A DNA stretch of 59,323 nt from Ignavibacteria bacterium. Its GTDB lineage: Bacteria; Bacteroidota; Ignavibacteria; Kapaibacteriales; UBA2268. A model generated the notes under the pieces. The model was not told where the DNA came from and ran no database searches. It was given only the letters and a program-made list of their open reading frames with translations. Shown here in pieces: positions 1 to 59,323 of the stretch. The stretch is taken from the NCBI GenBank assembly GCA_026416955.1, contig JAOAEE010000029.1, forward strand, positions 1 through 59,323, in the 5' to 3' direction. A program made the position numbers and the translations under genes. The first letter of the stretch is position 1, and each line of letters begins with the position of its first letter.

Positions 1-35
1 GGGAAGGCAAAAATTATACCAAAATTTAGCAATAT

Positions 36-305
36 TTACTTATTATCGGATGGGATATTAAATAATTTATCGTAAACTCTCCGAGCAGTTTCTAATTGAA
101 CTTCTTGGTTGTCGTAGAATTTATCTTTAATTCTATTTCTAATTTCGAACAATCTTTTACCTTCATCCGATATTTGCAATCTATCATTTACAACATTTGT
201 CCTTGATGTTCCTGAAGTCTTAGAAGTCTCCCTTTGCCTGGAGGGTTCAGTTTGAATACTTTTAATATTTTCAAGTTTACCAGTATCAACTTTTTTTACA
301 TTCAT
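36..305 (-). CDS. FlgM-like small protein (putative anti-sigma-28 factor)
   Basis: This 89-residue protein is last in the flagellar operon. Its C-terminal half (about residues 40-84) reads DRLQISDEGKRL, then a charged helix, then a second helix ending in DKLFNI. That resembles the sigma-binding half of FlgM, which holds sigma-28 inactive until the hook is finished. The N-terminal half is Ser/Thr/Arg-rich and looks disordered, also as in FlgM. The ATG at 305 overlaps the stop of the preceding gene by 4 nt, implying translational coupling. The FlgM call is inferred from weak similarity plus context, including a sigma-28-type promoter on fliC. It could instead be an unrelated small flagellar protein. 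Confidence 0.4.
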   Translation of the reverse strand: MNVKKVDTGKLENIKSIQTEPSRQRETSKTSGTSRTNVVNDRLQISDEGKRLFEIRNRIKDKFYDNQEVQLETARRVYDKLFNIPSDNK

Positions 306-673
306 ACTTCCCTCTTCATATAGAGTAGCAATTTTTTCTGTTTATTTATATCTTTTAATTTTTCACTTTGCAATTTCATATTTTTTTCGATAATATCCAA
401 ATTAATTTTTTCGAGTTCTAAAATTTTATTTATTCTTGTTAACCACTTATTATGATTGTTGCGAAAATACAAATCCAAAGAGATTTCTTTTGGAATATTT
501 TCAAATTCTTTGAAATAGACCTCTCTTGCTGTAAGGATTTCAAGTGCTTTTTCAACTTTCTGAGAGTAATCACCATCCGATGCCAATAGTTCATTCAATT
601 CCATAGAGTATTTCTCGATGGAAGAAATAATTTTTTCGACCACTTCTGGTTTATACTTTTGCGTTTGCGACAT
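302..673 (-). CDS. FliT/FlgN-type flagellar export chaperone-like protein
   Basis: A roughly 123-residue, mostly helical protein. Its C-terminal helix is rich in Lys, Glu and Leu (ILELEKINLDIIEKNMKL, then KLKDINKQKKLLLYM), a pattern like FliT, the FliD export chaperone. FlgN, the chaperone for hook-associated proteins, is equally helical and cannot be excluded. I chose the ATG at 673 because GAGG lies just upstream. A longer reading from a TTG at 697 has no ribosome-binding site. It overlaps the end of flaG by 23 nt and the next gene by 4 nt. The position after fliS and fliD fits the common fliD-fliS-fliT grouping. Function rests mainly on context. Confidence 0.45.
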   Translation of the reverse strand: MSQTQKYKPEVVEKIISSIEKYSMELNELLASDGDYSQKVEKALEILTAREVYFKEFENIPKEISLDLYFRNNHNKWLTRINKILELEKINLDIIEKNMKLQSEKLKDINKQKKLLLYMKREV

Positions 674-1067
674 TTTTATCCTCGAGAGTAGAAGCAATAT
701 AACGGGCTATTTTTAAAGCAACCTCGGGTGGAATTTGTTGAACAACCTCTTTAGTTTCGGAATTAATTAACTTAAAGATCATCTTTTTCGTCTGGTCATC
801 ACGAGTAAATTGTATCATCAAACTTTCGTCGTTGATAATTTCTTTAAGTTTCTTTGCTATTTTATCATAATCAACTGTTTTTACTTGCTTATTAGTATCC
901 TCTTGGCTAATATTCTTCACAAAATTATTGAAATTTTCCAAACCTTGGGAATATTTGGGTTTCGTTTGTGGTAGTTCATTGAAATTGCTTGCCACTCGAG
1001 AAGTTCGATAATCTGGCAAACTTGTTTGCAGCTCATTTACTGGGGTTCCTTCGATTGGGGTTATCAT
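651..1067 (-). CDS. flaG: FlaG family flagellar protein
   Basis: A 138-residue protein whose C-terminal half carries the FlaG signature: a beta stretch around FTRDDQTKKMIFKLIN, then ETKEVVQQIPPE and an amphipathic helix (VALKIARYIAST). The first 60 residues are low-complexity. FlaG proteins affect filament length, but their molecular role is poorly defined. A strong GGGGAGGATTT ribosome-binding site precedes the ATG. The gene lies 21 nt after fliD in the same operon, the usual neighbour for flaG. Family assignment is fairly secure; the mechanism is not. Confidence 0.75.
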   Translation of the reverse strand: MITPIEGTPVNELQTSLPDYRTSRVASNFNELPQTKPKYSQGLENFNNFVKNISQEDTNKQVKTVDYDKIAKKLKEIINDESLMIQFTRDDQTKKMIFKLINSETKEVVQQIPPEVALKIARYIASTLEDKNVANAKV

Positions 1068-1088
1068 AAATCCTCCCCAAATTATTGA

Positions 1089-2555
1089 TTAATAATAATA
1101 TCTGTTCAACAAAGAACTTGCTGTGTTCGAAAACATTGTATATTGCGATTGAGCCTTTAAATATGCTTCAAGGCTTCGAAAATACTCATTTTTGTAATTT
1201 TCGGCTTGAATATCAATTTTTGATTCAAATTCACTAATTCTTTTTTGCATTTCGAAGATTTGCTGTTGGACAAGTGTGGTCTTATTCGTAATATAGTTCG
1301 TATCGCCCGAAAGTAAACCGATTACACTATTCAATTTATTTACAAAGCTGTCAGATGTAGTAAATAAGTCTGCAACTTTCTTATAATCGGAAACTAGAGC
1401 TTCTTGAAGTTTGGTTAAATTTGAAATTGAAAGTGTACCATCAGAATTAGTTTTAATACCAATTTCGCTTAGATACTGGGGGTTACCACTAGCCGAAGTT
1501 GATACGGCTTGGGAAGAAATAACTCTTAAATTGGAAATTAAGTTTCTTAATAGGGGTTCGTCTCGTAGCAAACTTTTGTTGTTATTAAGATATTGTAGAA
1601 CATCATTATATGCATTCAACAAAGGAGAGAGCAAGCTTTGCACTGCCGAAACATCTACTTCTGTTGTCAAAGTAACTGGTTGGTCAGATGAATTTTGAAC
1701 TTTTAATAAGTTAATTGTAACTCCTTGAATTACATCAGTCAAAGAATTTGAACTACGAATGACTGTAATTCCATTAATTTCTGCTTCCGAGTCAAGTTGG
1801 GAAACATCGGCAATCTTGAAATGAGCATATTGGTTACCACTTTGAACTGGTGTTCTCACATTTGAATTTGGGTCGACATTGTTGAATCCAAGAGCTACAA
1901 GGACTCCGCTTCCATTATCGTCAAAAGTAATTTTATTTTCGGCTCCAGTGTTCTTTGCCGTAATTGTAAGTCGAACAGTTGAATTGGTATCTTTAATTAC
2001 AGAAGCGGTTGCATTAATATCACTAGTATTATTAATTGCGGAAGCAATTTGTTTTAAGGCATCTTCGTTAGTTGTATTTGGATTGATTGAAACGGTAACA
2101 TCTTTCCCATTTATTTTGAAAGTGAGGTTGGAACCAGTGGCAGCAAAATTTTGAGAGGCACTCAGTTGTGCAGAAATTAATAAATCATTAGATGCAAGTC
2201 GATTAACCTTAACAGAATTTACACCAATTAATGCATCTCCGGTTGCTGTTGCAGAAACAATTGAAGAATCAGAAGATATTACTCTTCTGGTAATAAATAA
2301 ATTCGATGCATTAGTTGATGTAAATTTATCAATTTGAGAAACTAAATTATTAATTTTTGAACGCAATGTTGAAAAGAAAGTACTTTTCTTTTCGAGTGAA
2401 GTTTTCTTTTCCTTAAGTTGATTTAACTTACCAGACTGGGTTCTTTTATATGCTTCCACAAGTAATTCTGCTTGACTTTGGCTTGTTGCCGAAGTCTGCA
2501 TTAAGGAACTTAATGCATTGCTTAAAGAATCCAAACTAGAAGTCAAATCAGCCAT
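1089..2555 (-). CDS. fliD: Flagellar filament cap protein FliD (hook-associated protein 2)
   Basis: A 488-residue FliD. The cap complex sits at the filament tip and folds exported flagellin subunits into place. The N-terminal coiled region (about 30-80, LNQLKEKKTSLEKKSTFFS) is the FliD_N type. The middle has Ser/Thr/Asn-rich repeats typical of the surface-exposed head. The C-terminal coiled coil (about 425-480) ends in SQYTMFSNTASSLLNRYYY, close to the FliD C-terminal consensus. Length is ordinary for the family. The ATG lies 8 nt after the fliS stop, so the two genes are probably one transcript. No signal peptide is present, as expected for a type III exported protein. Confidence 0.9.
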   Translation of the reverse strand: MADLTSSLDSLSNALSSLMQTSATSQSQAELLVEAYKRTQSGKLNQLKEKKTSLEKKSTFFSTLRSKINNLVSQIDKFTSTNASNLFITRRVISSDSSIVSATATGDALIGVNSVKVNRLASNDLLISAQLSASQNFAATGSNLTFKINGKDVTVSINPNTTNEDALKQIASAINNTSDINATASVIKDTNSTVRLTITAKNTGAENKITFDDNGSGVLVALGFNNVDPNSNVRTPVQSGNQYAHFKIADVSQLDSEAEINGITVIRSSNSLTDVIQGVTINLLKVQNSSDQPVTLTTEVDVSAVQSLLSPLLNAYNDVLQYLNNNKSLLRDEPLLRNLISNLRVISSQAVSTSASGNPQYLSEIGIKTNSDGTLSISNLTKLQEALVSDYKKVADLFTTSDSFVNKLNSVIGLLSGDTNYITNKTTLVQQQIFEMQKRISEFESKIDIQAENYKNEYFRSLEAYLKAQSQYTMFSNTASSLLNRYYY

Positions 2556-2562
2556 ATTTCAT

Positions 2563-2919
2563 CTACTTTTCTATTTCAAATGCATTATTCCAAGCATTAC
2601 GAAGTTCTTGAATAATAAATATTGCATCGTCATATCTTTTTTGAAAAACTAATCGCTGCACATATTCATAAAGACGATAAAGCCTTGTAGCAGTCTCTTC
2701 GTAATCAAAATTTAAGGAAGCCATTAATTCTGCCAAAACACGATTCATCTTGCTAATATCTTTCTTTTTTGCGCTAACGATAAATAAGTCATACATCTTT
2801 AAAATTACCTTTTCCTTCGACCACGAAAGAACTTCCTGCTCGAGATATTGGGGAATCCCAGAGTCCTTTTTAATTCCATATGCTTTTGCTACTGCTGGAT
2901 TTTGCACTGTTGCCGACAT
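2563..2919 (-). CDS. fliS: Flagellin export chaperone FliS
   Basis: A 118-residue all-helical protein with the FliS pattern: a Tyr-containing N-terminal segment, then LSWSKEKVILKMYDLFIVSA, and later a helix running into RLYEYVQRLVFQKRYDDAIF. FliS binds the C-terminal part of flagellin in the cytoplasm and prevents premature polymerisation. Length fits the family (about 120-130). The ATG at 2919 has GAGG about 7 nt upstream. It lies between fliC and fliD, the classic arrangement. A hairpin separates it from fliC, so expression may come from readthrough or its own promoter. Confidence 0.85.
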   Translation of the reverse strand: MSATVQNPAVAKAYGIKKDSGIPQYLEQEVLSWSKEKVILKMYDLFIVSAKKKDISKMNRVLAELMASLNFDYEETATRLYRLYEYVQRLVFQKRYDDAIFIIQELRNAWNNAFEIEK

Positions 2920-2960
2920 AAATTACCTCATAAAAATCAATTGAAAACAAATATTATACC

Positions 2961-2998
2961 AAACCGAAGGGGTACCCTTCCTGGGAACCCTTCGGTTT
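2961..2998 (-). terminator. Terminator-like hairpin after fliC
   Basis: AAACCGAAGGG (2961-2971) pairs with CCCTTCGGGTTT-type sequence at 2988-2998 (CCCTTCGGTTT). Read on the minus strand, the stem lies about 50 nt after the fliC stop and a T-rich stretch follows. It would limit readthrough from the highly expressed flagellin gene into fliS-fliD. Confidence 0.6.
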
Positions 2999-3045
2999 GA
3001 AAAGTGCACTAATGTTTGATAATATTTTCATATTAGCCTAGGCTA

Positions 3046-4002
3046 TTACCTAAAAAGTTGTAAGAATGCTTGAGGCTGTTGATTTGCTTGTGTCAAGGAA
3101 ATCAACGATGCCTGTAGCAAGAATTGTTGTTTAATCAGTTCAAGTTGCTCTTGTGCAACATCGGCATCCTCGATACGGGAGATTGCAGCATTGTAGTTTG
3201 TAATTTGCGACTTCAACAACTCTTCGTGGGAATTAATTCTGTTTTGAATACCACCAAGGTACGATGCAACCTTGTTAACATTATCGATTGCCATAGCAAG
3301 GCTTGTCAGAGTGGTTGCTATTTGTGAAGTTGAGAAAATACCTAAATTAGATTCAGAAACAGAATTTAAGCTTTCCAAGCTTAGTCCACTAACTCCGGCA
3401 AAACTAGTAGCTAACCCAGCTGGGGAAGTGGCGGAACTTGTAGCATTCAAATTAAAGTTATTCGATGCAATATTGAAGTCAGAATTGTTTGTCGTCAAAT
3501 CTACTCCAATTGAAAGAATTGTGTTATCAGCATAGAAACCAATCGCCCAAGTTCCAGAGTAATTGCCCCACAAGAGTTGTTTTCCACCAAACACTGTAGA
3601 GTCCACAACAAATTGAATTTGTTGTGCTAATCGATAGGATGCTTTTGCCAGAGCAACTTTTTCAGCTGTTCCCAAAGCACCTGTAGATGCTTGTGCAGCG
3701 GCATCTTTAATTTGGGTCAAAAGACCGGTAATATTATCAAGAGCATCTTGAGCAATAGCAGTAACGTTCATTGCTTCGCCCGCAGCGAGTAGTGCTTTTT
3801 TCAAAGCACCATTTCGAGCCTGTAACGCACGAGATGTGATGTATCCTGCTACATCATCTGCAGCAGTGTTGATTCGCTTACCAGTCGACAAACGCAACTG
3901 GCGTAATGCAATGTTGTTGCTTGCTGCCTGCAACGCATTGTATGCGTTTTCGGCAGGTGTGTTAGTTCGTATCCTCGAACTCTGAGCAATTGCTGTTGGC
4001 AT
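3046..4002 (-). CDS. fliC: Flagellin
   Basis: A 318-residue flagellin, the filament subunit. The conserved N-terminal D0/D1 region (about 1-150) includes LRLSTGKRINTAADDVAGY, the flagellin pattern for the TLR5/polymerisation surface. The conserved C-terminal D0/D1 region (about 235-318) includes SRIEDADVAQEQLELIKQQ and ends in ANQQPQAFLQLFR, matching the usual Leu-Leu-Arg-like end. The variable middle is short (about 80 residues), so the filament surface is probably simple. GGAGG precedes the ATG by 6 nt. A sigma-28-type promoter lies about 75 nt upstream. It is the first gene of the flagellar cluster. Confidence 0.95.
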   Translation of the reverse strand: MPTAIAQSSRIRTNTPAENAYNALQAASNNIALRQLRLSTGKRINTAADDVAGYITSRALQARNGALKKALLAAGEAMNVTAIAQDALDNITGLLTQIKDAAAQASTGALGTAEKVALAKASYRLAQQIQFVVDSTVFGGKQLLWGNYSGTWAIGFYADNTILSIGVDLTTNNSDFNIASNNFNLNATSSATSPAGLATSFAGVSGLSLESLNSVSESNLGIFSTSQIATTLTSLAMAIDNVNKVASYLGGIQNRINSHEELLKSQITNYNAAISRIEDADVAQEQLELIKQQFLLQASLISLTQANQQPQAFLQLFR

Positions 4003-4077
4003 AGTGTACCTCCATGTTTTGTTAATAAAATCCCTTTGGCATCCTGCCGAACACTATTAAGTCCTAATTCACTACTA

Positions 4078-4104
4078 ATATCGACATTTTTTTCTAAAAC
4101 TTTA
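4078..4104 (-). promoter_or_regulatory. Sigma-28 (FliA)-type promoter for flagellin
   Basis: Read on the minus strand, the sequence is TAAAGTTT, an 11-nt spacer, then GTCGATAT. The known flagellar sigma-28 consensus is TAAAGTTT-N11-GCCGATAA. The -35 box matches fully, the spacer is exact, and the -10 box matches 6 of 8. The start of transcription would lie near 4070, about 68 nt before the fliC ATG. Its use implies a FliA sigma factor elsewhere in the genome, consistent with the FlgM-like gene in this operon. Confidence 0.75.
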
Positions 4105-4151
4105 ATTCTTTTATTAAATTTCTCATACTTTAATGTTAAAGTAAATTTTCT

Positions 4152-4159
4152 TAATTTTG
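4152..4159 (+). promoter_or_regulatory. Bacteroidota-type -7 element before lpxC-fabZ
   Basis: TAATTTTG matches the Bacteroidota sigma-A -7 motif TAnnTTTG. It lies 26 nt before the lpxC-fabZ ATG. I see no clear TTTG -33 box at the expected distance, so this is a plausible but half-supported promoter. Confidence 0.4.
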
Positions 4160-4185
4160 TTTCTTTTTAAATTTTATTATCACTA

Positions 4186-5589
4186 ATGGCTGAAAAGCAA
4201 AGAACTATAAAAAAACAAGTTAGCTTGACTGGCATTGGAATACATTCTGGCGAGGAAACCACTATAACTTTTATTCCTGCACCAGAAAATTATGGCTATC
4301 GTTTTGTTCGTGTCGACCTTCCAAATCCAGTTGAAATTCCAGCCTTAGTTGATTATGTCGTGGACCTTTCTCGTGGGACTACTCTTGGTATCGACGATGT
4401 TCGTGTGTTGACTGTAGAGCACGTTCTTGCTGCTCTTGTTGGACTTAGAATTGACAATTGTCGAATAGAACTGAATGGAAAAGAGCCACCAGTGATTGAC
4501 GGAAGTTCTTTGCCATACGCGGAAAAACTTCTCGAGGCTGGAATTGTTGAACAAAATGCTGAGCGTGAATACTTCGTGATTGATGAAACCGTTAGATACA
4601 CTAACGAAGAAAAAGGAGTCGACATCGTTGCCCTTCCAACAGATGATTATAGAATTACCGTAATGATTGACTATAATATTCCTTCTCTTGGAAGCCAACA
4701 TACTGGTGTTTTCAATTTGGAAAAAGAGTTCCTCGCTGAATTTGCTCCAGCAAGAACATTTTGTTTCCTAACCGAAGTTGAAGAACTCTATAAACAAGGT
4801 CTCATCAAAGGTGGAAATTTAAACAATGCAATTGTTATTATTGATAAAGAATTAGACGAAGAGGAACTAAAATATATTCAAAAACTTTTTGGAATTGAGT
4901 ATCTTCCAGAACCAAAAAATGGAATACTAAATGGTACAAATCTTCGCTTTAAAAATGAACCTGCTCGGCACAAACTACTCGATATGCTTGGCGATTTAGC
5001 CTTAATTGGTGTTCCTATTAAAGCACAAATTTTAGCAGCGCGCCCCGGCCACGCAAGTAATATTGAATTTGCAAAAAAAATTAGAAGTTTGTATTTGAAA
5101 AAACTACCTTTCCTGAAACTACAAGGGAAAAAGGGCAAAGATGCATTAATGGACATTTTCAGTCTATTAAAAATTATGCCCCATCGTTATCCTTTCCTTT
5201 TAATCGATAGGATTCTTGAAATTGATACAGACACAAACACTATTACTGGTATTAAAAATGTAACTATCAATGAACCTTTCTTTGCTGGGCATTTTCCCGA
5301 AAAGCCCGTTATGCCCGGTGTCCTTTTAATCGAAGCACTTGCACAGACTGGCGGTTTAATGCTTTTGAGTTCAGTCGATGCAGAAAATAAACTGCTTTTA
5401 TTTATGGGTATAGACAATGCAAAATTTCGAAAGCCAGTTATTCCCGGCGACCAGTTAATTATGAAAGTACAATTAGTTGGGAAAAAATTCAACACCTATA
5501 AGTTCCACGGAATTGCTACTGTAAATGGCCAAGTTGTTTGCGAGGCAGATTTACAAGCCGCACTTGTTGATAGAAACATACAGTTATAA
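4186..5589 (+). CDS. lpxC-fabZ: Bifunctional UDP-3-O-acyl-GlcNAc deacetylase / 3-hydroxyacyl-ACP dehydratase (LpxC-FabZ fusion)
   Basis: A 467-residue fusion enzyme. Residues 1-310 are LpxC, the zinc deacetylase that commits to lipid A synthesis. Zinc ligands are visible as H79 (TVEHVLAAL), H262 and D266 (RHKLLDMLGD), with catalytic H289 (ARPGHASN). Residues 320-467 are FabZ, the dehydratase of fatty acid elongation, with HRYPFLLIDR at 333-342 and the active-site pair H369 (AGHFPEKPVMPG) and E383. This fusion is characteristic of the Bacteroidota-Chlorobi group and is one of the best taxonomic markers here. It lies 9 nt before lpxA, so lipid A synthesis is probably co-transcribed. Confidence 0.95.
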   Translation: MAEKQRTIKKQVSLTGIGIHSGEETTITFIPAPENYGYRFVRVDLPNPVEIPALVDYVVDLSRGTTLGIDDVRVLTVEHVLAALVGLRIDNCRIELNGKEPPVIDGSSLPYAEKLLEAGIVEQNAEREYFVIDETVRYTNEEKGVDIVALPTDDYRITVMIDYNIPSLGSQHTGVFNLEKEFLAEFAPARTFCFLTEVEELYKQGLIKGGNLNNAIVIIDKELDEEELKYIQKLFGIEYLPEPKNGILNGTNLRFKNEPARHKLLDMLGDLALIGVPIKAQILAARPGHASNIEFAKKIRSLYLKKLPFLKLQGKKGKDALMDIFSLLKIMPHRYPFLLIDRILEIDTDTNTITGIKNVTINEPFFAGHFPEKPVMPGVLLIEALAQTGGLMLLSSVDAENKLLLFMGIDNAKFRKPVIPGDQLIMKVQLVGKKFNTYKFHGIATVNGQVVCEADLQAALVDRNIQL

Positions 5590-5598
5590 AGGTATCCT

Positions 5599-6381
5599 AT
5601 GGCACTGGTTCAACATCCAACAGCAATAGTTTCTCCCAAAGCAAGAATAGATAACAATGTTAAAATTGGTCCATATTGTATTATTGAAGATGATGTTACA
5701 ATACTCGAAGGAACCGAACTAATTGCAAATGTCTATCTTGCCAACGGTACGAATTTAGGTCGAAATTGTTTAATTTTCCCAGGTGTTGTTATCGCTACAA
5801 AACCACAAGACTTAAAGTATGACAATTCCCCAACAAAAGTAATTCTTGGCGATAATAACGAAATCCGAGAATATTGCACTATCCACCGCGGGACCCAAGA
5901 AACTGGTTGCACAATAGTTGGAAACAATAATCTTTTGATGGCATACACCCATATTGCCCACGATTGCAAGGTAGGAAATAACAATATTTTTGCAAATGTT
6001 GTTCAACTTGCTGGACACGTCGAAGTTGAAGATTGGGTTGTTTTGGGTGGAGTTGTTAAAATCCATCAATTCTGTAGGATTGGTGCCCACGCTATGGTCG
6101 GTGGCGACGTAAAAGTCACCAAAGATATTGCCCCATTTACTCTTGTTGGCGAAAATCCACCAAAAGTTGATGGAATAAATAAAATTGGTTTACGCCGCAG
6201 AGGTTTTTCCAACGAACTTATCAAAGAAATTGATAATTTCTATCGTCTGGTTTTTCACTCTGGTTATAATAATAGCGATGGGATTAGAAAATATCTCGAA
6301 AACCACCCCAATGGGGTTTTCCCCGAAATTCAACATTGTATTGATTTCATAACCAGTTCCCAGCGAGGAGTTTATAGGTAA
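5599..6381 (+). CDS. lpxA: Acyl-ACP--UDP-N-acetylglucosamine O-acyltransferase LpxA
   Basis: A 260-residue cytoplasmic left-handed beta-helix protein catalysing the first lipid A step, 3-O-acylation of UDP-GlcNAc. Hexapeptide repeats run from HPTAIVSPKARI to about residue 185. The catalytic His is H121 in YTHIAHDCKVGNNN, equivalent to H125 of E. coli LpxA. The C-terminal helical part (about 195-260) carries LRRRGFSNELIKEID, as in LpxA. Length matches the family (about 262). AAAGG lies just upstream of the ATG. LpxC and FabZ activities come from the preceding gene, so substrate supply and acylation are grouped. Confidence 0.95.
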   Translation: MALVQHPTAIVSPKARIDNNVKIGPYCIIEDDVTILEGTELIANVYLANGTNLGRNCLIFPGVVIATKPQDLKYDNSPTKVILGDNNEIREYCTIHRGTQETGCTIVGNNNLLMAYTHIAHDCKVGNNNIFANVVQLAGHVEVEDWVVLGGVVKIHQFCRIGAHAMVGGDVKVTKDIAPFTLVGENPPKVDGINKIGLRRRGFSNELIKEIDNFYRLVFHSGYNNSDGIRKYLENHPNGVFPEIQHCIDFITSSQRGVYR

Positions 6382-6423
6382 TTTTATTTCGATTTTTTGT
6401 TTTTTTCATTCATTATACACATT

Positions 6424-7398
6424 ATGAAAAAGTTAACTATTCTTTTTGTTTTTCTTATCCAAACTCTTAATTTAATTGGACAAGTTAAAGAAGCAGAAAA
6501 TATCATCAAAAAGGCACCAAAAGTTGATTCGCTTGGCTGGAAAAAAGGAGGACTAATTTCGATTAATCTTGCTCAAACTTCTTTGACAAATTGGGCAGCG
6601 GGTGGTCAGAACTCCGTTTCTATCCAAGGTTTGCTAAGTTTGTTTGCAAGTTTTAAAAGCGACTTTACTATTTGGGATAATTATTTAGACATTGGCTATG
6701 GTCTCCTGCAACAAGGAGAAAGTAAAAAATTTATTAAGACCGACGACAAATTCGAATTAACCTCGAAATTTGGTTTGCAATTCCAAAAAAACTTTTTCAT
6801 TGCTGGTGCGTTGAATTTCAAAACGCAAATGACTGTTGGTTGGAACTATGCAAAAGACACACAAAAAATCTCCAACTTCCTTTCACCAGCATATTTAATT
6901 ATCGGTTTAGGTATTGATTGGAAGCCCAAACAAGCGTTAAGCGTTTTTGGTGCTCCTTTCACCGGTCGTTTAACTTACGTCGGTGATAGCGAGTTAGCCA
7001 ATAAAGGTGCATTTGGTGTAAAACCAGCTATTTACGACAGTCTTGGCAATCTTTTGAAATCTGCCGAGAAAATGAAAAAGGAATTTGGTGGGTTCGTTCG
7101 TCTTTTCTTTAACAAAGGTGATTTCGATATTGAATTTTTGAAAAATGTTAATATTACTACCAAACTTGAACTCTTCTCCGATTATCTAAACAAGCCCCAA
7201 AACATTGATGTAAATTGGGAAAATATTATTGTTTTTAAAGTAAATAAAATTATTTCAATAAATTTAATTACTCAACTAATTTATGACGACAATGTGAAAA
7301 TACCAATAGATTCAAACGGTGACGGTAAATTCGACACCCACGCCCCAAGAACACAATTCAAAGAAATATTTGGGCTGGGTTTCTCGCTCAATTTTTAA
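6424..7398 (+). CDS. DUF3078 family outer-envelope protein
   Basis: A 324-residue protein with a signal peptide (MKKLTILFVFLIQTLNLIGQ). The mature part matches the DUF3078 pattern found widely in Bacteroidota: GWKKGG, then INLAQTSLTNWAAGGQNS, followed by alternating beta segments that look like an outer-membrane barrel. Function is unknown. I chose the ATG at 6424 because it begins directly with the signal peptide; an upstream ATG at 6397 adds nine hydrophobic residues. No Shine-Dalgarno sequence is seen, which is common in this phylum. Its stop codon interlocks with that of the convergent leucine-rich-repeat gene. Confidence 0.75.
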   Translation: MKKLTILFVFLIQTLNLIGQVKEAENIIKKAPKVDSLGWKKGGLISINLAQTSLTNWAAGGQNSVSIQGLLSLFASFKSDFTIWDNYLDIGYGLLQQGESKKFIKTDDKFELTSKFGLQFQKNFFIAGALNFKTQMTVGWNYAKDTQKISNFLSPAYLIIGLGIDWKPKQALSVFGAPFTGRLTYVGDSELANKGAFGVKPAIYDSLGNLLKSAEKMKKEFGGFVRLFFNKGDFDIEFLKNVNITTKLELFSDYLNKPQNIDVNWENIIVFKVNKIISINLITQLIYDDNVKIPIDSNGDGKFDTHAPRTQFKEIFGLGFSLNF

Positions 7399-8339
7399 AC
7401 ATCGCATTCAATGTTGGTCTGTGGTAGTTTTTCCTTTAGAACATACACATAATCTCTTGGGAAATGATTGTTCTCGATAGATAATTTGTTCAATTGTTTT
7501 AAATTAAATATCGTTTCTGGAAGTGAATGTAATTCGTTTCCACTCAAATCTAGTTCAATCAAATTTATCAACTTGCCAATTGTTTCTGGAATTTCCGTCA
7601 ATTGATTTTCGTAAAGATACAGCTTTGTAAGATTGGTTAAATTACCTATTGTGGTTGGAATATTTTTCAAGAGATTCTTATATAATCTCAGTTTTTCAAG
7701 TTTCAAAAGATTGCCAATACTGTTTGGTAGTTCCTCAATTTGGTTCTGTTGCAACTCCAATTTCTTTAAATTTATACAGTTGCCAATCTCTTCTGGAACT
7801 GTTGAAAGTTCATTTTCAAAAAGGTAAAGTTCTTCAAGGAGAACTAAATTGCCGATGGTTTTGGGAAGGTCTTTCAATTTATTATTGTTTAATGCAAGTA
7901 ATTTTAATTTTTTTAAATTTCCAATACTTTCTGGTAAGGATGGAATTTCATTGTGATTTAAACTCAAAACTTCTAAATTAGTTAGGTTTCCTATGCAATT
8001 GTCGACATTTTCAATTTGATTCCAACTTAAATCAAGATACTTTAATTTGGGTAAACTACAAACAACTTCGGGGAACGATTTTAGGTAGTTTCCCCCTAAC
8101 TCTAATTTTTCAAGATTTTGGAGCAATTCAAATTCTTTTGGCAAGGATTTTAAGTAGTTGTTCTTTAAATTCAATTCGCGCAAATTGGAAAACGAAAAAA
8201 TTTCGGTAGGTATCCCTTCGAGTTCACGCAAATGAAAGTCCAAACTAATTACCTCCAAAGGTTTTTTGGCCAATTCTTGTAATTGCATTTTTGTTTTTTC
8301 AGATATTGTCAATTTTAAATTTTCGGACTTTGATTGCAT
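7395..8339 (-). CDS. Leucine-rich repeat protein
   Basis: A 314-residue protein built almost entirely of about 11 leucine-rich repeats with a 23-residue period (LxxLxLxxNxLxxLPxxIGNL). These are the Shoc2/bacterial type, common in Bacteroidota. There is no signal peptide or membrane segment, so it is predicted cytoplasmic. LRR proteins bind other proteins; the partner is not visible here. The ATG has GGTGG about 7 nt upstream. Its last 4 nt overlap the 3' end of the convergent DUF3078 gene (shared TTAA). Neighbours give no clue to a pathway. Confidence 0.8.
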   Translation of the reverse strand: MQSKSENLKLTISEKTKMQLQELAKKPLEVISLDFHLRELEGIPTEIFSFSNLRELNLKNNYLKSLPKEFELLQNLEKLELGGNYLKSFPEVVCSLPKLKYLDLSWNQIENVDNCIGNLTNLEVLSLNHNEIPSLPESIGNLKKLKLLALNNNKLKDLPKTIGNLVLLEELYLFENELSTVPEEIGNCINLKKLELQQNQIEELPNSIGNLLKLEKLRLYKNLLKNIPTTIGNLTNLTKLYLYENQLTEIPETIGKLINLIELDLSGNELHSLPETIFNLKQLNKLSIENNHFPRDYVYVLKEKLPQTNIECDV

Positions 8340-8382
8340 ATTTCCACCAGATTAATTTCAAAATTGTAATATAACAATTCAA

Positions 8383-8413
8383 ATTGAATTAGCAAGTAAA
8401 AATGTTAATTTTG
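8383..8413 (+). promoter_or_regulatory. Bacteroidota-type promoter before hemB
   Basis: ATTG (8383-8386) stands 19 nt before TAATTTTG (8406-8413), close to the TTTG / TAnnTTTG pair with 19-21 nt spacing. Transcription would start near 8420, about 20 nt before the hemB ATG. The -7 box is a full match and the -33 box matches 3 of 4. Confidence 0.45.
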
Positions 8414-8438
8414 AGTTTTGCAAATATTGAGTTTGGGT

Positions 8439-9422
8439 ATGGAAAAAGAATTTTGGCGTTTTCGTAGGTTAAGAAATAATCAATTACTCAGAAATATGAT
8501 AGCAGAAACTTCGCTTTCTAAGAGCGATTTGATATATCCATTGTTTGTAATTTACGGGGAAAATGTAAAAAACCCAGTCAAATCGATGCCCGGTGTTTAT
8601 CAAATGTCTATTGATGTTCTAGTCGAGGAATGCAAAGAAATTGTGGATTTAGGTATTCCCTCTGTCATACTTTTTGGAATACCAGAACACAAGGACCCCA
8701 GTGGTTCCGATGCTTACTCGGAAAATGGAATTATACAAAGGGCTGTTAGAGCAATCAAAAAAGAGATAAAAGACTTAATAGTAATCACAGATGTTTGTCT
8801 TTGTGAATACACATCGCACGGGCACTGTGGAATTCTTGTCGGCGATACGATAGACAACGACAAGTCGATAGAAATTTACGCAAAAATTGCTTTAACCCAA
8901 GTTCAATCGGGTGCAGATATGGTTGCTCCATCTGATATGATGGATGGGCGTGTACAAAAAATTCGCTCTTTTCTCGATGAAAATGGTTTTACAAACATTC
9001 CTATAATGAGTTACAGTGCAAAGTATGCTTCTGGGCTTTATGGTCCATTTCGCGAAGCCGCACAAGGTGCCCCAAAATTTGGCGATAGAAAGTCGCATCA
9101 AATGGATATTCGCAATTCAAACGAAGCACTTCGCGAAGTTCAACAAGATATCTTCGAAGGTGCCGATATTGTTATGGTAAAACCCGCTGGTTGGTACCTC
9201 GACGTTATCCAAAGAATAAAATCGACTTTTAATGTACCAGTTGCAGCTTACCAAGTAAGCGGTGAATATGCTATGATTAAAGCTGCTGCCGGAAATGGTT
9301 GGCTCGACGAAGAGAAGGTGATGATTGAATCACTTTTTGCAATTAAACGGGCTGGGGCAGACTTGATTTTGACCTACTTTGCAAAGGAGATTGCAAAACT
9401 GATTGATAAAAAAATAATTTAA
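8439..9422 (+). CDS. hemB: Delta-aminolevulinic acid dehydratase (porphobilinogen synthase)
   Basis: A 327-residue HemB, which condenses two 5-aminolevulinate molecules to porphobilinogen in tetrapyrrole synthesis. The two Schiff-base lysines are K195 (SYSAKYAS) and K248 ([10 protein letters not shown]). The zinc site is present as C120, C122 and C130 ([13 protein letters not shown]), so this is the zinc-dependent form. I chose the ATG at 8439; an in-frame TTG at 8418 would add only seven residues. It lies 9 nt before the aspartate kinase gene. Haem demand in this organism is evident from the nine c-type haems of nrfHA downstream. Confidence 0.95.
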
Positions 9423-9431
9423 AAAATTTCG

Positions 9432-10778
9432 ATGGAAATTACTGTTCAGAAATTTGGGGGAACCTCGGTTGCAAATGCTGATTCAATGCAAAAAGTATTC
9501 GAAATTGTCCAATCTACCTCTGGAAAACGAATTGTTGTGCTTTCCGCTTCGGCTGGTATAACAGACTTGCTCGTAACAATTACCGAAGTTTGCTTAGAAC
9601 AAGAAACAAAGTTCACAGAAATTTTCGATGCAATTGAAAAACACCATTTGAAATTAGTAATTGAATTATTTAAAGAGCCCGAAAAGTCTGCAATTTGTAT
9701 CAAAACCATTAACTTTTTGCTACAAAGTTTACGTCAACTTATCGAAGGTGCAAGAATACTTGATGAACTGACAGACAAAATCAAAGCAGAAATTCTTTCC
9801 TACGGGGAAATTTTGTCGACCAATATCTTCTACCAATATGCTTTGTCGAGGGGTCTAAATGCATTTCTTCTCGATGCAAGGGAAATTATCGAAACAGACA
9901 ATTACCATATGAAAGCAAAGCCAAATCTTAATAAAATCGAACAAAACAGTGAAAAAATCCATAAAATTTTCAATTACCACGACGTAATTATTACACAAGG
10001 TTTCATTGGAAATTGGTGTAAAGAAACTACTTTGCTTGGAAGGGGCGGAAGCGATTTTTCGGCTTCGCTTTTTGGGTATGGTGTAAAAGCCAAGGAAATT
10101 CAAATTTGGACAGACGTTGATGGTATTATGACTACCGACCCTCGAATTGTTAATTCAGCAAAAGTAATAGAAGACATAACCATCGACGAAGTTGCCGAAC
10201 TTTCCTTTTTCGGTGCAAAAGTACTACATCCCGATACAATTAAACCAGCAGTAAACAAAGAAATTCCTATTAAAGTCTTAAACACTTTTAACACTGGTAG
10301 TTTAGGTACAACAATATTGCAAAACTCTATTATTTCGCCTACCGCTTCATCGATAAATTCTTTGCACCTTGTAAAAGGTTGCTTTTTGATATCAAAAAAA
10401 CTCGATATTAACTCTAAAGAGCCTTGCCATTACTACCAAATGCTCAAAGATAATTTTTCGAAAGTTTTCTTTTTTTCCTTCAACTCGAACAATATCAAAT
10501 CGATTGTTAAAGATTGTAAATTTATCGATTGCGAAACTATTTTCTGGTCGGAATCATTTTCCTACAAAATAATCGATATAGTTGCACTCTTTGGAAACAA
10601 TCTGAATGCTTTAGAAATTGATATTAAGAATAAAGTTGATACTATTATTATGAAATTCAAAAATGAACTTGAAAATATTTTCCCCTTGTTTCTTTCGAAT
10701 AACACAATCTTGCTTTTATTCAAAGAAAACAAAGGGGAAAAAGTCCTTGGGCAAATTCATTCAATATTGTTTGACTAA
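9432..10778 (+). CDS. lysC: Aspartate kinase
   Basis: A 448-residue aspartokinase, the first step towards lysine/diaminopimelate, threonine and methionine. The kinase domain (about 1-300) opens with VQKFGGTSVANADS and contains GRGGSDFSASLFGYG and WTDVDGIMTTDPR, the nucleotide and aspartate sites. The C-terminal 140 residues occupy the place of the two regulatory ACT domains, but the sequence is weakly conserved and Phe/Asn/Lys-rich; only VALFGNNLN resembles an ACT turn. Feedback control may be altered or lost. It follows hemB by 9 nt. The 3' end interlocks with a convergent gene (CTAA). Confidence 0.9.
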   Translation: MEITVQKFGGTSVANADSMQKVFEIVQSTSGKRIVVLSASAGITDLLVTITEVCLEQETKFTEIFDAIEKHHLKLVIELFKEPEKSAICIKTINFLLQSLRQLIEGARILDELTDKIKAEILSYGEILSTNIFYQYALSRGLNAFLLDAREIIETDNYHMKAKPNLNKIEQNSEKIHKIFNYHDVIITQGFIGNWCKETTLLGRGGSDFSASLFGYGVKAKEIQIWTDVDGIMTTDPRIVNSAKVIEDITIDEVAELSFFGAKVLHPDTIKPAVNKEIPIKVLNTFNTGSLGTTILQNSIISPTASSINSLHLVKGCFLISKKLDINSKEPCHYYQMLKDNFSKVFFFSFNSNNIKSIVKDCKFIDCETIFWSESFSYKIIDIVALFGNNLNALEIDIKNKVDTIIMKFKNELENIFPLFLSNNTILLLFKENKGEKVLGQIHSILFD

Positions 10779-12376
10779 GAGAACTTCTTTTTTACGAAAT
10801 CGATAAATTCCTTTGCAATAGGCATTTCTGGAAAAATTCCAAACTCGTTAAAATATGAATTTACAAAAGCCATCGCCTCGTCGAAATTCTTAGAATTATC
10901 AATATTTGCAACCAAATTATTATACTCCTCCTCCATTGTGTAAAACAATTCTTCTATGAATTGCTTTTTCTTTTCTTCATCAACAATTTGGTTAAAAAGT
11001 GGAAAAGTAGCCTCGGCATTGGCTATCTCTATCGAGCTAACTTCCGATGAATCTTGCGATTCCAACGATAAGTTTGCCAATTCATTTTCTAATAATTCAG
11101 ATGCTCCGAGAGCAGAATCCTCGCTTGTTGGTGCTTGGAACTTTGCTTCTTCATCGCTTTCTTCTACCGAGATAGTTGCCCCGGAATATTTTTCTTCTTT
11201 TAAATCAAGATGGTCTAAATCGCTAATTTCGGAACTTAAAATTTCGGATTTTGGGAATTCTAAATCGCTAAATTCAGATGTGTTTTCAATTTGTTGTTCA
11301 AATTCTAAACTATTTTCAAGTAATTTCTCGGAGGTTGCCAAATCTTCATCATCTTTTGTTGGGGATTGAACATCCAATTCTTTTGCCACAATAAAATCGC
11401 TTTCGTTGGTTTTCGATTCGAATTTAGAAATTAAATCGATAATCTCTTTAACTTCCTCTTTTTTGGCAACTACGCTTTCTTCTATCAATGTATTTTCGCT
11501 TGGCAAATCAAATTCAATCTTTGGGATTTGTTCAGGAAGTTTAAAGACAATAGGCTCGAGAGTGGATAAGTTTATCAAATTTCTATATTCAAACTTATCG
11601 AACTGTTTTTCAACTTTTTCAACAACTTCTTTTGTAATCTTTAGTGGTTGGGCAAGCATTTGTTGTAGCAATTCTTTATCAATGAATTTTATTTTCTGTT
11701 CAATTGAAAAGCCCTTTACAATATTTGCAAAATTTTTCAAACCCAAATCTCGGAACAATTCGCAAAAAATTTCGAAAGAAGGTAAACTTTCCCCCTCGGA
11801 ATGGATTTCAAATAGAGGTTCGAAAAACTCCAAAATTTCTTCCAAAGAAGATGTGTTGAAAAATTCTGAAACTTTATCTTCGAACAATCTATTGAATTCG
11901 TAAACCGATATTACTTCTGTAGCAAAAGCTTCGATTTCATCCCTTACAGTTCTAACGACTTGTTCATAATCGGAAAAATAACTAATCAAGAACAAAATTT
12001 CATCTTTAGTTTTATTCAAAGAATCACCAAAAACAAAATACAAAAGCGTTGAACAAGGCTTTAAAAGAAAATTGTAACGAAGTTTTAATGCATTTAAGAG
12101 AAAATTCTCCAAATCCTTGGTGCTCAGTACAACTTGCCTTTTTAAACTGTTAAGAAAATCATTTAGTAGGGTGATATTATCTGCAATGTTAAAATTTAAA
12201 AATGGAGTAGTTTTAATTATGTTCGATAACTCCAAAAATTGTCGCTCTATTTCGTTGATTATGAATTGCTTATATGGTTTTGAAATAAAATCAGAATCGG
12301 TTATGTCTTTGATATTAAAACTGATATTTTCGCTTAATACTGCAAGTTGATTACTTAAAATCTTATGGAAATTCAT
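10775..12376 (-). CDS. Unrecognised acidic multidomain protein
   Basis: I do not recognise this 533-residue protein. Residues about 1-270 look like a helical domain rich in Phe, Leu and Ile. Residues about 290-460 are a low-complexity Glu/Ser/Asp linker, probably disordered. Residues about 470-533 form a small conserved-looking helical domain (EELFYTMEEEYNNLVANID, then FDEAMAFVNSYFNEFG). There is no signal peptide or membrane segment. The architecture of two folded ends and an acidic tether suggests a scaffold or adaptor. I chose the ATG at 12376; a TTG-initiated extension of seven residues is unlikely. Convergent with lysC, overlapping by 4 nt. Confidence 0.6.
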   Translation of the reverse strand: MNFHKILSNQLAVLSENISFNIKDITDSDFISKPYKQFIINEIERQFLELSNIIKTTPFLNFNIADNITLLNDFLNSLKRQVVLSTKDLENFLLNALKLRYNFLLKPCSTLLYFVFGDSLNKTKDEILFLISYFSDYEQVVRTVRDEIEAFATEVISVYEFNRLFEDKVSEFFNTSSLEEILEFFEPLFEIHSEGESLPSFEIFCELFRDLGLKNFANIVKGFSIEQKIKFIDKELLQQMLAQPLKITKEVVEKVEKQFDKFEYRNLINLSTLEPIVFKLPEQIPKIEFDLPSENTLIEESVVAKKEEVKEIIDLISKFESKTNESDFIVAKELDVQSPTKDDEDLATSEKLLENSLEFEQQIENTSEFSDLEFPKSEILSSEISDLDHLDLKEEKYSGATISVEESDEEAKFQAPTSEDSALGASELLENELANLSLESQDSSEVSSIEIANAEATFPLFNQIVDEEKKKQFIEELFYTMEEEYNNLVANIDNSKNFDEAMAFVNSYFNEFGIFPEMPIAKEFIDFVKKKFS

Positions 12377-12490
12377 AATAATAGTAGTTAACAACAAAAA
12401 TGCAAAATAAATAATTTAGGACAAATTCGAATAAAAGCAATGTTAATATTAATTTCTTATTAAAAATAAAATAGTTGCACTTACTTTTCG

Positions 12491-12498
12491 TAATTTTG
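12491..12498 (+). promoter_or_regulatory. Bacteroidota-type -7 element before the nucleotidyltransferase-metK-ahcY run
   Basis: TAATTTTG matches TAnnTTTG and lies 20 nt before the ATG at 12519. No TTTG box is found 19-21 nt upstream. The identical octamer recurs at several other gene starts in the window. Confidence 0.4.
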
Positions 12499-12518
12499 AA
12501 TTTATTATTAATACATTT

Positions 12519-13496
12519 ATGATAGCAGTTATTCCAGTTGCAGGTATCGGTAGTCGGTTAAGACCACATACTTATTTTCTTCCAAAAGTATTATTGAATG
12601 TTGCTGGGAAGCCAATTCTACAACACATTCTGGATTCTTTGTTATCAATTGGTATCGATAAATACGTTATCGTTACAGGGCATTTAGGAGACGATATAGA
12701 AAAATTTGTCCGGTCCAAATACAGTTTTAATGTTGAATTTGTGTCGCAAACAGAACCATTGGGATTGGGACACGCTATCTGGTGTGCCTCTGAATATTTT
12801 GGGGACCAACCATTGCTGATTGTTCTTGGCGACACAATTTTTGACGCAGACATCAAACAAGTTCTAACATTCGAAGAGTCGAGCCTTGGAGTAAAAAAAG
12901 TTTCGAACCCAGAAAGATTTGGTGTTGTTGTTACTGATGAAAATGGATATATTAAAAGATTAGTTGAAAAACCAGAAACTTATGTTTCGGATTTAGCAAT
13001 AGTTGGAATTTATTTCATCAGAAATTCTACTTTATTAAAAGAATGTTTGGATGAACTTTTACAAAAGCAAATAAAGACAAAAGGAGAGTTTCAACTTACC
13101 GACGCTTTACAATTAATGCTTGAAAAAGGGGAAAAGTTTAAATTTTTCCCTGTAGAAGGCTGGTATGATTGTGGGAAACCAGAAACACTGCTCGAAACAA
13201 ATCGATTTCTTCTTTCAAGGAACCCACATTATAGGAGTATCGAAGGTAGTGTGATTATTCCTCCAGTGTATATTGATAACGATGCAAGAATCATTAATTC
13301 TGTAATTGGTCCGTACACAACAGTGGCTTCTGGTGCTATCGTAAAAGACAGCGTTGTAAAGGATTCCATAATTAGCGACGAGGCACGCGTAGAATCCTAT
13401 TTGCTCGAAAAATCTATTATTGGCAACAATGCCATTGTAAAAGGTACCTTTTTCAAAATAAATGTAGGAAATTCAAGCGAAATAAATAATGTTTAA
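12519..13496 (+). CDS. Sugar-1-phosphate nucleotidyltransferase with C-terminal beta-helix
   Basis: A 325-residue enzyme that activates a sugar 1-phosphate with an NTP. The nucleotide-binding loop is [14 protein letters not shown], followed by [12 protein letters not shown] with the catalytic lysine. LGDTIFDAD carries the metal-binding Asp, and VEKPE and [11 protein letters not shown] are family motifs. The last 90 residues contain left-handed beta-helix hexapeptides ([15 protein letters not shown]), as in long RmlA/archaeal-type enzymes. The sugar cannot be told from sequence; glucose-1-phosphate thymidylyl- or uridylyltransferase are both possible. It is 8 nt upstream of metK. Confidence 0.85.
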
Positions 13497-13504
13497 TAAA
13501 TAAA

Positions 13505-14665
13505 ATGCACTTTATGGAACACAAAAGAACATATCTATTTACATCAGAATCTGTTGGCGAAGGTCACCCCGACAAAATTTGCGACCAAGTTTCGGACGCT
13601 GTGCTTGATGCAATGCTCGCAGACGACCCCGATAGCCGCGTTGCTTGTGAATGCTTTGCTACAACTGGCTTAATCATCGTTGGCGGGGAAATTACGACCA
13701 AAACCTATGTGGATCTACAACAGTTAGTTCGTGGAGTAATCCGAGAAATTGGATACGACAAGGACGGCTATCGTTTCGATGCAAACTCTTGCGCTGTAAT
13801 TAATGTCATTAATCACCAATCCGAGGATATTGCCCTTGGAGTCGACACTGGTGGTGCCGGCGACCAAGGTATGATGTTTGGTTATGCAATTCGCGAAACT
13901 CCAGAACTTATGCCCGCCACTATTATGTATGCTCACAAACTTGTTAAAAGATTATCCGAGATTAGAAAGAAAGAACCCCACCTTATGCCCTATCTTCGTC
14001 CCGATGCAAAGTCCCAAGTTACTATTGAATATTCAGATGCTGGTGAAATTCTTCGTGTGGATACGGTCGTGATTTCTACCCAACACGACCCAGATGTAAC
14101 CCAAAGTAAAATAAAGGAAGATGTGATTGAACACGTAATAAAGAAGGTCATACCAGAGGAACTTTTGGACAATCGAACGAAATATTATGTGAATCCTACT
14201 GGAAAATTTGTTATTGGTGGACCCCACGGCGACACTGGCTTAACTGGGCGAAAAATAATTGTAGATACATATGGAGGAAGAGCACCACACGGTGGTGGAG
14301 CATTCTCGGGCAAAGACCCAACAAAAGTCGACCGTTCCGCTGCTTATGCTGCCCGACATATTGCAAAAAATATCGTTGCCGCTGGGATAACAGATGAATG
14401 TACTATCCAACTTTCTTATGCAATTGGAATAGCACAACCAGTTTCAATACATATTAATACACACAATCAATCAAAAGTCCCAGAGCAAGTTATTGAAAAT
14501 TTCATAAAAGAGAACATCGATCTTACCCCAAGAGGAATTATTAAAAGATTCGACCTATTACGACCAATTTACAGACCTACTGCTGTCTATGGGCATTTTG
14601 GTAGAGATGAATTCCCTTGGGAAAAACTCGATTTAGTTGAAATGTTTCAAACTTTACTTAAGTAA
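13505..14665 (+). CDS. metK: S-adenosylmethionine synthetase
   Basis: A 386-residue MetK, forming S-adenosylmethionine from methionine and ATP. Signatures are [19 protein letters not shown] near the N-terminus, [12 protein letters not shown] in the middle, and [19 protein letters not shown] near residue 260. Length is typical (about 385). Two starts are possible, ATG 13505 or ATG 13514; the second begins directly at the conserved region. It is followed 17 nt later by ahcY, so SAM synthesis and SAH recycling are coupled in one transcript. No SAM riboswitch-like structure is seen upstream. Confidence 0.95.
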
Positions 14666-14682
14666 TTTTAATGGAGTGAAAT

Positions 14683-16038
14683 ATGAGAAGATGCAATCCA
14701 AAAAAAGGAACAACAAATGAAATAGTAGTAAACTATCCACCGAAAAAAGCAACTGGTAAATTCGACGAGGTACCCGGCAAATACTGCGTACGCGATATTT
14801 CGCTTGCCGAAGAAGGCAAAAAACTAATTGATTGGGCAGAATCAAGAATGCCTGTTCTTATGCATCTACGCGAAATTTACAGTAAAACAAAACCATTTAA
14901 AGGATACAAAATCTCGGGCTGTTTACACGTAACAAAAGAAACTGCTGTTTTAATTAGAACCCTTGTGGAAGCTGGAGCCGAAGTTTCTTGGAGTGGATGC
15001 AATCCACTTTCTACAAACGATGCTGTTGCTGCAGCGCTTGCCAAGGAAGGAATTTCGATTTTCGCTTGGTATGGCAACTTGGAAGACTTTTATTGGTGCA
15101 TCGAAAGAACAATCGATATTCCCCCGCACTTGACACTTGATGATGGTTGCGATTTGATTAACACGGTCCACGAAAAATATCCAGAAATGGCAAAAAACCA
15201 TATCATTGGCGGTACAGAAGAGACAACTACTGGCGTTCACCGTCTTCGAGCAAGGCAAGAAGCCGGTAAACTTCTTTATCCAGTTTTTGCTGTCAACGAT
15301 ACAGAAACAAAATGGGACTTCGATAATGTTTATGGAACTGGTCAATCCACTCTCGACGGTATTATGCGCGCAACATCAATTCTTATCGCTGGTAAAACGG
15401 TTGTTGTTGCTGGCCACGGTCATTGTGGTTCTGGTGTTGCCAAACGAGCAAAAGGGTTGGGTGCAAATACCATAATTACCGAAGTCAAACCTACCGCAGC
15501 AATAAAAGCACTTCTCGAAGGACACCAAGTAATGACAATGGATGAAGCAGCAGAAGTCGGCGATATCTTCATTACTGCAACTGGATGCAAAGATGTAATT
15601 CGTAAGTGGCATTTCGAAAAGATGAAAGACGGTGCAATAGTTTGCAATACTGGCCATTATGATGTTGAAATTAATATCCCAGAACTCGAGGAACTATCGG
15701 TATCCAAAAGAACTATTCGAGAAAACTGCGAAGAATATACACTGAAAAATGGCAAAAGAATCTACTTGCTTGCACAAGGTCGTTTAATAAATTTAGCTGC
15801 AGCAGAAGGGCATCCTTCGGAAGTTATGGATATGAGTTTCGCTAATCAATTTATGGCATTGTTACGTTTTGTTGAAGCGCATAAAGAAGGGAAAAAATTT
15901 CCAATAGAAGTAATGGATTTACCTCCAGAACAAGATGAATACATCGCTACATTAAAGCTTAAATCTATGGGGGTGGAAATCGATAAATTAACTCCCGAGC
16001 AAGAACAATATTTGAAAGACTATCTTGCGGGAACCTAA
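14683..16038 (+). CDS. ahcY: S-adenosylhomocysteine hydrolase (archaeal/Thermotoga-type)
   Basis: A 451-residue AhcY, hydrolysing S-adenosylhomocysteine to adenosine and homocysteine with bound NAD. Visible motifs: SGCLHVTKETAVL (catalytic His), LDDGCDL (Asp), GGTEETTTGVHRL (Glu), ETKWDFDN (Lys/Asp pair), and the NAD loop VVAGHGHCGSGVAKR. The segment reads YGTGQS where common bacterial/eukaryotic enzymes have YGCRES, and the C-terminus ends in YLAGT without the usual HYRY tail. Both point to the archaeal/Thermotoga subtype. TGGAG precedes the ATG. It ends the metK operon at a strong terminator. Confidence 0.93.
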   Translation: MRRCNPKKGTTNEIVVNYPPKKATGKFDEVPGKYCVRDISLAEEGKKLIDWAESRMPVLMHLREIYSKTKPFKGYKISGCLHVTKETAVLIRTLVEAGAEVSWSGCNPLSTNDAVAAALAKEGISIFAWYGNLEDFYWCIERTIDIPPHLTLDDGCDLINTVHEKYPEMAKNHIIGGTEETTTGVHRLRARQEAGKLLYPVFAVNDTETKWDFDNVYGTGQSTLDGIMRATSILIAGKTVVVAGHGHCGSGVAKRAKGLGANTIITEVKPTAAIKALLEGHQVMTMDEAAEVGDIFITATGCKDVIRKWHFEKMKDGAIVCNTGHYDVEINIPELEELSVSKRTIRENCEEYTLKNGKRIYLLAQGRLINLAAAEGHPSEVMDMSFANQFMALLRFVEAHKEGKKFPIEVMDLPPEQDEYIATLKLKSMGVEIDKLTPEQEQYLKDYLAGT

Positions 16039-16060
16039 TTCAATATTTTCGATAAAAATA

Positions 16061-16089
16061 AACAAGGGGCTTTAAGCCCCTTGTTTTTT
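16061..16089. terminator. Bidirectional terminator between ahcY and the BNR protein gene
   Basis: AACAAGGGGC pairs with GCCCCTTGTT around a TTTAA loop, followed by TTTT on the plus strand and by a T-rich stretch on the minus strand. It fits both the ahcY transcript and the convergent gene. Confidence 0.85.
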
Positions 16090-16136
16090 AAATAACTTTG
16101 TGAAAAATTCAAACTAAAACCTTAGAAAACTATTCA

Positions 16137-19100
16137 TCAAATATCCTCTAAATTTGGAATACGCCCGGGTGTCCAAGGTGCTCCAATCCTATCCAATTCT
16201 TTTTCGAATTCTGGAATTTGTTTCTCGATAATAGTTCTTAGTTTAGTTAATATCGACCCAAGTTCCTCCTTTGCAATTGCAAACGATTTCTTTTGCTCTT
16301 CCGTTGGCTCTTGGGTTGTAGCCCAAAGCCCCCAAAGGATGTAATACATTCTGTCGATAATCGATGGGGGTTGATTTTCGTTCAATCTTGCTAAGGTTTT
16401 GTTGCCATTAAGTTTCATATTGACCGTATCGAGAATATTTTGTATCTCTCGGATTTTTTCCAATGTTTCGTTCTTATATTCCAAAGAAAGCAGAAATGAA
16501 TTTTTTATTGAAATGATTTTACTATTAACTTCTTTTAAAAGCGAATTTGTGCCCATAATTGCATTTTGGAGTTTAGAAACTTTTTTTCGGAACATATCAA
16601 GTTTGGCAAAATCACTTGGTGGTAAAGTCAAATTATTCAATAACTTACATTCAAACTCGATTGGTTCGGTCAATTGCGAAATTTTTCCATCTATACTTTT
16701 AAACAGTTGTATTTTATATCGACCGGGAACAACTGCCATTCCAGATGCTTTATTGACATTAGTGGTATCGGCAACTGGTGAAGTATCGGGATATCTTAAG
16801 TCCCAAGTTATTCGATTGAAGCCTTTCTTGGGCGAAGTAGATAAGGTTCGAACCGTGTTCCCAAATTCATCATAAATTTTGAAAATCAATAATGGTTTTT
16901 GTTCAAGGTCTTCGGCAGTCAATGAATCGAAACTTGGATAATAAACAGGTTTGTTTTCTTCCTCCAATTTTTTTTCTCTTTCCTTTCTAAGTTGTTTTCT
17001 TGTTTTATACTCATCGCGAAGGTAATAAGTGAAAGTAGCACCAAAAGGTGGATTTTCTGCCCGCCAAAACGAACTTCCTTGGTCTTCTTTTCTTCGAGAA
17101 TCATCTTCATTATAAATCAATGCAGGTTTTATCGGAAAGATAATTGCTTCTTTTTCCAAGAGAGTGCTGTCGTTTAAATTCCTCATAAAAGTGATGTCGT
17201 CTAATATATAAATTCCGCGGCCAAAGGTTCCAACAACAAGGTCATTCTCTTTCCTTTGAATTTCCAAGTCTCGAACTGCAATAGTTGGAAAGTTTCCTTT
17301 TATTTTAATCCAATCTTTTCCGCGATTTGTTGTTGCGAATAAACCAAATTCAGTCCCAACAAACAACAAATTTGGGTCGATGTAGTCTTCGATAATCGTG
17401 TAAACCGAACCATTTTCGGGTAAATTTGAACTAATTGACTGCCAAGTTTTTCCCAAGTCGGTTGTCATTAAAACATACGGTTTGAAATCAGCATTTTTGT
17501 GATTATCGAATGTAGCATAGATTACATTTTTATTATGGTTCGAGGCAAAAACATCGCTTACATATGTAGTTTCTGGGACTGTTGGAAACTTCTCTATTTT
17601 AGTCCAAACATTACCCCCATCAGTAGTTATTTGGATTAACCCATCATCGGTACCAACAATTAATATTTTTTCGTCGAGAGGGGATTCTGCAAACGATGTT
17701 ATGTTTCCATAGAAAGAAGTAGCAGCATTTTTTGCAACAGCGTCGGGTCCCCAAATTTTTCCCATTACTGGAAGTTTGTTTCTATCGATTTGCCGTGTTA
17801 AGTCTGGACTAATAATTTTCCAGCTCTGCCCTCTATCGTCGCTTTTAAAGACTTTGTTAGCACAAATGTAAATTCGAGTTGGGGAATGTTTACTCAAAAG
17901 CATCGGAGTATCCCAATTCCAGCGCAATGCTTCGCCTTTTTCGGGTTGTGGTTGTATGTAGAACACTTCGCCACTTTTTCTATCGTAACGAACAAGATTT
18001 CCATATTGCCACATAGCATAAACAATGTTAGGATTATTTGGGTCTATTTGGGCTTTATATCCATCGCCTCCAACGACTAAGAACCAATCTTCGTTCGTAA
18101 TACCTCCGCTCGAAGTTGTTCGCGAAGGGGCACCCCAAGTGTTGTTATCTTGTGTCCCCCCATAAACGAAATAAAAGGGCTCGGAATTGTCGCAAGCAAT
18201 CCTATAGAACTGAGCCGTCGGAAGATTGGCAAAGAAACGCCAAGTTTGCCCATCGTCAAATGTTTCGTAAAGGCCACCATCGCCACCAACTAACCAATGC
18301 TTGGTATCATCTGGGTCTATCCAAACGACGTGGTCATCGACGTGCCTATTCTTATTCGAAACTATTTTTAATGTTTTGCCCCCGTCTTCTGTCAGTCTTA
18401 AATAGGTATCGATAAAAAATACTCTTTCTGGATTTTTCGGGTCGCAAAATACTTCGTGGTAGTATTGAGCAGAACCAGAAAACCAAGAATTTCGCTTCTC
18501 CCACGAAGCTCCTCTATCGGTCGAGCGATATATTCCACCTTTGTTTTCGTTGCCTTCAATAATTGCATAGATGTAATCAGGGTTTGCTGGTGAAATTCCT
18601 AACCCAATTCTACCAAGGTCCCCAGATGGTAATCCATTTTGCAATTTCTCCCAAGTTTTACCTCCATCGGTAGTTTTGTAAATAGCTGCCTCGGGTCCCC
18701 CATTAATCAATGTCCAAACGTGTCTTCTTCTTTGGTACGAGGCGCAGTACAGAACATCGGGGTCTCTTGGGTCCATAACAACATCTGTCACACCAGTATT
18801 TTCACTTATCGTTAAAATTGCTTCCCAATTTTTACCTCCATCTGTGGTTTTGTATAATCCACGGTCACCTCCGGGACCCCAAAGTGGCCCTTGACTTGCA
18901 ACATAAACAATATTGGAATTTCTGGGGTGTATTACTATTTTGCCAATATGTTCAGATTTCTTCAATCCAACGTTTTTCCAAGTTTTACCACCGTCGGTGG
19001 ACTTATACACACCATCTCCCCAAGAAACGCTTCTTTGGCTATTGTTCTCGCCAGTTCCAACCCAAACAACATAAGGATTGTTCGGGTCGATTGCTAAACA

Positions 19101-19403
19101 ACCAATCGAGAATGAACCTTCGGAATCAAAAATGGGAGTAAAAGTAACGCCAGCATTAGTAGTTTTCCACACACCTCCAGAAGCAACTCCAACATAGAAT
19201 TCCTTTTTATTATATGGATTAACAGCAATATCGGAAATCCTACCGCCAAATACTGCTGGTCCAAGCAATCTCAACTTGATGTTATCAAAATTTACTTCAA
19301 TTTTTTTCTGGGCCGAAACCTCTTTTTTTTCCTTTGGTTTCGAAAACAAGGACAAGTTCGAAAACAAAAAAGAAAAAGCAAAAATTAATACAAAAAGTTT
19401 CAT
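16137..19403 (-). CDS. Secreted BNR/sortilin-type beta-propeller protein
   Basis: A 1088-residue exported protein. The signal peptide is residues 1-21 (MKLFVLIFAFSFLFSNLSLF). Residues about 40-740 hold many Asp-box/BNR repeats (VYKSTDGGKTWKNV, LYKTTDGGKNWEAI, IYRSTDRGASWEK), which form beta-propellers of the sortilin/VPS10-like type. Residues about 760-1088 include a beta domain (FGNTVRTLSTSPKKGFNRITWDLR) and a helical tail. Such proteins are abundant in Ignavibacteria and Bacteroidota and are often annotated as glycosyl hydrolases, but no catalytic residues are identifiable. The end shows no T9SS sorting domain. Binding of a polymer or peptide is possible. Confidence 0.85.
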   Translation of the reverse strand: MKLFVLIFAFSFLFSNLSLFSKPKEKKEVSAQKKIEVNFDNIKLRLLGPAVFGGRISDIAVNPYNKKEFYVGVASGGVWKTTNAGVTFTPIFDSEGSFSIGCLAIDPNNPYVVWVGTGENNSQRSVSWGDGVYKSTDGGKTWKNVGLKKSEHIGKIVIHPRNSNIVYVASQGPLWGPGGDRGLYKTTDGGKNWEAILTISENTGVTDVVMDPRDPDVLYCASYQRRRHVWTLINGGPEAAIYKTTDGGKTWEKLQNGLPSGDLGRIGLGISPANPDYIYAIIEGNENKGGIYRSTDRGASWEKRNSWFSGSAQYYHEVFCDPKNPERVFFIDTYLRLTEDGGKTLKIVSNKNRHVDDHVVWIDPDDTKHWLVGGDGGLYETFDDGQTWRFFANLPTAQFYRIACDNSEPFYFVYGGTQDNNTWGAPSRTTSSGGITNEDWFLVVGGDGYKAQIDPNNPNIVYAMWQYGNLVRYDRKSGEVFYIQPQPEKGEALRWNWDTPMLLSKHSPTRIYICANKVFKSDDRGQSWKIISPDLTRQIDRNKLPVMGKIWGPDAVAKNAATSFYGNITSFAESPLDEKILIVGTDDGLIQITTDGGNVWTKIEKFPTVPETTYVSDVFASNHNKNVIYATFDNHKNADFKPYVLMTTDLGKTWQSISSNLPENGSVYTIIEDYIDPNLLFVGTEFGLFATTNRGKDWIKIKGNFPTIAVRDLEIQRKENDLVVGTFGRGIYILDDITFMRNLNDSTLLEKEAIIFPIKPALIYNEDDSRRKEDQGSSFWRAENPPFGATFTYYLRDEYKTRKQLRKEREKKLEEENKPVYYPSFDSLTAEDLEQKPLLIFKIYDEFGNTVRTLSTSPKKGFNRITWDLRYPDTSPVADTTNVNKASGMAVVPGRYKIQLFKSIDGKISQLTEPIEFECKLLNNLTLPPSDFAKLDMFRKKVSKLQNAIMGTNSLLKEVNSKIISIKNSFLLSLEYKNETLEKIREIQNILDTVNMKLNGNKTLARLNENQPPSIIDRMYYILWGLWATTQEPTEEQKKSFAIAKEELGSILTKLRTIIEKQIPEFEKELDRIGAPWTPGRIPNLEDI

Positions 19404-19483
19404 AATCCACCCAAATTGACTTTACTCAAAATAATTAATTTATTATTTTTCCGTTTATTTTTTATGTTAAGGTATGACTTAAA

Positions 19484-21091
19484 TTGGCGGGCAAGTTACC
19501 TTTAAGAACAAAATTAGCTTTTTGGTATGGAACTATCGTAGCAGTAACCCTTCTTGCATACGGCTTCTACACTTACATTTCCGTGTATACTGAATTGCAC
19601 AAGAATTTAGATGTTTCCATTTCCAAGGTATTAAATTCTTTGGACTTTGTAATATCCCGAAAGCCGGAAAATATTCGAGATATTAAATTTAAGCAAAACA
19701 TTAGAAGTACACACGACAAATTCGCTTTACTACGAGAATTAGAGGAAATGCGTTTTGTTGGTCCTATTCGTCCCACTGTACAAAGAGAGAAGTTGGTTGA
19801 AGAAGATTTAGGAGAAATTTGGTCGGCAGTTTTCGAACATATCCTACTTAATCCAAAGAACTTTTTCGTACAAATCGCCGATACAAACAACAATATTATT
19901 TGGCGCTCTCAAAACTTACAAAATGATACTCTTCCCACTCTTTTAGGTTTTTCGACCATTTCTCATATGGATACTATTTATGTTCCTTCTCGATTCAAAG
20001 ATTCAGTAATCCAACTCGCAATGGAAGTACCAAAAACTATTAGAATAGATTCTATCTTGACCACAACAAAAGTAATGGGAACTGATATTAGACTGCTAAT
20101 AAAAAGGACAAACCAAGCCGTAATTTCTGTTGGTTACGTGCTGAACGATTTGCGGGGGACATTAAAAAAGTTGTTCATTATTCAAATAGTTGCTTTACCC
20201 TTTATTTTACTAATTTCAATTATTGGTGGTTGGATAATGTCCTCTGTTTCTCTTAAACCAATAGACATAATCACACAAACTGCCGATGAAATAACAGCAA
20301 AAAATCTTAGCCGGCGTCTCCCAGAAATTCCAACCAACGACGAGGTTGGCCATCTTACTCGAACGCTAAACAATATGATTGAAAGATTGGAAGAGGCATT
20401 TAACCAAGTAAAAAAATTCGCTGCCGATGCTTCGCACGAACTTAGAACACCACTTACAATTCTTCAAGGAGAATTGGAAATCGCTCTTCATTCCAAAAAA
20501 ACTCCAGAAGAGTACGAAGAGATTCTTGTTAGCGCGCTTGAAGAGGTTGGAAGGCTTTCCAGTGTTGTTGAATCTATTCTTGAATTATCCAAAGCCGAGA
20601 CTGGGCAAATCAAGATTAACTTAAAAGTCGAAAACTTGTCTAAAATCGCCGAAGAAGTTGCCGAAGATATCTCTCTTATTGCTGAGCAAAAAAAGATACG
20701 TATCGAAAAAAATATCGAACCGAACATATTTATCCCTCTCGATGCTCCAAGAATTCACCAAGCACTTTTGAACTTGCTCGATAATGCTACCAAGTACACA
20801 AAGGAAGGCGGAACAATTAAACTTAATGTGCAAAAAGATACAGACCTTGCTATTCTTGTAGTCGAGGACAATGGGATTGGTATTCCAAAGGAAGATTTAA
20901 ACAATATTTTCAACAGAATGTATCGGGCAAGCAAAGGAATTAAATCGGGTGTAAAAGGCTATGGATTGGGTCTATCCATTGTAAAATGGATAGTCGAAGC
21001 CCACAATGGTACAATCGAAGTCGAAAGCGAAGTAAATAAATATACTCGCTTTACTGTCAAATTGCCTACTAAACAAGAAAATGAAGAATAA
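19484..21091 (+). CDS. Sensor histidine kinase (orphan)
   Basis: A 535-residue membrane kinase. Membrane segments lie at about 12-33 and 229-252, enclosing a periplasmic sensor of nearly 200 residues. HAMP follows (about 254-306), then the phosphoacceptor H318 in DASHELRTPLTILQGE, the N box LLNLLDNATKYT, G1 VEDNGIGI and G2 GYGLGLSIVK. The start must be the TTG at 19484: an in-frame TGA stands at 19475 and no other start codon lies between. AAGG is about 11 nt upstream. No response regulator gene adjoins it, so its partner is encoded elsewhere. The signal sensed is unknown. Confidence 0.9.
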   Translation: MAGKLPLRTKLAFWYGTIVAVTLLAYGFYTYISVYTELHKNLDVSISKVLNSLDFVISRKPENIRDIKFKQNIRSTHDKFALLRELEEMRFVGPIRPTVQREKLVEEDLGEIWSAVFEHILLNPKNFFVQIADTNNNIIWRSQNLQNDTLPTLLGFSTISHMDTIYVPSRFKDSVIQLAMEVPKTIRIDSILTTTKVMGTDIRLLIKRTNQAVISVGYVLNDLRGTLKKLFIIQIVALPFILLISIIGGWIMSSVSLKPIDIITQTADEITAKNLSRRLPEIPTNDEVGHLTRTLNNMIERLEEAFNQVKKFAADASHELRTPLTILQGELEIALHSKKTPEEYEEILVSALEEVGRLSSVVESILELSKAETGQIKINLKVENLSKIAEEVAEDISLIAEQKKIRIEKNIEPNIFIPLDAPRIHQALLNLLDNATKYTKEGGTIKLNVQKDTDLAILVVEDNGIGIPKEDLNNIFNRMYRASKGIKSGVKGYGLGLSIVKWIVEAHNGTIEVESEVNKYTRFTVKLPTKQENEE

Positions 21092-21116
21092 TTCTTTTAT
21101 GTTTGCTTGCTATAGT

Positions 21117-21923
21117 TTAAGGTAGCAATTTTTTGAAATTTTGATACCGAGATTGAAAAAGGTTGTCCTCGTTGGGAGAAGGTAGTTTATCATCTTGAAT
21201 TTTTTTGTTCAATTTATCTATTCGGTCTTGGCTAAGCGGGTGTGTCGACAATAAAACATCGAGGAAGGAATTTCCTTCGTTTTTCTTAACTTTATCGAAA
21301 AAGAAAATTAGAGCCCCTGGGTACCACACGGTCGATTTCAAATACTCGTATGCCCATTCGTCTGCTTCGTATTCATCGTCTCGACTATTTTTCAAGAATG
21401 CAAGGCCAACTAAAAGGTTTGCTGCAATTTCCTCGGCAATACTGGGATTGTTTCCCAAAACAACGTCCAACAAAATGCTTACCCCATATGCTTTGGTTAG
21501 GCGTTGGGTTGCGTGACGCCTTTCGCAATGGGCTACCTCGTGGGCAAGAACTCCTGCAAGAGTTGCCTCGTTGTCTAAAAATTTCAACAAACCAGTATAG
21601 ACATATATAAAGCCGCCAGGTGTCGCAAAAGCATTTACTGTGTTGTCATCGTTTATTATTGTTACTTGATACTTAAATGTTTTCTTATACTTTATTTTGG
21701 GCGAATTGATAATATCATTGACAATATTTTGAACATACTGTGTTATTTGCGAGTTGTTTAAAATTGGATAGTTTTTCGGATTCCCAGATATTTCTTGATG
21801 CAATTGTAAACCAAGTTGCACATCGTCTTGCGGGGAAAAAATATTTACCCCATCTTCACATCCAATAAAGAATGAAAATGCAAATGCAATAAATAATACA
21901 GAATAGAATTTTTTTATTACCAT
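21117..21923 (-). CDS. M48-family metallopeptidase lipoprotein
   Basis: A 268-residue zinc peptidase. The N-terminus is a lipoprotein signal with lipobox FFIGC (Cys at residue 22). The zinc motif is HEVAH at about 128-132 in GVLAHEVAHCERRH, and the third ligand is probably the Glu in DDEYEADEWA. This is the M48 pattern of BepA/LoiP-like envelope proteases, which handle misfolded outer-membrane proteins. I chose the ATG at 21923 because it gives a standard lipoprotein signal; the longer TTG form at 21956 adds eleven residues ahead of it. It is convergent with the histidine kinase gene. Confidence 0.88.
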   Translation of the reverse strand: MVIKKFYSVLFIAFAFSFFIGCEDGVNIFSPQDDVQLGLQLHQEISGNPKNYPILNNSQITQYVQNIVNDIINSPKIKYKKTFKYQVTIINDDNTVNAFATPGGFIYVYTGLLKFLDNEATLAGVLAHEVAHCERRHATQRLTKAYGVSILLDVVLGNNPSIAEEIAANLLVGLAFLKNSRDDEYEADEWAYEYLKSTVWYPGALIFFFDKVKKNEGNSFLDVLLSTHPLSQDRIDKLNKKIQDDKLPSPNEDNLFQSRYQNFKKLLP

Positions 21924-21999
21924 AATACTCAACAATTTATTGTTAAATATTACCAAACTTCAAATTAATAATTAAATTGCAATTTTCAATGAGTATTTT

Positions 22000-22884
22000 A
22001 TGAAGGCTACAATAATTGGCTTTGGAAAGTTGGGGAAAGCAATTTCGTTCAAACTTTTCGAGAAAAATCTCCTCGCCACAATTGTCTCGAAACATTTTCC
22101 CGAAGGGGAAACTAACATAGAGAATTTCAAAAATATTGTAGTCAAATCCTTAAAAGATTTAAAAGAAATTCCGGAAGTCATTTTCTTAACAACTTCCGAC
22201 AGCCAATTACCAAAGATTTCAAATGAATTGGCAGAACTTTTCAAAGACCAAATTTGTAATAAAGTATTTATCCATTGTTCTGGTATTTACTCCGACGAAG
22301 TTTTAAAACCACTTGAAGATTTAGGCGGAATTACAGCTTCTGCCCATCCACTTCAAACATTTTACTATTATTCTCCAACAATATTCGACAAAATTTTCTG
22401 GGTTGTCCAAACAAAGCACTTCGATAAAATCAAGGGAATTGTCGAAAATATTGGTGGAACAGCAATTCAAGTTGATTTCGACGAAACAACAAGGGCAATT
22501 TACCACGCAAGCGCTGTCGCAGCGTCAAACTTCCTAAACTTCCTTCTACTTTTTGCAAAAAAACTAATTGCAGAAACCAACCTAAATCCTAAAATATTAA
22601 TCCCTCTTATCGAACAAACACTACAAAACAACGAATCTAATTTCGACGAAATAAATTTTACTCCTCTTACTGGTCCAATAATTCGAGCCGACATTGAAAC
22701 CATCGAAAAGCATTTAAATGGTCTCGAACGCCTTTCTGATTACAAAGAAATATACCTTTTGTACTTTCTCTCCTCGAGCCTTTTAGCAAAAATAAATGGA
22801 AATATTCAAGACCAAAAATTTGCAACACTTTTTTACAAAATTACAAATCTATTAAAATCAGATAAAAAATTCTTATTTTTGTAA
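22000..22884 (+). CDS. Rossmann-like and DUF2520 domain-containing protein
   Basis: A 294-residue predicted oxidoreductase. The N-terminal Rossmann fold opens with ATIIGFGKLGKA, a GxGxxG-type dinucleotide site. The C-terminal half is DUF2520, with YHASAVAASNFLNFL and LTGPIIRAD. This architecture resembles ketopantoate- or pyrroline-carboxylate-reductase-like dehydrogenases, but the substrate is unknown. Length fits the family (about 260-300). It is followed 29 nt later by nrfH in the same direction, with no functional link apparent. Confidence 0.8.
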   Translation: MKATIIGFGKLGKAISFKLFEKNLLATIVSKHFPEGETNIENFKNIVVKSLKDLKEIPEVIFLTTSDSQLPKISNELAELFKDQICNKVFIHCSGIYSDEVLKPLEDLGGITASAHPLQTFYYYSPTIFDKIFWVVQTKHFDKIKGIVENIGGTAIQVDFDETTRAIYHASAVAASNFLNFLLLFAKKLIAETNLNPKILIPLIEQTLQNNESNFDEINFTPLTGPIIRADIETIEKHLNGLERLSDYKEIYLLYFLSSSLLAKINGNIQDQKFATLFYKITNLLKSDKKFLFL

Positions 22885-22913
22885 ATTGAATTGTTATTTG
22901 ACATTATAATACA

Positions 22914-23474
22914 ATGGAAAAATTTAAAATTTACTATTTTGTTCTTGGGGGAATTTTTCTTGGGGTTTCTCTATATGGTATCTATATTTCGAAAGTCTAT
23001 TCGTATCTATCGGACGAACCAACTGCTTGTGTTAATTGCCATATTATGACACCACACTTTGCTACTTGGTTTCATAGTAGCCACAGAAACAGAGCAACTT
23101 GTAACGATTGCCATATACCGCAAGACAATTCCCTTCGAGCACTTTGGTTCAAAATGAACGATGGACTTCGGCATTCTTTCATTTTTACATTTGGAAATTA
23201 CCCGCAAGTAATTAGAATACGTCCCGCTGGGGCACGAGTAGTCCAAGATAACTGTCTCCGCTGCCATTCGAATCAATTAAGTTTTGTAACTCTCATTAAA
23301 GGTAAAGAATTTAGCAATGAACACATATTCACACGTCAGTGCTGGGATTGCCATCGTGAAGTTCCCCACGGAAGGCTTGCTAGCCAAGCTTCTACTCCTT
23401 TTGCACGCATACCAAACGAAAATTCTGTCGTACCTAATTGGTTGAAAAAGGAAATAAAACTGTTAAACAAATAG
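22914..23474 (+). CDS. nrfH: Cytochrome c nitrite reductase small subunit NrfH
   Basis: A 186-residue membrane-anchored tetrahaem cytochrome that passes quinol electrons to NrfA. The membrane anchor is about residues 7-26. Four haem motifs are visible: CVNCH 39-43, CNDCH 63-67, CLRCH 114-118 and CWDCH 143-147. The first is followed by IM, giving the NrfH-type CxxCHxM with Met as unusual haem ligand. Length and motif spacing match NapC/NirT-family NrfH. It lies 9 nt before nrfA, forming the standard nrfHA operon for dissimilatory nitrite reduction to ammonium. Confidence 0.95.
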   Translation: MEKFKIYYFVLGGIFLGVSLYGIYISKVYSYLSDEPTACVNCHIMTPHFATWFHSSHRNRATCNDCHIPQDNSLRALWFKMNDGLRHSFIFTFGNYPQVIRIRPAGARVVQDNCLRCHSNQLSFVTLIKGKEFSNEHIFTRQCWDCHREVPHGRLASQASTPFARIPNENSVVPNWLKKEIKLLNK

Positions 23475-23483
23475 AGTATTAAT

Positions 23484-24965
23484 ATGGAAAAGAAGAAAGT
23501 AAAGCCTTTGCACATTATTATCCTTTTTGGTTCAACCTTGGTGGTAGTTCTTGTCGCTCTATTAGTATCAACAATAATGGAGCGAAGAGTTGAATCAATA
23601 GCGCGCCTACAAATGGTTAAACCAATTGCCGAATGGGAACCTCGGAATGAAGTTTGGGGAGAAAATTTCCCACGCGAATTCGAATCGTACAAAAGAACTC
23701 TCGACACAACTTTTAGAAGTAAGTATGGTGGTTCTGGCCATATAGACTTGCTCGAGGATTGCCCCGAATCGGTGGTAATGTGGGCTGGATACGCTTTTGC
23801 AAAAGAGTATAATCAAGCACGCGGGCACGCTTGGGCCGTTTACGATGTCCGATTGAGTTTGCGAACTGGCGGTGTAAAAGAAAGTCCACAACCAGCAACT
23901 TGTTGGTCTTGTAAAACTACAGATTTCCCAAGAATGATTGCCCAACTTGGAGCCGAGGCTTTGTACAAGAAAAAATGGATCGAAATGGGCTCCGAAATGG
24001 TAAATCCCATAGGTTGCCAAGATTGCCACGACCCGAAAACTATGAATTTAAGAATTACAAGACCAGCGTTGATAGAAGCATTGCAAAGACGTGGAGTGAA
24101 ATTGGAAAATATTACCCACCAAGAAATGCGTTCCTTGGTATGTGCCCAATGCCACGTAGAATATTATTTTAAAGGAGAAGGAAAATATTTGACTTTCCCT
24201 TGGGATAAAGGTTTTAGTGCCGACTCGATGGAGGCTTATTTCGACGAAATTGCTTTCTCTGATTGGACTCATAAATTGAGCAAAGCCAAGATGCTTAAGG
24301 CACAACATCCAGACTATGAATTGTATATGACAGGAATCCACGCTAAGCGCGGAGTTGCTTGTGCAGATTGCCATATGCCATACCGGGTCGAAGGCGGTGT
24401 TAAATACACAGACCACCACATAAGAAGTCCATTGTCGAACATTGCAAATGCTTGCCAAGTTTGTCACCGTCAGAGCGAAGAAGAGCTCATTCGCGATGTT
24501 TACGAACGCCAAGATAGAGTTCGCGAGGTTCGTAAAATTGCTGAGCAATCAATTGCAAAAGCCCATCTTGAAGCAGAAATTGCTTGGAAAAATGGAGCAA
24601 GCGAAAAAGATATGGAACCAATATTGAAACTTATTCGTTCTGCACAATGGCGTTGGGATTGGGTCGCTGCTGCAAATGGTGTCGGTTTCCACGCACCAGT
24701 AGAAGCACTTCGGGTGTTGAGTACTGCAATCGAGCGAGCAGAAAAAGCTCGGGGTATGCTTGCTGTTCTATTTGCCAAAATGGGACTGCCTGTTTCTCCA
24801 CAATTACCCGATGTTAGCACAAAAGAAAAAGCACAAAAGTACATTGGATTGAATATGCAAGCACTTCGTGACGACAAAAATGAACTATTGAAGACAATCA
24901 TTCCACAATGGGACGAAATTGCAAAGCGCCGTCAAGGTACTTTATATAAATATGGTGAAAATTAA
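23484..24965 (+). CDS. nrfA: Ammonia-forming cytochrome c nitrite reductase NrfA
   Basis: A 493-residue periplasmic pentahaem enzyme reducing nitrite to ammonium with six electrons. An N-terminal hydrophobic segment (about 9-31) is the signal or anchor. The catalytic haem motif is CWSCK at 140-144, with lysine as proximal ligand. The other four are CQDCH 178-182, CAQCH 220-224, CADCH 293-297 and CQVCH 324-328. HAKRGVACADCHMPY is a strong family match. Both nrf genes are intact. A terminator follows about 100 nt downstream. The pair supports anaerobic respiration or nitrite/NO detoxification. Confidence 0.97.
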   Translation: MEKKKVKPLHIIILFGSTLVVVLVALLVSTIMERRVESIARLQMVKPIAEWEPRNEVWGENFPREFESYKRTLDTTFRSKYGGSGHIDLLEDCPESVVMWAGYAFAKEYNQARGHAWAVYDVRLSLRTGGVKESPQPATCWSCKTTDFPRMIAQLGAEALYKKKWIEMGSEMVNPIGCQDCHDPKTMNLRITRPALIEALQRRGVKLENITHQEMRSLVCAQCHVEYYFKGEGKYLTFPWDKGFSADSMEAYFDEIAFSDWTHKLSKAKMLKAQHPDYELYMTGIHAKRGVACADCHMPYRVEGGVKYTDHHIRSPLSNIANACQVCHRQSEEELIRDVYERQDRVREVRKIAEQSIAKAHLEAEIAWKNGASEKDMEPILKLIRSAQWRWDWVAAANGVGFHAPVEALRVLSTAIERAEKARGMLAVLFAKMGLPVSPQLPDVSTKEKAQKYIGLNMQALRDDKNELLKTIIPQWDEIAKRRQGTLYKYGEN

Positions 24966-25063
24966 CTGGAATTAACAGTTTTCTAAGAAACTTTTAATGT
25001 AAGTTAATCTACTTTGAAAAAGAAAAAGGTGTATTCCCAAAATATCTTCAAACTAACAAATAA

Positions 25064-25092
25064 AAACCTCGGGGGATAGCCACCCGAGGTTT
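25064..25092. terminator. Bidirectional terminator between nrfA and the oxidoreductase operon
   Basis: AAACCTCGGG (25064-25073) pairs with CCCGAGGTTT (25083-25092). The hairpin lies between the convergent nrfHA and 2-oxoacid oxidoreductase operons, and its A/T-rich arms give a short T run in either direction. Confidence 0.75.
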
Positions 25093-25114
25093 AAGAATTA
25101 GTAAATAATGAAAA

Positions 25115-25672
25115 TTATACTAAAACTGGTTTGTATGCCGTAACAGTATTGTATCCACGCATAAATGCTTCTTGGTTAAGCGGAATTAGTTTATGATATC
25201 TTTCGGGCAGCATTGCTTCGAGCCCTTTCCAAATAGATTCTATTTTCACAACATTTGTAATTTTCAAAAATGCACCAAGCATAACCATATTCAGAACTTT
25301 TGTATTTTTCAATTCAACAGTAATATCACCTGCGGGAAGGTTGTAAATGTTAATATCTTGCCTTGTTGGATGCCTTAGAGTAGTTGTAGTGTCGTAAATA
25401 AAATTTCCACCAGGTTTGACTGCCTTTTCGAATTTATCGATAGAAGGTTGGTTCAAAGCAACAACGGTATCGAACTTTGAAATAATTGGGGAACTAATCA
25501 TCTCATCACTAACGATAGTGATACAGTTGGCAGTTCCTCCGCGCATTTCGGGTCCGTACGAGGGCATCCAAGTAACTTCCTTGCCTTCGAAAATTGCTGC
25601 ATAGCCAAGTATCATTCCCATTGTGAGAACCCCTTGGCCCCCAAATCCAGAAAATACAGACTCGTGTGTCAT
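25115..25672 (-). CDS. 2-oxoacid:ferredoxin oxidoreductase, gamma subunit
   Basis: A 185-residue gamma subunit. The family signature is GFGGQGVLTMGMILGYAA near the N-terminus, followed by SYGPEMRGGTANC. These complexes oxidatively decarboxylate 2-oxoacids to acyl-CoA while reducing ferredoxin, or run in reverse. The gene overlaps the beta subunit by 4 nt (ATGA), so translation is coupled. It is last of the delta-alpha-beta-gamma operon. Whether the substrate is 2-oxoglutarate (Kor) or branched-chain oxoacids (Vor) cannot be decided from sequence alone. Confidence 0.9.
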   Translation of the reverse strand: MTHESVFSGFGGQGVLTMGMILGYAAIFEGKEVTWMPSYGPEMRGGTANCITIVSDEMISSPIISKFDTVVALNQPSIDKFEKAVKPGGNFIYDTTTTLRHPTRQDINIYNLPAGDITVELKNTKVLNMVMLGAFLKITNVVKIESIWKGLEAMLPERYHKLIPLNQEAFMRGYNTVTAYKPVLV

Positions 25673-26463
25673 TTTTTCACCTCCGGAACTTTAATATCAC
25701 CTAATGGATAGAAAGGAATAAGAACATTTTGAACATATTTATTAGATTCAATGGGTGTCATCTTCCAATTTGAAGGACAATTCGAAACAATTTCCACTAA
25801 GCAAAAGCCTAAGCCCATTTTCTGGTATTCTAAAGCTCTTTGAAGAGCTTTTTTTGCGCGTCTCACATTTTGAACTGTATGAACAGATTGACGAGTTACA
25901 TAGGCAACTCCGGGCAACGGAGCAATTAATTCTCCAAATTTCAATGGGTATCCCATAGTCTTCACTTCTCGACCATAAGGGGAAGTGGTAGTCACCATAC
26001 CCTCGATAGTGGTTGGAGCCATTTGTCCACTTGTCATACCATAAATGGCATTGTTAATAAATATGACAAGGATATTTTCGCCTCGGTTTGCAGCGTGAAG
26101 GGTTTCGTTCCCTCCAATAGCAGCAAGGTCACCATCACCTTGATAAGTAAAGACATACTTATCGGGAAGCATTCTTTTTATACCAGTAGCAACAGCGCAA
26201 GCCCTACCGTGGGGTGCTTGTTGCATATCTACATCAAGATAGTGGTAAGCAAAAACAGAACAACCAACGGGAGCAACACCAATCATATCGTTTTGTATTC
26301 CCATTTCTTCGACAACTTCCATAAATATTTTATGAACAGTGCTATGACCACAACCGGGACAATAGTGAAATTCAACATCAATTAGTGTTGAAGGTTTTCT
26401 ATAAACAAGGTTTTCTGGTGTTACTATATCTTCAACCATAACATCTACGTTTTCTGGTTCCAT
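25669..26463 (-). CDS. 2-oxoacid:ferredoxin oxidoreductase, beta subunit (TPP-binding)
   Basis: A 264-residue thiamine-diphosphate subunit. CPGCGHSTVHK near residue 35 and the TPP/Mg motif TYQGDGDLAAIGGNE, then FINNAIYGMTSGQ, are the standard beta-subunit signature. No extra ferredoxin domain is fused. The start ATG lies 2 nt after the alpha stop, with AGGGAGAATA as ribosome-binding site inside the alpha gene. Together with the other three subunits it forms a complete heterotetramer of the KorABCD/VorABGD type. Confidence 0.93.
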   Translation of the reverse strand: MEPENVDVMVEDIVTPENLVYRKPSTLIDVEFHYCPGCGHSTVHKIFMEVVEEMGIQNDMIGVAPVGCSVFAYHYLDVDMQQAPHGRACAVATGIKRMLPDKYVFTYQGDGDLAAIGGNETLHAANRGENILVIFINNAIYGMTSGQMAPTTIEGMVTTTSPYGREVKTMGYPLKFGELIAPLPGVAYVTRQSVHTVQNVRRAKKALQRALEYQKMGLGFCLVEIVSNCPSNWKMTPIESNKYVQNVLIPFYPLGDIKVPEVKK

Positions 26464-26465
26464 AT

Positions 26466-27533
26466 TTATTCTCCCTTAATAAACATTTTTTCAAAATATG
26501 CAAGGATTTCATCAGGAGTTGGAATTACACCACCCATTCTGCCATAGAACTCTACTCGGGTATTCCCACACACTGCAAGTTTAACATCTTCGACCATTTG
26601 TCCAGAATTCATTTCAACATCTAAAATCCCTTTGACTTTTTCCGATACTTCGGCGAAAATTTTCTTTGGAAATGGGAATAATGTAATAGGCCTTATCCAG
26701 CCTATCTTATACCCCTTTTGTCTACCTAAATCCATTGCTTTTAAAGCAATACGCGATACCAAGCCAAAAGCAGTAAATATATATTCAGCATCTTCTAAGT
26801 TTTTTGCTTGGTATCGTACTTCTTCTTCTTCCATTTTCTTATACTTTGCTTGCAAACGAAGGTTTATTTCCTCCATTTTTTCGGGTTCAATGTGCAAGGA
26901 TGTAATGACTCTTCGCGGACCATCTTTCGGCTTTCCAGTAGTAGCCCAAGGATATTCGATGTGGACTCTTGGTTCTTGGGGAGGGAGTTCAACTTTTTCC
27001 ATCATTTGTCCTAATGCACCATCGGCAAGTATCATCACTGGATTTCGATATTTAAAAGCAAGTTCGAACCCTAACTTGACAAAATCAGCCATTTCTTGAA
27101 CATTGTATGGAGCCAAAACAAGAAGACGATAATCACCGTGTCCACCACCTTTTACTGCTTGGAAATAATCGCCTTGGGCTGGTTGGATAGTTCCCAATCC
27201 GGGTCCACCACGATTTATGTTAGCAACAAGGCAAGGCAGTTCGGCACTAGCAATATACGATAAGCCTTCTTGCATAAGACTAATTCCCGGGCTCGAGGAA
27301 GTACTCATTGCTTTTTTACCACAGCCAGCAGCACCGTAAATCATATTTATGGCCCCAATTTCACTTTCTGCTTGAAGAACAAGCATTCCCGTTCTTTTAG
27401 TTGCTTCGCGAGATAAATATTCAATTACTTCTGATTGCGGAGTAATTGGATAACCAAAATAAGCATCGACACCTGCGCGGATTGCCGCCTCGGCTAATGC
27501 CTCGTTTCCTTTCATTAATCTTACTTCACCCAT
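26466..27533 (-). CDS. 2-oxoacid:ferredoxin oxidoreductase, alpha subunit
   Basis: A 355-residue alpha subunit with the conserved pyrimidine-domain motif YFGYPITPQSEV and the following AESEIGAINMIYGA and TSSSPGISLMQEG segments. The C-terminal domain (about 240-350) binds at the inter-subunit face. Sequence style matches proteins commonly annotated VorB/KorA. I chose the ATG at 27533, preceded by GGAGG at ideal spacing; the in-frame TTG two codons upstream is not needed. It lies between the ferredoxin subunit and the TPP subunit in the operon. Confidence 0.9.
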   Translation of the reverse strand: MGEVRLMKGNEALAEAAIRAGVDAYFGYPITPQSEVIEYLSREATKRTGMLVLQAESEIGAINMIYGAAGCGKKAMSTSSSPGISLMQEGLSYIASAELPCLVANINRGGPGLGTIQPAQGDYFQAVKGGGHGDYRLLVLAPYNVQEMADFVKLGFELAFKYRNPVMILADGALGQMMEKVELPPQEPRVHIEYPWATTGKPKDGPRRVITSLHIEPEKMEEINLRLQAKYKKMEEEEVRYQAKNLEDAEYIFTAFGLVSRIALKAMDLGRQKGYKIGWIRPITLFPFPKKIFAEVSEKVKGILDVEMNSGQMVEDVKLAVCGNTRVEFYGRMGGVIPTPDEILAYFEKMFIKGE

Positions 27534-27546
27534 TTCCAAACCTCCA

Positions 27547-27792
27547 TTATGCTGGAACTTCTTTCTTCGTTTTGTAAACTTTTCGATAAACAGTAATTAC
27601 AGCATCTGGGCAAATTATTGCACAATTTGCACAACCAGTACAATTATCGTTTATTTTAACTACATACTGGTACCCTTTGTGGTTTAGGGTTTTTCCAAGC
27701 GCAAGGGTTTGTTCCGGACAAGCCTGTATACAAAGTTCACAACCTTTGCATCTTTCGATATCAACAATGATTTCTCCTACTACTTTTGCCAT
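27547..27792 (-). CDS. 2-oxoacid:ferredoxin oxidoreductase, delta (ferredoxin-like) subunit
   Basis: An 81-residue protein with two 4Fe-4S motifs, CKGCELCIQACP and CTGCANCAIICP, each with four cysteines in the bacterial ferredoxin arrangement. It carries electrons from the TPP site to external ferredoxin. The ATG at 27792 is preceded by GAGG; a TTG-initiated two-residue extension is unlikely. It is first in the delta-alpha-beta-gamma operon. Confidence 0.9.
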   Translation of the reverse strand: MAKVVGEIIVDIERCKGCELCIQACPEQTLALGKTLNHKGYQYVVKINDNCTGCANCAIICPDAVITVYRKVYKTKKEVPA

Positions 27793-27893
27793 TTTCAACC
27801 TCTTAAATAAAGAAAATGCAAATTAATACAACAATTTCTATTATAAAAAAACAAATTTATTATATTTTACAATTTTGTTGTTTGATGTTGTTT

Positions 27894-29576
27894 TTATTCG
27901 AAAATGTATTTTGCCAGTGTGGAATTCATCATTGAAAGTACTATTTTCTTGAAAATTGGCACACAAGTAACACTCGCATATATCGAACTTTTTGGTTCAT
28001 CAAGAAGAATAAGAACAAGGATTTTCGGTCGGTTTGCAGGCAAAAATCCGATAAATGAATTTATGTAATTTGTTTTCGAATAGGTTCCCGATTCAAACTT
28101 TTGCGAAGTACCAGTTTTACCAGCAATTTCGATACCTTCTATTTTTGTAGCTGTCGCAGTGCCCTCGTTAACTACTTTTACTAAAATATTCTTCAACCTT
28201 TCCACTACACTTTTCTTAAAAACTGTATCGCAGAAAACGTTGTTGGTATCGGACATAAGAATTTTAGGACTTACCAGCATCCCACCGTTCGCAATTGCTG
28301 AATAAGCCACCGCAAGTTGCAAAGGAGTAACAAATAATCCATATCCAAACCCCAAAAACATTTGTTCGATTAAAGTCAATGTGTCGCCTTTCTTAATGTA
28401 ACCTTTTAATTCTCCGGGAAGTTTGACTCCAGTTTTTTTGCCAAAACCAAGTTTAATTAAATCCTTTTCGAGTAGTTCAGTAGGAATTAATGTCGAAATT
28501 TGAGCAAATGCAATATTACTCGAAAAAACAAGCGCATCTACAAGATTCAATTTATTTGCTGGATGTTCATCAACAATGACTATATCGCCATATCGAAATA
28601 TACCGTTGTAGCCATCAAAGAGATGATTTTCGTCAATAATACCTCGCGAGATACCAATTGCAGCGATTAATGGTTTAATTGTCGAGCCGGGTTCAAAAGC
28701 AAAATTTACTGCATAGAGATTAAAATTCTCTTCATCAACTTGTCCGAGATTCGAAGGGTCGAAACTGGGATAATTCGCAAGAGCAAGAATTTCTCCATTG
28801 TTTGGGTTCATTACAATTATGCAACCACCCTTTGATTTTGTTTCCAGTACACCTTTTTCGAGGAAGTAGTTAATTAATCTTTGAAGATAGATGTCTATTG
28901 TCAAGCGAATATCTTTTCCGTCTTTTGCAATTTGAGAAGGCAACTCGAGAGTTGGGTGCAAATTCCCTCTTGCATCTTTCAAAAAGTATACAAAGCCGTC
29001 CTCGCCCTTAAGAATAGAGTCGAAAGAAAATTCCAAACCAGAAATTCCTATGTTGTCGAGATTTGTCACACCAATTAAGTTAGAAATTGTCTTTCCAAAA
29101 AGATATAACCTTTTGGGTTCGTTGATTTTAATTAGCCCAGTAAACGAAATAGTATCGATTTCGGGTGGAGGTTCAATTAGCCCTCTTTTTAACCAAATAA
29201 ACCTTTTTTTGGTGTTTAAAATTGAATTAAGTTTATCGGTTGCAAAGCCAAGAAGTTTTCCTAAGCGATAATATTGTTGCAACGAAAAAGTATCCTTTTT
29301 TACCAATAATGGGTCGATAGCAAAAGAACGAGCATTTATTGAAGAGGCAACAATAATACCATTTCGGTCGAAAATATTGCCCCGTTTCGCTTTTGCTTCA
29401 ACTTTTTTTATATGTTGGGTTTCTGCAAGTTTTTTATATTTTTCCGAATTGATAATTTGAATATAAAACAATCGGAGAATAACAATAAGAAATAAGAACA
29501 AAAAAAAGTAGAAAACCAATTTCAACCTATTTCGAGAGCGTTCATCGACCTCTGGTATTTCGATTTTTCCCTCCAT
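27894..29576 (-). CDS. Class B penicillin-binding protein (FtsI-like transpeptidase)
   Basis: A 560-residue septal or elongation transpeptidase. One membrane segment (about 19-40) is followed by the PBP dimer region with RGNIFDRNG. The transpeptidase motifs are STIK (about 298-301), SSN (about 352-354) and KTGTSQ (about 487-491). No transglycosylase domain is present. The sequence style (RGxIxDRNG, FEPGSTIKP) is closer to FtsI/PBP3 than to PBP2/MrdA. The ATG at 29576 is preferred over a TTG two codons upstream. It lies downstream of murE and a LOG-family gene, an unusual break-up of the division/cell-wall cluster. Confidence 0.88.
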   Translation of the reverse strand: MEGKIEIPEVDERSRNRLKLVFYFFLFLFLIVILRLFYIQIINSEKYKKLAETQHIKKVEAKAKRGNIFDRNGIIVASSINARSFAIDPLLVKKDTFSLQQYYRLGKLLGFATDKLNSILNTKKRFIWLKRGLIEPPPEIDTISFTGLIKINEPKRLYLFGKTISNLIGVTNLDNIGISGLEFSFDSILKGEDGFVYFLKDARGNLHPTLELPSQIAKDGKDIRLTIDIYLQRLINYFLEKGVLETKSKGGCIIVMNPNNGEILALANYPSFDPSNLGQVDEENFNLYAVNFAFEPGSTIKPLIAAIGISRGIIDENHLFDGYNGIFRYGDIVIVDEHPANKLNLVDALVFSSNIAFAQISTLIPTELLEKDLIKLGFGKKTGVKLPGELKGYIKKGDTLTLIEQMFLGFGYGLFVTPLQLAVAYSAIANGGMLVSPKILMSDTNNVFCDTVFKKSVVERLKNILVKVVNEGTATATKIEGIEIAGKTGTSQKFESGTYSKTNYINSFIGFLPANRPKILVLILLDEPKSSIYASVTCVPIFKKIVLSMMNSTLAKYIFE

Positions 29577-29634
29577 AGTCAATTATTTAAAGAGCAAAAT
29601 TAAAAACAAAAAAGAAGGACGAGGGGGAAAATCT

Positions 29635-30501
29635 TTACACATTATCTTTTAGTTCTTTGGAGTTTATTTCTTGCTGTAAAATTTGGAAGGCTTCGTCGGG
29701 AGTATCTGCAAAATGAAAAATCTTAGTGTCGTTTTTTCCTATCATACCCATTTCAATTAAATAATCGAAGTTAATAACTTTCTTCCAGTAATCTTTGCTA
29801 TATAAGATAATCAGTCTTGGCTTTTTCATTTTTCCAGTTTGCCTTAGGGTAAGAATTTCCATCATTTCGTCGATAGTTCCATACCCACCGGGAAACACAA
29901 TCAAAACTTGTGCGGGATAAACCAACCAAAACTTTCTCATAAAAAAGTAATGGAATTCAAAGTTTAGTTCCTTCGTGACATAAATATTTGGTTCTTGCTC
30001 GAAAGGTAAACTAATATTGAGCCCAATTGTCTTCATTCCGGCGTCGTGGGCACCTTTGTTTGCTGCTTCCATAATTCCCGGTCCACCGCCAGTACAAATA
30101 TAGAACCGATTTCTTGGCGAAAACTTTTTGCTCCATTCTGCTATCATTTTCGATAAAAGATAAGCATCTTCGTAGTATTTGGCAACAGTTTCGATTTTAT
30201 GTTCTATATCTTTGATTTTGTTTTTTATTCTGGTTTTATCTCGGTCCGAAACCTGGCTCAATTTCGTTCTTAATTCCTCAATTTCTTTTAAATATTGTTC
30301 TTTCGATTTCACCCTTGCAGAACCAAAGAAAATAATTGTCTTCTTTATTCCGTGCTTTCGAAGGTGTTGTTCGGGATATAAGTATTCTGCAATAATTCTA
30401 ATAATTCTACCTTCGTTGCTATGAATGAAAACCTTATTATCGTAAGCCTTTAAAGGATGTTTTGGATGTAGTTCCTCTTCGGTAAATTTCTTCTTTTTCA
30501 T
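29635..30501 (-). CDS. LOG-family Rossmann-fold protein (possible nucleotide 5'-monophosphate phosphoribohydrolase)
   Basis: A 288-residue protein of the TIGR00730/LOG family. The two hallmark motifs are GGGPGIMEAANKGA and PGGYGTIDEMMEIL, with catalytic Glu in the second. Plant LOG proteins release free cytokinins; bacterial members hydrolyse nucleoside monophosphates. A longer N-terminal charged helical part (about 50-110) distinguishes the type II, longer subgroup. It overlaps murE by 4 nt, implying coupling, though a functional link with cell-wall synthesis is not established. Confidence 0.85.
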   Translation of the reverse strand: MKKKKFTEEELHPKHPLKAYDNKVFIHSNEGRIIRIIAEYLYPEQHLRKHGIKKTIIFFGSARVKSKEQYLKEIEELRTKLSQVSDRDKTRIKNKIKDIEHKIETVAKYYEDAYLLSKMIAEWSKKFSPRNRFYICTGGGPGIMEAANKGAHDAGMKTIGLNISLPFEQEPNIYVTKELNFEFHYFFMRKFWLVYPAQVLIVFPGGYGTIDEMMEILTLRQTGKMKKPRLIILYSKDYWKKVINFDYLIEMGMIGKNDTKIFHFADTPDEAFQILQQEINSKELKDNV

Positions 30502-31997
30502 TTTGCATCCGTAGAATACTTTTGCAATTGTTCCAAATCACTAAAATGATACTTTACATCACCAATTATTTGATAATCCTCGTGGCCCTTTCCAGCAACA
30601 AGGATAATATCTCCCTTCCTACTTAGCTTGTAAGCGTAATCGATTGCTTCGTCGCGATTGCTAATTTGTATCACTTTTCTTTTGCCTTCCCGAGAAATTC
30701 CAGAGTATATTTGATTTATTATCTTTGCTGGGTCTTCTTTTCTTGGGTTATCATTTGTAATAACGACAAAATCGGACAGTTCCGAAGCAATTTGTCCCAT
30801 CTTTGGTCTCTTATCTGGGTCTCGCTCTCCACCACACCCAAAAACACATATCAGTTTTCCAAGAGGATTTTCGAAGTTCAAAATTTCTCTACAAGTTTCC
30901 AATGCTTTTTTCAAAGCGTCGGGCGTGTGGGAATAATCGACAATACCTAATGCTCCGTTGCTTAGTTCTATTCTTTGCATTCTCCCAGGAACTCCTTTAA
31001 AACTTTCCATTGCATTTTGTATTTTCTGGCTACCAACACCTAAGGCAAGTGCCATAGTACTTGCTAAAGCAACATTATCTATATTGAACCGCCCAATTAG
31101 TTTCGTCGTCAAGAATAATGAATTAATCGCTAAATCTCTGGTTTTGAATTGCAACTCGAACATTGAGCGGCCCAAGGCAAGAATTTCGTTTGCTATTTTT
31201 ACATCACTATCATCGTTTCTCCCAACATTATACCTTCTTGTTGCTTTTGTTTCGCAAACGACAAGTGGGAAGTATGGGTCGTCGGCGTTTGCTACAACAA
31301 TAGCATCATTCGATAACATTTTAAAAAGAAGAGACTTAGCGGAAGCGTAATCATTCATATCTTTGTGGTAATCCAAATGGTCTTGCGATAAATTTGTAAA
31401 AATCGCTCCTTTGAAGTCAATTCCAAAAACTCTGTTCTGATGCAAACTATGCGAAGAAACCTCCATTGCTACAAAATTTACCCCCAAATCCTTTAATTCT
31501 TTAAAAATTTTAAACAATTCGTAACTTTCTGGCGTTGTGTTGTTCAATAACTTCGAATATGAATCGGCAAAAGCACCAATAGTACCAATAACTGCGGGGT
31601 TTCTCCCATCGAAACGCATTATTTCTTGCAAAAGATAAGTAACAGTGGTTTTGCCATTAGTTCCAGTAACACCAACGATATCGAGATTATGGGTAGGAAA
31701 GCCGAACCAAAAGTTCGATGCTTGTGCCAGAGCTATTCTTGAATTATTAACAAGGAAGTAAGTAACTTCTGGATGAATAATCTCGGGTAATTTTTCGCAA
31801 ATAATGTATTTAGCACCTTTTTCTATTGCTTCGTTAATAAAATTGTGTCCGTCCACCTTTGTCCCGGGAATTGCAACAAAAAGTGAGTAAGGCTCGCATT
31901 TACGAGAGTTGTAGCAAACAGAAGAAAAGTGCCCATAATTTAGACCAACAACTTGCTTTGGTTCTAAAAAATCAATAAGTTTTCTTATATCCTTCAT
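30498..31997 (-). CDS. murE: UDP-N-acetylmuramoyl-tripeptide synthetase MurE
   Basis: A 499-residue Mur ligase adding the third residue of the peptidoglycan stem. The ATP loop is VTGTNGKTTVTYLL (about 110-123), the carbamylated lysine is K221 (YASAKSLLF), and DNPRKEDP at 416-423 is the motif that selects meso-diaminopimelate rather than lysine. The DAP-type choice fits the presence of lysC and dapA in this window. Length is typical. It heads a minus-strand group murE, LOG-family gene, class B PBP. Confidence 0.95.
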   Translation of the reverse strand: MKDIRKLIDFLEPKQVVGLNYGHFSSVCYNSRKCEPYSLFVAIPGTKVDGHNFINEAIEKGAKYIICEKLPEIIHPEVTYFLVNNSRIALAQASNFWFGFPTHNLDIVGVTGTNGKTTVTYLLQEIMRFDGRNPAVIGTIGAFADSYSKLLNNTTPESYELFKIFKELKDLGVNFVAMEVSSHSLHQNRVFGIDFKGAIFTNLSQDHLDYHKDMNDYASAKSLLFKMLSNDAIVVANADDPYFPLVVCETKATRRYNVGRNDDSDVKIANEILALGRSMFELQFKTRDLAINSLFLTTKLIGRFNIDNVALASTMALALGVGSQKIQNAMESFKGVPGRMQRIELSNGALGIVDYSHTPDALKKALETCREILNFENPLGKLICVFGCGGERDPDKRPKMGQIASELSDFVVITNDNPRKEDPAKIINQIYSGISREGKRKVIQISNRDEAIDYAYKLSRKGDIILVAGKGHEDYQIIGDVKYHFSDLEQLQKYSTDAK

Positions 31998-32039
31998 TGT
32001 AAATCGAAAGAAAAAGTTTTTTACGAAAATGAATGATTT

Positions 32040-33506
32040 TTATTTGTTTCCCTTTTGTTCCATTTTCCAAACAATATAACTTACAGCAGCATCGCCAGTT
32101 ACATTAGGAATTGTACGAAGCATATCCAAAATTCTATCAACTCCAAGAATTAATCCAATTCCTTGCGCTGGAATTCCAACAGATTGAAGAACCATAATAA
32201 GCATAATTATCCCAACGCCCGGAACTGGTGCGGTTCCGACAGCAGATAGCATCGAAGTCAAAAGGATTGTAGACATTTGGGCAAAGGTCAAGTCCAGCCC
32301 ATAGAATTGAGCAATAAAAACTGCTGCAACACATTGGTACAACGATGTACCATTCATATTTACAGTTGCTCCAAGAGGAAGAACGAAACTGGCAATTTTG
32401 TTTGGAACTTTTAAGTTTTCCTCGACGCATTGGAAAGTAACTGGTAGTGTTGCTGCGCTTGAACTTGTTGTAAATGCTACAAGAAAAGCTTCGCGCATCC
32501 CTTTGTAGAAAATTAATGGATTTGTTCTTGTTAATACAAGTATCAATATTGAATACACAAATACGAAAAGAATAAGCAATCCAATAATAACAGTAAACAT
32601 ATAATATCCAAGAGTTGAAAGTATCGAGACACCAAATTCCGATACAGCCACGGATATCAATGCAAATACTCCAAATGGTGCAACCCAAAGAACAACTTTG
32701 ACCATTCTTATAAAAACTTGTGATACTGTGTCGAAAAAATTGATTACAACTTCTCTTTTCTTTTCCTCAATTAATGTTAGTCCAATTCCAAAGAAAATAG
32801 CAAAGAAAATTATTTGCAACATTTCTCCATTACTTATTGCTTTGAAGGGATTGGATGGAACAATGTTAACCAAAAAATCAATGAAATCGAATCGGCCCTT
32901 TGTTTGTAACTTCTCTTCAACAAAAGATTGGTCTACAAGTTCAATTTGATTTTTCGCCTCTTGAGTGATTTTTTTCCCGGGCTCTATTAAATTAACTACA
33001 ACCAAACCAATAACAACAGCAAGAGCAGTAGTAATAAAATAAAACAAAATAGTCCGAAAACCTATTCTGCTAAGAGTTCGAATATTTCCTATGCTTGCAA
33101 CTCCGACTATCATCGATGCAATTACAAGTGGAATTGCTAAGAAACTTAGCAATTTAAGGAACAATGTTCCAAGCGGAGATAGAAATTTTATTGGCGATTC
33201 TATGCTTTCGATTTTTTTTATATCATATAACTTTTGGTCTCCAACTTCCAATGAAAATATTTTACTGCTATTTTTTTTAAAAAAGGTAAGCAAACTGCCT
33301 TTCGAACGAAAAGAAAGTGTATCGAAAATATTGTTCTCTTTTACAATTATTCTACACAATTTGAATTCTGGGAACGATTTTTCTTGCTCCTTTCCCTTAA
33401 AAAGATAAGTTATTCGAATTGCATTTTCATTAGTTTTAAAAATAATTCCAGTTATTATTCCCAGAAAGAAAGCAATTAATATCCAATGATGAATTCTAAT
33501 TTTCAC
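32040..33506 (-). CDS. Dicarboxylate/amino acid:cation symporter (DAACS family)
   Basis: A 488-residue inner-membrane transporter of the GltP/DctA fold. The re-entrant loop motif TSSSAATLPVT and the transport-domain motifs LPLGATVNMNGT and LLTSMLSAVGTAPVPG are clear. The first helix (about 7-23) is followed by about 80 hydrophilic residues (27-105) before helix 2, far longer than in usual members, and predicted outside the cytoplasm. The start is GTG at 33506; no in-frame ATG exists until well inside the protein. Substrate is probably glutamate, aspartate or a C4-dicarboxylate with Na+ or H+. Confidence 0.9.
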   Translation of the reverse strand: MKIRIHHWILIAFFLGIITGIIFKTNENAIRITYLFKGKEQEKSFPEFKLCRIIVKENNIFDTLSFRSKGSLLTFFKKNSSKIFSLEVGDQKLYDIKKIESIESPIKFLSPLGTLFLKLLSFLAIPLVIASMIVGVASIGNIRTLSRIGFRTILFYFITTALAVVIGLVVVNLIEPGKKITQEAKNQIELVDQSFVEEKLQTKGRFDFIDFLVNIVPSNPFKAISNGEMLQIIFFAIFFGIGLTLIEEKKREVVINFFDTVSQVFIRMVKVVLWVAPFGVFALISVAVSEFGVSILSTLGYYMFTVIIGLLILFVFVYSILILVLTRTNPLIFYKGMREAFLVAFTTSSSAATLPVTFQCVEENLKVPNKIASFVLPLGATVNMNGTSLYQCVAAVFIAQFYGLDLTFAQMSTILLTSMLSAVGTAPVPGVGIIMLIMVLQSVGIPAQGIGLILGVDRILDMLRTIPNVTGDAAVSYIVWKMEQKGNK

Positions 33507-33545
33507 TTTACAAAAAATATAAATAACAAAAATACCTAATAGAAA

Positions 33546-34400
33546 TCAAGGCTCCAAGGGTTCTACCACTGTTATACCAGTTACACTTTTGTTTTCCATC
33601 ACGTATTCTTGAATAGATTTATCCAAAACGACATTTCCCTTTTTCGAAGAAGCGTGGAGTAATCTTCTTTTTTCGTTATCAACAATACAAATTCCTACGT
33701 GACTATAATCCAATCCTTTTTTGTTTGTTGCAAAAAACACAATATCGCCATTTTTCAACTTCTTTTCGATGTGAACAATTTTTTCTTTCGGAACAACATA
33801 ATAAGGACGAGAGTTGATAGCTGTTTCAACCTCTTTTATTTTTTCAATAAATTTTGGATTATTTTGCAATTGCTTATAAAAACTTGGGTTTTCGCTCATA
33901 AAGTTTAACTTAAAGAAAATCTTTTCGCCACCCAAGTCTTTAGTCTTGTCTTTAACGACCAACTTCTTCTCATTATCGAAAATCCAATCGGAGGAGTAAT
34001 GTAAGCGAGAAGTAAAGTCTTGGATTATTCCATCTCTATACCGCGTATAAGTAACTTCGTTTACCAAGTCCTTGTATTCCAAATTGTTTTTTTTCAATAT
34101 TCTTGCAATACAAAGCGAGACCTCGAAAAAAGTGACACAATCAAACCCTTCGAAGGTGATTATGCATTGCTCAGTCTCGCCGTTTTCCAATGTTCCCCCT
34201 TGGTATGGAATATCTTTGAACAAAAGTGCAACCTTGCTGAATAGCTCGTTTATTGGAAGCGAAAGCCAACCATTTCTTTTTACTTTTTCGACAATTGAAT
34301 TAAAAAAATCAATATTTGATTTTGTGAAAGGAAAGGAAAGTAAAAATTTCCCAGAAATAAATATTAATGCAGAAGAGCAAATAAATTTTCGTCTATCCAT
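33546..34400 (-). CDS. DUF1460 family NlpC/P60-like amidase
   Basis: A 284-residue predicted cell-wall amidase. The nucleophile is C88 in GFDCVTFFE, with the conserved His in DYSHVGICI and a downstream LLHASS, the pattern of DUF1460 proteins that cleave N-acetylmuramoyl-L-alanine or muropeptide bonds. The N-terminus (MDRRKFICSSALIFISG) has a twin-arginine-like start and hydrophobic core, so export is likely. It begins directly after the lptG stop (TAGATG). An envelope role, such as muropeptide recycling, is inferred. Confidence 0.8.
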   Translation of the reverse strand: MDRRKFICSSALIFISGKFLLSFPFTKSNIDFFNSIVEKVKRNGWLSLPINELFSKVALLFKDIPYQGGTLENGETEQCIITFEGFDCVTFFEVSLCIARILKKNNLEYKDLVNEVTYTRYRDGIIQDFTSRLHYSSDWIFDNEKKLVVKDKTKDLGGEKIFFKLNFMSENPSFYKQLQNNPKFIEKIKEVETAINSRPYYVVPKEKIVHIEKKLKNGDIVFFATNKKGLDYSHVGICIVDNEKRRLLHASSKKGNVVLDKSIQEYVMENKSVTGITVVEPLEP

Positions 34401-35480
34401 CTAAGTCCTTGTTCTTAATAAAACAGCAATGCCAAAAATTGCAAAAATGATATTTGCAATCCAACCACCTATTGCTGGGTGCAAAGTTGTAGTATAAACA
34501 AGAATTTGCCCAATTTCGGTAAAAAATAGATAAAGGAAGGAAAAAGCCATTGCAGACGCAATTTGCAAAGCAATTCCACCCCTTCGTTTTATAGATGCAA
34601 AAGGCACAGCAAATAACACCAAAATCAAGCAAGAAAAAGGAAAAGCATACCCTGCGTAATACTTAATCATTTGCCTACGCACATCCTTTCCCCCTTGCGA
34701 AAGCAAACTCAAATATTCACGCACTTCATCGAAATTCATTTCCTCTATTTTCCTTTGCAATTTCATTAATTGATTGTGCTTTATACGCAAATCAACTCGA
34801 AGTGAATCATAACTTACCAACTTTGCATTCCCACCAACAAAGTCTCTTTCCAAAACATAATACAAAACCCAAGTATTTAATTTTACGTCCCAACGAAAGT
34901 TTTTTGCTTCGACCCGCTTAACAATTCTTGGATTGGAGACAGAGTTAAACTCCTCGATAAATATGTACTGCCCGCGTAGCTCGTCTGGGTCGTAATATTG
35001 AAAAGAAACATTTCGAGTTGGTTCGTCCCGAAAGAAAAAATTGTATACCGAGCGAGTTTCTACTTCCTTCTTTAAATATTTGCGTTCTATTGCAAATCGG
35101 TGCTCATTTGCTTTCGGAACAACCCATCCGTTAAAATACAACAAACCAACACTAAATATAATATTTAAAATAATATATGGAACGATTAATTGATACAAAC
35201 TCAGTCCACCAGATTTTAATGCAGTGATTTCATTCAAGGATGAAAGCCGCCCCAATGAAAAAAGTACTCCTATCAAAACAGATATTGGAGTAACAAGACG
35301 AATTACTTCGGGAATAAAATTCCAATAATAGCGGATAATTATCTCTCTCGTGGCATTGTTGTCGAGAAATTCATCAAGGTTTTCTATCATATTAACAATT
35401 ATGAACACTGTAATTAGTGCTACCAGCGAAAAAAACAAAATTTGTAAATATTGGCGAATAAGGTATCTATAGATAATCAT
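34401..35480 (-). CDS. LptF/LptG family LPS export permease
   Basis: A 359-residue YjgP/YjgQ-family membrane protein. Helices lie near residues 9-30, 52-75 and 92-115 at the N-terminal side and three more lie after about 275, with a periplasmic beta-jellyroll domain between. The sequence RYLIRQYLQ at the start and GVLFSLGRLSSLNEITALKSGG around 80-100 are typical. It moves LPS from the inner membrane to the Lpt bridge with LptBC. I chose the ATG at 35480, the usual start position. Together with lptC at 51357 and the lipid A genes it shows a full Gram-negative outer membrane. Confidence 0.88.
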   Translation of the reverse strand: MIIYRYLIRQYLQILFFSLVALITVFIIVNMIENLDEFLDNNATREIIIRYYWNFIPEVIRLVTPISVLIGVLFSLGRLSSLNEITALKSGGLSLYQLIVPYIILNIIFSVGLLYFNGWVVPKANEHRFAIERKYLKKEVETRSVYNFFFRDEPTRNVSFQYYDPDELRGQYIFIEEFNSVSNPRIVKRVEAKNFRWDVKLNTWVLYYVLERDFVGGNAKLVSYDSLRVDLRIKHNQLMKLQRKIEEMNFDEVREYLSLLSQGGKDVRRQMIKYYAGYAFPFSCLILVLFAVPFASIKRRGGIALQIASAMAFSFLYLFFTEIGQILVYTTTLHPAIGGWIANIIFAIFGIAVLLRTRT

Positions 35481-35498
35481 ATCAAAAACATAAAAAAA

Positions 35499-35506
35499 CA
35501 AAATTA
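35499..35506 (-). promoter_or_regulatory. Bacteroidota-type -7 element before lptG-like gene
   Basis: Minus-strand TAATTTTG, 18 nt upstream of the ATG at 35480, matches TAnnTTTG. No -33 TTTG box is evident. The divergent sugar kinase gene has its own copy of the same octamer 30 nt away. Confidence 0.4.
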
Positions 35507-35536
35507 CACAAACATATCGAAACTCGATTTAGTTAG

Positions 35537-35544
35537 TAATTTTG
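35537..35544 (+). promoter_or_regulatory. Bacteroidota-type -7 element before the sugar kinase gene
   Basis: TAATTTTG matches TAnnTTTG, about 60 nt upstream of the ATG at 35605. The -33 box is not convincing. Confidence 0.35.
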
Positions 35545-35604
35545 TTTTTTTATTGGCACAAATTTTGAAAATAATTATCGATTTGATTGACAAAAGAAAA
35601 GTTT

Positions 35605-36555
35605 ATGCAAAAGAAAAAGTTTGATTATACGATTGTTGGCATCGATGGCGGGGGGACAAGGACAAGGGCAATATTAAAAAGGGGAAACGAGATACTTTCA
35701 CAAACTACTGCTGGAACCACTCGAATTGGTTCAGTAGGCGTTGGTGAATCTTGTGAAAGATTGCTTACTATCATCACCGACCTTTGCGACCAAGGGGATA
35801 TCGACACAAGCGAAGTCGACATTGTTGTCGTTGGGCTTGCAGGTGTTTGGCTCGAGGAAGAAAAACAACGATCCACTCACTTGCTAAAAACATTGGCCAG
35901 AACACAAAATATTCCACTCAACGATGTTATTATTACAAGCGATGCTGAAATCGCTGTCGAAGGAGCTTTCAATGGCGGTAATGGTATCGTTTTGATTGCG
36001 GGTACTGGTTCAATTGCAATTGGTAAAATTGGTAAGGATAAATTTGTTCGTTGCGGGGGTTGGGGAATTGAACTCGACGACGAAGGAAGCGGTGCTTGGA
36101 TTGGTCGCGAAGGATTGACAGCCGTAGTTCGTGCACTCGATGGCCGTGGTAAACCTACTATGCTGGCAGATATGCTTGCCGATTTCAACCCGCTAATCGA
36201 CATTAAAAACCCCAGAACAATTGTAAAAGCTTATGCAGAAAGAACTTTTGAGTATCAAATGCTCACTCCAACTGTAATGCGGTGTGCAGAACTGGGCGAC
36301 GAAGTTTGTATGGACATTATTAATCGCTCTTCCTTTCATTTGTTTGAACTTTTGACTGCCCTATTTCCTTATTTCAAAGCCAAACAAGTTAACGTGGCTC
36401 TTGTCGGAGGAATTGTCGAATCGAAAAGTCTTTTAGGTAGAATACTTATCGACGAAGTAAAAAAAGATAAAAGATTTAAGATAGTCGAGCCTTTAGGTTC
36501 TCCACTCGACGGTGCAATTCTAATTGGCACAAGAACATTAGATAGTCAAGAATAA
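35605..36555 (+). CDS. BadF/BcrA-type ATPase, probable N-acetylglucosamine kinase
   Basis: A 316-residue actin-fold kinase. The phosphate-1 loop is GIDGGGTRTRA, followed by VGLAGVWLEEE and the phosphate-2 region LIAGTGSIAIG, then GGWGIELDDEGSGAWIGREG. This set is typical of bacterial GlcNAc kinases that feed amino sugars into glycolysis or wall recycling. I chose the ATG at 35605; a TTG 18 nt upstream is possible. The nearby DUF1460 amidase would fit a muropeptide-recycling setting, but that is inference. Confidence 0.82.
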   Translation: MQKKKFDYTIVGIDGGGTRTRAILKRGNEILSQTTAGTTRIGSVGVGESCERLLTIITDLCDQGDIDTSEVDIVVVGLAGVWLEEEKQRSTHLLKTLARTQNIPLNDVIITSDAEIAVEGAFNGGNGIVLIAGTGSIAIGKIGKDKFVRCGGWGIELDDEGSGAWIGREGLTAVVRALDGRGKPTMLADMLADFNPLIDIKNPRTIVKAYAERTFEYQMLTPTVMRCAELGDEVCMDIINRSSFHLFELLTALFPYFKAKQVNVALVGGIVESKSLLGRILIDEVKKDKRFKIVEPLGSPLDGAILIGTRTLDSQE

Positions 36556-37257
36556 GATTTTGTTTTTGTACCATAGCAACATAGAACAAATAAGTAACTC
36601 TATTTCAATTTTTTTTCTTTTTGTTTTAATTAAATCTCCTCTTTTCTAAGTAATTCAACCAAAGAATAGTTAACCACCGCGAAAATTGTCAACCGTAACT
36701 TCAACAAAACCAAGTAATCCTAATTCTTCGATTCAATTGATATTTCTCATTGCATTTCCCGAATAACCAAAAACATCCTTGCCGTCGGAATGCAAAAGCA
36801 ATGAAACTTTTGCTAGTACAGTGTGCAAAGCCAAGATGATTGCTACCGTAGGGTGCCCGTGCTCCTTACCTTTGCAAATGGTGTGGATTTTGGGAATATA
36901 CTGCATAAGTAAATTAATTTAAAAGTAGTTACAGAAGCTGAATTTGGTCGATTCTAATGCAAGGGGAAGTGTTTTTGTGCAATATTCAGTTGAGGGACAA
37001 AGATGTTTCTTGATTGAAATAATAAATATTTTTTCCTTAGTATTTTTAAAGAATAAATATAGCTCTGTCGATTTTTCATAATTTTTGACAAAATTACATT
37101 TTTAGTTATTAAATATTTAACTATTTATGACAATTTTTCGTATAATATGTAAAAATGACATAAAAAAATTGATTGGCACAGTTTTTCATAATTAATTAGT
37201 GCATTTGATTTTGAATTGAATGTTAAACATTATGTTGAACAATGAAAGGAGGAGGCT
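36556..37257 (+). other. Gene-poor intergenic region before the Hsp20 genes
   Basis: About 700 nt without a convincing gene. It holds a decayed copy of the palindromic repeat family seen at the end of the window (36775-36880), and the rest is AT-rich. A short minus-strand frame (36670-36906) is open apart from one TGA and may be a gene remnant. The hsp20 regulatory region must lie in the last 150 nt; I see no CIRCE element. Confidence 0.5.
36775..36880. repeat. Decayed copy of a palindromic repeat family
   Basis: ATCCTTGCCGTCGG (36775-36788) and CAAAAGCA (36793-36800) recur at 59128-59151. A 40-nt block beginning TGCTACC and ending CCTTTGCAAATG (36841-36880) aligns without gaps to 59075-59114 at 27 of 40 positions. 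The hairpin GCAAAAG/CTTTTGC is retained. The order of the two blocks is swapped between copies. Confidence 0.5.
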
Positions 37258-37701
37258 ATGGCAATCGTAAGATTTGATCCATTCAGAGGATTTGAAACCT
37301 TGGCAAGAAGAATGAACCAAATTTTCGAAGAATTCGAGCGCGGAATTACTGTTTCGACCAGCGACTTCTCCCCAAAAGTTGACATTTCCGAAGATGAAAA
37401 GAACCTTTACATCACAGTAGAGGTACCCGGGGTCAACAAAGAAGACATCAAAGTTACTATTAATGATGACAATGTTATTGTAATCAAGGGGGAGAAGAAG
37501 CGCGAGTTCAAAACCGAGGACAAAGAGCGAAATTTTATACGTGTCGAGCGAAGCTACGGCTCGTTCCAAAGGTCGTTTATGTTGCCCGACAATGTTAAGA
37601 AAGACAATGTTAACGCAAAGTTCGAAAATGGTGTGCTAACAATCACTCTTGAAAAAGTTGAACCAGAACCACCGAAACAAATTGAAATTCCAATTTCCTA
37701 A
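37258..37701 (+). CDS. Hsp20/alpha-crystallin small heat-shock protein
   Basis: A 147-residue small heat-shock protein, an ATP-independent holdase. The alpha-crystallin domain runs about 40-135, with VEVPGVNKEDIKVTINDD and the end motif KFENGVLTITLEK. The N-terminal arm is short (FDPFRGFETLARRM), and the C-terminal tail has IEIPI, an I-x-I motif used for oligomer formation. GGAGGAGG precedes the ATG. A strong terminator follows, so it forms its own unit ahead of a paralogue and dnaK. Confidence 0.92.
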   Translation: MAIVRFDPFRGFETLARRMNQIFEEFERGITVSTSDFSPKVDISEDEKNLYITVEVPGVNKEDIKVTINDDNVIVIKGEKKREFKTEDKERNFIRVERSYGSFQRSFMLPDNVKKDNVNAKFENGVLTITLEKVEPEPPKQIEIPIS

Positions 37702-37707
37702 TTAAGC

Positions 37708-37741
37708 GAACAAGGGGTTGCCCCCTTGTTCAAATTTTTTT
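37708..37741 (+). terminator. Terminator after first hsp20
   Basis: GAACAAGGGG pairs with CCCCTTGTTC around a TTGC loop, followed by seven T residues. It stands between the two hsp20 genes. Confidence 0.88.
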
Positions 37742-37770
37742 ATGTTTTATTCACAAATAGGGAGGTTAAA

Positions 37771-38208
37771 ATGAAAATAAGAAGATTCAATCCATTTTGG
37801 GAAATTGAAAATATGCTGAAAAGTTTATCGAATATAATCGATTCGACAATTGAGAAGCAAGTTGATTACAGGTCGGACTTTACTCCAAAAGCCGATGTAT
37901 GGCAAGACGAAACAAACTACTACTTTGAATTCGAATTGCCCGGAGTTCGCAAAGAAGATGTGAAGTTGGCAATAAACGACGATAATGTATTGGTTGTGAG
38001 CGGAGAAAAGAAAATCGACCCAAATATCGAAAACAAGACTTGTTGCCGAAGCGAAAGGACTTATGGGCATTTCCATCGAGCATTTCAATTGCCCGATGAT
38101 GTAAATGTCAATAAAGTCAAAGCCAAATTCGAAAATGGTATTCTTACTGTTTCGATAGCAAAGAGCGAAGTAAAGCAACCCAAAGAAAAATTTGTAGAAA
38201 TTATTTAA
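37771..38208 (+). CDS. Second Hsp20/alpha-crystallin small heat-shock protein
   Basis: A 145-residue paralogue of the preceding gene. The alpha-crystallin domain has FELPGVRKEDVKLAINDD and ends in KFENGILTVSIAK; the N-terminal arm (MKIRRFNPFWEIENML) is also related. A CC pair (about residue 90, ENKTCCRSERTYG) is absent from the first copy and could give redox sensitivity. I chose the ATG at 37771 with GGGAGG 8 nt upstream; a longer reading from 37726 begins inside the preceding terminator. The tandem arrangement suggests local duplication. Confidence 0.9.
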   Translation: MKIRRFNPFWEIENMLKSLSNIIDSTIEKQVDYRSDFTPKADVWQDETNYYFEFELPGVRKEDVKLAINDDNVLVVSGEKKIDPNIENKTCCRSERTYGHFHRAFQLPDDVNVNKVKAKFENGILTVSIAKSEVKQPKEKFVEII

Positions 38209-38245
38209 TTGTAATATTGTGAATATTGTGGCGTCTTTAAAAATC

Positions 38246-38289
38246 AAAATGATAGCAGAAGTGTCCCGCACACTTTTGCTATCATTTTT
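38246..38289 (+). terminator. Long-stem terminator before dnaK
   Basis: A 19-bp stem (AAAATGATAGCAGAAGTGT against ACACTTTTGCTATCATTTT, with one G-U pair) and a CCCGC loop, ending in TTTTT. It separates the hsp20 unit from dnaK, so dnaK should have its own promoter in the 44 nt that follow. Confidence 0.88.
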
Positions 38290-38333
38290 GAAAAGAATAA
38301 AAACTATATGTTGTACAAATAAAGGAGAAAAAT

Positions 38334-40244
38334 ATGGGAAAAATTATTGGTATTGACCTTGGAACTACGAACTCGGTCGTTGCTGTGATGGAGGGAAGCA
38401 CTCCCGTTGTCATAGCTAATAGCGAAGGAAGCCGAACAACTCCATCTGTCGTTGCTTTTACAAAGACAGGGGAGCGGCTTGTTGGTCAAGCAGCAAAGCG
38501 ACAAGCAATAACAAATCCAACAAACACTGTTTTTTCGATAAAGCGTTTTATGGGGCGGCGTCCAAACGAAGTCCACGAAGAAATGAAAATGGTTCCATAT
38601 AAAGTTGTTCCATCTCCCGATGGAAATTCCGTACGTGTTGATATAAATGGTCGCCTTTACTCGCCACCAGAAATCTCGGCAATGATTTTGCAAAAGATGA
38701 AACAAACAGCCGAAGATTATCTTGGACAAAAGGTTACCGACGCTGTTATCACTGTTCCAGCATATTTTAATGATGCCCAGCGGCAAGCGACTAAGGATGC
38801 AGGAGAAATTGCTGGGCTAAATGTCCGCAGAATTATTAATGAACCAACTGCTGCAGCACTTGCTTATGGGTTAGACAAAAAGGGTAGAAACCTAACTGTT
38901 GCCGTCTACGACCTTGGCGGCGGTACATTCGATATATCAATTCTTGAAATTGGAGAAGGGGTATTCGAGGTCAAATCGACTAATGGCGACACACACCTTG
39001 GAGGCGACAATTTCGACCAGCGATTGATTGATTACATTGCCGATGAATTTATGAAACAAGAAGGCGTCGATTTACGCAAAGACCCAATGGCATTGCAAAG
39101 ACTTCGCGAAGCTGCCGAAAAAGCAAAGTGCGAACTTTCGCAATTGCTACAAACTGAAATAAACTTGCCGTTTATTACAGCTACTGCCGATGGACCAAAG
39201 CATTTGAATATGACGATAACCAGAGCTAAGTTCGAAAGCTTGTGTATGGACTTATTTGAAAAAACTTTGGGACCAGTTGAACAAGCCTTGCGCGATGCAA
39301 AAGTTACACCAGCACAAATCGACGAGGTAATTCTTGTTGGTGGTTCAACTCGCATTCCAAAGATACAAGAATTGGTGCGCAATTTCTTTGGAAAGGAACC
39401 TTCGAAAGGAGTTAATCCCGACGAAGTTGTTGCCGTTGGTGCTGCAATACAAGGTGCAGTACTTGCCGGTGAAGTCGAAGATATTCTCCTTCTTGATGTT
39501 ACTCCATTGAGCCTTGGAGTAGAGACCCTTGGCGGTGTTATGACTGTAATGATACCAGCGAATACGACCATACCAACAAAAAAGACTGAAATCTTTTCCA
39601 CTGCAACAGATAACCAAACTTCTGTCGAGATACACGTGTTGCAAGGCGAACGACCTCTTGCAAAGGACAATCGCTCTCTTGGGCGATTCCATCTTGATGG
39701 TATTCCCCCAGCACCACGTGGAGTTCCACAAATCGAGGTAACATTTGATATCGATGCAAATGGTATTCTCCACGTTTCTGCAAAGGACAAAGCAACTGGC
39801 AAAGAACAAAATATTCGTATCGAGGCTTCGAGCGGGTTGTCGAAAGATGAAGTCGAAAGGATGAAACGCGAAGCCCAAATGCACGCAGAAGAAGACAGAA
39901 AGAAACGGGAAGAAGTTGATTTGAAGAACCAAGCCGATAATTTGATTTACTCCACAGATAAGCAAATGAAAGAACTTGCCGATAGGTTAACTCCCGAGGA
40001 TAAGAATAGAATACAATCTGCTCGCGATAGATTGGACAAGGCAGTTAAAGAAAACAATATTTCAGAAATTCGTTCTGCAATTGATGCTTTGAACCAGGCT
40101 TGGAGCCAAGCATCGACAAGGATTTATCAGCAAGCCGGTGCAACTTCGCAAACTTCTGCTGGGCAAGGCACTAATGGTAAATCGCAAGAACAAGGTAAAT
40201 CCAACGTCGAAGAAGCCGATTTCACCGTCGTCGACGATAAATAA
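38334..40244 (+). CDS. dnaK: Chaperone protein DnaK (Hsp70)
   Basis: A 636-residue Hsp70. The ATPase domain opens with [18 protein letters not shown] and contains [16 protein letters not shown] and [14 protein letters not shown]. The interdomain linker [16 protein letters not shown] leads into the substrate-binding domain, and the C-terminal lid ends in the [11 protein letters not shown] tail that binds cochaperones. It refolds proteins with DnaJ and GrpE, which are not adjacent here. AAAGGAG precedes the ATG. The 700 nt upstream contain two Hsp20 genes, so the locus is a heat-stress cluster. No CIRCE element was found. Confidence 0.97.
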
Positions 40245-40270
40245 TAAAGTAACAAAAATTGATTTCTTGG

Positions 40271-40298
40271 ACAGGGGCTTAATAAAGCCCTTGTTTTT
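40271..40298 (+). terminator. Terminator after dnaK
   Basis: ACAGGGGCTT pairs with AAGCCCTTGT (one G-U pair) around AATA, followed by TTTTTT. It lies about 30 nt after the dnaK stop. Confidence 0.82.
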
Positions 40299-40342
40299 TA
40301 ATACTATATTCTCTTTAACTATCAAATCTATCAACAAGTTTC

Positions 40343-41608
40343 TTATGAATGTGCAGAAGCAACTAACTGAACGATATCGGCAATATGGGCGTCCAGAGTT
40401 TTCCCCGCCTCAGGGATAAATTTATTTTCGAAACGCTGAGAATATTTTCCGATTAAATATTCTACGACTCTTGTCAAACTTATTTCATCACATTCGTTAT
40501 TGATTAGTTGGTTAAAAAGGTTTCGTAAAAGGAAATCTTCTTTTAGTAAGTTCAGAAAAATTTTGGTAAAATTGGTTCTATGTTTTAGTAAAATCATTCT
40601 TTCATTAATAGCTAATAGCTGAGAAAACCAAATATCATCGTATCTAAACAGTAGTAAATCTGAAATTGATATTTCTTTCCTAAAAAGTTTCATAGGGATT
40701 TGATTACCATACAAAGCACCAAATATTACTTTTAACCCATTTGTTCTAAATATTATCTCAAAATAAAGCGTATCTTCTTCATATTTTTGAATCGAAATAT
40801 CGCTGTCCTTTTCGAAAATGTTCTTTAAATAATTTAAACCTTCCCTACTAGTAATAAAAAAACCGCTTTCTTTGTCTCTTTCTAAAGTGGCTGGTTTATC
40901 GTTTGTATCGAACAAAATACCAAAATAAATCTCAAGCGTTTTTATTTTAAAATAACTTAGTAACTCAATTAAAGAAAACTGAATATTATTTTTTCTGAAT
41001 AATTTTTGATTTGAAATCAAATAATTTGCAAATACTCCAAATTTTTCTGAGGTCCAAACTTCTCGTCTTGCAGCAGTTCCGCCAGAATCTATTCTATTCT
41101 TAAGTTCAATCATTACAATAGCATTTTCGTCCCACAAAATATTTCCAACATCTATTTTTACATTTTTAGGACCAATCCAATCCCAAGTATTAAGACGTAT
41201 TTCTTGCTTTTCATCGTTTGTTAACCCGCCAAAAGTAAAAATTCCTAATTTATGATGTAATAAGGGATTTTCTAACCATAACGGGAGTTCACTAAGATCT
41301 ATATCTAATGTGGATGTTTCGTAAGAAGAAGCAAGTTTCTTTTCGATATATTTTCCCTTTCCACCTTGGCTATGTTGATAAAATGAAGTAACCCCAAGCA
41401 ATGCTTCATAATATTCTTTAAGTTCATCGGGTATACTTAATAATCCGTCAAAGGCTTTTGAAATAGGGTCAAAATCTTTAGCATCAATTTCCGTGCATAG
41501 CTCCAAAAATTTTATAATTAAATTCTTATATGGTTCATAAAGTAGTCGGTGACCAATGTCGAGTTTGCTTTTGTTTTTTAAACATAGAAGATTCCATTTC
41601 TTTATCAT
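40343..41608 (-). CDS. Putative type II restriction endonuclease (PD-(D/E)xK fold)
   Basis: A 421-residue protein I do not recognise by family. A PD-(D/E)xK-type core is visible: KIDVG with D153, then 14 residues, then IELK with E168 and K170, followed by NRIDSGGTAARREVW. The rest is mostly helical. Only 1 nt separates it from the upstream DNA methyltransferase gene (TGA-T-ATG), so the two form a restriction-modification operon, methyltransferase first. Sequence is AT-rich with codon use unlike dnaK, suggesting acquisition. The nuclease role is inferred from the motif and the partner gene. Confidence 0.65.
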   Translation of the reverse strand: MIKKWNLLCLKNKSKLDIGHRLLYEPYKNLIIKFLELCTEIDAKDFDPISKAFDGLLSIPDELKEYYEALLGVTSFYQHSQGGKGKYIEKKLASSYETSTLDIDLSELPLWLENPLLHHKLGIFTFGGLTNDEKQEIRLNTWDWIGPKNVKIDVGNILWDENAIVMIELKNRIDSGGTAARREVWTSEKFGVFANYLISNQKLFRKNNIQFSLIELLSYFKIKTLEIYFGILFDTNDKPATLERDKESGFFITSREGLNYLKNIFEKDSDISIQKYEEDTLYFEIIFRTNGLKVIFGALYGNQIPMKLFRKEISISDLLLFRYDDIWFSQLLAINERMILLKHRTNFTKIFLNLLKEDFLLRNLFNQLINNECDEISLTRVVEYLIGKYSQRFENKFIPEAGKTLDAHIADIVQLVASAHS

Positions 41609-41609
41609 A

Positions 41610-42929
41610 TCATTTCTTAAAAATAATCACACTTTCTCCCCTAATTGCTCTGTTTCTTGCACCAAGTAGAGGATTAAAAATTAATTTTTCGAATTTAAAG
41701 CCAACTTCCTCACAAAATTTCTTTGCAGTCATTGTTGTTGGTATTTTCTTTCCATTTACTGTACTATCCCCAATAATAAGTGCAAATTTTCCTCCGGGTT
41801 TCAATGCCCAAAAGATATTTTCAATGGATTTTTTTAAATCTTCATAGTAAGCTAAAACTTTTTCTGGTAATCCATTAGTATGATTAGAGATAAAGTTTTT
41901 CTTCATTCCAAGATATTTATTTTCGATTTTGTTCATATTGATATTTAAGTATTCATATGCAACCTTGTCTTTTCCAACATAATCGATAGAAAAGTAATAT
42001 GGAGGACTTGTAATGCAAGCATCAAATTTGCTTTCAAATTCTGGTATATCTCTCAATTCTAAAATATCACCCTCGATAATTTTGGCGGGAACAAAGCTTA
42101 ACAAATGTTTATCTTTAATTTCTTTTGTTTTCAAGTAACAATCAGCAACATAATTATATTTTTCCTCAAAAAGCCCAAGAATTCCTTTTTTGTTATACCT
42201 ATTTGTACGAGAAAAAGCATCAAGAGTATCGAAGTAAATAGCCAACATTAATTTGAAAATGGTTTGGTTTGGGTGGGACCATTTTTTCCCCTCTATTGAA
42301 TAAAATATGTCCTCTAATTCATCTTTAGTAAAACTTATGATTTTCTCGTTGATAAAAAGTAAATCATTTTTTAATTCGGAGAGAATTACACCCATTGGGG
42401 TGACATCAATTCCAACACTTTTAATACACATCAAAGAGGCTTCGTGTGTAGTTGTTCCAGAACCATTAAATGGATCTAAAATTATTGAATTCTCATTTAG
42501 TTTGAATGCATTTATCAATGTTCTTACGATCCTTGGGTAAAATTTCCCTTTGTATGGGTAAAGATTGTGGAATGCATACGCATTAGTGTCTCCAAATTTT
42601 TCAACAAATTCGCTGTACAATGTTGTTTTACCTTTAACTTTTTCAAGGTGCGAAATTCTATTTCTTATTAAGGCAATATTCCCATCCAGTTCAACCGTTC
42701 TTTTTATGGGGTCTATATAATATTTATCCGTCAAGCCTTGAAGCTCCAAATCTAAAAATTCAAGGTCTGCCAAGGTTTGCATCCAAAAGCCGAAAGTAGT
42801 TTCTCCTTTTGGTTCTATAAAGGAATAAAATTCTTTGGAGTATTCATCAAAAATCTCTTCATAACTTGTAAAATCAAGGTTTTCAAAAATAGTTACTTGG
42901 TTATTAATTTTTTTGGCTTTATTACCCAT
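41610..42929 (-). CDS. Site-specific DNA methyltransferase (SPPY type, probable N4-cytosine)
   Basis: A 439-residue methyltransferase. The SAM-binding motif is LDPFNGSGTT (F154-G-S-G), preceded by a motif-X-like GKFYPRIVRTLI. The catalytic motif TSPPYYF is at about 307-313. SPPY is usual for N4-cytosine enzymes, though N6-adenine cannot be excluded. Order is SAM motif first, then about 140 residues probably including target recognition, then the catalytic motif, which differs from the beta order common in N4-cytosine enzymes. It protects the host from the adjoining nuclease. Confidence 0.85.
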   Translation of the reverse strand: MGNKAKKINNQVTIFENLDFTSYEEIFDEYSKEFYSFIEPKGETTFGFWMQTLADLEFLDLELQGLTDKYYIDPIKRTVELDGNIALIRNRISHLEKVKGKTTLYSEFVEKFGDTNAYAFHNLYPYKGKFYPRIVRTLINAFKLNENSIILDPFNGSGTTTHEASLMCIKSVGIDVTPMGVILSELKNDLLFINEKIISFTKDELEDIFYSIEGKKWSHPNQTIFKLMLAIYFDTLDAFSRTNRYNKKGILGLFEEKYNYVADCYLKTKEIKDKHLLSFVPAKIIEGDILELRDIPEFESKFDACITSPPYYFSIDYVGKDKVAYEYLNINMNKIENKYLGMKKNFISNHTNGLPEKVLAYYEDLKKSIENIFWALKPGGKFALIIGDSTVNGKKIPTTMTAKKFCEEVGFKFEKLIFNPLLGARNRAIRGESVIIFKK

Positions 42930-42995
42930 TTAGGTTGCAAAATTATTTTTCAAATTACTAATTTAATAAATACAAGTAATGAAAAGAGGCTCTTC

Positions 42996-43922
42996 TCATC
43001 TATCTTCTTTATTTCTTATTTCCACGACTATATTCTTTATTTTATCGAGTAGAAACAAGGGATTGGAATAATGAATATTTCTGTCGGAGTTTTCTGCAAG
43101 TAGCAATTTGCCTTGGGGCGAAAGCTGGGCAAGTTCTTTTTGGTTTTCTATCCAAAATTCCTCTATTTTTTTTGCTTGCTCGATTGGAATTCCAATTTGA
43201 ACAGACAAGCTTTCCATTACCTTTGGGTCGTGGGTTATTACATATAAGGGCACATTTGGAAATGAGTTTATTTTTGCTATTTCATCGATACTTTCCCTAA
43301 GTTCTTTCATTTCTTTAATTATGGTTTCGAAAAATTTCTTGTCGGATTGGTAAGAAATGATTGGAACTCGATATTCATCGGGGAAATTTTGGTAAAATTC
43401 TTCGAGCAATGGGGTTATTCTTCGTTTAAAAGATTCTTTGTCTAAATCGACAAGTTTTTGAAGATTATTTATTTTAGTTGTATACGAAGCAATTTCGAAG
43501 TAATCGGGAAAATCTTCTGATTCCAATTTGAAATAATCTTGGAAAAGCGAATCTACAAGAACAACTCCAGCAACATAATGGTGGAACATCTTTGCAAAAT
43601 GCTGAACGTAAAGTCCTCCTTCGAGGTGCCCAATCAAAATGTAAGGATGTTCCACATCGGAATTAAAAAGCAAGTTGAATAGGTGATTTGCAATATTGAA
43701 ACTGTTTCTTGGAGCGTTCGAACTTGGGCTTTCCGCATAGCCTGCCCTATCGTAAGTTACAACAGTAGTAATTTTGGATAATTCTTTTTGGATGTAGTAC
43801 CATTCAACCGAAAGTCCACCTATGGCTGGTTCGATAATAATTGGTGGATTGCCTTCCCCAAGAACCTTAATGAATAAGTTAACATCGCCGGCATTTAAAT
43901 AAACGCCATCAATAATATCCAT
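42996..43922 (-). CDS. Alpha/beta hydrolase-fold protein lacking the nucleophile serine
   Basis: A 308-residue alpha/beta hydrolase. The oxyanion region and YDRAGYAESP are typical of the family, and NIHYSNP near residue 280 supplies the expected catalytic His. The nucleophile elbow, normally GHSxGG, reads GHLEGG here (98-103), so the serine is replaced by leucine. The codons are CAC CTC GAA GGA GGA, with no sign of frameshift. It may be a non-catalytic binding protein. I chose the ATG at 43922, preceded by TAAGGAATT; the longer reading from 43952 lacks this. No neighbour explains its role. Confidence 0.8.
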   Translation of the reverse strand: MDIIDGVYLNAGDVNLFIKVLGEGNPPIIIEPAIGGLSVEWYYIQKELSKITTVVTYDRAGYAESPSSNAPRNSFNIANHLFNLLFNSDVEHPYILIGHLEGGLYVQHFAKMFHHYVAGVVLVDSLFQDYFKLESEDFPDYFEIASYTTKINNLQKLVDLDKESFKRRITPLLEEFYQNFPDEYRVPIISYQSDKKFFETIIKEMKELRESIDEIAKINSFPNVPLYVITHDPKVMESLSVQIGIPIEQAKKIEEFWIENQKELAQLSPQGKLLLAENSDRNIHYSNPLFLLDKIKNIVVEIRNKEDR

Positions 43923-43962
43923 ATAATTCCTTAAAAAAAAGCAATTTAACAAAAATTAGGGA

Positions 43963-44850
43963 TTATTTTGTAATTTTTTCGATTGCAAGTTTAACTTCTT
44001 CCATATACCAGCGCGGAGTGCTTGTTGCTCCGGTAATTCCAACTTTTTGAACATTATTGAACCATTCGGGATTGATTTCCTCTATTTCTTCTATAAAGTA
44101 GGACTTTGGGTTGGTTTCGGAACATATTTTAAACAAACTTTTTCCATTCGAGGAATTTCTTCCAGCAACGAAAATTACAACATCATTTTCCATTGCAAAT
44201 TTTCTAAGGTGCTCCTCGCGCCCAGTAACTGCACGACAAAGTGTATCCTTCACAACTAATTGTTCGCGGTAGTTATCGAATGCGTGCAGTTCTTTCACTT
44301 TCGTTTCGAGAGTTTCTTTTATCTTATTGAACAAATGCTTGTCCATAGTCGTTTGCGAAAGGAAAAGAGTTTTTCGTGTGAAATCAACTTTTTCGAGAGC
44401 CTCTTGCTCGGTTTGAATAACAATGCATTCATCGTTGCAAACACCACGTAGTCCAATTACTTCGGGGTGGTGTGGTTTGCCAAAAATAACAATTTGGTAA
44501 CCTTCGGAATAAAATTTACGGACACGGTTTTGTAGTGCAGTTACCAAAGGGCAAGTTGCATCGATAATTTCTAAGCCTAAATCTTGTGCCATTTTGTAAG
44601 TTGAAGGGGGTTCGCCGTGGGCTCGGATAATTACTTTTGCTTTTTCTTGGTTTAATTTTGAAAGGTCGTTGTGGAAAATTGTTTTTAGCCCTTTTTGTTC
44701 CAGTCGTTGAACCTCTTTTGGGTTGTGAATAATTTCGCCAAGTATGTATATTTCGCTGTTTTTATTTTGCTCGATTGTTTGCTCGGCGATTTCGATTGTC
44801 CGAACAACTCCCCAGCAAAATCCAGAATTCTCATCTATTGTAACTAACAT
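43963..44850 (-). CDS. ispH: 4-hydroxy-3-methylbut-2-enyl diphosphate reductase
   Basis: A 295-residue IspH (LytB), the last enzyme of the MEP pathway giving IPP and DMAPP. The three cluster-binding cysteines are C12 (GFCWGV), C100 (DATCPLV) and C205 (DTLCRAV). IRAHGEPP, FGKPHHPEV and GRNSSNGKSL are further conserved segments. It acts in the cytoplasm with an oxygen-sensitive Fe-S cluster. Length is normal for the short form. It follows cmk in the same direction, an association seen in many bacteria. Confidence 0.95.
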   Translation of the reverse strand: MLVTIDENSGFCWGVVRTIEIAEQTIEQNKNSEIYILGEIIHNPKEVQRLEQKGLKTIFHNDLSKLNQEKAKVIIRAHGEPPSTYKMAQDLGLEIIDATCPLVTALQNRVRKFYSEGYQIVIFGKPHHPEVIGLRGVCNDECIVIQTEQEALEKVDFTRKTLFLSQTTMDKHLFNKIKETLETKVKELHAFDNYREQLVVKDTLCRAVTGREEHLRKFAMENDVVIFVAGRNSSNGKSLFKICSETNPKSYFIEEIEEINPEWFNNVQKVGITGATSTPRWYMEEVKLAIEKITK

Positions 44851-44896
44851 TTCATTCCAATTTGATTAAACAAAAATTTAGAGACGACAAATAAAA

Positions 44897-45571
44897 TTAT
44901 TTATTAATCCGTTCAATTGCAAGTTGATATATTCTTTCGACTTGCTCCTCTATTGTAAGATTAGATGTATCTATTTCTATTGCGTCTGCCGCTTTTCTTA
45001 ACGGACTATGTTCACGAGTTGAATCAATAATGTCTCGTTCTACTATTTGCTTGCGAACTTCTTCGGGCGAAATTACAACCCCTTTTTGTTGCAATTCGAG
45101 TAAACGGCGGCGAACTCGTTCCTCGACACTTGCTACAAGATAAATTTTTAAATCGGCATTTGGAAATACTACAGTACCAATATCTCTTCCGTCCATCACT
45201 ACGCCCCCAGATTCTCCAATTTTCCTTTGCTGCTCGACAAGGAATTCGCGCACACATTTGTAGGTACTAATTGGGCTAACGAACTCAGTAACTTTGGGCA
45301 AACGAATCTCTTCGGAAACATCTTCTCCGTTGAGAAGTATTCTTAGCTCTCCACTTGAATTGGTGAAAGAAATGCTAATCTCGGGCAAAAGATTGCAAAC
45401 ATATTCCTCTGCCAAAGGCAAGTTCTTCCGCAGCCAAAAAAGGGTAACTGCACGATACATTGCACCAGTATCTATGTAATTGTAACCAAGACGCTTTGCG
45501 AGTAGTTTCGCTGTTGTGCTTTTTCCAGAACCCGCCGGACCATCTATTGCAATTACTAACCTTTTTTTCAT
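44897..45571 (-). CDS. cmk: Cytidylate kinase
   Basis: A 224-residue Cmk, phosphorylating CMP and dCMP. The P-loop is IDGPAGSGKSTTAKLLA, followed by NYIDTGAMYRAVT and GRDIGTVVFPNADLKIYL, all standard for bacterial Cmk. The end carries TREHSPLRKAADAIEIDTS. Length fits. The ATG overlaps the stop of the HAD phosphatase gene by 4 nt, so the two are translationally coupled. Confidence 0.95.
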   Translation of the reverse strand: MKKRLVIAIDGPAGSGKSTTAKLLAKRLGYNYIDTGAMYRAVTLFWLRKNLPLAEEYVCNLLPEISISFTNSSGELRILLNGEDVSEEIRLPKVTEFVSPISTYKCVREFLVEQQRKIGESGGVVMDGRDIGTVVFPNADLKIYLVASVEERVRRRLLELQQKGVVISPEEVRKQIVERDIIDSTREHSPLRKAADAIEIDTSNLTIEEQVERIYQLAIERINK

Positions 45572-46269
45572 AACCCCACAAATTCAAATATTTTTTCCTT
45601 CTCTGCGAAATTGTGGACAAGTAGGTCTGGTTCATATTTTGCAAGTTCATTGTAATTCGTTCGCCCAGTGGAAACTGCAATTACTTTTATATTGTTGACT
45701 TTTGCCGAAACAACATCAGGAATTGAATCTCCAATTACGAATGTATTTTCTTGTGTGAACATTTCTTTGTTGAAATATTCGTTAGCTCTTTTAATTGCTG
45801 CTTTATGTAAATTGCTTCTTTCGACGCTTTCGTCCCCAAACGCACCAAAAGGGAAATATTTATCCAAACCTACCAGTTTAAGTTTAAAATATGCACAATC
45901 TTTAAAATTACCAGTCAGTAAGCCTAAACAAACTTGGTCTTTTTTAGACAAAATTTCAATAAATTCATATGCATAATCAATAAGGTGGATTTGTTCTCTT
46001 TTGCAGTGTATAAAAAATTCTTCCAATAAGCGTTCCCAAAGTGAATTAATATTGCTTGTAACTAATTGAATATCAATGCCATAAATTTTTGCAATACGAA
46101 AAACGATATCCAAATCTGTTAATCCAGCAAAATCGAAGTCTATTTCAAGAGGCTTTTCTTTCACTCCAAAGAAGGAACGAAAAACATTTTGGAAAACAGA
46201 ACGAGAAACTCCATCCTCGACTCTAAGAATGGTTCCATCAATATCGAAAAGAAGAAGAACATTTTTCAT
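45568..46269 (-). CDS. HAD-superfamily phosphatase
   Basis: A 233-residue HAD hydrolase. Motif I is LLFDIDGTIL (nucleophile Asp), motif II is LLTGN, motif III is the Lys near KAAIKRANEY, and motif IV is IGDSIPDVVSAK. A helical cap lies between (about 20-95). The layout resembles phosphoglycolate phosphatase-like enzymes, but the substrate cannot be fixed from sequence. It overlaps cmk by 4 nt and follows ssb by 2 nt. Confidence 0.85.
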   Translation of the reverse strand: MKNVLLLFDIDGTILRVEDGVSRSVFQNVFRSFFGVKEKPLEIDFDFAGLTDLDIVFRIAKIYGIDIQLVTSNINSLWERLLEEFFIHCKREQIHLIDYAYEFIEILSKKDQVCLGLLTGNFKDCAYFKLKLVGLDKYFPFGAFGDESVERSNLHKAAIKRANEYFNKEMFTQENTFVIGDSIPDVVSAKVNNIKVIAVSTGRTNYNELAKYEPDLLVHNFAEKEKIFEFVGL

Positions 46270-46271
46270 TG

Positions 46272-46742
46272 TTAAAATGGGAGGTCGTCTTCTTCCTCGG
46301 TTTTCTGTCCTTCAGATGAAGTGAATGGTTCGCTTTGTATATCGTTGATGTAATAAGAAGTAGGGTCGGCGAACTCGTCGTAGCCTTGTGTTTCGACGGG
46401 TTCTCTTTCCCCACGCGATTCAAGATAAACAATAGAACGAGCAATTATTTCTGTGATATACGAAGTGACCCCGTTCTTTTCGTAAGAACGAGTTTTATTC
46501 CTTCCTTCGACGCAAACCCTATGCCCCTTTCGCAAAAGCCTATTTGCTGTTTCAGCAAGTGGACCAAAGGCAACAACATTGTGCCATTCGGTTTCTTCTT
46601 TCCACTCCCCGTTTCGGTCGCGATATCTTTCGTTTGTGGCAACTCGGAAGCGACAAAGGCTCACACCTTGGGGGGAGGTTCTAAATTCGGGTTCTGCTCC
46701 CAATCTTCCGATAATGATAACTTTGTTCATTGAAAAAGGCAT
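46272..46742 (-). CDS. ssb: Single-stranded DNA-binding protein, with acidic tip
   Basis: A 156-residue SSB. The OB fold covers about 1-110 (NKVIIIGRLGAEPEFRTSPQG, later EEKTEWHNVV-like EETEWHNVVAFG). The disordered tail ends in EEEDDLPF, the canonical acidic tip that recruits replication and repair proteins. GAGG precedes the ATG at 46742. It is one of two adjacent ssb genes; this one looks like the general housekeeping copy. A hairpin separates it from the other copy. Confidence 0.93.
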   Translation of the reverse strand: MPFSMNKVIIIGRLGAEPEFRTSPQGVSLCRFRVATNERYRDRNGEWKEETEWHNVVAFGPLAETANRLLRKGHRVCVEGRNKTRSYEKNGVTSYITEIIARSIVYLESRGEREPVETQGYDEFADPTSYYINDIQSEPFTSSEGQKTEEEDDLPF

Positions 46743-46762
46743 TGCAACCTCACAATTAATTT

Positions 46763-46805
46763 ATAAGACTGCCCGCGAAGTCCAGCCTTCGCCAAGCAGT
46801 CTTAT
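46763..46805 (-). terminator. Two-part hairpin between the ssb genes
   Basis: ATAAGACTGC pairs with GCAGTCTTAT, with an inner GCGAAG/CTTCGC stem. On the minus strand it follows the upstream ssb by 8 nt. The T tract after it is weak, so it may be a partial terminator or a processing signal. Confidence 0.55.
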
Positions 46806-46812
46806 TTAAACT

Positions 46813-47238
46813 TTATTGGTTTTCTGACTCTTCTGGATTGTAATCGCTGGGATAATCGATAGTAAATGTGTCGTCCGATTGGTTCCCAGATTCGGTTCTT
46901 TGTTGCTTTCTGCTCAATATGATGATGTTTTGTGCAATAATTTCAGTAACGGCTTTCCGTACACCATCTTTTTCAAAAGTTCGAGTTCGTAACTTTCCTT
47001 CGACATAGATTTTGTCGCTCTTCTTAATTTTCTGCACTGCGATTTCTGCAAGCCGGTCCCAAAGAACAACACTGTGCCAGTCGGTGATTTCTCGGCGTTC
47101 TCCATTCTTTCCGCGATAAAACTCGGTTGTTGCAACTCGGAGTGTACAAACACTATTCCCTTGCGGTGTTTTTCTCAACTCGGGGTCTTTTCCAACGTTC
47201 CCGATTAATTGTGCTTTGTTTAAGCTTCTTCCTGCCAT
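46813..47238 (-). CDS. Second single-stranded DNA-binding protein, tip missing
   Basis: A 141-residue SSB paralogue. The OB fold is clear (LNKAQLIGNVGKDPELRKTPQG, then EITDWHSVVLWDRLAE). The tail ends in DYPSDYNPEESENQ and lacks the DDxPF tip found in the neighbouring copy. I chose the ATG at 47238, with AGAGG upstream; the longer reading starts ten residues earlier without a site. Loss of the tip suggests a specialised role, such as natural transformation or a heterotetramer subunit. Confidence 0.9.
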   Translation of the reverse strand: MAGRSLNKAQLIGNVGKDPELRKTPQGNSVCTLRVATTEFYRGKNGERREITDWHSVVLWDRLAEIAVQKIKKSDKIYVEGKLRTRTFEKDGVRKAVTEIIAQNIIILSRKQQRTESGNQSDDTFTIDYPSDYNPEESENQ

Positions 47239-47409
47239 TTCGTAACCTCTAAATAATGTGAAAACCAACTATATACTTTACAATCCTCATAATACCCATC
47301 ATCTCGAAAACAAAAATATTAATTTTTTTGCAACATTGTGCAAAAACCCAAATTAAATATTCGATTTTATTAATAAAATATTTTTTTAACGATTAACTTT
47401 GTTTTTATT

Positions 47410-47718
47410 TTACGATTTTATTTCTCTTTGCAAAATAGATTTAACTTTTTCCACTTTCGATTGCATTCGACTTTCTTCTCCGCGGCGATAGTCGACCTTG
47501 ATTACGGAATAAATTCGGTTTGCTTGTGGTTCAAGGATTTTAAAACATTCGCCAATAACTCGGAAGACCTCGTCCCAACTGCCTTCGAGTATGGTGCCCA
47601 TTGGGGTTAGCCTGTAGTTCAGCCCACTTTTATCGATATGGTCGATAACTTGCGAAACATATTTGCTTACGCTTTCCCCTTTATCGGTTGGGAACATAGC
47701 AAATTCAACAAGAACCAT
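47410..47718 (-). CDS. Thiamine-binding MTH1187/YqgV family protein
   Basis: A 102-residue small ferredoxin-like fold protein of the DUF77/thiamine-binding family, with VEFAMFPTDKGESVSKYV at the start and YRLTPMGTILEGSWDEVF in the middle. Family members bind thiamine or related ligands in the cytoplasm; the physiological role is not settled. It lies 60 nt after dapA, in the same direction. Confidence 0.8.
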   Translation of the reverse strand: MVLVEFAMFPTDKGESVSKYVSQVIDHIDKSGLNYRLTPMGTILEGSWDEVFRVIGECFKILEPQANRIYSVIKVDYRRGEESRMQSKVEKVKSILQREIKS

Positions 47719-47778
47719 AGTATTCTTCTCGTAATTTTACAAAATTCAAAATTAATCGATTTTTACTTAATGGGCGAT

Positions 47779-48666
47779 TTACTTTTTTATCTTACTCATT
47801 GCTTCTTTTATCTTTTTCTTTTGTTCGGATTTAAGGGGGAGCAAAGGCAAACGGTATACTTCTTTCGTGTAGCCAAGCAAGGACATAATGTATTTGACTG
47901 GAATTGGATTTGGCTCGATGAAATTTAGTTCCATCAGTTCAAAAAGGTTGTAGTGGATTTCCCTTGCCTTCTCGATTTTGTTTTCGAGGGCAAGGCGTAC
48001 CATATTCGAAAATTCCTTTGGTGCGTAGTTCGAAATGACAGAGACAACACCTTTGCCGCCAAGAGCAATTATTGCCAAAGTTAGAGAATCGTCGCCAGAA
48101 AGAACAGAAAAGTTCTTCGGGGAATCTTTTATTATTCTCATTATTTGTTCCAAATTGCCCGAAGCTTCCTTAGTTGCAACAATATTTGGGCAATCGTTAG
48201 CCAATCGTATGGTTGTTTGGGCAGTAATATTCACCCCAGTGCGTCCGGGAACATTATATAAAATTAGTGGGATATCCACTTCGCTTGCAATCAGACGAAA
48301 GTGCTCGTACAACCCATCTTGATTTGGTTTATTATAATATGGAGCAACTAAAAGACAAGCCGATGCGCCGTGTTCTTTCGCAAAAATAGTTAAGTTCAGA
48401 CTTAGCTCAGTTTCATTCGTACCAGTACCGGCAATGATGGGAACTCTGCCAGCAGTATACTCGACAGATTCAATTATTATTGCTTGTTTTTCTTTTAGCG
48501 AAAGGGTGGCACTTTCACCAGTTGTGGCGCAGACAACTATGCCATCGACACCGTTTTCAATTTGAAAGTCTATTAATTTGCGTAGTGCTTTGAAATCTAC
48601 TTCCCCTTTGCTATTGAATGGAGTAATCAAGGCTGTGAAAGTTCCGACGGGGTTAAATTTCTTCAT
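47779..48666 (-). CDS. dapA: 4-hydroxy-tetrahydrodipicolinate synthase
   Basis: A 295-residue DapA, condensing pyruvate with aspartate semialdehyde on the way to diaminopimelate and lysine. The Schiff-base lysine is K166 (VATKEASG), with Y137 and R142 (YNVPGRTG) and the TTGES loop at about 48-52. Length is normal. It supplies DAP for murE above and lies on the same pathway as lysC at 9432. No other lys genes are nearby. Confidence 0.95.
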   Translation of the reverse strand: MKKFNPVGTFTALITPFNSKGEVDFKALRKLIDFQIENGVDGIVVCATTGESATLSLKEKQAIIIESVEYTAGRVPIIAGTGTNETELSLNLTIFAKEHGASACLLVAPYYNKPNQDGLYEHFRLIASEVDIPLILYNVPGRTGVNITAQTTIRLANDCPNIVATKEASGNLEQIMRIIKDSPKNFSVLSGDDSLTLAIIALGGKGVVSVISNYAPKEFSNMVRLALENKIEKAREIHYNLFELMELNFIEPNPIPVKYIMSLLGYTKEVYRLPLLPLKSEQKKKIKEAMSKIKK

Positions 48667-49363
48667 ATATTTACTCCAAATTGTATAATTTTCAACAAAA
48701 TTCTCATATATTATTAACCAAACTAACCTAAATTAATTAAAATTATTGAAAAACAAAAATTTTTTAACAAAAAATCTTCATTTAATTTGCATTTGACAAG
48801 TTTTTTTGTACTAATTTTTTTCAAAGTGTTAAAAAATTCAATAATTCAGCAACGGAAAATGAAAAAAGTATCTCTTTTCATTGAAGAACCATAAATTTTT
48901 GCAACTAAATTTACGTTCAATTCTTCAATTTAATTTTTTCAAACTTATTTTTTATTTCGAAATTTAAGGAATTACTATTTCGAGAATTTGCCTAAAACAT
49001 TAAAGAAAGTTTTATTCATATTCTTCGAAGGAAAAGTAAATCCATTGAAAAAAATTCCAGAGTTTTTAACCTATCAAGAAAAGAAAAAACATTTTTTGAA
49101 TATTGCACTAATTATTAGTATATAATAATCATAGTGGAAACTTTGCAGTTATCATTTTTATTCTTTTAGTTTTTGAACGGCTATATATCAATTTTTTGAA
49201 AATAATTTGAACAAGTTTTCAAAAAAGAAGAGAAAGTGAATTGTGATTATTCCTTTAAGAATAAATTGGTAACTATTATTTGCATTGGGTGAGTTTATTA
49301 AATTGAGCCGAAAAATTCAATAACAATTTCTAATGAGATGATTCAGATAATTTTAGAAATAAA
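48667..49363 (-). other. AT-rich intergenic region between dapA and HU
   Basis: About 700 nt, very AT-rich, with stop codons in all frames and no convincing gene or structured RNA. One short inverted repeat (ATTATTA/TAATAAT) occurs near 49108-49128. No cluster of DnaA boxes is seen. It may carry promoters for dapA or be decayed sequence. Confidence 0.4.
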
Positions 49364-49400
49364 TAAAAAACCTCGGGACAAAAGGTTTCGCCCCGAGGCA
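49364..49400 (-). terminator. Terminator after the HU gene
   Basis: On the minus strand GCCTCGGGG, then a loop, then CCCGAGG followed by TTTTTTATTT. The stem (49371-49377 with 49392-49398) lies about 20 nt after the HU stop. Confidence 0.85.
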
Positions 49401-49419
49401 AGGGTAGCAGCAAGAAAAC

Positions 49420-49734
49420 TTATTTTTTGCCTTTTTTCTTTCCGCCAGTGTTGACGTTTACTTTGTCGCGTAATGTCTTGCCGGGTTTGAATTTTGCTGC
49501 TTTGCGTGCGGGTATTTTGATTGTTTTCTTCGGGTCGCGTGGGTTAATGCCAGTTCTTTCTTTTTTCTCTATGACGGAGAAAGTCCCAAAACCGACAAGT
49601 GTAACTTTTCCGCCTTTTGCAAGTTCATCAGAAATAGCAGCGATGGTTGCATTGATTGCCTTTTCTGCGTCGAGCTTTTTGATTCCTGCTCGCTTTGCAA
49701 CTTCGGCAACTAATTGTTGCTTGTTTAATGCCAT
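49420..49734 (-). CDS. HU-family DNA-binding protein
   Basis: A 104-residue histone-like protein. The HU fold is complete: LNKQQLVAEVAKRAG, VTLVGFGTFSVIEKKERTG, the arm motif NPRDPKKTIKIPARKAAKF, and KPGKTLRDKVN. It ends in a Lys-rich tail (GGKKKGKK) longer than in classical HU. It bends and compacts DNA. GAGGTG precedes the ATG by 5 nt. An upstream hairpin in the 5' untranslated region and a downstream terminator mark it as a single-gene unit. Confidence 0.93.
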   Translation of the reverse strand: MALNKQQLVAEVAKRAGIKKLDAEKAINATIAAISDELAKGGKVTLVGFGTFSVIEKKERTGINPRDPKKTIKIPARKAAKFKPGKTLRDKVNVNTGGKKKGKK

Positions 49735-49764
49735 GCTTCACCTCAATTAGTTATACATACAAAA

Positions 49765-49791
49765 TTTGCGATGGGTATTCCCAATCGCAAA
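49765..49791 (-). promoter_or_regulatory. Hairpin in the HU 5' untranslated region
   Basis: TTTGCGAT-GGG pairs with CCC-ATCGCAAA around a 4-nt loop, with one bulged base. It lies about 30 nt before the HU start. It could be an mRNA-stability or autoregulatory element, or a terminator-like attenuator. Confidence 0.4.
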
Positions 49792-49979
49792 GATTTATTC
49801 ATCTTTGATATTACTCTTTCAATGAGTATTTGAAGGCAATTTCCTCGTAAGTCCTTATAAAATCTCCAAAACTTAAATAAAAAAGTTCTTAAATTCTTTT
49901 TAAATAACAAAATCATAGGTTTTGAATTTGTAGCAAATGCAAAATATAAATTTTTTTCTTATTTGTCAAGCCCTTTTCA

Positions 49980-50591
49980 CTATTTTTTTTCGATTTTTTC
50001 AACTTTTTTAAACATTTTTATTGTTTTTTTGTTTTTTAATAAGTATCCTCCAAGTGAATAAAGTGCCATAATAGTTACTATAAGAGCAAAAAGGTAGGTA
50101 AAAGGCGAGAAAATTGTTTTATCTACAAGTGTTGGGTCGATAAAGGAGAAATTTATTTTTACATAAATTAATATCAAAACATAGGAAATGAAAACCATTT
50201 CTATTGTAGTTTTCACCTTTGCTGTGCGGGAAGTTACAATTGGCGTGCCTTTTGCCAAGGCGATAATCCTTAGGGTAGTGGATGTAACGTCGCGTGCAAA
50301 AATAATTAGGAACATCCAAGAAGGAATGATTGTCATTTTCGTAAATGCAGTCAAAGCTAGAAGCGTCAGTACTTTGTCGGCAAGTGGGTCGATAAATTCT
50401 CCATAGCGAGTAACAATACCAAATCGCCTTGCAGCCCATCCATCGAAAAAATCCGTTATTGATGCAATAATGAAAATCCAGCAAGCCAAACTAACTAATT
50501 GCTTATTACCCGAGACAAAGAAGTAATAAAAGAATGGAGCAACTAATAAGCGCGAAAAACTTATTATATTAGGTATATTTATGTACCTCAT
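49980..50591 (-). CDS. pgsA: CDP-diacylglycerol--glycerol-3-phosphate 3-phosphatidyltransferase
   Basis: A 203-residue inner-membrane enzyme making phosphatidylglycerol phosphate. The CDP-alcohol phosphotransferase motif DGWAARRFG, followed by G and two Asp (EFIDPLAD), is complete. It has about six hydrophobic helices, then a basic tail ending in KKVEKIEKK. The start is uncertain: ATG 50591 gives the usual MRYINIPN beginning, whereas ATG 50615 adds eight residues. The two starts fall on either side of the tpiA stop. Close packing with tpiA suggests co-transcription. Confidence 0.88.
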   Translation of the reverse strand: MRYINIPNIISFSRLLVAPFFYYFFVSGNKQLVSLACWIFIIASITDFFDGWAARRFGIVTRYGEFIDPLADKVLTLLALTAFTKMTIIPSWMFLIIFARDVTSTTLRIIALAKGTPIVTSRTAKVKTTIEMVFISYVLILIYVKINFSFIDPTLVDKTIFSPFTYLFALIVTIMALYSLGGYLLKNKKTIKMFKKVEKIEKK

Positions 50592-50595
50592 TATT

Positions 50596-51360
50596 TCAAA
50601 TCGATTGTTCTGCATATTCAATAATTTTTGTGAATTCTTTAGAATCGAGCGAGGCTTTCCCAATCAACCCGCCATTAACATCGGGAAGCGAAAGTATTTC
50701 TTTTGCATTCTTTGAATTTAAACTTCCACCATAAAGAATTAATGTGTCGTTACATTCCGGTCCGAATGTATTAATAAGAAGTTTTCTGATGAATCTGTGT
50801 GCTTCGTCGATTTGCTCAGTGTTGGCAGATACCCCAGTGCCAATTGCCCAAACTGGTTCGTATGCGATTACGATGTTTCTTATTTGTTCAATAGAAATGT
50901 TGTTTAGTCCAATTTTTATTTGCCTTTCGACAATTTCGTAGGTTCTATTTTCTTGTCGCTCTTGCAAAGTTTCGCCAATGCAAAATATTGGGCTAAGATT
51001 AAATCTCAACGCAGCTTGAATTTTTGCATTAATCAATTGGTCGTTTTCGCTAAAGTATGTTCTTCTTTCAGAATGACCAATAATGACAAATTTACACCCG
51101 ACGGAAACAAGCATTGGGGGGGAAACTTCGCCTGTAAACGCACCTTCGGGCTCGTGGTAACAATTTTGCGCGCCCAAATAAATTTTAGTTCCAGCAATAA
51201 TTTTTGATATTGTATGCAAAAAGGGGAAGGGAGGGCAAACTGCTACATCGCTCTTTGGCCTGTTCGTTTCGACCCAATTGAAAATGTCGGAAGCAAGTTC
51301 TTCGGCTTCCTTCAATGTCTTGTGCATTTTCCAATTTCCAGCAATCAACATCCTTTTCAT
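50596..51360 (-). CDS. tpiA: Triosephosphate isomerase
   Basis: A 254-residue TIM-barrel enzyme interconverting dihydroxyacetone phosphate and glyceraldehyde 3-phosphate. Active-site residues are K11 (GNWKMH), His in IGHSERR, and Glu in AYEPVWAIGTG; the phosphate loop GGSLNSKNAKE follows. Length fits. It overlaps lptC by 4 nt and meets pgsA at its 3' end, so glycolysis, phospholipid and LPS export genes share a transcript. Confidence 0.95.
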   Translation of the reverse strand: MKRMLIAGNWKMHKTLKEAEELASDIFNWVETNRPKSDVAVCPPFPFLHTISKIIAGTKIYLGAQNCYHEPEGAFTGEVSPPMLVSVGCKFVIIGHSERRTYFSENDQLINAKIQAALRFNLSPIFCIGETLQERQENRTYEIVERQIKIGLNNISIEQIRNIVIAYEPVWAIGTGVSANTEQIDEAHRFIRKLLINTFGPECNDTLILYGGSLNSKNAKEILSLPDVNGGLIGKASLDSKEFTKIIEYAEQSI

Positions 51361-51917
51361 TTTCGAACTCCGCTAACTCGGTAAATTTTATAATTCGTCA
51401 AATTTAAGTCCGATTCAAATCCGAAACCGCGAATTTCTTCTTGGGGGGTCACAATTTCTATGTATTCATTCGAATAAAGTCGCTGCACTTTATTTCTCCA
51501 TTCAAGGAAGGATGTCCGCAAAATGGTTTTAGGGCTATCCGCAACAACGACAACTTTGCCATAGGCATACATATCCTTGGTTCTATCGTTGATTTTGGCA
51601 CTATCGGCTGTAAGAACACTTTGGCGTTTTCCAGTTTTGCGAGAGTAAAATTCTACTTTGATGCTATCGTAGAGCCAAGTTTCGGATTGTTGATAAAAGA
51701 CTTTACCAACTTTTGCCCAAAGTTTCGCCCTAAGAAAAGATGAGTCGAGAAACTCGACAACAAGATTTTTTGCCAATTGGTCTGGGGCTTGCTCCAATTT
51801 CATTTGCACTTCTGGCTTGAATTTCTGTTCTGTTTCCGTCCCACAAGAAATACATAATGTTGTTAAAACCAAGATTAAACCAAAAACTTCTTTTTTATAT
51901 AATGTTTTTATATACAT
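51357..51917 (-). CDS. lptC: LptC-like LPS export lipoprotein
   Basis: A 186-residue envelope protein. The N-terminus has a signal with lipobox-like ISCGTE (Cys near 25), and the mature part has the LptC beta pattern (VEFLDSSFLRAKLWAKVGKV, then VLTADSAKINDRTKDMYAYG and LNLTNYKIYRVSGV). LptC bridges the LptFG permease to LptA across the periplasm. A lipoprotein anchor instead of a membrane helix is common in this phylum. It overlaps tpiA by 4 nt. Confidence 0.8.
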   Translation of the reverse strand: MYIKTLYKKEVFGLILVLTTLCISCGTETEQKFKPEVQMKLEQAPDQLAKNLVVEFLDSSFLRAKLWAKVGKVFYQQSETWLYDSIKVEFYSRKTGKRQSVLTADSAKINDRTKDMYAYGKVVVVADSPKTILRTSFLEWRNKVQRLYSNEYIEIVTPQEEIRGFGFESDLNLTNYKIYRVSGVRK

Positions 51918-51973
51918 AAAGTTTAATTAATTTTAAATTCTAATTTAGTTAAATAATTTTAAAAACAGAAAAA

Positions 51974-53092
51974 ATGGGTAAAATTCTTGTTCTTGGATGT
52001 GGTCTTGTTGGGAAAACAATCGTAAAAGACCTTGCAAAGCAACACAAAGTTGGCGTTGTGGATATCGAATTGTCGAATTTAAAAGAAATTTCTAAAATTG
52101 CTTCCGTCGAAACATACCATCTTGATGCAGCGGACAAATCGGCTCTCGAAACTATAGTTAACGAGTATGAACTTGTTGTTTCTGCTGTGCCGGGTTTCCT
52201 TGGTTTCAGAGTTCTGAAGACACTAATTGAACTTGGGAAAAATGTTGTCGATATTGCCTTCTTTCCCGAAAACCCTTTTGAATTGAACGAACTTGCTACG
52301 GAAAAGAAAGTTACTTGCGTTGTTGATTGCGGAATTGCCCCGGGTCTTAGTCATATGATTATTGGTTACCACTCTGCAATATCAAAAATCGACGAAGCCA
52401 CAATATTCGTCGGTGGACTTCCTTTCGAAAGAACTTTACCTTTCGAATACAAGGCACCTTTTTCCCCCGTTGATGTATTAGAGGAATATATTAGACCTGC
52501 TCGATTTGTTCATAATGGAAAAATTATTGAACGAGAGCCTCTTACAGAACTTGAATTAGTAGATTTCAAAGGCATTGGCACTCTCGAGGCTTTTCTTACC
52601 GATGGTTTACGAACACTTCTGGCAACTTCCAATGTTCCTTATCTTAAAGAGAAAACTTTGCGATTTCCGGGTTATGCACAAAAGATACAACTACTGAAAG
52701 ATTGTGGATTTTTAAGCAATGAACCAATCGAAACGAAAAGCGGCAAAGTTGTTCCTATGCATTTAACAGAAAAACTTCTGCTTTCGAAATGGAAGCTTAA
52801 TCCCGACGACGAAGAGTTTACAATTATGAGAGTTATTTTGAAAAACAAATCGGAAAATAAAAAAACTATTTACGAAATTTTCGATAAGACCGACAAGTTA
52901 AACAACGATTTTTCTATGGGGCGAACAACTGGTTTTGTTGCTTGCGCTGTTGCAAATCTTCTTCTTAACAAAGATTTCCAAGAAAAAGGAATAATCCCAC
53001 CGGAAGTTCTAGCCCAAAATGAAAAGTGTTTCCACTATACTCTTTCCTACCTAAAGGAAAGACAAATAAGAATAGAGATAAAAGAGGAATAA
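51974..53092 (+). CDS. Saccharopine dehydrogenase-family protein
   Basis: A 372-residue NAD(P)-dependent enzyme. The Rossmann loop VLGCGLVGKTIVKDLAK opens the protein, followed by VVSAVPGFLG and VVDCGIAPGLSHMI, the family's substrate-domain motifs. Closest known types are L-lysine 6-dehydrogenase and saccharopine dehydrogenase-like enzymes, both of amino-acid metabolism. The substrate cannot be decided here. It is followed directly by xseB, with the stop and next ATG 1 nt apart. Confidence 0.85.
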   Translation: MGKILVLGCGLVGKTIVKDLAKQHKVGVVDIELSNLKEISKIASVETYHLDAADKSALETIVNEYELVVSAVPGFLGFRVLKTLIELGKNVVDIAFFPENPFELNELATEKKVTCVVDCGIAPGLSHMIIGYHSAISKIDEATIFVGGLPFERTLPFEYKAPFSPVDVLEEYIRPARFVHNGKIIEREPLTELELVDFKGIGTLEAFLTDGLRTLLATSNVPYLKEKTLRFPGYAQKIQLLKDCGFLSNEPIETKSGKVVPMHLTEKLLLSKWKLNPDDEEFTIMRVILKNKSENKKTIYEIFDKTDKLNNDFSMGRTTGFVACAVANLLLNKDFQEKGIIPPEVLAQNEKCFHYTLSYLKERQIRIEIKEE

Positions 53093-53093
53093 A

Positions 53094-53333
53094 ATGGAGA
53101 GTACATTCGAGGTAAAGTTGAAGCGATTGCAAGAAATAGTAAATTTGCTCGACAAAAGTAGCGTTACGCTCGACGAAGCGATAAAGTTGTACGAAGAGGG
53201 TATGGAACTTGCAATCGAACTTCGTAAGTTGCTCGACCAAGCAGAATTGAAAATTATTCAACTCAATGCCAAATATTCTAAACAAAGCGAGAATTTCGAA
53301 GAAGAAACCAAGGAAAATAATGATGAATTTTAA
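53094..53333 (+). CDS. xseB: Exodeoxyribonuclease VII small subunit
   Basis: A 79-residue XseB. The family pattern TFEVKLKRLQEIVNLLDKS, then LDEAIKLYEEGMELAIELR, is complete, followed by a short acidic tail. XseB packs against several-fold fewer XseA chains to digest single-stranded DNA. The large-subunit gene is not adjacent. The ATG is 1 nt after the preceding stop. Confidence 0.93.
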   Translation: MESTFEVKLKRLQEIVNLLDKSSVTLDEAIKLYEEGMELAIELRKLLDQAELKIIQLNAKYSKQSENFEEETKENNDEF

Positions 53334-53456
53334 TCAAATTAATTAAGCTCTAAAAACCTAAAATAGAAGCAAAAGATGAGGTAAGTAAAAAAGTATAAAA
53401 TTGCGCTCAATATTTAATGATATTTTGTAAGATACTTATGGATATTAATCACATCG

Positions 53457-53528
53457 TGACCCTGGCAGGAATCGAACCTGCGACCCCCTGATTAAAAGTC
53501 AGGTGCTCTACCCCTGAGCTACAGGGTC
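53457..53528 (-). tRNA. tRNA-Lys (anticodon TTT)
   Basis: A 72-nt cloverleaf. The acceptor stem is GACCCTG/CAGGGTC with discriminator A. The D loop contains AGCTCAGGGGTAGAGC, the anticodon arm CCTGA-CTTTTAA-TCAGG gives anticodon UUU, and the T arm carries GGTTCGATTCC. CCA is not encoded. A strong promoter lies just upstream. Confidence 0.97.
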
Positions 53529-53543
53529 GAAAGAAAAAGTTTA

Positions 53544-53575
53544 CAAAATTACGAATAAAAAAATTAATAGACAAA
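53544..53575 (-). promoter_or_regulatory. Bacteroidota-type promoter of tRNA-Lys
   Basis: On the minus strand, TTTG (53575-53572), a 20-nt spacer, then TAATTTTG (53551-53544). This matches the Bacteroidota TTTG / TAnnTTTG consensus fully. The predicted start is about 10 nt before the tRNA 5' end. Confidence 0.65.
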
Positions 53576-53716
53576 AGAAACAAAAATTTATTTGAATTTC
53601 CAATTGAAAAAAGAAAAATTCCTTATTGTACGAGGCTTTATAGGAGTGGTTACTTAATTTTTGGAATAATTTTTGTAATTTACAATGCTTAATTATTTGG
53701 AAAATAATTTGTTATA

Positions 53717-54517
53717 ATGGAGCAAATTGAAACATTATCGAGCGTAGAAGGGCGAAAGTTGTTGTACAAGATATACCAAGAACTTCGCTACCAGAAGCAG
53801 ATGGGCAATTTTGCAATTCTTTCTCTAACTTGGCGTATTTGCACAACCGAACGGGAAATTTCCCGCTATACTAAACAAGATGTTCAAGTTCTGCATCCTT
53901 TGGGGTTTTTCCGTGGAACTGCTCTTTGGATGGAAGAAATAGTTAATAGATTTTACTTTTCCACAATAAACTCTTTCGTTTATCTTGGGGCTGCAATATT
54001 GCTTGTGTTGATTGGAGTCCGAAGGTTTTCCACTGTTGTAACAGATACAATTGTAATCGCCGGTGTTGCTTTCGAAGCTTTGATGCTTTTGTTTATGTTT
54101 ATTGTGATGCTTTTTACTCCGAGCGAGGATGCCTTGCCGTTGAACCAAAACGAGGAACCACAAGAAGAAAATGCACTTCTTATCGAAGTTGGAGAAATAG
54201 CGACCGAGTTCGCTGCCGCTGTTAGTAAACTCGAAAATCTTGGCGATAATATTAAAAACTTGCTCATCCACCAAACTGAAATTTTGTCGTTATTACGAGA
54301 ATCCAACGAACTAACGCGCCAAATTGTTTCCCCAAACCCAAAGTTGCTCGATATTATGGAACAAACAAATAAGTCACTACAAGAATTTAACGAAACATTA
54401 CAAAAGTTGAACCAAAGCGCCACTCAATTGAAACAAGAAGAAATAGAAATTGCAGTTCGCCGAGAACTTGAGAAATTTTTTGCAAGTATGATTAACAACA
54501 GAAATGCAAAGCAGTAA
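53717..54517 (+). CDS. GldL/PorL-like inner-membrane motor protein of type IX secretion
   Basis: A 266-residue protein with two close membrane helices (about 84-101 and 110-133) and a long cytoplasmic coiled coil (about 155-240). The helices resemble GldL: FVYLGAAILLVLIGV aligns with the first GldL helix, and GVAFEALMLLFMFI with the second, keeping the membrane-embedded glutamate (E120) followed by a short TPSEDAL loop like the EPVEDEL of GldL. In known T9SS, that Glu serves the proton-driven GldLM motor. An extra 80-residue N-terminal region precedes helix 1. Overlaps the GldM-like gene by 14 nt. The assignment is from sequence pattern and partner gene. Confidence 0.65.
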   Translation: MEQIETLSSVEGRKLLYKIYQELRYQKQMGNFAILSLTWRICTTEREISRYTKQDVQVLHPLGFFRGTALWMEEIVNRFYFSTINSFVYLGAAILLVLIGVRRFSTVVTDTIVIAGVAFEALMLLFMFIVMLFTPSEDALPLNQNEEPQEENALLIEVGEIATEFAAAVSKLENLGDNIKNLLIHQTEILSLLRESNELTRQIVSPNPKLLDIMEQTNKSLQEFNETLQKLNQSATQLKQEEIEIAVRRELEKFFASMINNRNAKQ

Positions 54518-56006
54518 ACGAAAACGACGAATTGTTGAAATCTACTTTATTCTATATTTAGCAGCGTTAGTTTTTATCCTTCCAGAAAGCAGTTTCAAAC
54601 CCGGCGGCGGAAACGGTCCCGAGGTAATCGGGGATTTCCAAACTGGTTTTACTTTGATTCCCGAAAAGTCTGCTCTCGTTTGCAATGTGGTAGTTGAACC
54701 AAATGGTTATAGAATAACTAAAATCGATTCATCGAATGTGATTTTCTATACTGGCGATTTCGAAGATATTCAGTTCGAATTCACTGTTGAAGACCAATCA
54801 ACTAACCGCTCCGTTACCCTTCGCCCCGACAAAAATTACTCTGCAAAATATTTCCGCGTCGTCGAAGTTCCCGAAAAAAAAGCAGCAGTGTTCTATTGGC
54901 GACCCCAATATTTAGATAATTTTAATACTACATATTTAGTCAAGGTGGTTGCTACTGCAAAAAGTAAAAAAACATTTGGAACAAAATACCCAGAACGATT
55001 TACTTATAAAGCAACTGCACAGTTCACCTTGCTAATCGTTCTTATGAATGCAGTTACTGGCGAACAAACTATTGCCCAAGGCAACCAACAAACACCACAA
55101 TTTCCATTAAATATTTTGGAACAAACACAACAAATTCCAACTGGTTTTGGGGTTGGAAAAATTTCGGTTAACGCCTCCACCCCAAATGTTACTCAACTTG
55201 CATACCAACAATGGGCAAACACAATCAACGCAACAAATGTAAATTTAGCCTCGGACGCAAAGATAGACTTAATTGCACGCCCGGAACCAGAAAATAATGG
55301 TGGTACTGCTCAAATTTCCGAAATAAAACCCGATTACCTTGTCATTCGAGGTCGCACCCCGGGTTATGGTCGCCTTAATATTGAACTTGTTGTTAAAAGA
55401 AAATTCGATGGGCAAGAAGCCAGAACCTCCTTTGTTGTCGTACCACAGCAAATCGAAAAACCAATTTTCAAAGAATTCATCTATCCGGGCCAAACCGACA
55501 CCATCGACCCGCGTTTGCCCCTAATTGGCGGAGAATTGAAAACATTAATCAAAGATGGCAATAGAATTAGGGCTTCCAGCATTGGAGGTGCTCCAATTTA
55601 CTTTACTCCCGAATTAAGCGACACCGGCAAGCAACTAACACTCGAACGATACATCGACAACAACTTATTAGGACAAGTTTATACTATATATGTTTTAAAC
55701 TTTCCATTGCCCAAAATTGTCGATGTTATCAATACTGGAAATAGAGTTGTCGAAATTGTTACCCAAGCCTTTGGTGTTTTCAATCGCGAACGCAACGAAA
55801 TTGTTCGCCTTGAACTCGAAGGGAATGTTGCGGAACGATACATAGATTTGCGGGGTAAGTTGCAAGACTTTTATGGCAATCCCCCATATCGGCGGCAAAA
55901 TTTTCAATTGAAGCCAAAGGACCAGGGGAAACCTTTCGTTTTCGTTGTTACAGCAGTCGATAAATACGGTCGCCGTTCTGCCCCCCGCCGCGTCGTCGCC
56001 GATTAA
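54504..56006 (+). CDS. GldM/PorM-like periplasmic motor-arm protein
   Basis: A 500-residue protein with a single N-terminal membrane helix (about 11-26, IYFILYLAALVFILPE) and a large periplasmic part of beta-rich domains, the shape of GldM. Primary similarity to GldM is weak. The chief reason for the call is its 14-nt overlap with the GldL-like gene: gldL and gldM are almost always adjacent, and GldM inserts its helix into the GldL ring. A basic stretch (SSKRKRRI) fits a cytoplasmic N-terminus. The T9SS cargo gene at 57481 supports the setting. The other core genes gldK and gldN are not here. Confidence 0.55.
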   Translation: MQSSKRKRRIVEIYFILYLAALVFILPESSFKPGGGNGPEVIGDFQTGFTLIPEKSALVCNVVVEPNGYRITKIDSSNVIFYTGDFEDIQFEFTVEDQSTNRSVTLRPDKNYSAKYFRVVEVPEKKAAVFYWRPQYLDNFNTTYLVKVVATAKSKKTFGTKYPERFTYKATAQFTLLIVLMNAVTGEQTIAQGNQQTPQFPLNILEQTQQIPTGFGVGKISVNASTPNVTQLAYQQWANTINATNVNLASDAKIDLIARPEPENNGGTAQISEIKPDYLVIRGRTPGYGRLNIELVVKRKFDGQEARTSFVVVPQQIEKPIFKEFIYPGQTDTIDPRLPLIGGELKTLIKDGNRIRASSIGGAPIYFTPELSDTGKQLTLERYIDNNLLGQVYTIYVLNFPLPKIVDVINTGNRVVEIVTQAFGVFNRERNEIVRLELEGNVAERYIDLRGKLQDFYGNPPYRRQNFQLKPKDQGKPFVFVVTAVDKYGRRSAPRRVVAD

Positions 56007-56679
56007 TGGCAAATTTCCAAGTTTAAAAAATTATAATTGGCAAGCATACAAAAGGGGATAGCAAAGAAGTTTCTTAACCTCAACACTTAGTCCATTTTCG
56101 TTTTAACCTCGTCTCTTGCCTTTACCATAAAAGAAAAAAGAGAGTTCGTTGCACTTCCTCTTGTGTTCGACACGCCGTAAGTAAATATATAGGTAACGTA
56201 TGAGGGGAAAAAATCTTGCTGGTTCGAATACAATTAAAGTTTTGTTCAAACTGAAAAAATCTTATTCGAAAAGTAGGGTAAAATACAACAGAATGGTTAC
56301 AGTTTTTTTTTTTTTTGTTGCAAAATAGAATTTTTTATTAATAAGTTTGCAAGTGAATAAGTTAGCGATAGTTTGTTGACTATGTTCAATCGGAGCAAGA
56401 AAATAAAAATGAGCAAGAAAGAATACCCAACTGGATTTACATAGCTAATAAACTAACCAAAGGAAAAGGGTCAACCGAAAGCCTTCGGTTGACCCCCAGC
56501 CAATAAACTCCTTGAAATAAATTCAAGTAGAAAAACAAAAATAAAAAATAATAACGAAACAAACAAAATGTTCTTTGAAAAATTTGTATCAAAAGCAATT
56601 TCTGGAAATTCTTAAAAACCACTTTATTTAATTTTCCAGTTTTTTTAAATAATTTTGTTTAACAAAGTGGAAAAGAAAA
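56007..56679 (+). other. Intergenic region with an isolated hairpin
   Basis: About 670 nt without a credible gene. It has a 15-nt T run near 56300 and a perfect hairpin at 56468-56495. The remainder is AT-rich with frequent stops. Confidence 0.45.
56468..56495. repeat. Perfect 12-bp palindromic hairpin
   Basis: GGGTCAACCGAA pairs perfectly with TTCGGTTGACCC around AGCC. It is 460 nt from the nearest upstream gene end and has no T tract on either side, so an ordinary terminator is unlikely. It may be a small repeat element. Confidence 0.45.
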
Positions 56680-56829
56680 ATGTTAATGAAAAGACTTATA
56701 TTTGCAATTTCTCTTCTAACTTTGATAGAAAATTCAGTTAAAATTGAGGCACAAAGCTGCGAACCCCCACCTTGTTTTACCCTAGTCCCGAAATTTGCGG
56801 CGGATGTAGAGATTGGCAGCCACAAATAA
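56680..56829 (+). CDS. Signal-peptide fragment, probable 5' part of the frameshifted cysteine-rich gene
   Basis: A 49-codon frame beginning MLMKRLIFAISLLTLI, a clear signal peptide, with cleavage expected after IEAQ before SCEPPP. It then runs out of frame relative to the long cysteine-rich frame. Read alone it makes no sensible mature protein. Adding one base in the run of five C at 56764-56768 joins it to the next entry. The alternative start ATG 56686 (MKRLIF) is equally good. No strong ribosome-binding site is seen. Confidence 0.6.
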   Translation: MLMKRLIFAISLLTLIENSVKIEAQSCEPPPCFTLVPKFAADVEIGSHK

Positions 56830-57458
56830 GAACAAAAATTATTGATATGAACAATTATTCTCCACCTTTTCCGGGTTGTTCATTAATTGTTGAATATTGT
56901 TATTTTGTATGTACCCAAGTTCCCGCAAGGGCACCTTGCGACCAATGTGTAGCTTACCATATTAAATCAGTATCACCAACTTATCCATATTGCGGCGCTT
57001 GCAATAGCTTATTCAATTTTCTGAATTCTGGCGACCCTTATGAAAGGCAAATTAAGATTAGGAACCTTATTACATATTTAACAATTAAAATTATGGTAAC
57101 GAACTTTCAAGAATTTGTAGATGGTTTACCACCTCATATGAGAAGATATTGTGAGGATGGATGCTTCGCTAAATATTATGTGTATGAAGGTAAATGTCAA
57201 GCATACTGCTATGTCCACCATCCAGTTGAATTTCCTGATAAAAAATGGTTGATTACTCCAATTAATTGTGTTGAACAATATTGTTGTATAAGGGAATATT
57301 TATTTTGTTTAGATAGACAGAGTGGAAAACCACGATTTTACACTTCAATTTACACAATTCCGAATATTGTTTGTACTAATTTAAATATTCAATATTCAGA
57401 TTGCCCAATTGGGGAACATGTTGAAATATTACAATGTTTTGACAATTGTGCTCATTGA
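56772..57458 (+). CDS. Cysteine-rich secreted protein, apparently frameshifted at its 5' end
   Basis: A 229-residue frame with 21 cysteines, many in CxxC or CC pairs (ICGGC, CDQC, CGAC, EQYCC). I do not recognise the family. The cysteine content implies an exported, disulfide-bonded protein, yet this frame has no signal peptide and no ATG near its start; it opens only after a TGA at 56745 and the first candidate codons are CTG 56757 and TTG 56772. The signal peptide lies in another frame just upstream, so a one-base deletion or sequencing error is likely. It precedes the T9SS cargo gene by 22 nt. Confidence 0.6.
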   Translation: MFYPSPEICGGCRDWQPQIRTKIIDMNNYSPPFPGCSLIVEYCYFVCTQVPARAPCDQCVAYHIKSVSPTYPYCGACNSLFNFLNSGDPYERQIKIRNLITYLTIKIMVTNFQEFVDGLPPHMRRYCEDGCFAKYYVYEGKCQAYCYVHHPVEFPDKKWLITPINCVEQYCCIREYLFCLDRQSGKPRFYTSIYTIPNIVCTNLNIQYSDCPIGEHVEILQCFDNCAH

Positions 57459-57480
57459 CCAAATAAACAAGGAGGTAAAA

Positions 57481-58965
57481 ATGAAAAGACAAATACTTTT
57501 TATGGTTTTAATTACCTACCTTATATCATTAAGTAATGTAATTTGCCAGATAAATCTTAAATTTCAACAAACATATCCTAAAGTTGGGCAAATTACAAAT
57601 TGTAAATTATGTAAACTTGAAAATAATAAGATGTTTCTCGCAATATCGAACTGGTTCCCAGATACCACCGAATTAATGCTTGCGATTTTGGATAAAGATT
57701 TAAATTTGTTAGAGGTTTATAAAAAAATTTACACAACTGGTTTTTACAATTGGATTTATTGCCACGAGGATTTTATCGAATATTATGGTGTTTACATTGC
57801 TGGGGACAATCTTGAGTGGTGGTATGATTTCCAATTTATGATAGAGCGCTTTGATTATTCTTTTATGAATATTTTTTCATCAAAAGATACAACCTTTAAT
57901 CTTATGAGATACAACGTTAACCAAATTCCTATGGTTTTTCGGAAAAAGAACGGAACATATATTTGTAATACTTTAATGCCAATAGATACTCTTACAAAAC
58001 TGATTTATTTTGTTGAGATATATGATTCTTTAGGGAACTTCGTCAAAGAAGTTGTTTACGATACTTCAAAGTTCTCGAGGCGGTCTAAGTATCTGGGCTA
58101 CTTTAATAAAGATGAATACTACATCGAATTTCATCGTTTACCTCATGACTCTTTAGACTATCCCCCTGACAATTTTGCTTTAAAAATTTATTCCCCCGAC
58201 TTTGAGAAGAGAATTAAAACTGAAAGAGTTTCTTTGATTGGGGACGAAGTACGTTATGGAAGTTATTTCCATAAATTTAACAAGGACGGCAAATATCATT
58301 TCATTTTTCCCTCTACATATGTAACTGGTAAAACCAATATTATTGTATTGGATGATTGGGGTAATTTAATCGATAAAAAATTAGTTATATTGGATACAAA
58401 TTACATATGGTATTTTCAATCTGATCTAGTGCTATCCTCCGGAGATATCCTTTTTGGTGGTTGGGTGTATGACCCTTCACAAAGAAATTATTGTGGTTTC
58501 GTTGTAAAATTAAATAAAAATCTTGAAGTTGTCGATAAATTGATTTTCAATTGTGGTAGATATTTCACTTACTTTTTTGACTTTTTAGAATTAGAAAATG
58601 GTTCCGTCTTGGCAAGCGGGTCAAAGAAATTTGAGTTTTGGATTGGGGTTTTTGAGAATATTGTTAATAGCGTAGAACCATCGAACAATGCGGAAGGTTA
58701 TGCGAAAGTAATTACACGAAATAAGTCTGGTAAAAGTTTAGAGGTCATTGTAGAAATAAATCCTTCGGAAATAATTAAATCAATCAAAATTTGTGATGTT
58801 CTTGGGAATGAATTGTTGAACAAAAACAATATGCGCTGGAATTCGAATAATGAAAACCGATGGTCCGAAACTTTTGATATAGTAAATCTTTCTTCAGGAG
58901 TATATTTTATAGTGGTCGAAACGACTTCGAAGATTTACACGACAAAGTTTGTCCATGTTAATTAA
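57481..58965 (+). CDS. Secreted protein with T9SS type A C-terminal sorting domain
   Basis: A 494-residue exported protein. The signal peptide is MKRQILFMVLITYLISLS, cut before QINLKF. The middle is beta-rich and unrecognised. The last 85 residues are a type A sorting domain: INPSEIIKSIKICDVLGNEL, then FDIVNLSSGVYFIVVE and the basic end YTTKFVHVN. In known T9SS this domain directs passage through the outer membrane and is then removed. GGAGG precedes the ATG at 57481; the longer frame from 57409 overlaps the previous gene. Lying downstream of the GldLM-like pair, it shows T9SS is used in this organism. Confidence 0.85.
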   Translation: MKRQILFMVLITYLISLSNVICQINLKFQQTYPKVGQITNCKLCKLENNKMFLAISNWFPDTTELMLAILDKDLNLLEVYKKIYTTGFYNWIYCHEDFIEYYGVYIAGDNLEWWYDFQFMIERFDYSFMNIFSSKDTTFNLMRYNVNQIPMVFRKKNGTYICNTLMPIDTLTKLIYFVEIYDSLGNFVKEVVYDTSKFSRRSKYLGYFNKDEYYIEFHRLPHDSLDYPPDNFALKIYSPDFEKRIKTERVSLIGDEVRYGSYFHKFNKDGKYHFIFPSTYVTGKTNIIVLDDWGNLIDKKLVILDTNYIWYFQSDLVLSSGDILFGGWVYDPSQRNYCGFVVKLNKNLEVVDKLIFNCGRYFTYFFDFLELENGSVLASGSKKFEFWIGVFENIVNSVEPSNNAEGYAKVITRNKSGKSLEVIVEINPSEIIKSIKICDVLGNELLNKNNMRWNSNNENRWSETFDIVNLSSGVYFIVVETTSKIYTTKFVHVN

Positions 58966-59074
58966 CAATAAATTCGAAGTTAAAGTATATAGAATGGAAA
59001 AAAATAAAAAGGCTAGAGTAACAAGTGTTTTCATTTTATTAACTTTTAAGTTTGTTCCATCTTTAAGAAGCTTG

Positions 59075-59237
59075 TGCTACCATTAGTAGCATGGGCTTCC
59101 AGCCTTTGCAACTGAAGTAGCGACAGTATCCTTGCCGTCGGTCCAAAAGCAAGGATGCTTTTGGTACTTCGGAGAATTGCAAAAGCAAGGATGCTTTTGT
59201 TACTTCGGGGGTATCGAAAGCATCTCTGCTTTCGATA
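59075..59237. repeat. Array of small palindromic repeats
   Basis: Four hairpins occur in a row: TGCTAC/GTAGCA (59075-59091), CCAAAAGCA/TGCTTTTGG (59143-59164), CAAAAGCA/TGCTTTTG (59180-59199) and TATCGAAAGCA/TGCTTTCGATA (59212-59237). A 28-nt direct repeat (59145-59172 and 59181-59208) differs at one base. No transposase is next to it. Short open frames here are by-products of the repeats. Confidence 0.7.
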
Positions 59238-59250
59238 TTATGTTTTTTGA

Positions 59251-59323
59251 ACACCCCTTTATCCCCTCTATAAGAAGGGAATTTGCGCTCTTTTTCCCCT
59301 CTCGTAGAGGGGCGTAGGGGTGT
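59251..59323. repeat. Inverted-repeat element at the window end
   Basis: Terminal ACACCCCT (59251-59258) and AGGGGTGT (59316-59323) are perfect inverted repeats. Inside lie CCCCTCT/AGAGGGG (59296-59312) and a degenerate similar pair near 59263-59279. The layout is that of a small non-coding mobile or dispersed element. The window stops exactly at the end of the repeat. Confidence 0.65.

Follow-up and report, generated by a model that had tools for sequence, protein, structure and literature searches.

The closest described counterparts of the gene pair discussed here are GldL/PorL (TIGR03513, PF22827) and GldM/PorM (TIGR03517), the two halves of the T9SS motor. In F. johnsoniae, the GldL glutamate E49 lies in the second transmembrane helix (TMH2), is strictly conserved and is required for secretion, and a further glutamate, E59, is needed for gliding only, according to the accessible part of PMC8986121. 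GldM consists of a D1 domain of five helices (residues 32-232), followed by D2 (233-320), D3 (321-405) and D4 (406-513), as given in the consulted portion of PMC5790014. How the GldL stator is anchored is presented as an open question in the available text of PMC9389320, which also discusses a 5:2 arrangement. A GldLM-type motor in Kapabacteria is not described in the open-access titles and abstract openings consulted.

The pair analyzed here sits in a genome assembly of 2.49 Mb (78 contigs, 98.3% complete), within a window, that is, the whole stretch of DNA under analysis, of 59,323 nucleotides. The new profile comparisons, structural models and genome searches indicate that it is very probably a diverged form of the GldLM-type motor and serves the T9SS of Kapabacteria. 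The GldM half of this reading is the weaker one, as it draws more on gene order, topology and a class-level profile than on direct similarity. Judged by its sequence, the pair falls beyond what the curated families GldL and GldM cover and is therefore not classed as a member of either.

The GldL-like hairpin

The first gene (positions 53717..54517, on the forward strand, as are all features below) encodes a GldL-like protein of 266 aa, and its open reading frame overlaps that of the second, GldM-like gene (500 aa, 54504..56006) by 14 nt (54504..54517). Hydropathy peaks at residues 83-101 and 112-130, together with helices at 81-104 and 110-133 in the AlphaFold2 model, delimit a transmembrane hairpin (residues 81-133, 53957..54115). 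The model continues with long helices of the coiled-coil type at 149-204 and 208-264, predicted to be cytoplasmic (residues 149-264, 54161..54508); mean pLDDT is 69 and pTM 0.34 for the single chain. Two hydropathy peaks recur in 31/31 GldL-like proteins of the order. At the end of helix 1, R103 (codon 54023..54025) marks a basic position that holds arginine in 30 and lysine in one of the 31 proteins, and the helix-2 glutamate E120 (codon 54074..54076) is invariant in all 31 distinct sequences, as are Y89, G91 and A92. Ahead of the hairpin lies an N-terminal region (residues 1-80, 53717..53956) that is conserved in the order and forms short helices in the model; G12, R13, H60, E74 and R78, among others, are invariant in 9/9 rows of alignment A1. 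An earlier note on this DNA had described just such a GldL layout, with two helices, a cytoplasmic coiled coil and a glutamate inside helix 2, as well as a region of about 80 residues before helix 1 and an overlapping second gene, and all of these features are borne out by the open reading frames, hydropathy, alignment and model.

The gene is widely kept in its lineage. The closest of ten loci from named genomes, five of which are from Kapaibacterium or Kapabacteria, belongs to Candidatus Kapaibacterium sp. Ch6 (86% identity). Profile A1 of the GldL-like protein (nine rows; L009 and L010 left out, with L009 used for GldM) gave full-length matches in all 25 genomes of the order, the own genome included, in a draw of 296 genomes from the phylum. 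It further found a more diverged GldL-like protein in the class genome G162 (E 1.1e-35) and weak matches in 12 other class genomes, and the listed non-matching genomes, sorted by kinship, start outside the order. Since all 25 own and order genomes drawn carry it, the GldL-like gene is not a chance reading frame. Profile A2 of the GldM-like protein (ten rows) matched all 16 own and order genomes plus G162 in another draw of 198 genomes. The two genes also travel together: the GldM-like gene directly follows its partner in 23/26 loci (L035-L060), and the frames overlap in 21/26, measured from the longest possible start. It does not directly follow in L043, L048 and L051, and in the last of these (genome G007) it sits on a separate contig. 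Upstream of the pair, a gene that reads by its sequence as putatively LptF/G-like was observed in L004, L006 and L008; it is absent from the window and from L001, L003 and L007.

Curated models do not recognize the protein. Pfam and NCBIfam scans of it returned weak rows below cut-off, mostly to the coiled coil, and the GldL model TIGR03513 (cut-off 68.3 bits) had no match in the own genome. Relatedness to GldL becomes visible once profile is compared with profile in hhalign, for which 20 canonical proteins (L015-L034), 31 from the order and six from the class outside the order were assembled. The class set stems from G281, G091, G101 and G162, and its six rows count as five because L071 and L062 are 98% alike; the mis-cut L082 and L086 were left out of the profile sets. 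The order set matched canonical GldL at 78.4% (E 1.7e-5), and order and class together reached 90.8% (E 1.2e-6). The class relatives alone gave 27.7%, and they matched the order at 99.6% for GldL and 99.5% for GldM. Specifically, the aligned stretch is the hairpin, in which GAA falls over GAA and E120 over the TMH2 glutamate of GldL. Reversed controls gave 2.7%, 1.7% and 4.9%, and in each of three set-ups 0/200 column shuffles, with columns permuted within 12-column blocks, came up to the observed value.

The Kapabacteria protein shares with GldL/PorL the two helices, the short loop, the cytoplasmic coiled coil and the invariant glutamate of helix 2, as well as the GAA and the basic residue of helix 1 and the position of its gene directly upstream of a GldM gene. 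The basic residue that ends helix 1 in canonical GldL, K27, has a functional role. The Kapabacteria form differs in its conserved N-terminal region of about 80 residues, which is assigned to the cytoplasm, and in the stretch past helix 2, where the spacing from the glutamate to a conserved proline is 15, compared with 11 in the canonical L020. The residue before this proline (position 134) is T in 17/31 and S in 12/31 proteins, thus T or S in 29/31, whereas canonical rows often carry E ('FEP'). If these positions correspond, which the four-residue gap makes uncertain, the lineage may be without the gliding-specific glutamate, and this would fit a motor for secretion only.

Structure searches with the GldL-like model gave no significant match in Foldseek or VIA. 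In Foldseek, the solved GldL hairpin 7sax_D is third among eight rows at E<=10 (E 7.6), with an alignment 54 columns long to a chain of 55 residues. In VIA, the GldL hairpin reaches Z 5.0, with 55/55 residues at 3.4 A, and ranks sixth of 26 rows, tied with unrelated helical hairpins. Searching PDB sequences with A1 returned coiled-coil matches, among them one to the GldL chain 7sax_C (E 0.084) that covers coiled-coil residues 143-237 and was not counted; the same search with A2 gave nothing useful.

The GldM-like partner

The second protein shows one hydropathy peak (residues 10-28) and, according to hydropathy and model, an all-beta periplasmic part behind it. Its single membrane helix (residues 4-28, 54513..54587) is supported by the model, by hydropathy and by the residues E12, Y14, F15, L17, Y18 and L22, which are invariant in 29/29 proteins. 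In the AlphaFold2 model (ten-row alignment, single chain; mean pLDDT 77, lower around the helix, pTM 0.43), strands at 51-182 make up a first periplasmic domain that is predicted to be beta (residues ~50-184, 54651..55055). A low-confidence stretch at 189-214 precedes three further predicted beta domains (55155..56003), delimited by the analyst at about 218-316, 320-400 and 403-500. Set against the GldM domains given in the consulted portion of PMC5790014, the predicted distal domains fall at positions like those of D2 to D4, with strands before them. The GldM layout claimed earlier is upheld for the membrane helix and, at the level of prediction, for the three C-terminal beta domains, and fails for the first periplasmic domain, which is modeled as beta and not helical. 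According to the model, the helical D1 of GldM has apparently been replaced by a beta domain in Kapabacteria.

At the sequence level, the link to GldM is fainter than that to GldL. Pfam and NCBIfam scans of the GldM-like protein gave no match, and neither did TIGR03517 (GldM, cut-off 180 bits) in the own genome. The hhalign sets comprised 20 canonical, 29 order and five class proteins, many of whose rows end early at locus edges. The order set alone compared with canonical GldM at 3.7-4%, with 1/100 shuffles as good or better; order and class together reached 25-28%, with 0/100 shuffles as good, in an alignment that covers GldM model columns ~236-422 in near-equal register with the beta domains. 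Class relatives alone gave 9.1%, and the N-terminal 60 residues alone 0.5%. Fold searches with the model led to immunoglobulin-type folds, and GldM/PorM was not among the best 50 rows of each. Kapabacteria GldM-like proteins resemble GldM/PorM in a basic stretch that leads into a single N-terminal membrane helix, a conserved tyrosine in that helix, a length of ~500 aa and three predicted C-terminal beta domains at matching positions. They differ from it in the predicted beta domain that stands in place of the five-helix D1, in the invariant glutamate (E12) that starts the membrane helix and in a sequence similarity that is detectable at class-profile level only. The suggestion of the earlier note that the pair may form a separate branch within the rotary motor family finds support from profile comparison for GldL and moderate support for GldM.

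Another gldL-gldM family of the phylum, f31 (G146, G061, G157), was considered as a bridge. Its proteins match the canonical ones in hhalign (GldM 98.1%, GldL 93.9%). Its GldM compared with the Kapabacteria GldM-like proteins at 0.3%, with the class relatives at 0.4% and with the two sets combined at 0.8%. The f31 GldL compared with the class relatives at 0.5%. A match at 90.1% between f31 GldL and the Kapabacteria GldL-like proteins (model columns 73-190 against 125-241) was rejected as a bridge, because it extends over the last part of helix 2 plus the coiled coil and not over the whole hairpin; when the canonical GldL set was enlarged by f31, the match fell from 90.8% to 81.5%. The likeness lies elsewhere: f31 has a shorter GldM (~380 aa) whose beta domains are still weakly matched by the canonical model; in G146 this match (E 2.3e-9) begins at position 232. 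Since the hhalign match of f31 GldM starts at GldM column 221, a GldM without a recognizable D1 is found in this family, too. The f31 motor genes stand beside a gene of GldN size, with a GldK-related gene added in one scanned locus, whereas the Kapabacteria pair stands alone, with no gldK or gldN beside it.

T9SS genes in the same genome

The earlier note had described the pair as a motor that lacks the other components of the T9SS core. The genome searches contradict this. SprA is present in the own genome (G000:C12, E 2.7e-222) and scores over the cut-off in 40/40 genomes, comprising the own genome and 39 relatives. PorV has four own-genome matches (best E 2.9e-80; 91/118 phylum genomes over the cut-off), PorU is matched at E 5.7e-232 (46/61 over the cut-off), and PorU lies directly upstream of PorV on G000:C54. 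Both searches gave a match in every order and class genome listed. Within the window, a gene 1.4 kb downstream of the pair (57409..58965, with a true start probably at a later ATG) encodes a probable T9SS cargo protein with a C-terminal type A sorting domain (TIGR04183, 34 bits at a cut-off of 23; PF18962, 29 at a cut-off of 27). The linkage of the pair to T9SS genes is limited to this one cargo gene.

The search for gldK, gldN, sprA and porV that the note had proposed thereby had a divided outcome, as sprA and porV were found and the ring genes gave little. GldN (PF19841; 18/80 genomes over the cut-off) was seen neither in the own genome nor in four order and 15 other class genomes. GldK (TIGR03525; 14/61 over the cut-off) left one weak match in the own genome, which scored 71.6 bits where the cut-off is 350, and sub-cut-off matches only in G025 and G031, with none in G024 and G033. 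The T9SS ring of GldK and GldN may accordingly be absent or diverged in this lineage. Canonical gldL and gldM, whose presence elsewhere in the genome had been named as evidence against the proposal, gave no match there when the family models were applied. Across the phylum, GldL scored over the cut-off in 48/198 and GldM in 36/148 genomes, and no class genome in these draws was among them. Given that SprA, PorV and PorU are present and canonical GldL, GldM and GldN were not found, the pair is the probable missing T9SS motor. Co-occurrence cannot discriminate within the order, since SprA (40/40) and the GldL-like gene (25/25 in the order) each occur in every genome tested for them.

The available data are compatible with a model that follows the described motor by homology. 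In it, a GldM-like dimer would have its two N-terminal helices enclosed by a ring of five GldL-like hairpins, and protons would cross the ring interface by way of E120, the putative proton carrier. The GldM-like shaft, spanning the periplasm with its three beta domains in the D2 to D4 positions, would then turn and in turn drive the SprA translocon. The genes with their hydropathy and conservation, their occurrence alongside SprA, PorV and PorU and the profile similarity of the hairpin are observed, and the domain folds are predicted. Stoichiometry, proton flow, rotation and translocon contact are what we infer for the Kapabacteria motor from homology.

Four-helix relatives and competing explanations

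The A1 search also revealed that most order genomes hold further matches, in frames of ~450 and ~345 aa. These paralogs carry two extra N-terminal membrane helices, whose intervening stretch is predicted to be periplasmic (five stretches read), and then a cytoplasmic stretch and a hairpin of the form 'Y.GAA.LI..GIRGLKFIP...LE'. Four hydropathy peaks are seen in 17/17 four-helix rows, which amount to 15 distinct proteins because L067/L077 and L069/L076 are identical. A further candidate, L068, was a false match (an MlaD/Mce-like protein by sequence reading) and was left out. Profile A3 gave the longer form in 39/39 relatives searched and, as read from the match table, the shorter in 28/39; in the own genome, the GldL-like gene itself was the only match (E 1.2e-9). 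In hhalign, the four-helix family matched the order GldL-like proteins at 98.1% (0/100 shuffles as good) and the class relatives at 99.2%, and it is through these two matches that it is linked to GldL; the direct comparison with canonical GldL gave 11.0%, and the hairpin alone 7.3%. No Pfam family (three proteins scanned) or NCBIfam family (two of these) exceeded its cut-off, and the sole NCBIfam row, to ZorA, was weak (E 0.0042) and fell in the coiled coil. In four of seven genomes judged, the longer paralog adjoins a gene of ~1800-1900 aa with a sub-cut-off match to the PorU model (G024, where the locus was read, and G025, G031 and G033, from coordinates; not G023, G235 or G001). No GldM-like gene lies beside the four-helix paralogs in the five loci read or in G001.

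The strongest competitor to a T9SS motor accepts the descent from GldL and GldM and assigns the pair elsewhere: a 5:2-type motor that drives another envelope process, with the four-helix paralogs powering the T9SS. Processes named in this connection are outer-membrane maintenance, LPS export and gliding without secretion. That the pair lies on a different contig from SprA, PorU and PorV would suit such a division of labor, as would the extra GldL-hairpin proteins in all 39 relatives searched and the PorU-model-related neighbor of one of them in G024, G025, G031 and G033. The paralogs, however, have no adjacent GldM-like gene (five loci read and G001), and the search for them in the own genome, where SprA, PorU and PorV are present, came up empty; this explanation is therefore considered improbable.

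Convergence is less plausible still. An unrelated two-helix coiled-coil membrane protein and an unrelated periplasmic protein of Ig type might have come to share one operon, and it is true that the family models are blind to both, that hairpins and Ig folds are common and that the structure matches are non-significant or non-specific. Yet the agreement with canonical GldL extends to the hairpin register, the GAA, the basic residue and the glutamate, at a score that no shuffle reached, and gene order and T9SS context agree with GldLM, which leaves chance resemblance a very slim prospect. MotA has four helices, and the four hydropathy peaks of the paralogs match that count, so that, together with the general 5:2 logic, the pair might be placed with the ion-driven motors of the MotA/ExbB/TolQ family instead of with GldL. 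The expected likeness to MotAB, ExbBD and TolQR is, however, one of principle, a 5:2 ion-driven machine, with no sequence-profile similarity to the Kapabacteria GldL-like protein: against a phylum alignment of that family (30 rows, including the mis-cut L099 and L115 as one-letter rows), the order GldL-like set gave 0.4% and the four-helix family 1.0%, and the genome has separate PF01618 genes (three matches). Membership of that family is accordingly given almost no weight. The favored reading of the pair is that of a diverged GldLM-type motor of the T9SS.

Beyond the pair itself, it is conceivable, albeit with clearly less confidence than for the motor, that Kapabacteria hold an enlarged GldL superfamily, in which the two-helix GldL with its GldM serves the T9SS and one or two four-helix proteins of MotA-like topology could form an anchored ring. 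If true, a GldL ring anchored to the cell wall or to a partner would bear on how the GldL stator is held. The four-helix paralogs may in this way be relevant to the evolution and anchoring of 5:2 motors. The pair, in turn, points to the features that survive deep divergence, namely the glutamate of helix 2, the GAA and basic residue of helix 1 and the tyrosine of the GldM helix, and it raises the prospect that GldM may do without its helical D1 or have it replaced. Taken together, the two proteins provide seeds from which family models can be built, and such models could uncover T9SS motors that the current ones overlook.

Other GldL-GldM-type pairs in the phylum and class

Three loci of family f31, another gldL-gldM family of the phylum (L126:4830-9662, L075:1287-6136 and L127:1384-6677), contain gldL, a shortened gldM and a gene the size of GldN, with a ~660-aa gene close by. 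The ~660-aa gene of L126, the one locus scanned, carries a C-terminal GldK-type domain (TIGR03525, E 4.7e-48, below cut-off). Outside the order, the class relatives G281 and G091 (loci L071, L061, L062 and L074) each encode at least two different GldL-GldM-like pairs, two having been read in each genome. Large ORFs follow the pairs in L071 and L074 and, judged by sequence, look like outer-membrane proteins.

Four-helix paralogs and the PorU-model-related gene

Four-helix proteins with a GldL-type hairpin are encoded at L065:3877-5289, L067:3255-4595, L069:3089-4456, L066:3215-4261 and L070:3448-4479, and no Pfam or NCBIfam family reached its cut-off for those scanned (three with Pfam, two of them also with NCBIfam). 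The longer form was found in all 39 relatives searched; it was not found in the own assembly. In 4 of the 7 genomes judged, this longer paralog adjoins the large PorU-model-related gene, whose own-genome counterpart (L129:2638-7935, contig C68) has a frame of 1765 aa, and the 12 kb stretch read at that locus contains no four-helix paralog.

Genes and residues within the window

Two single-strand binding protein genes (PF00436) lie in tandem on the minus strand at 46272-46742 and 46813-47268.

In the GldM-like protein, E12 (codon 54537-54539, plus strand) lies at the start of the membrane helix and is invariant (29/29), while none of 20 canonical GldM rows has an acidic residue at the equivalent position. 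E12 may be a second ion-handling residue.
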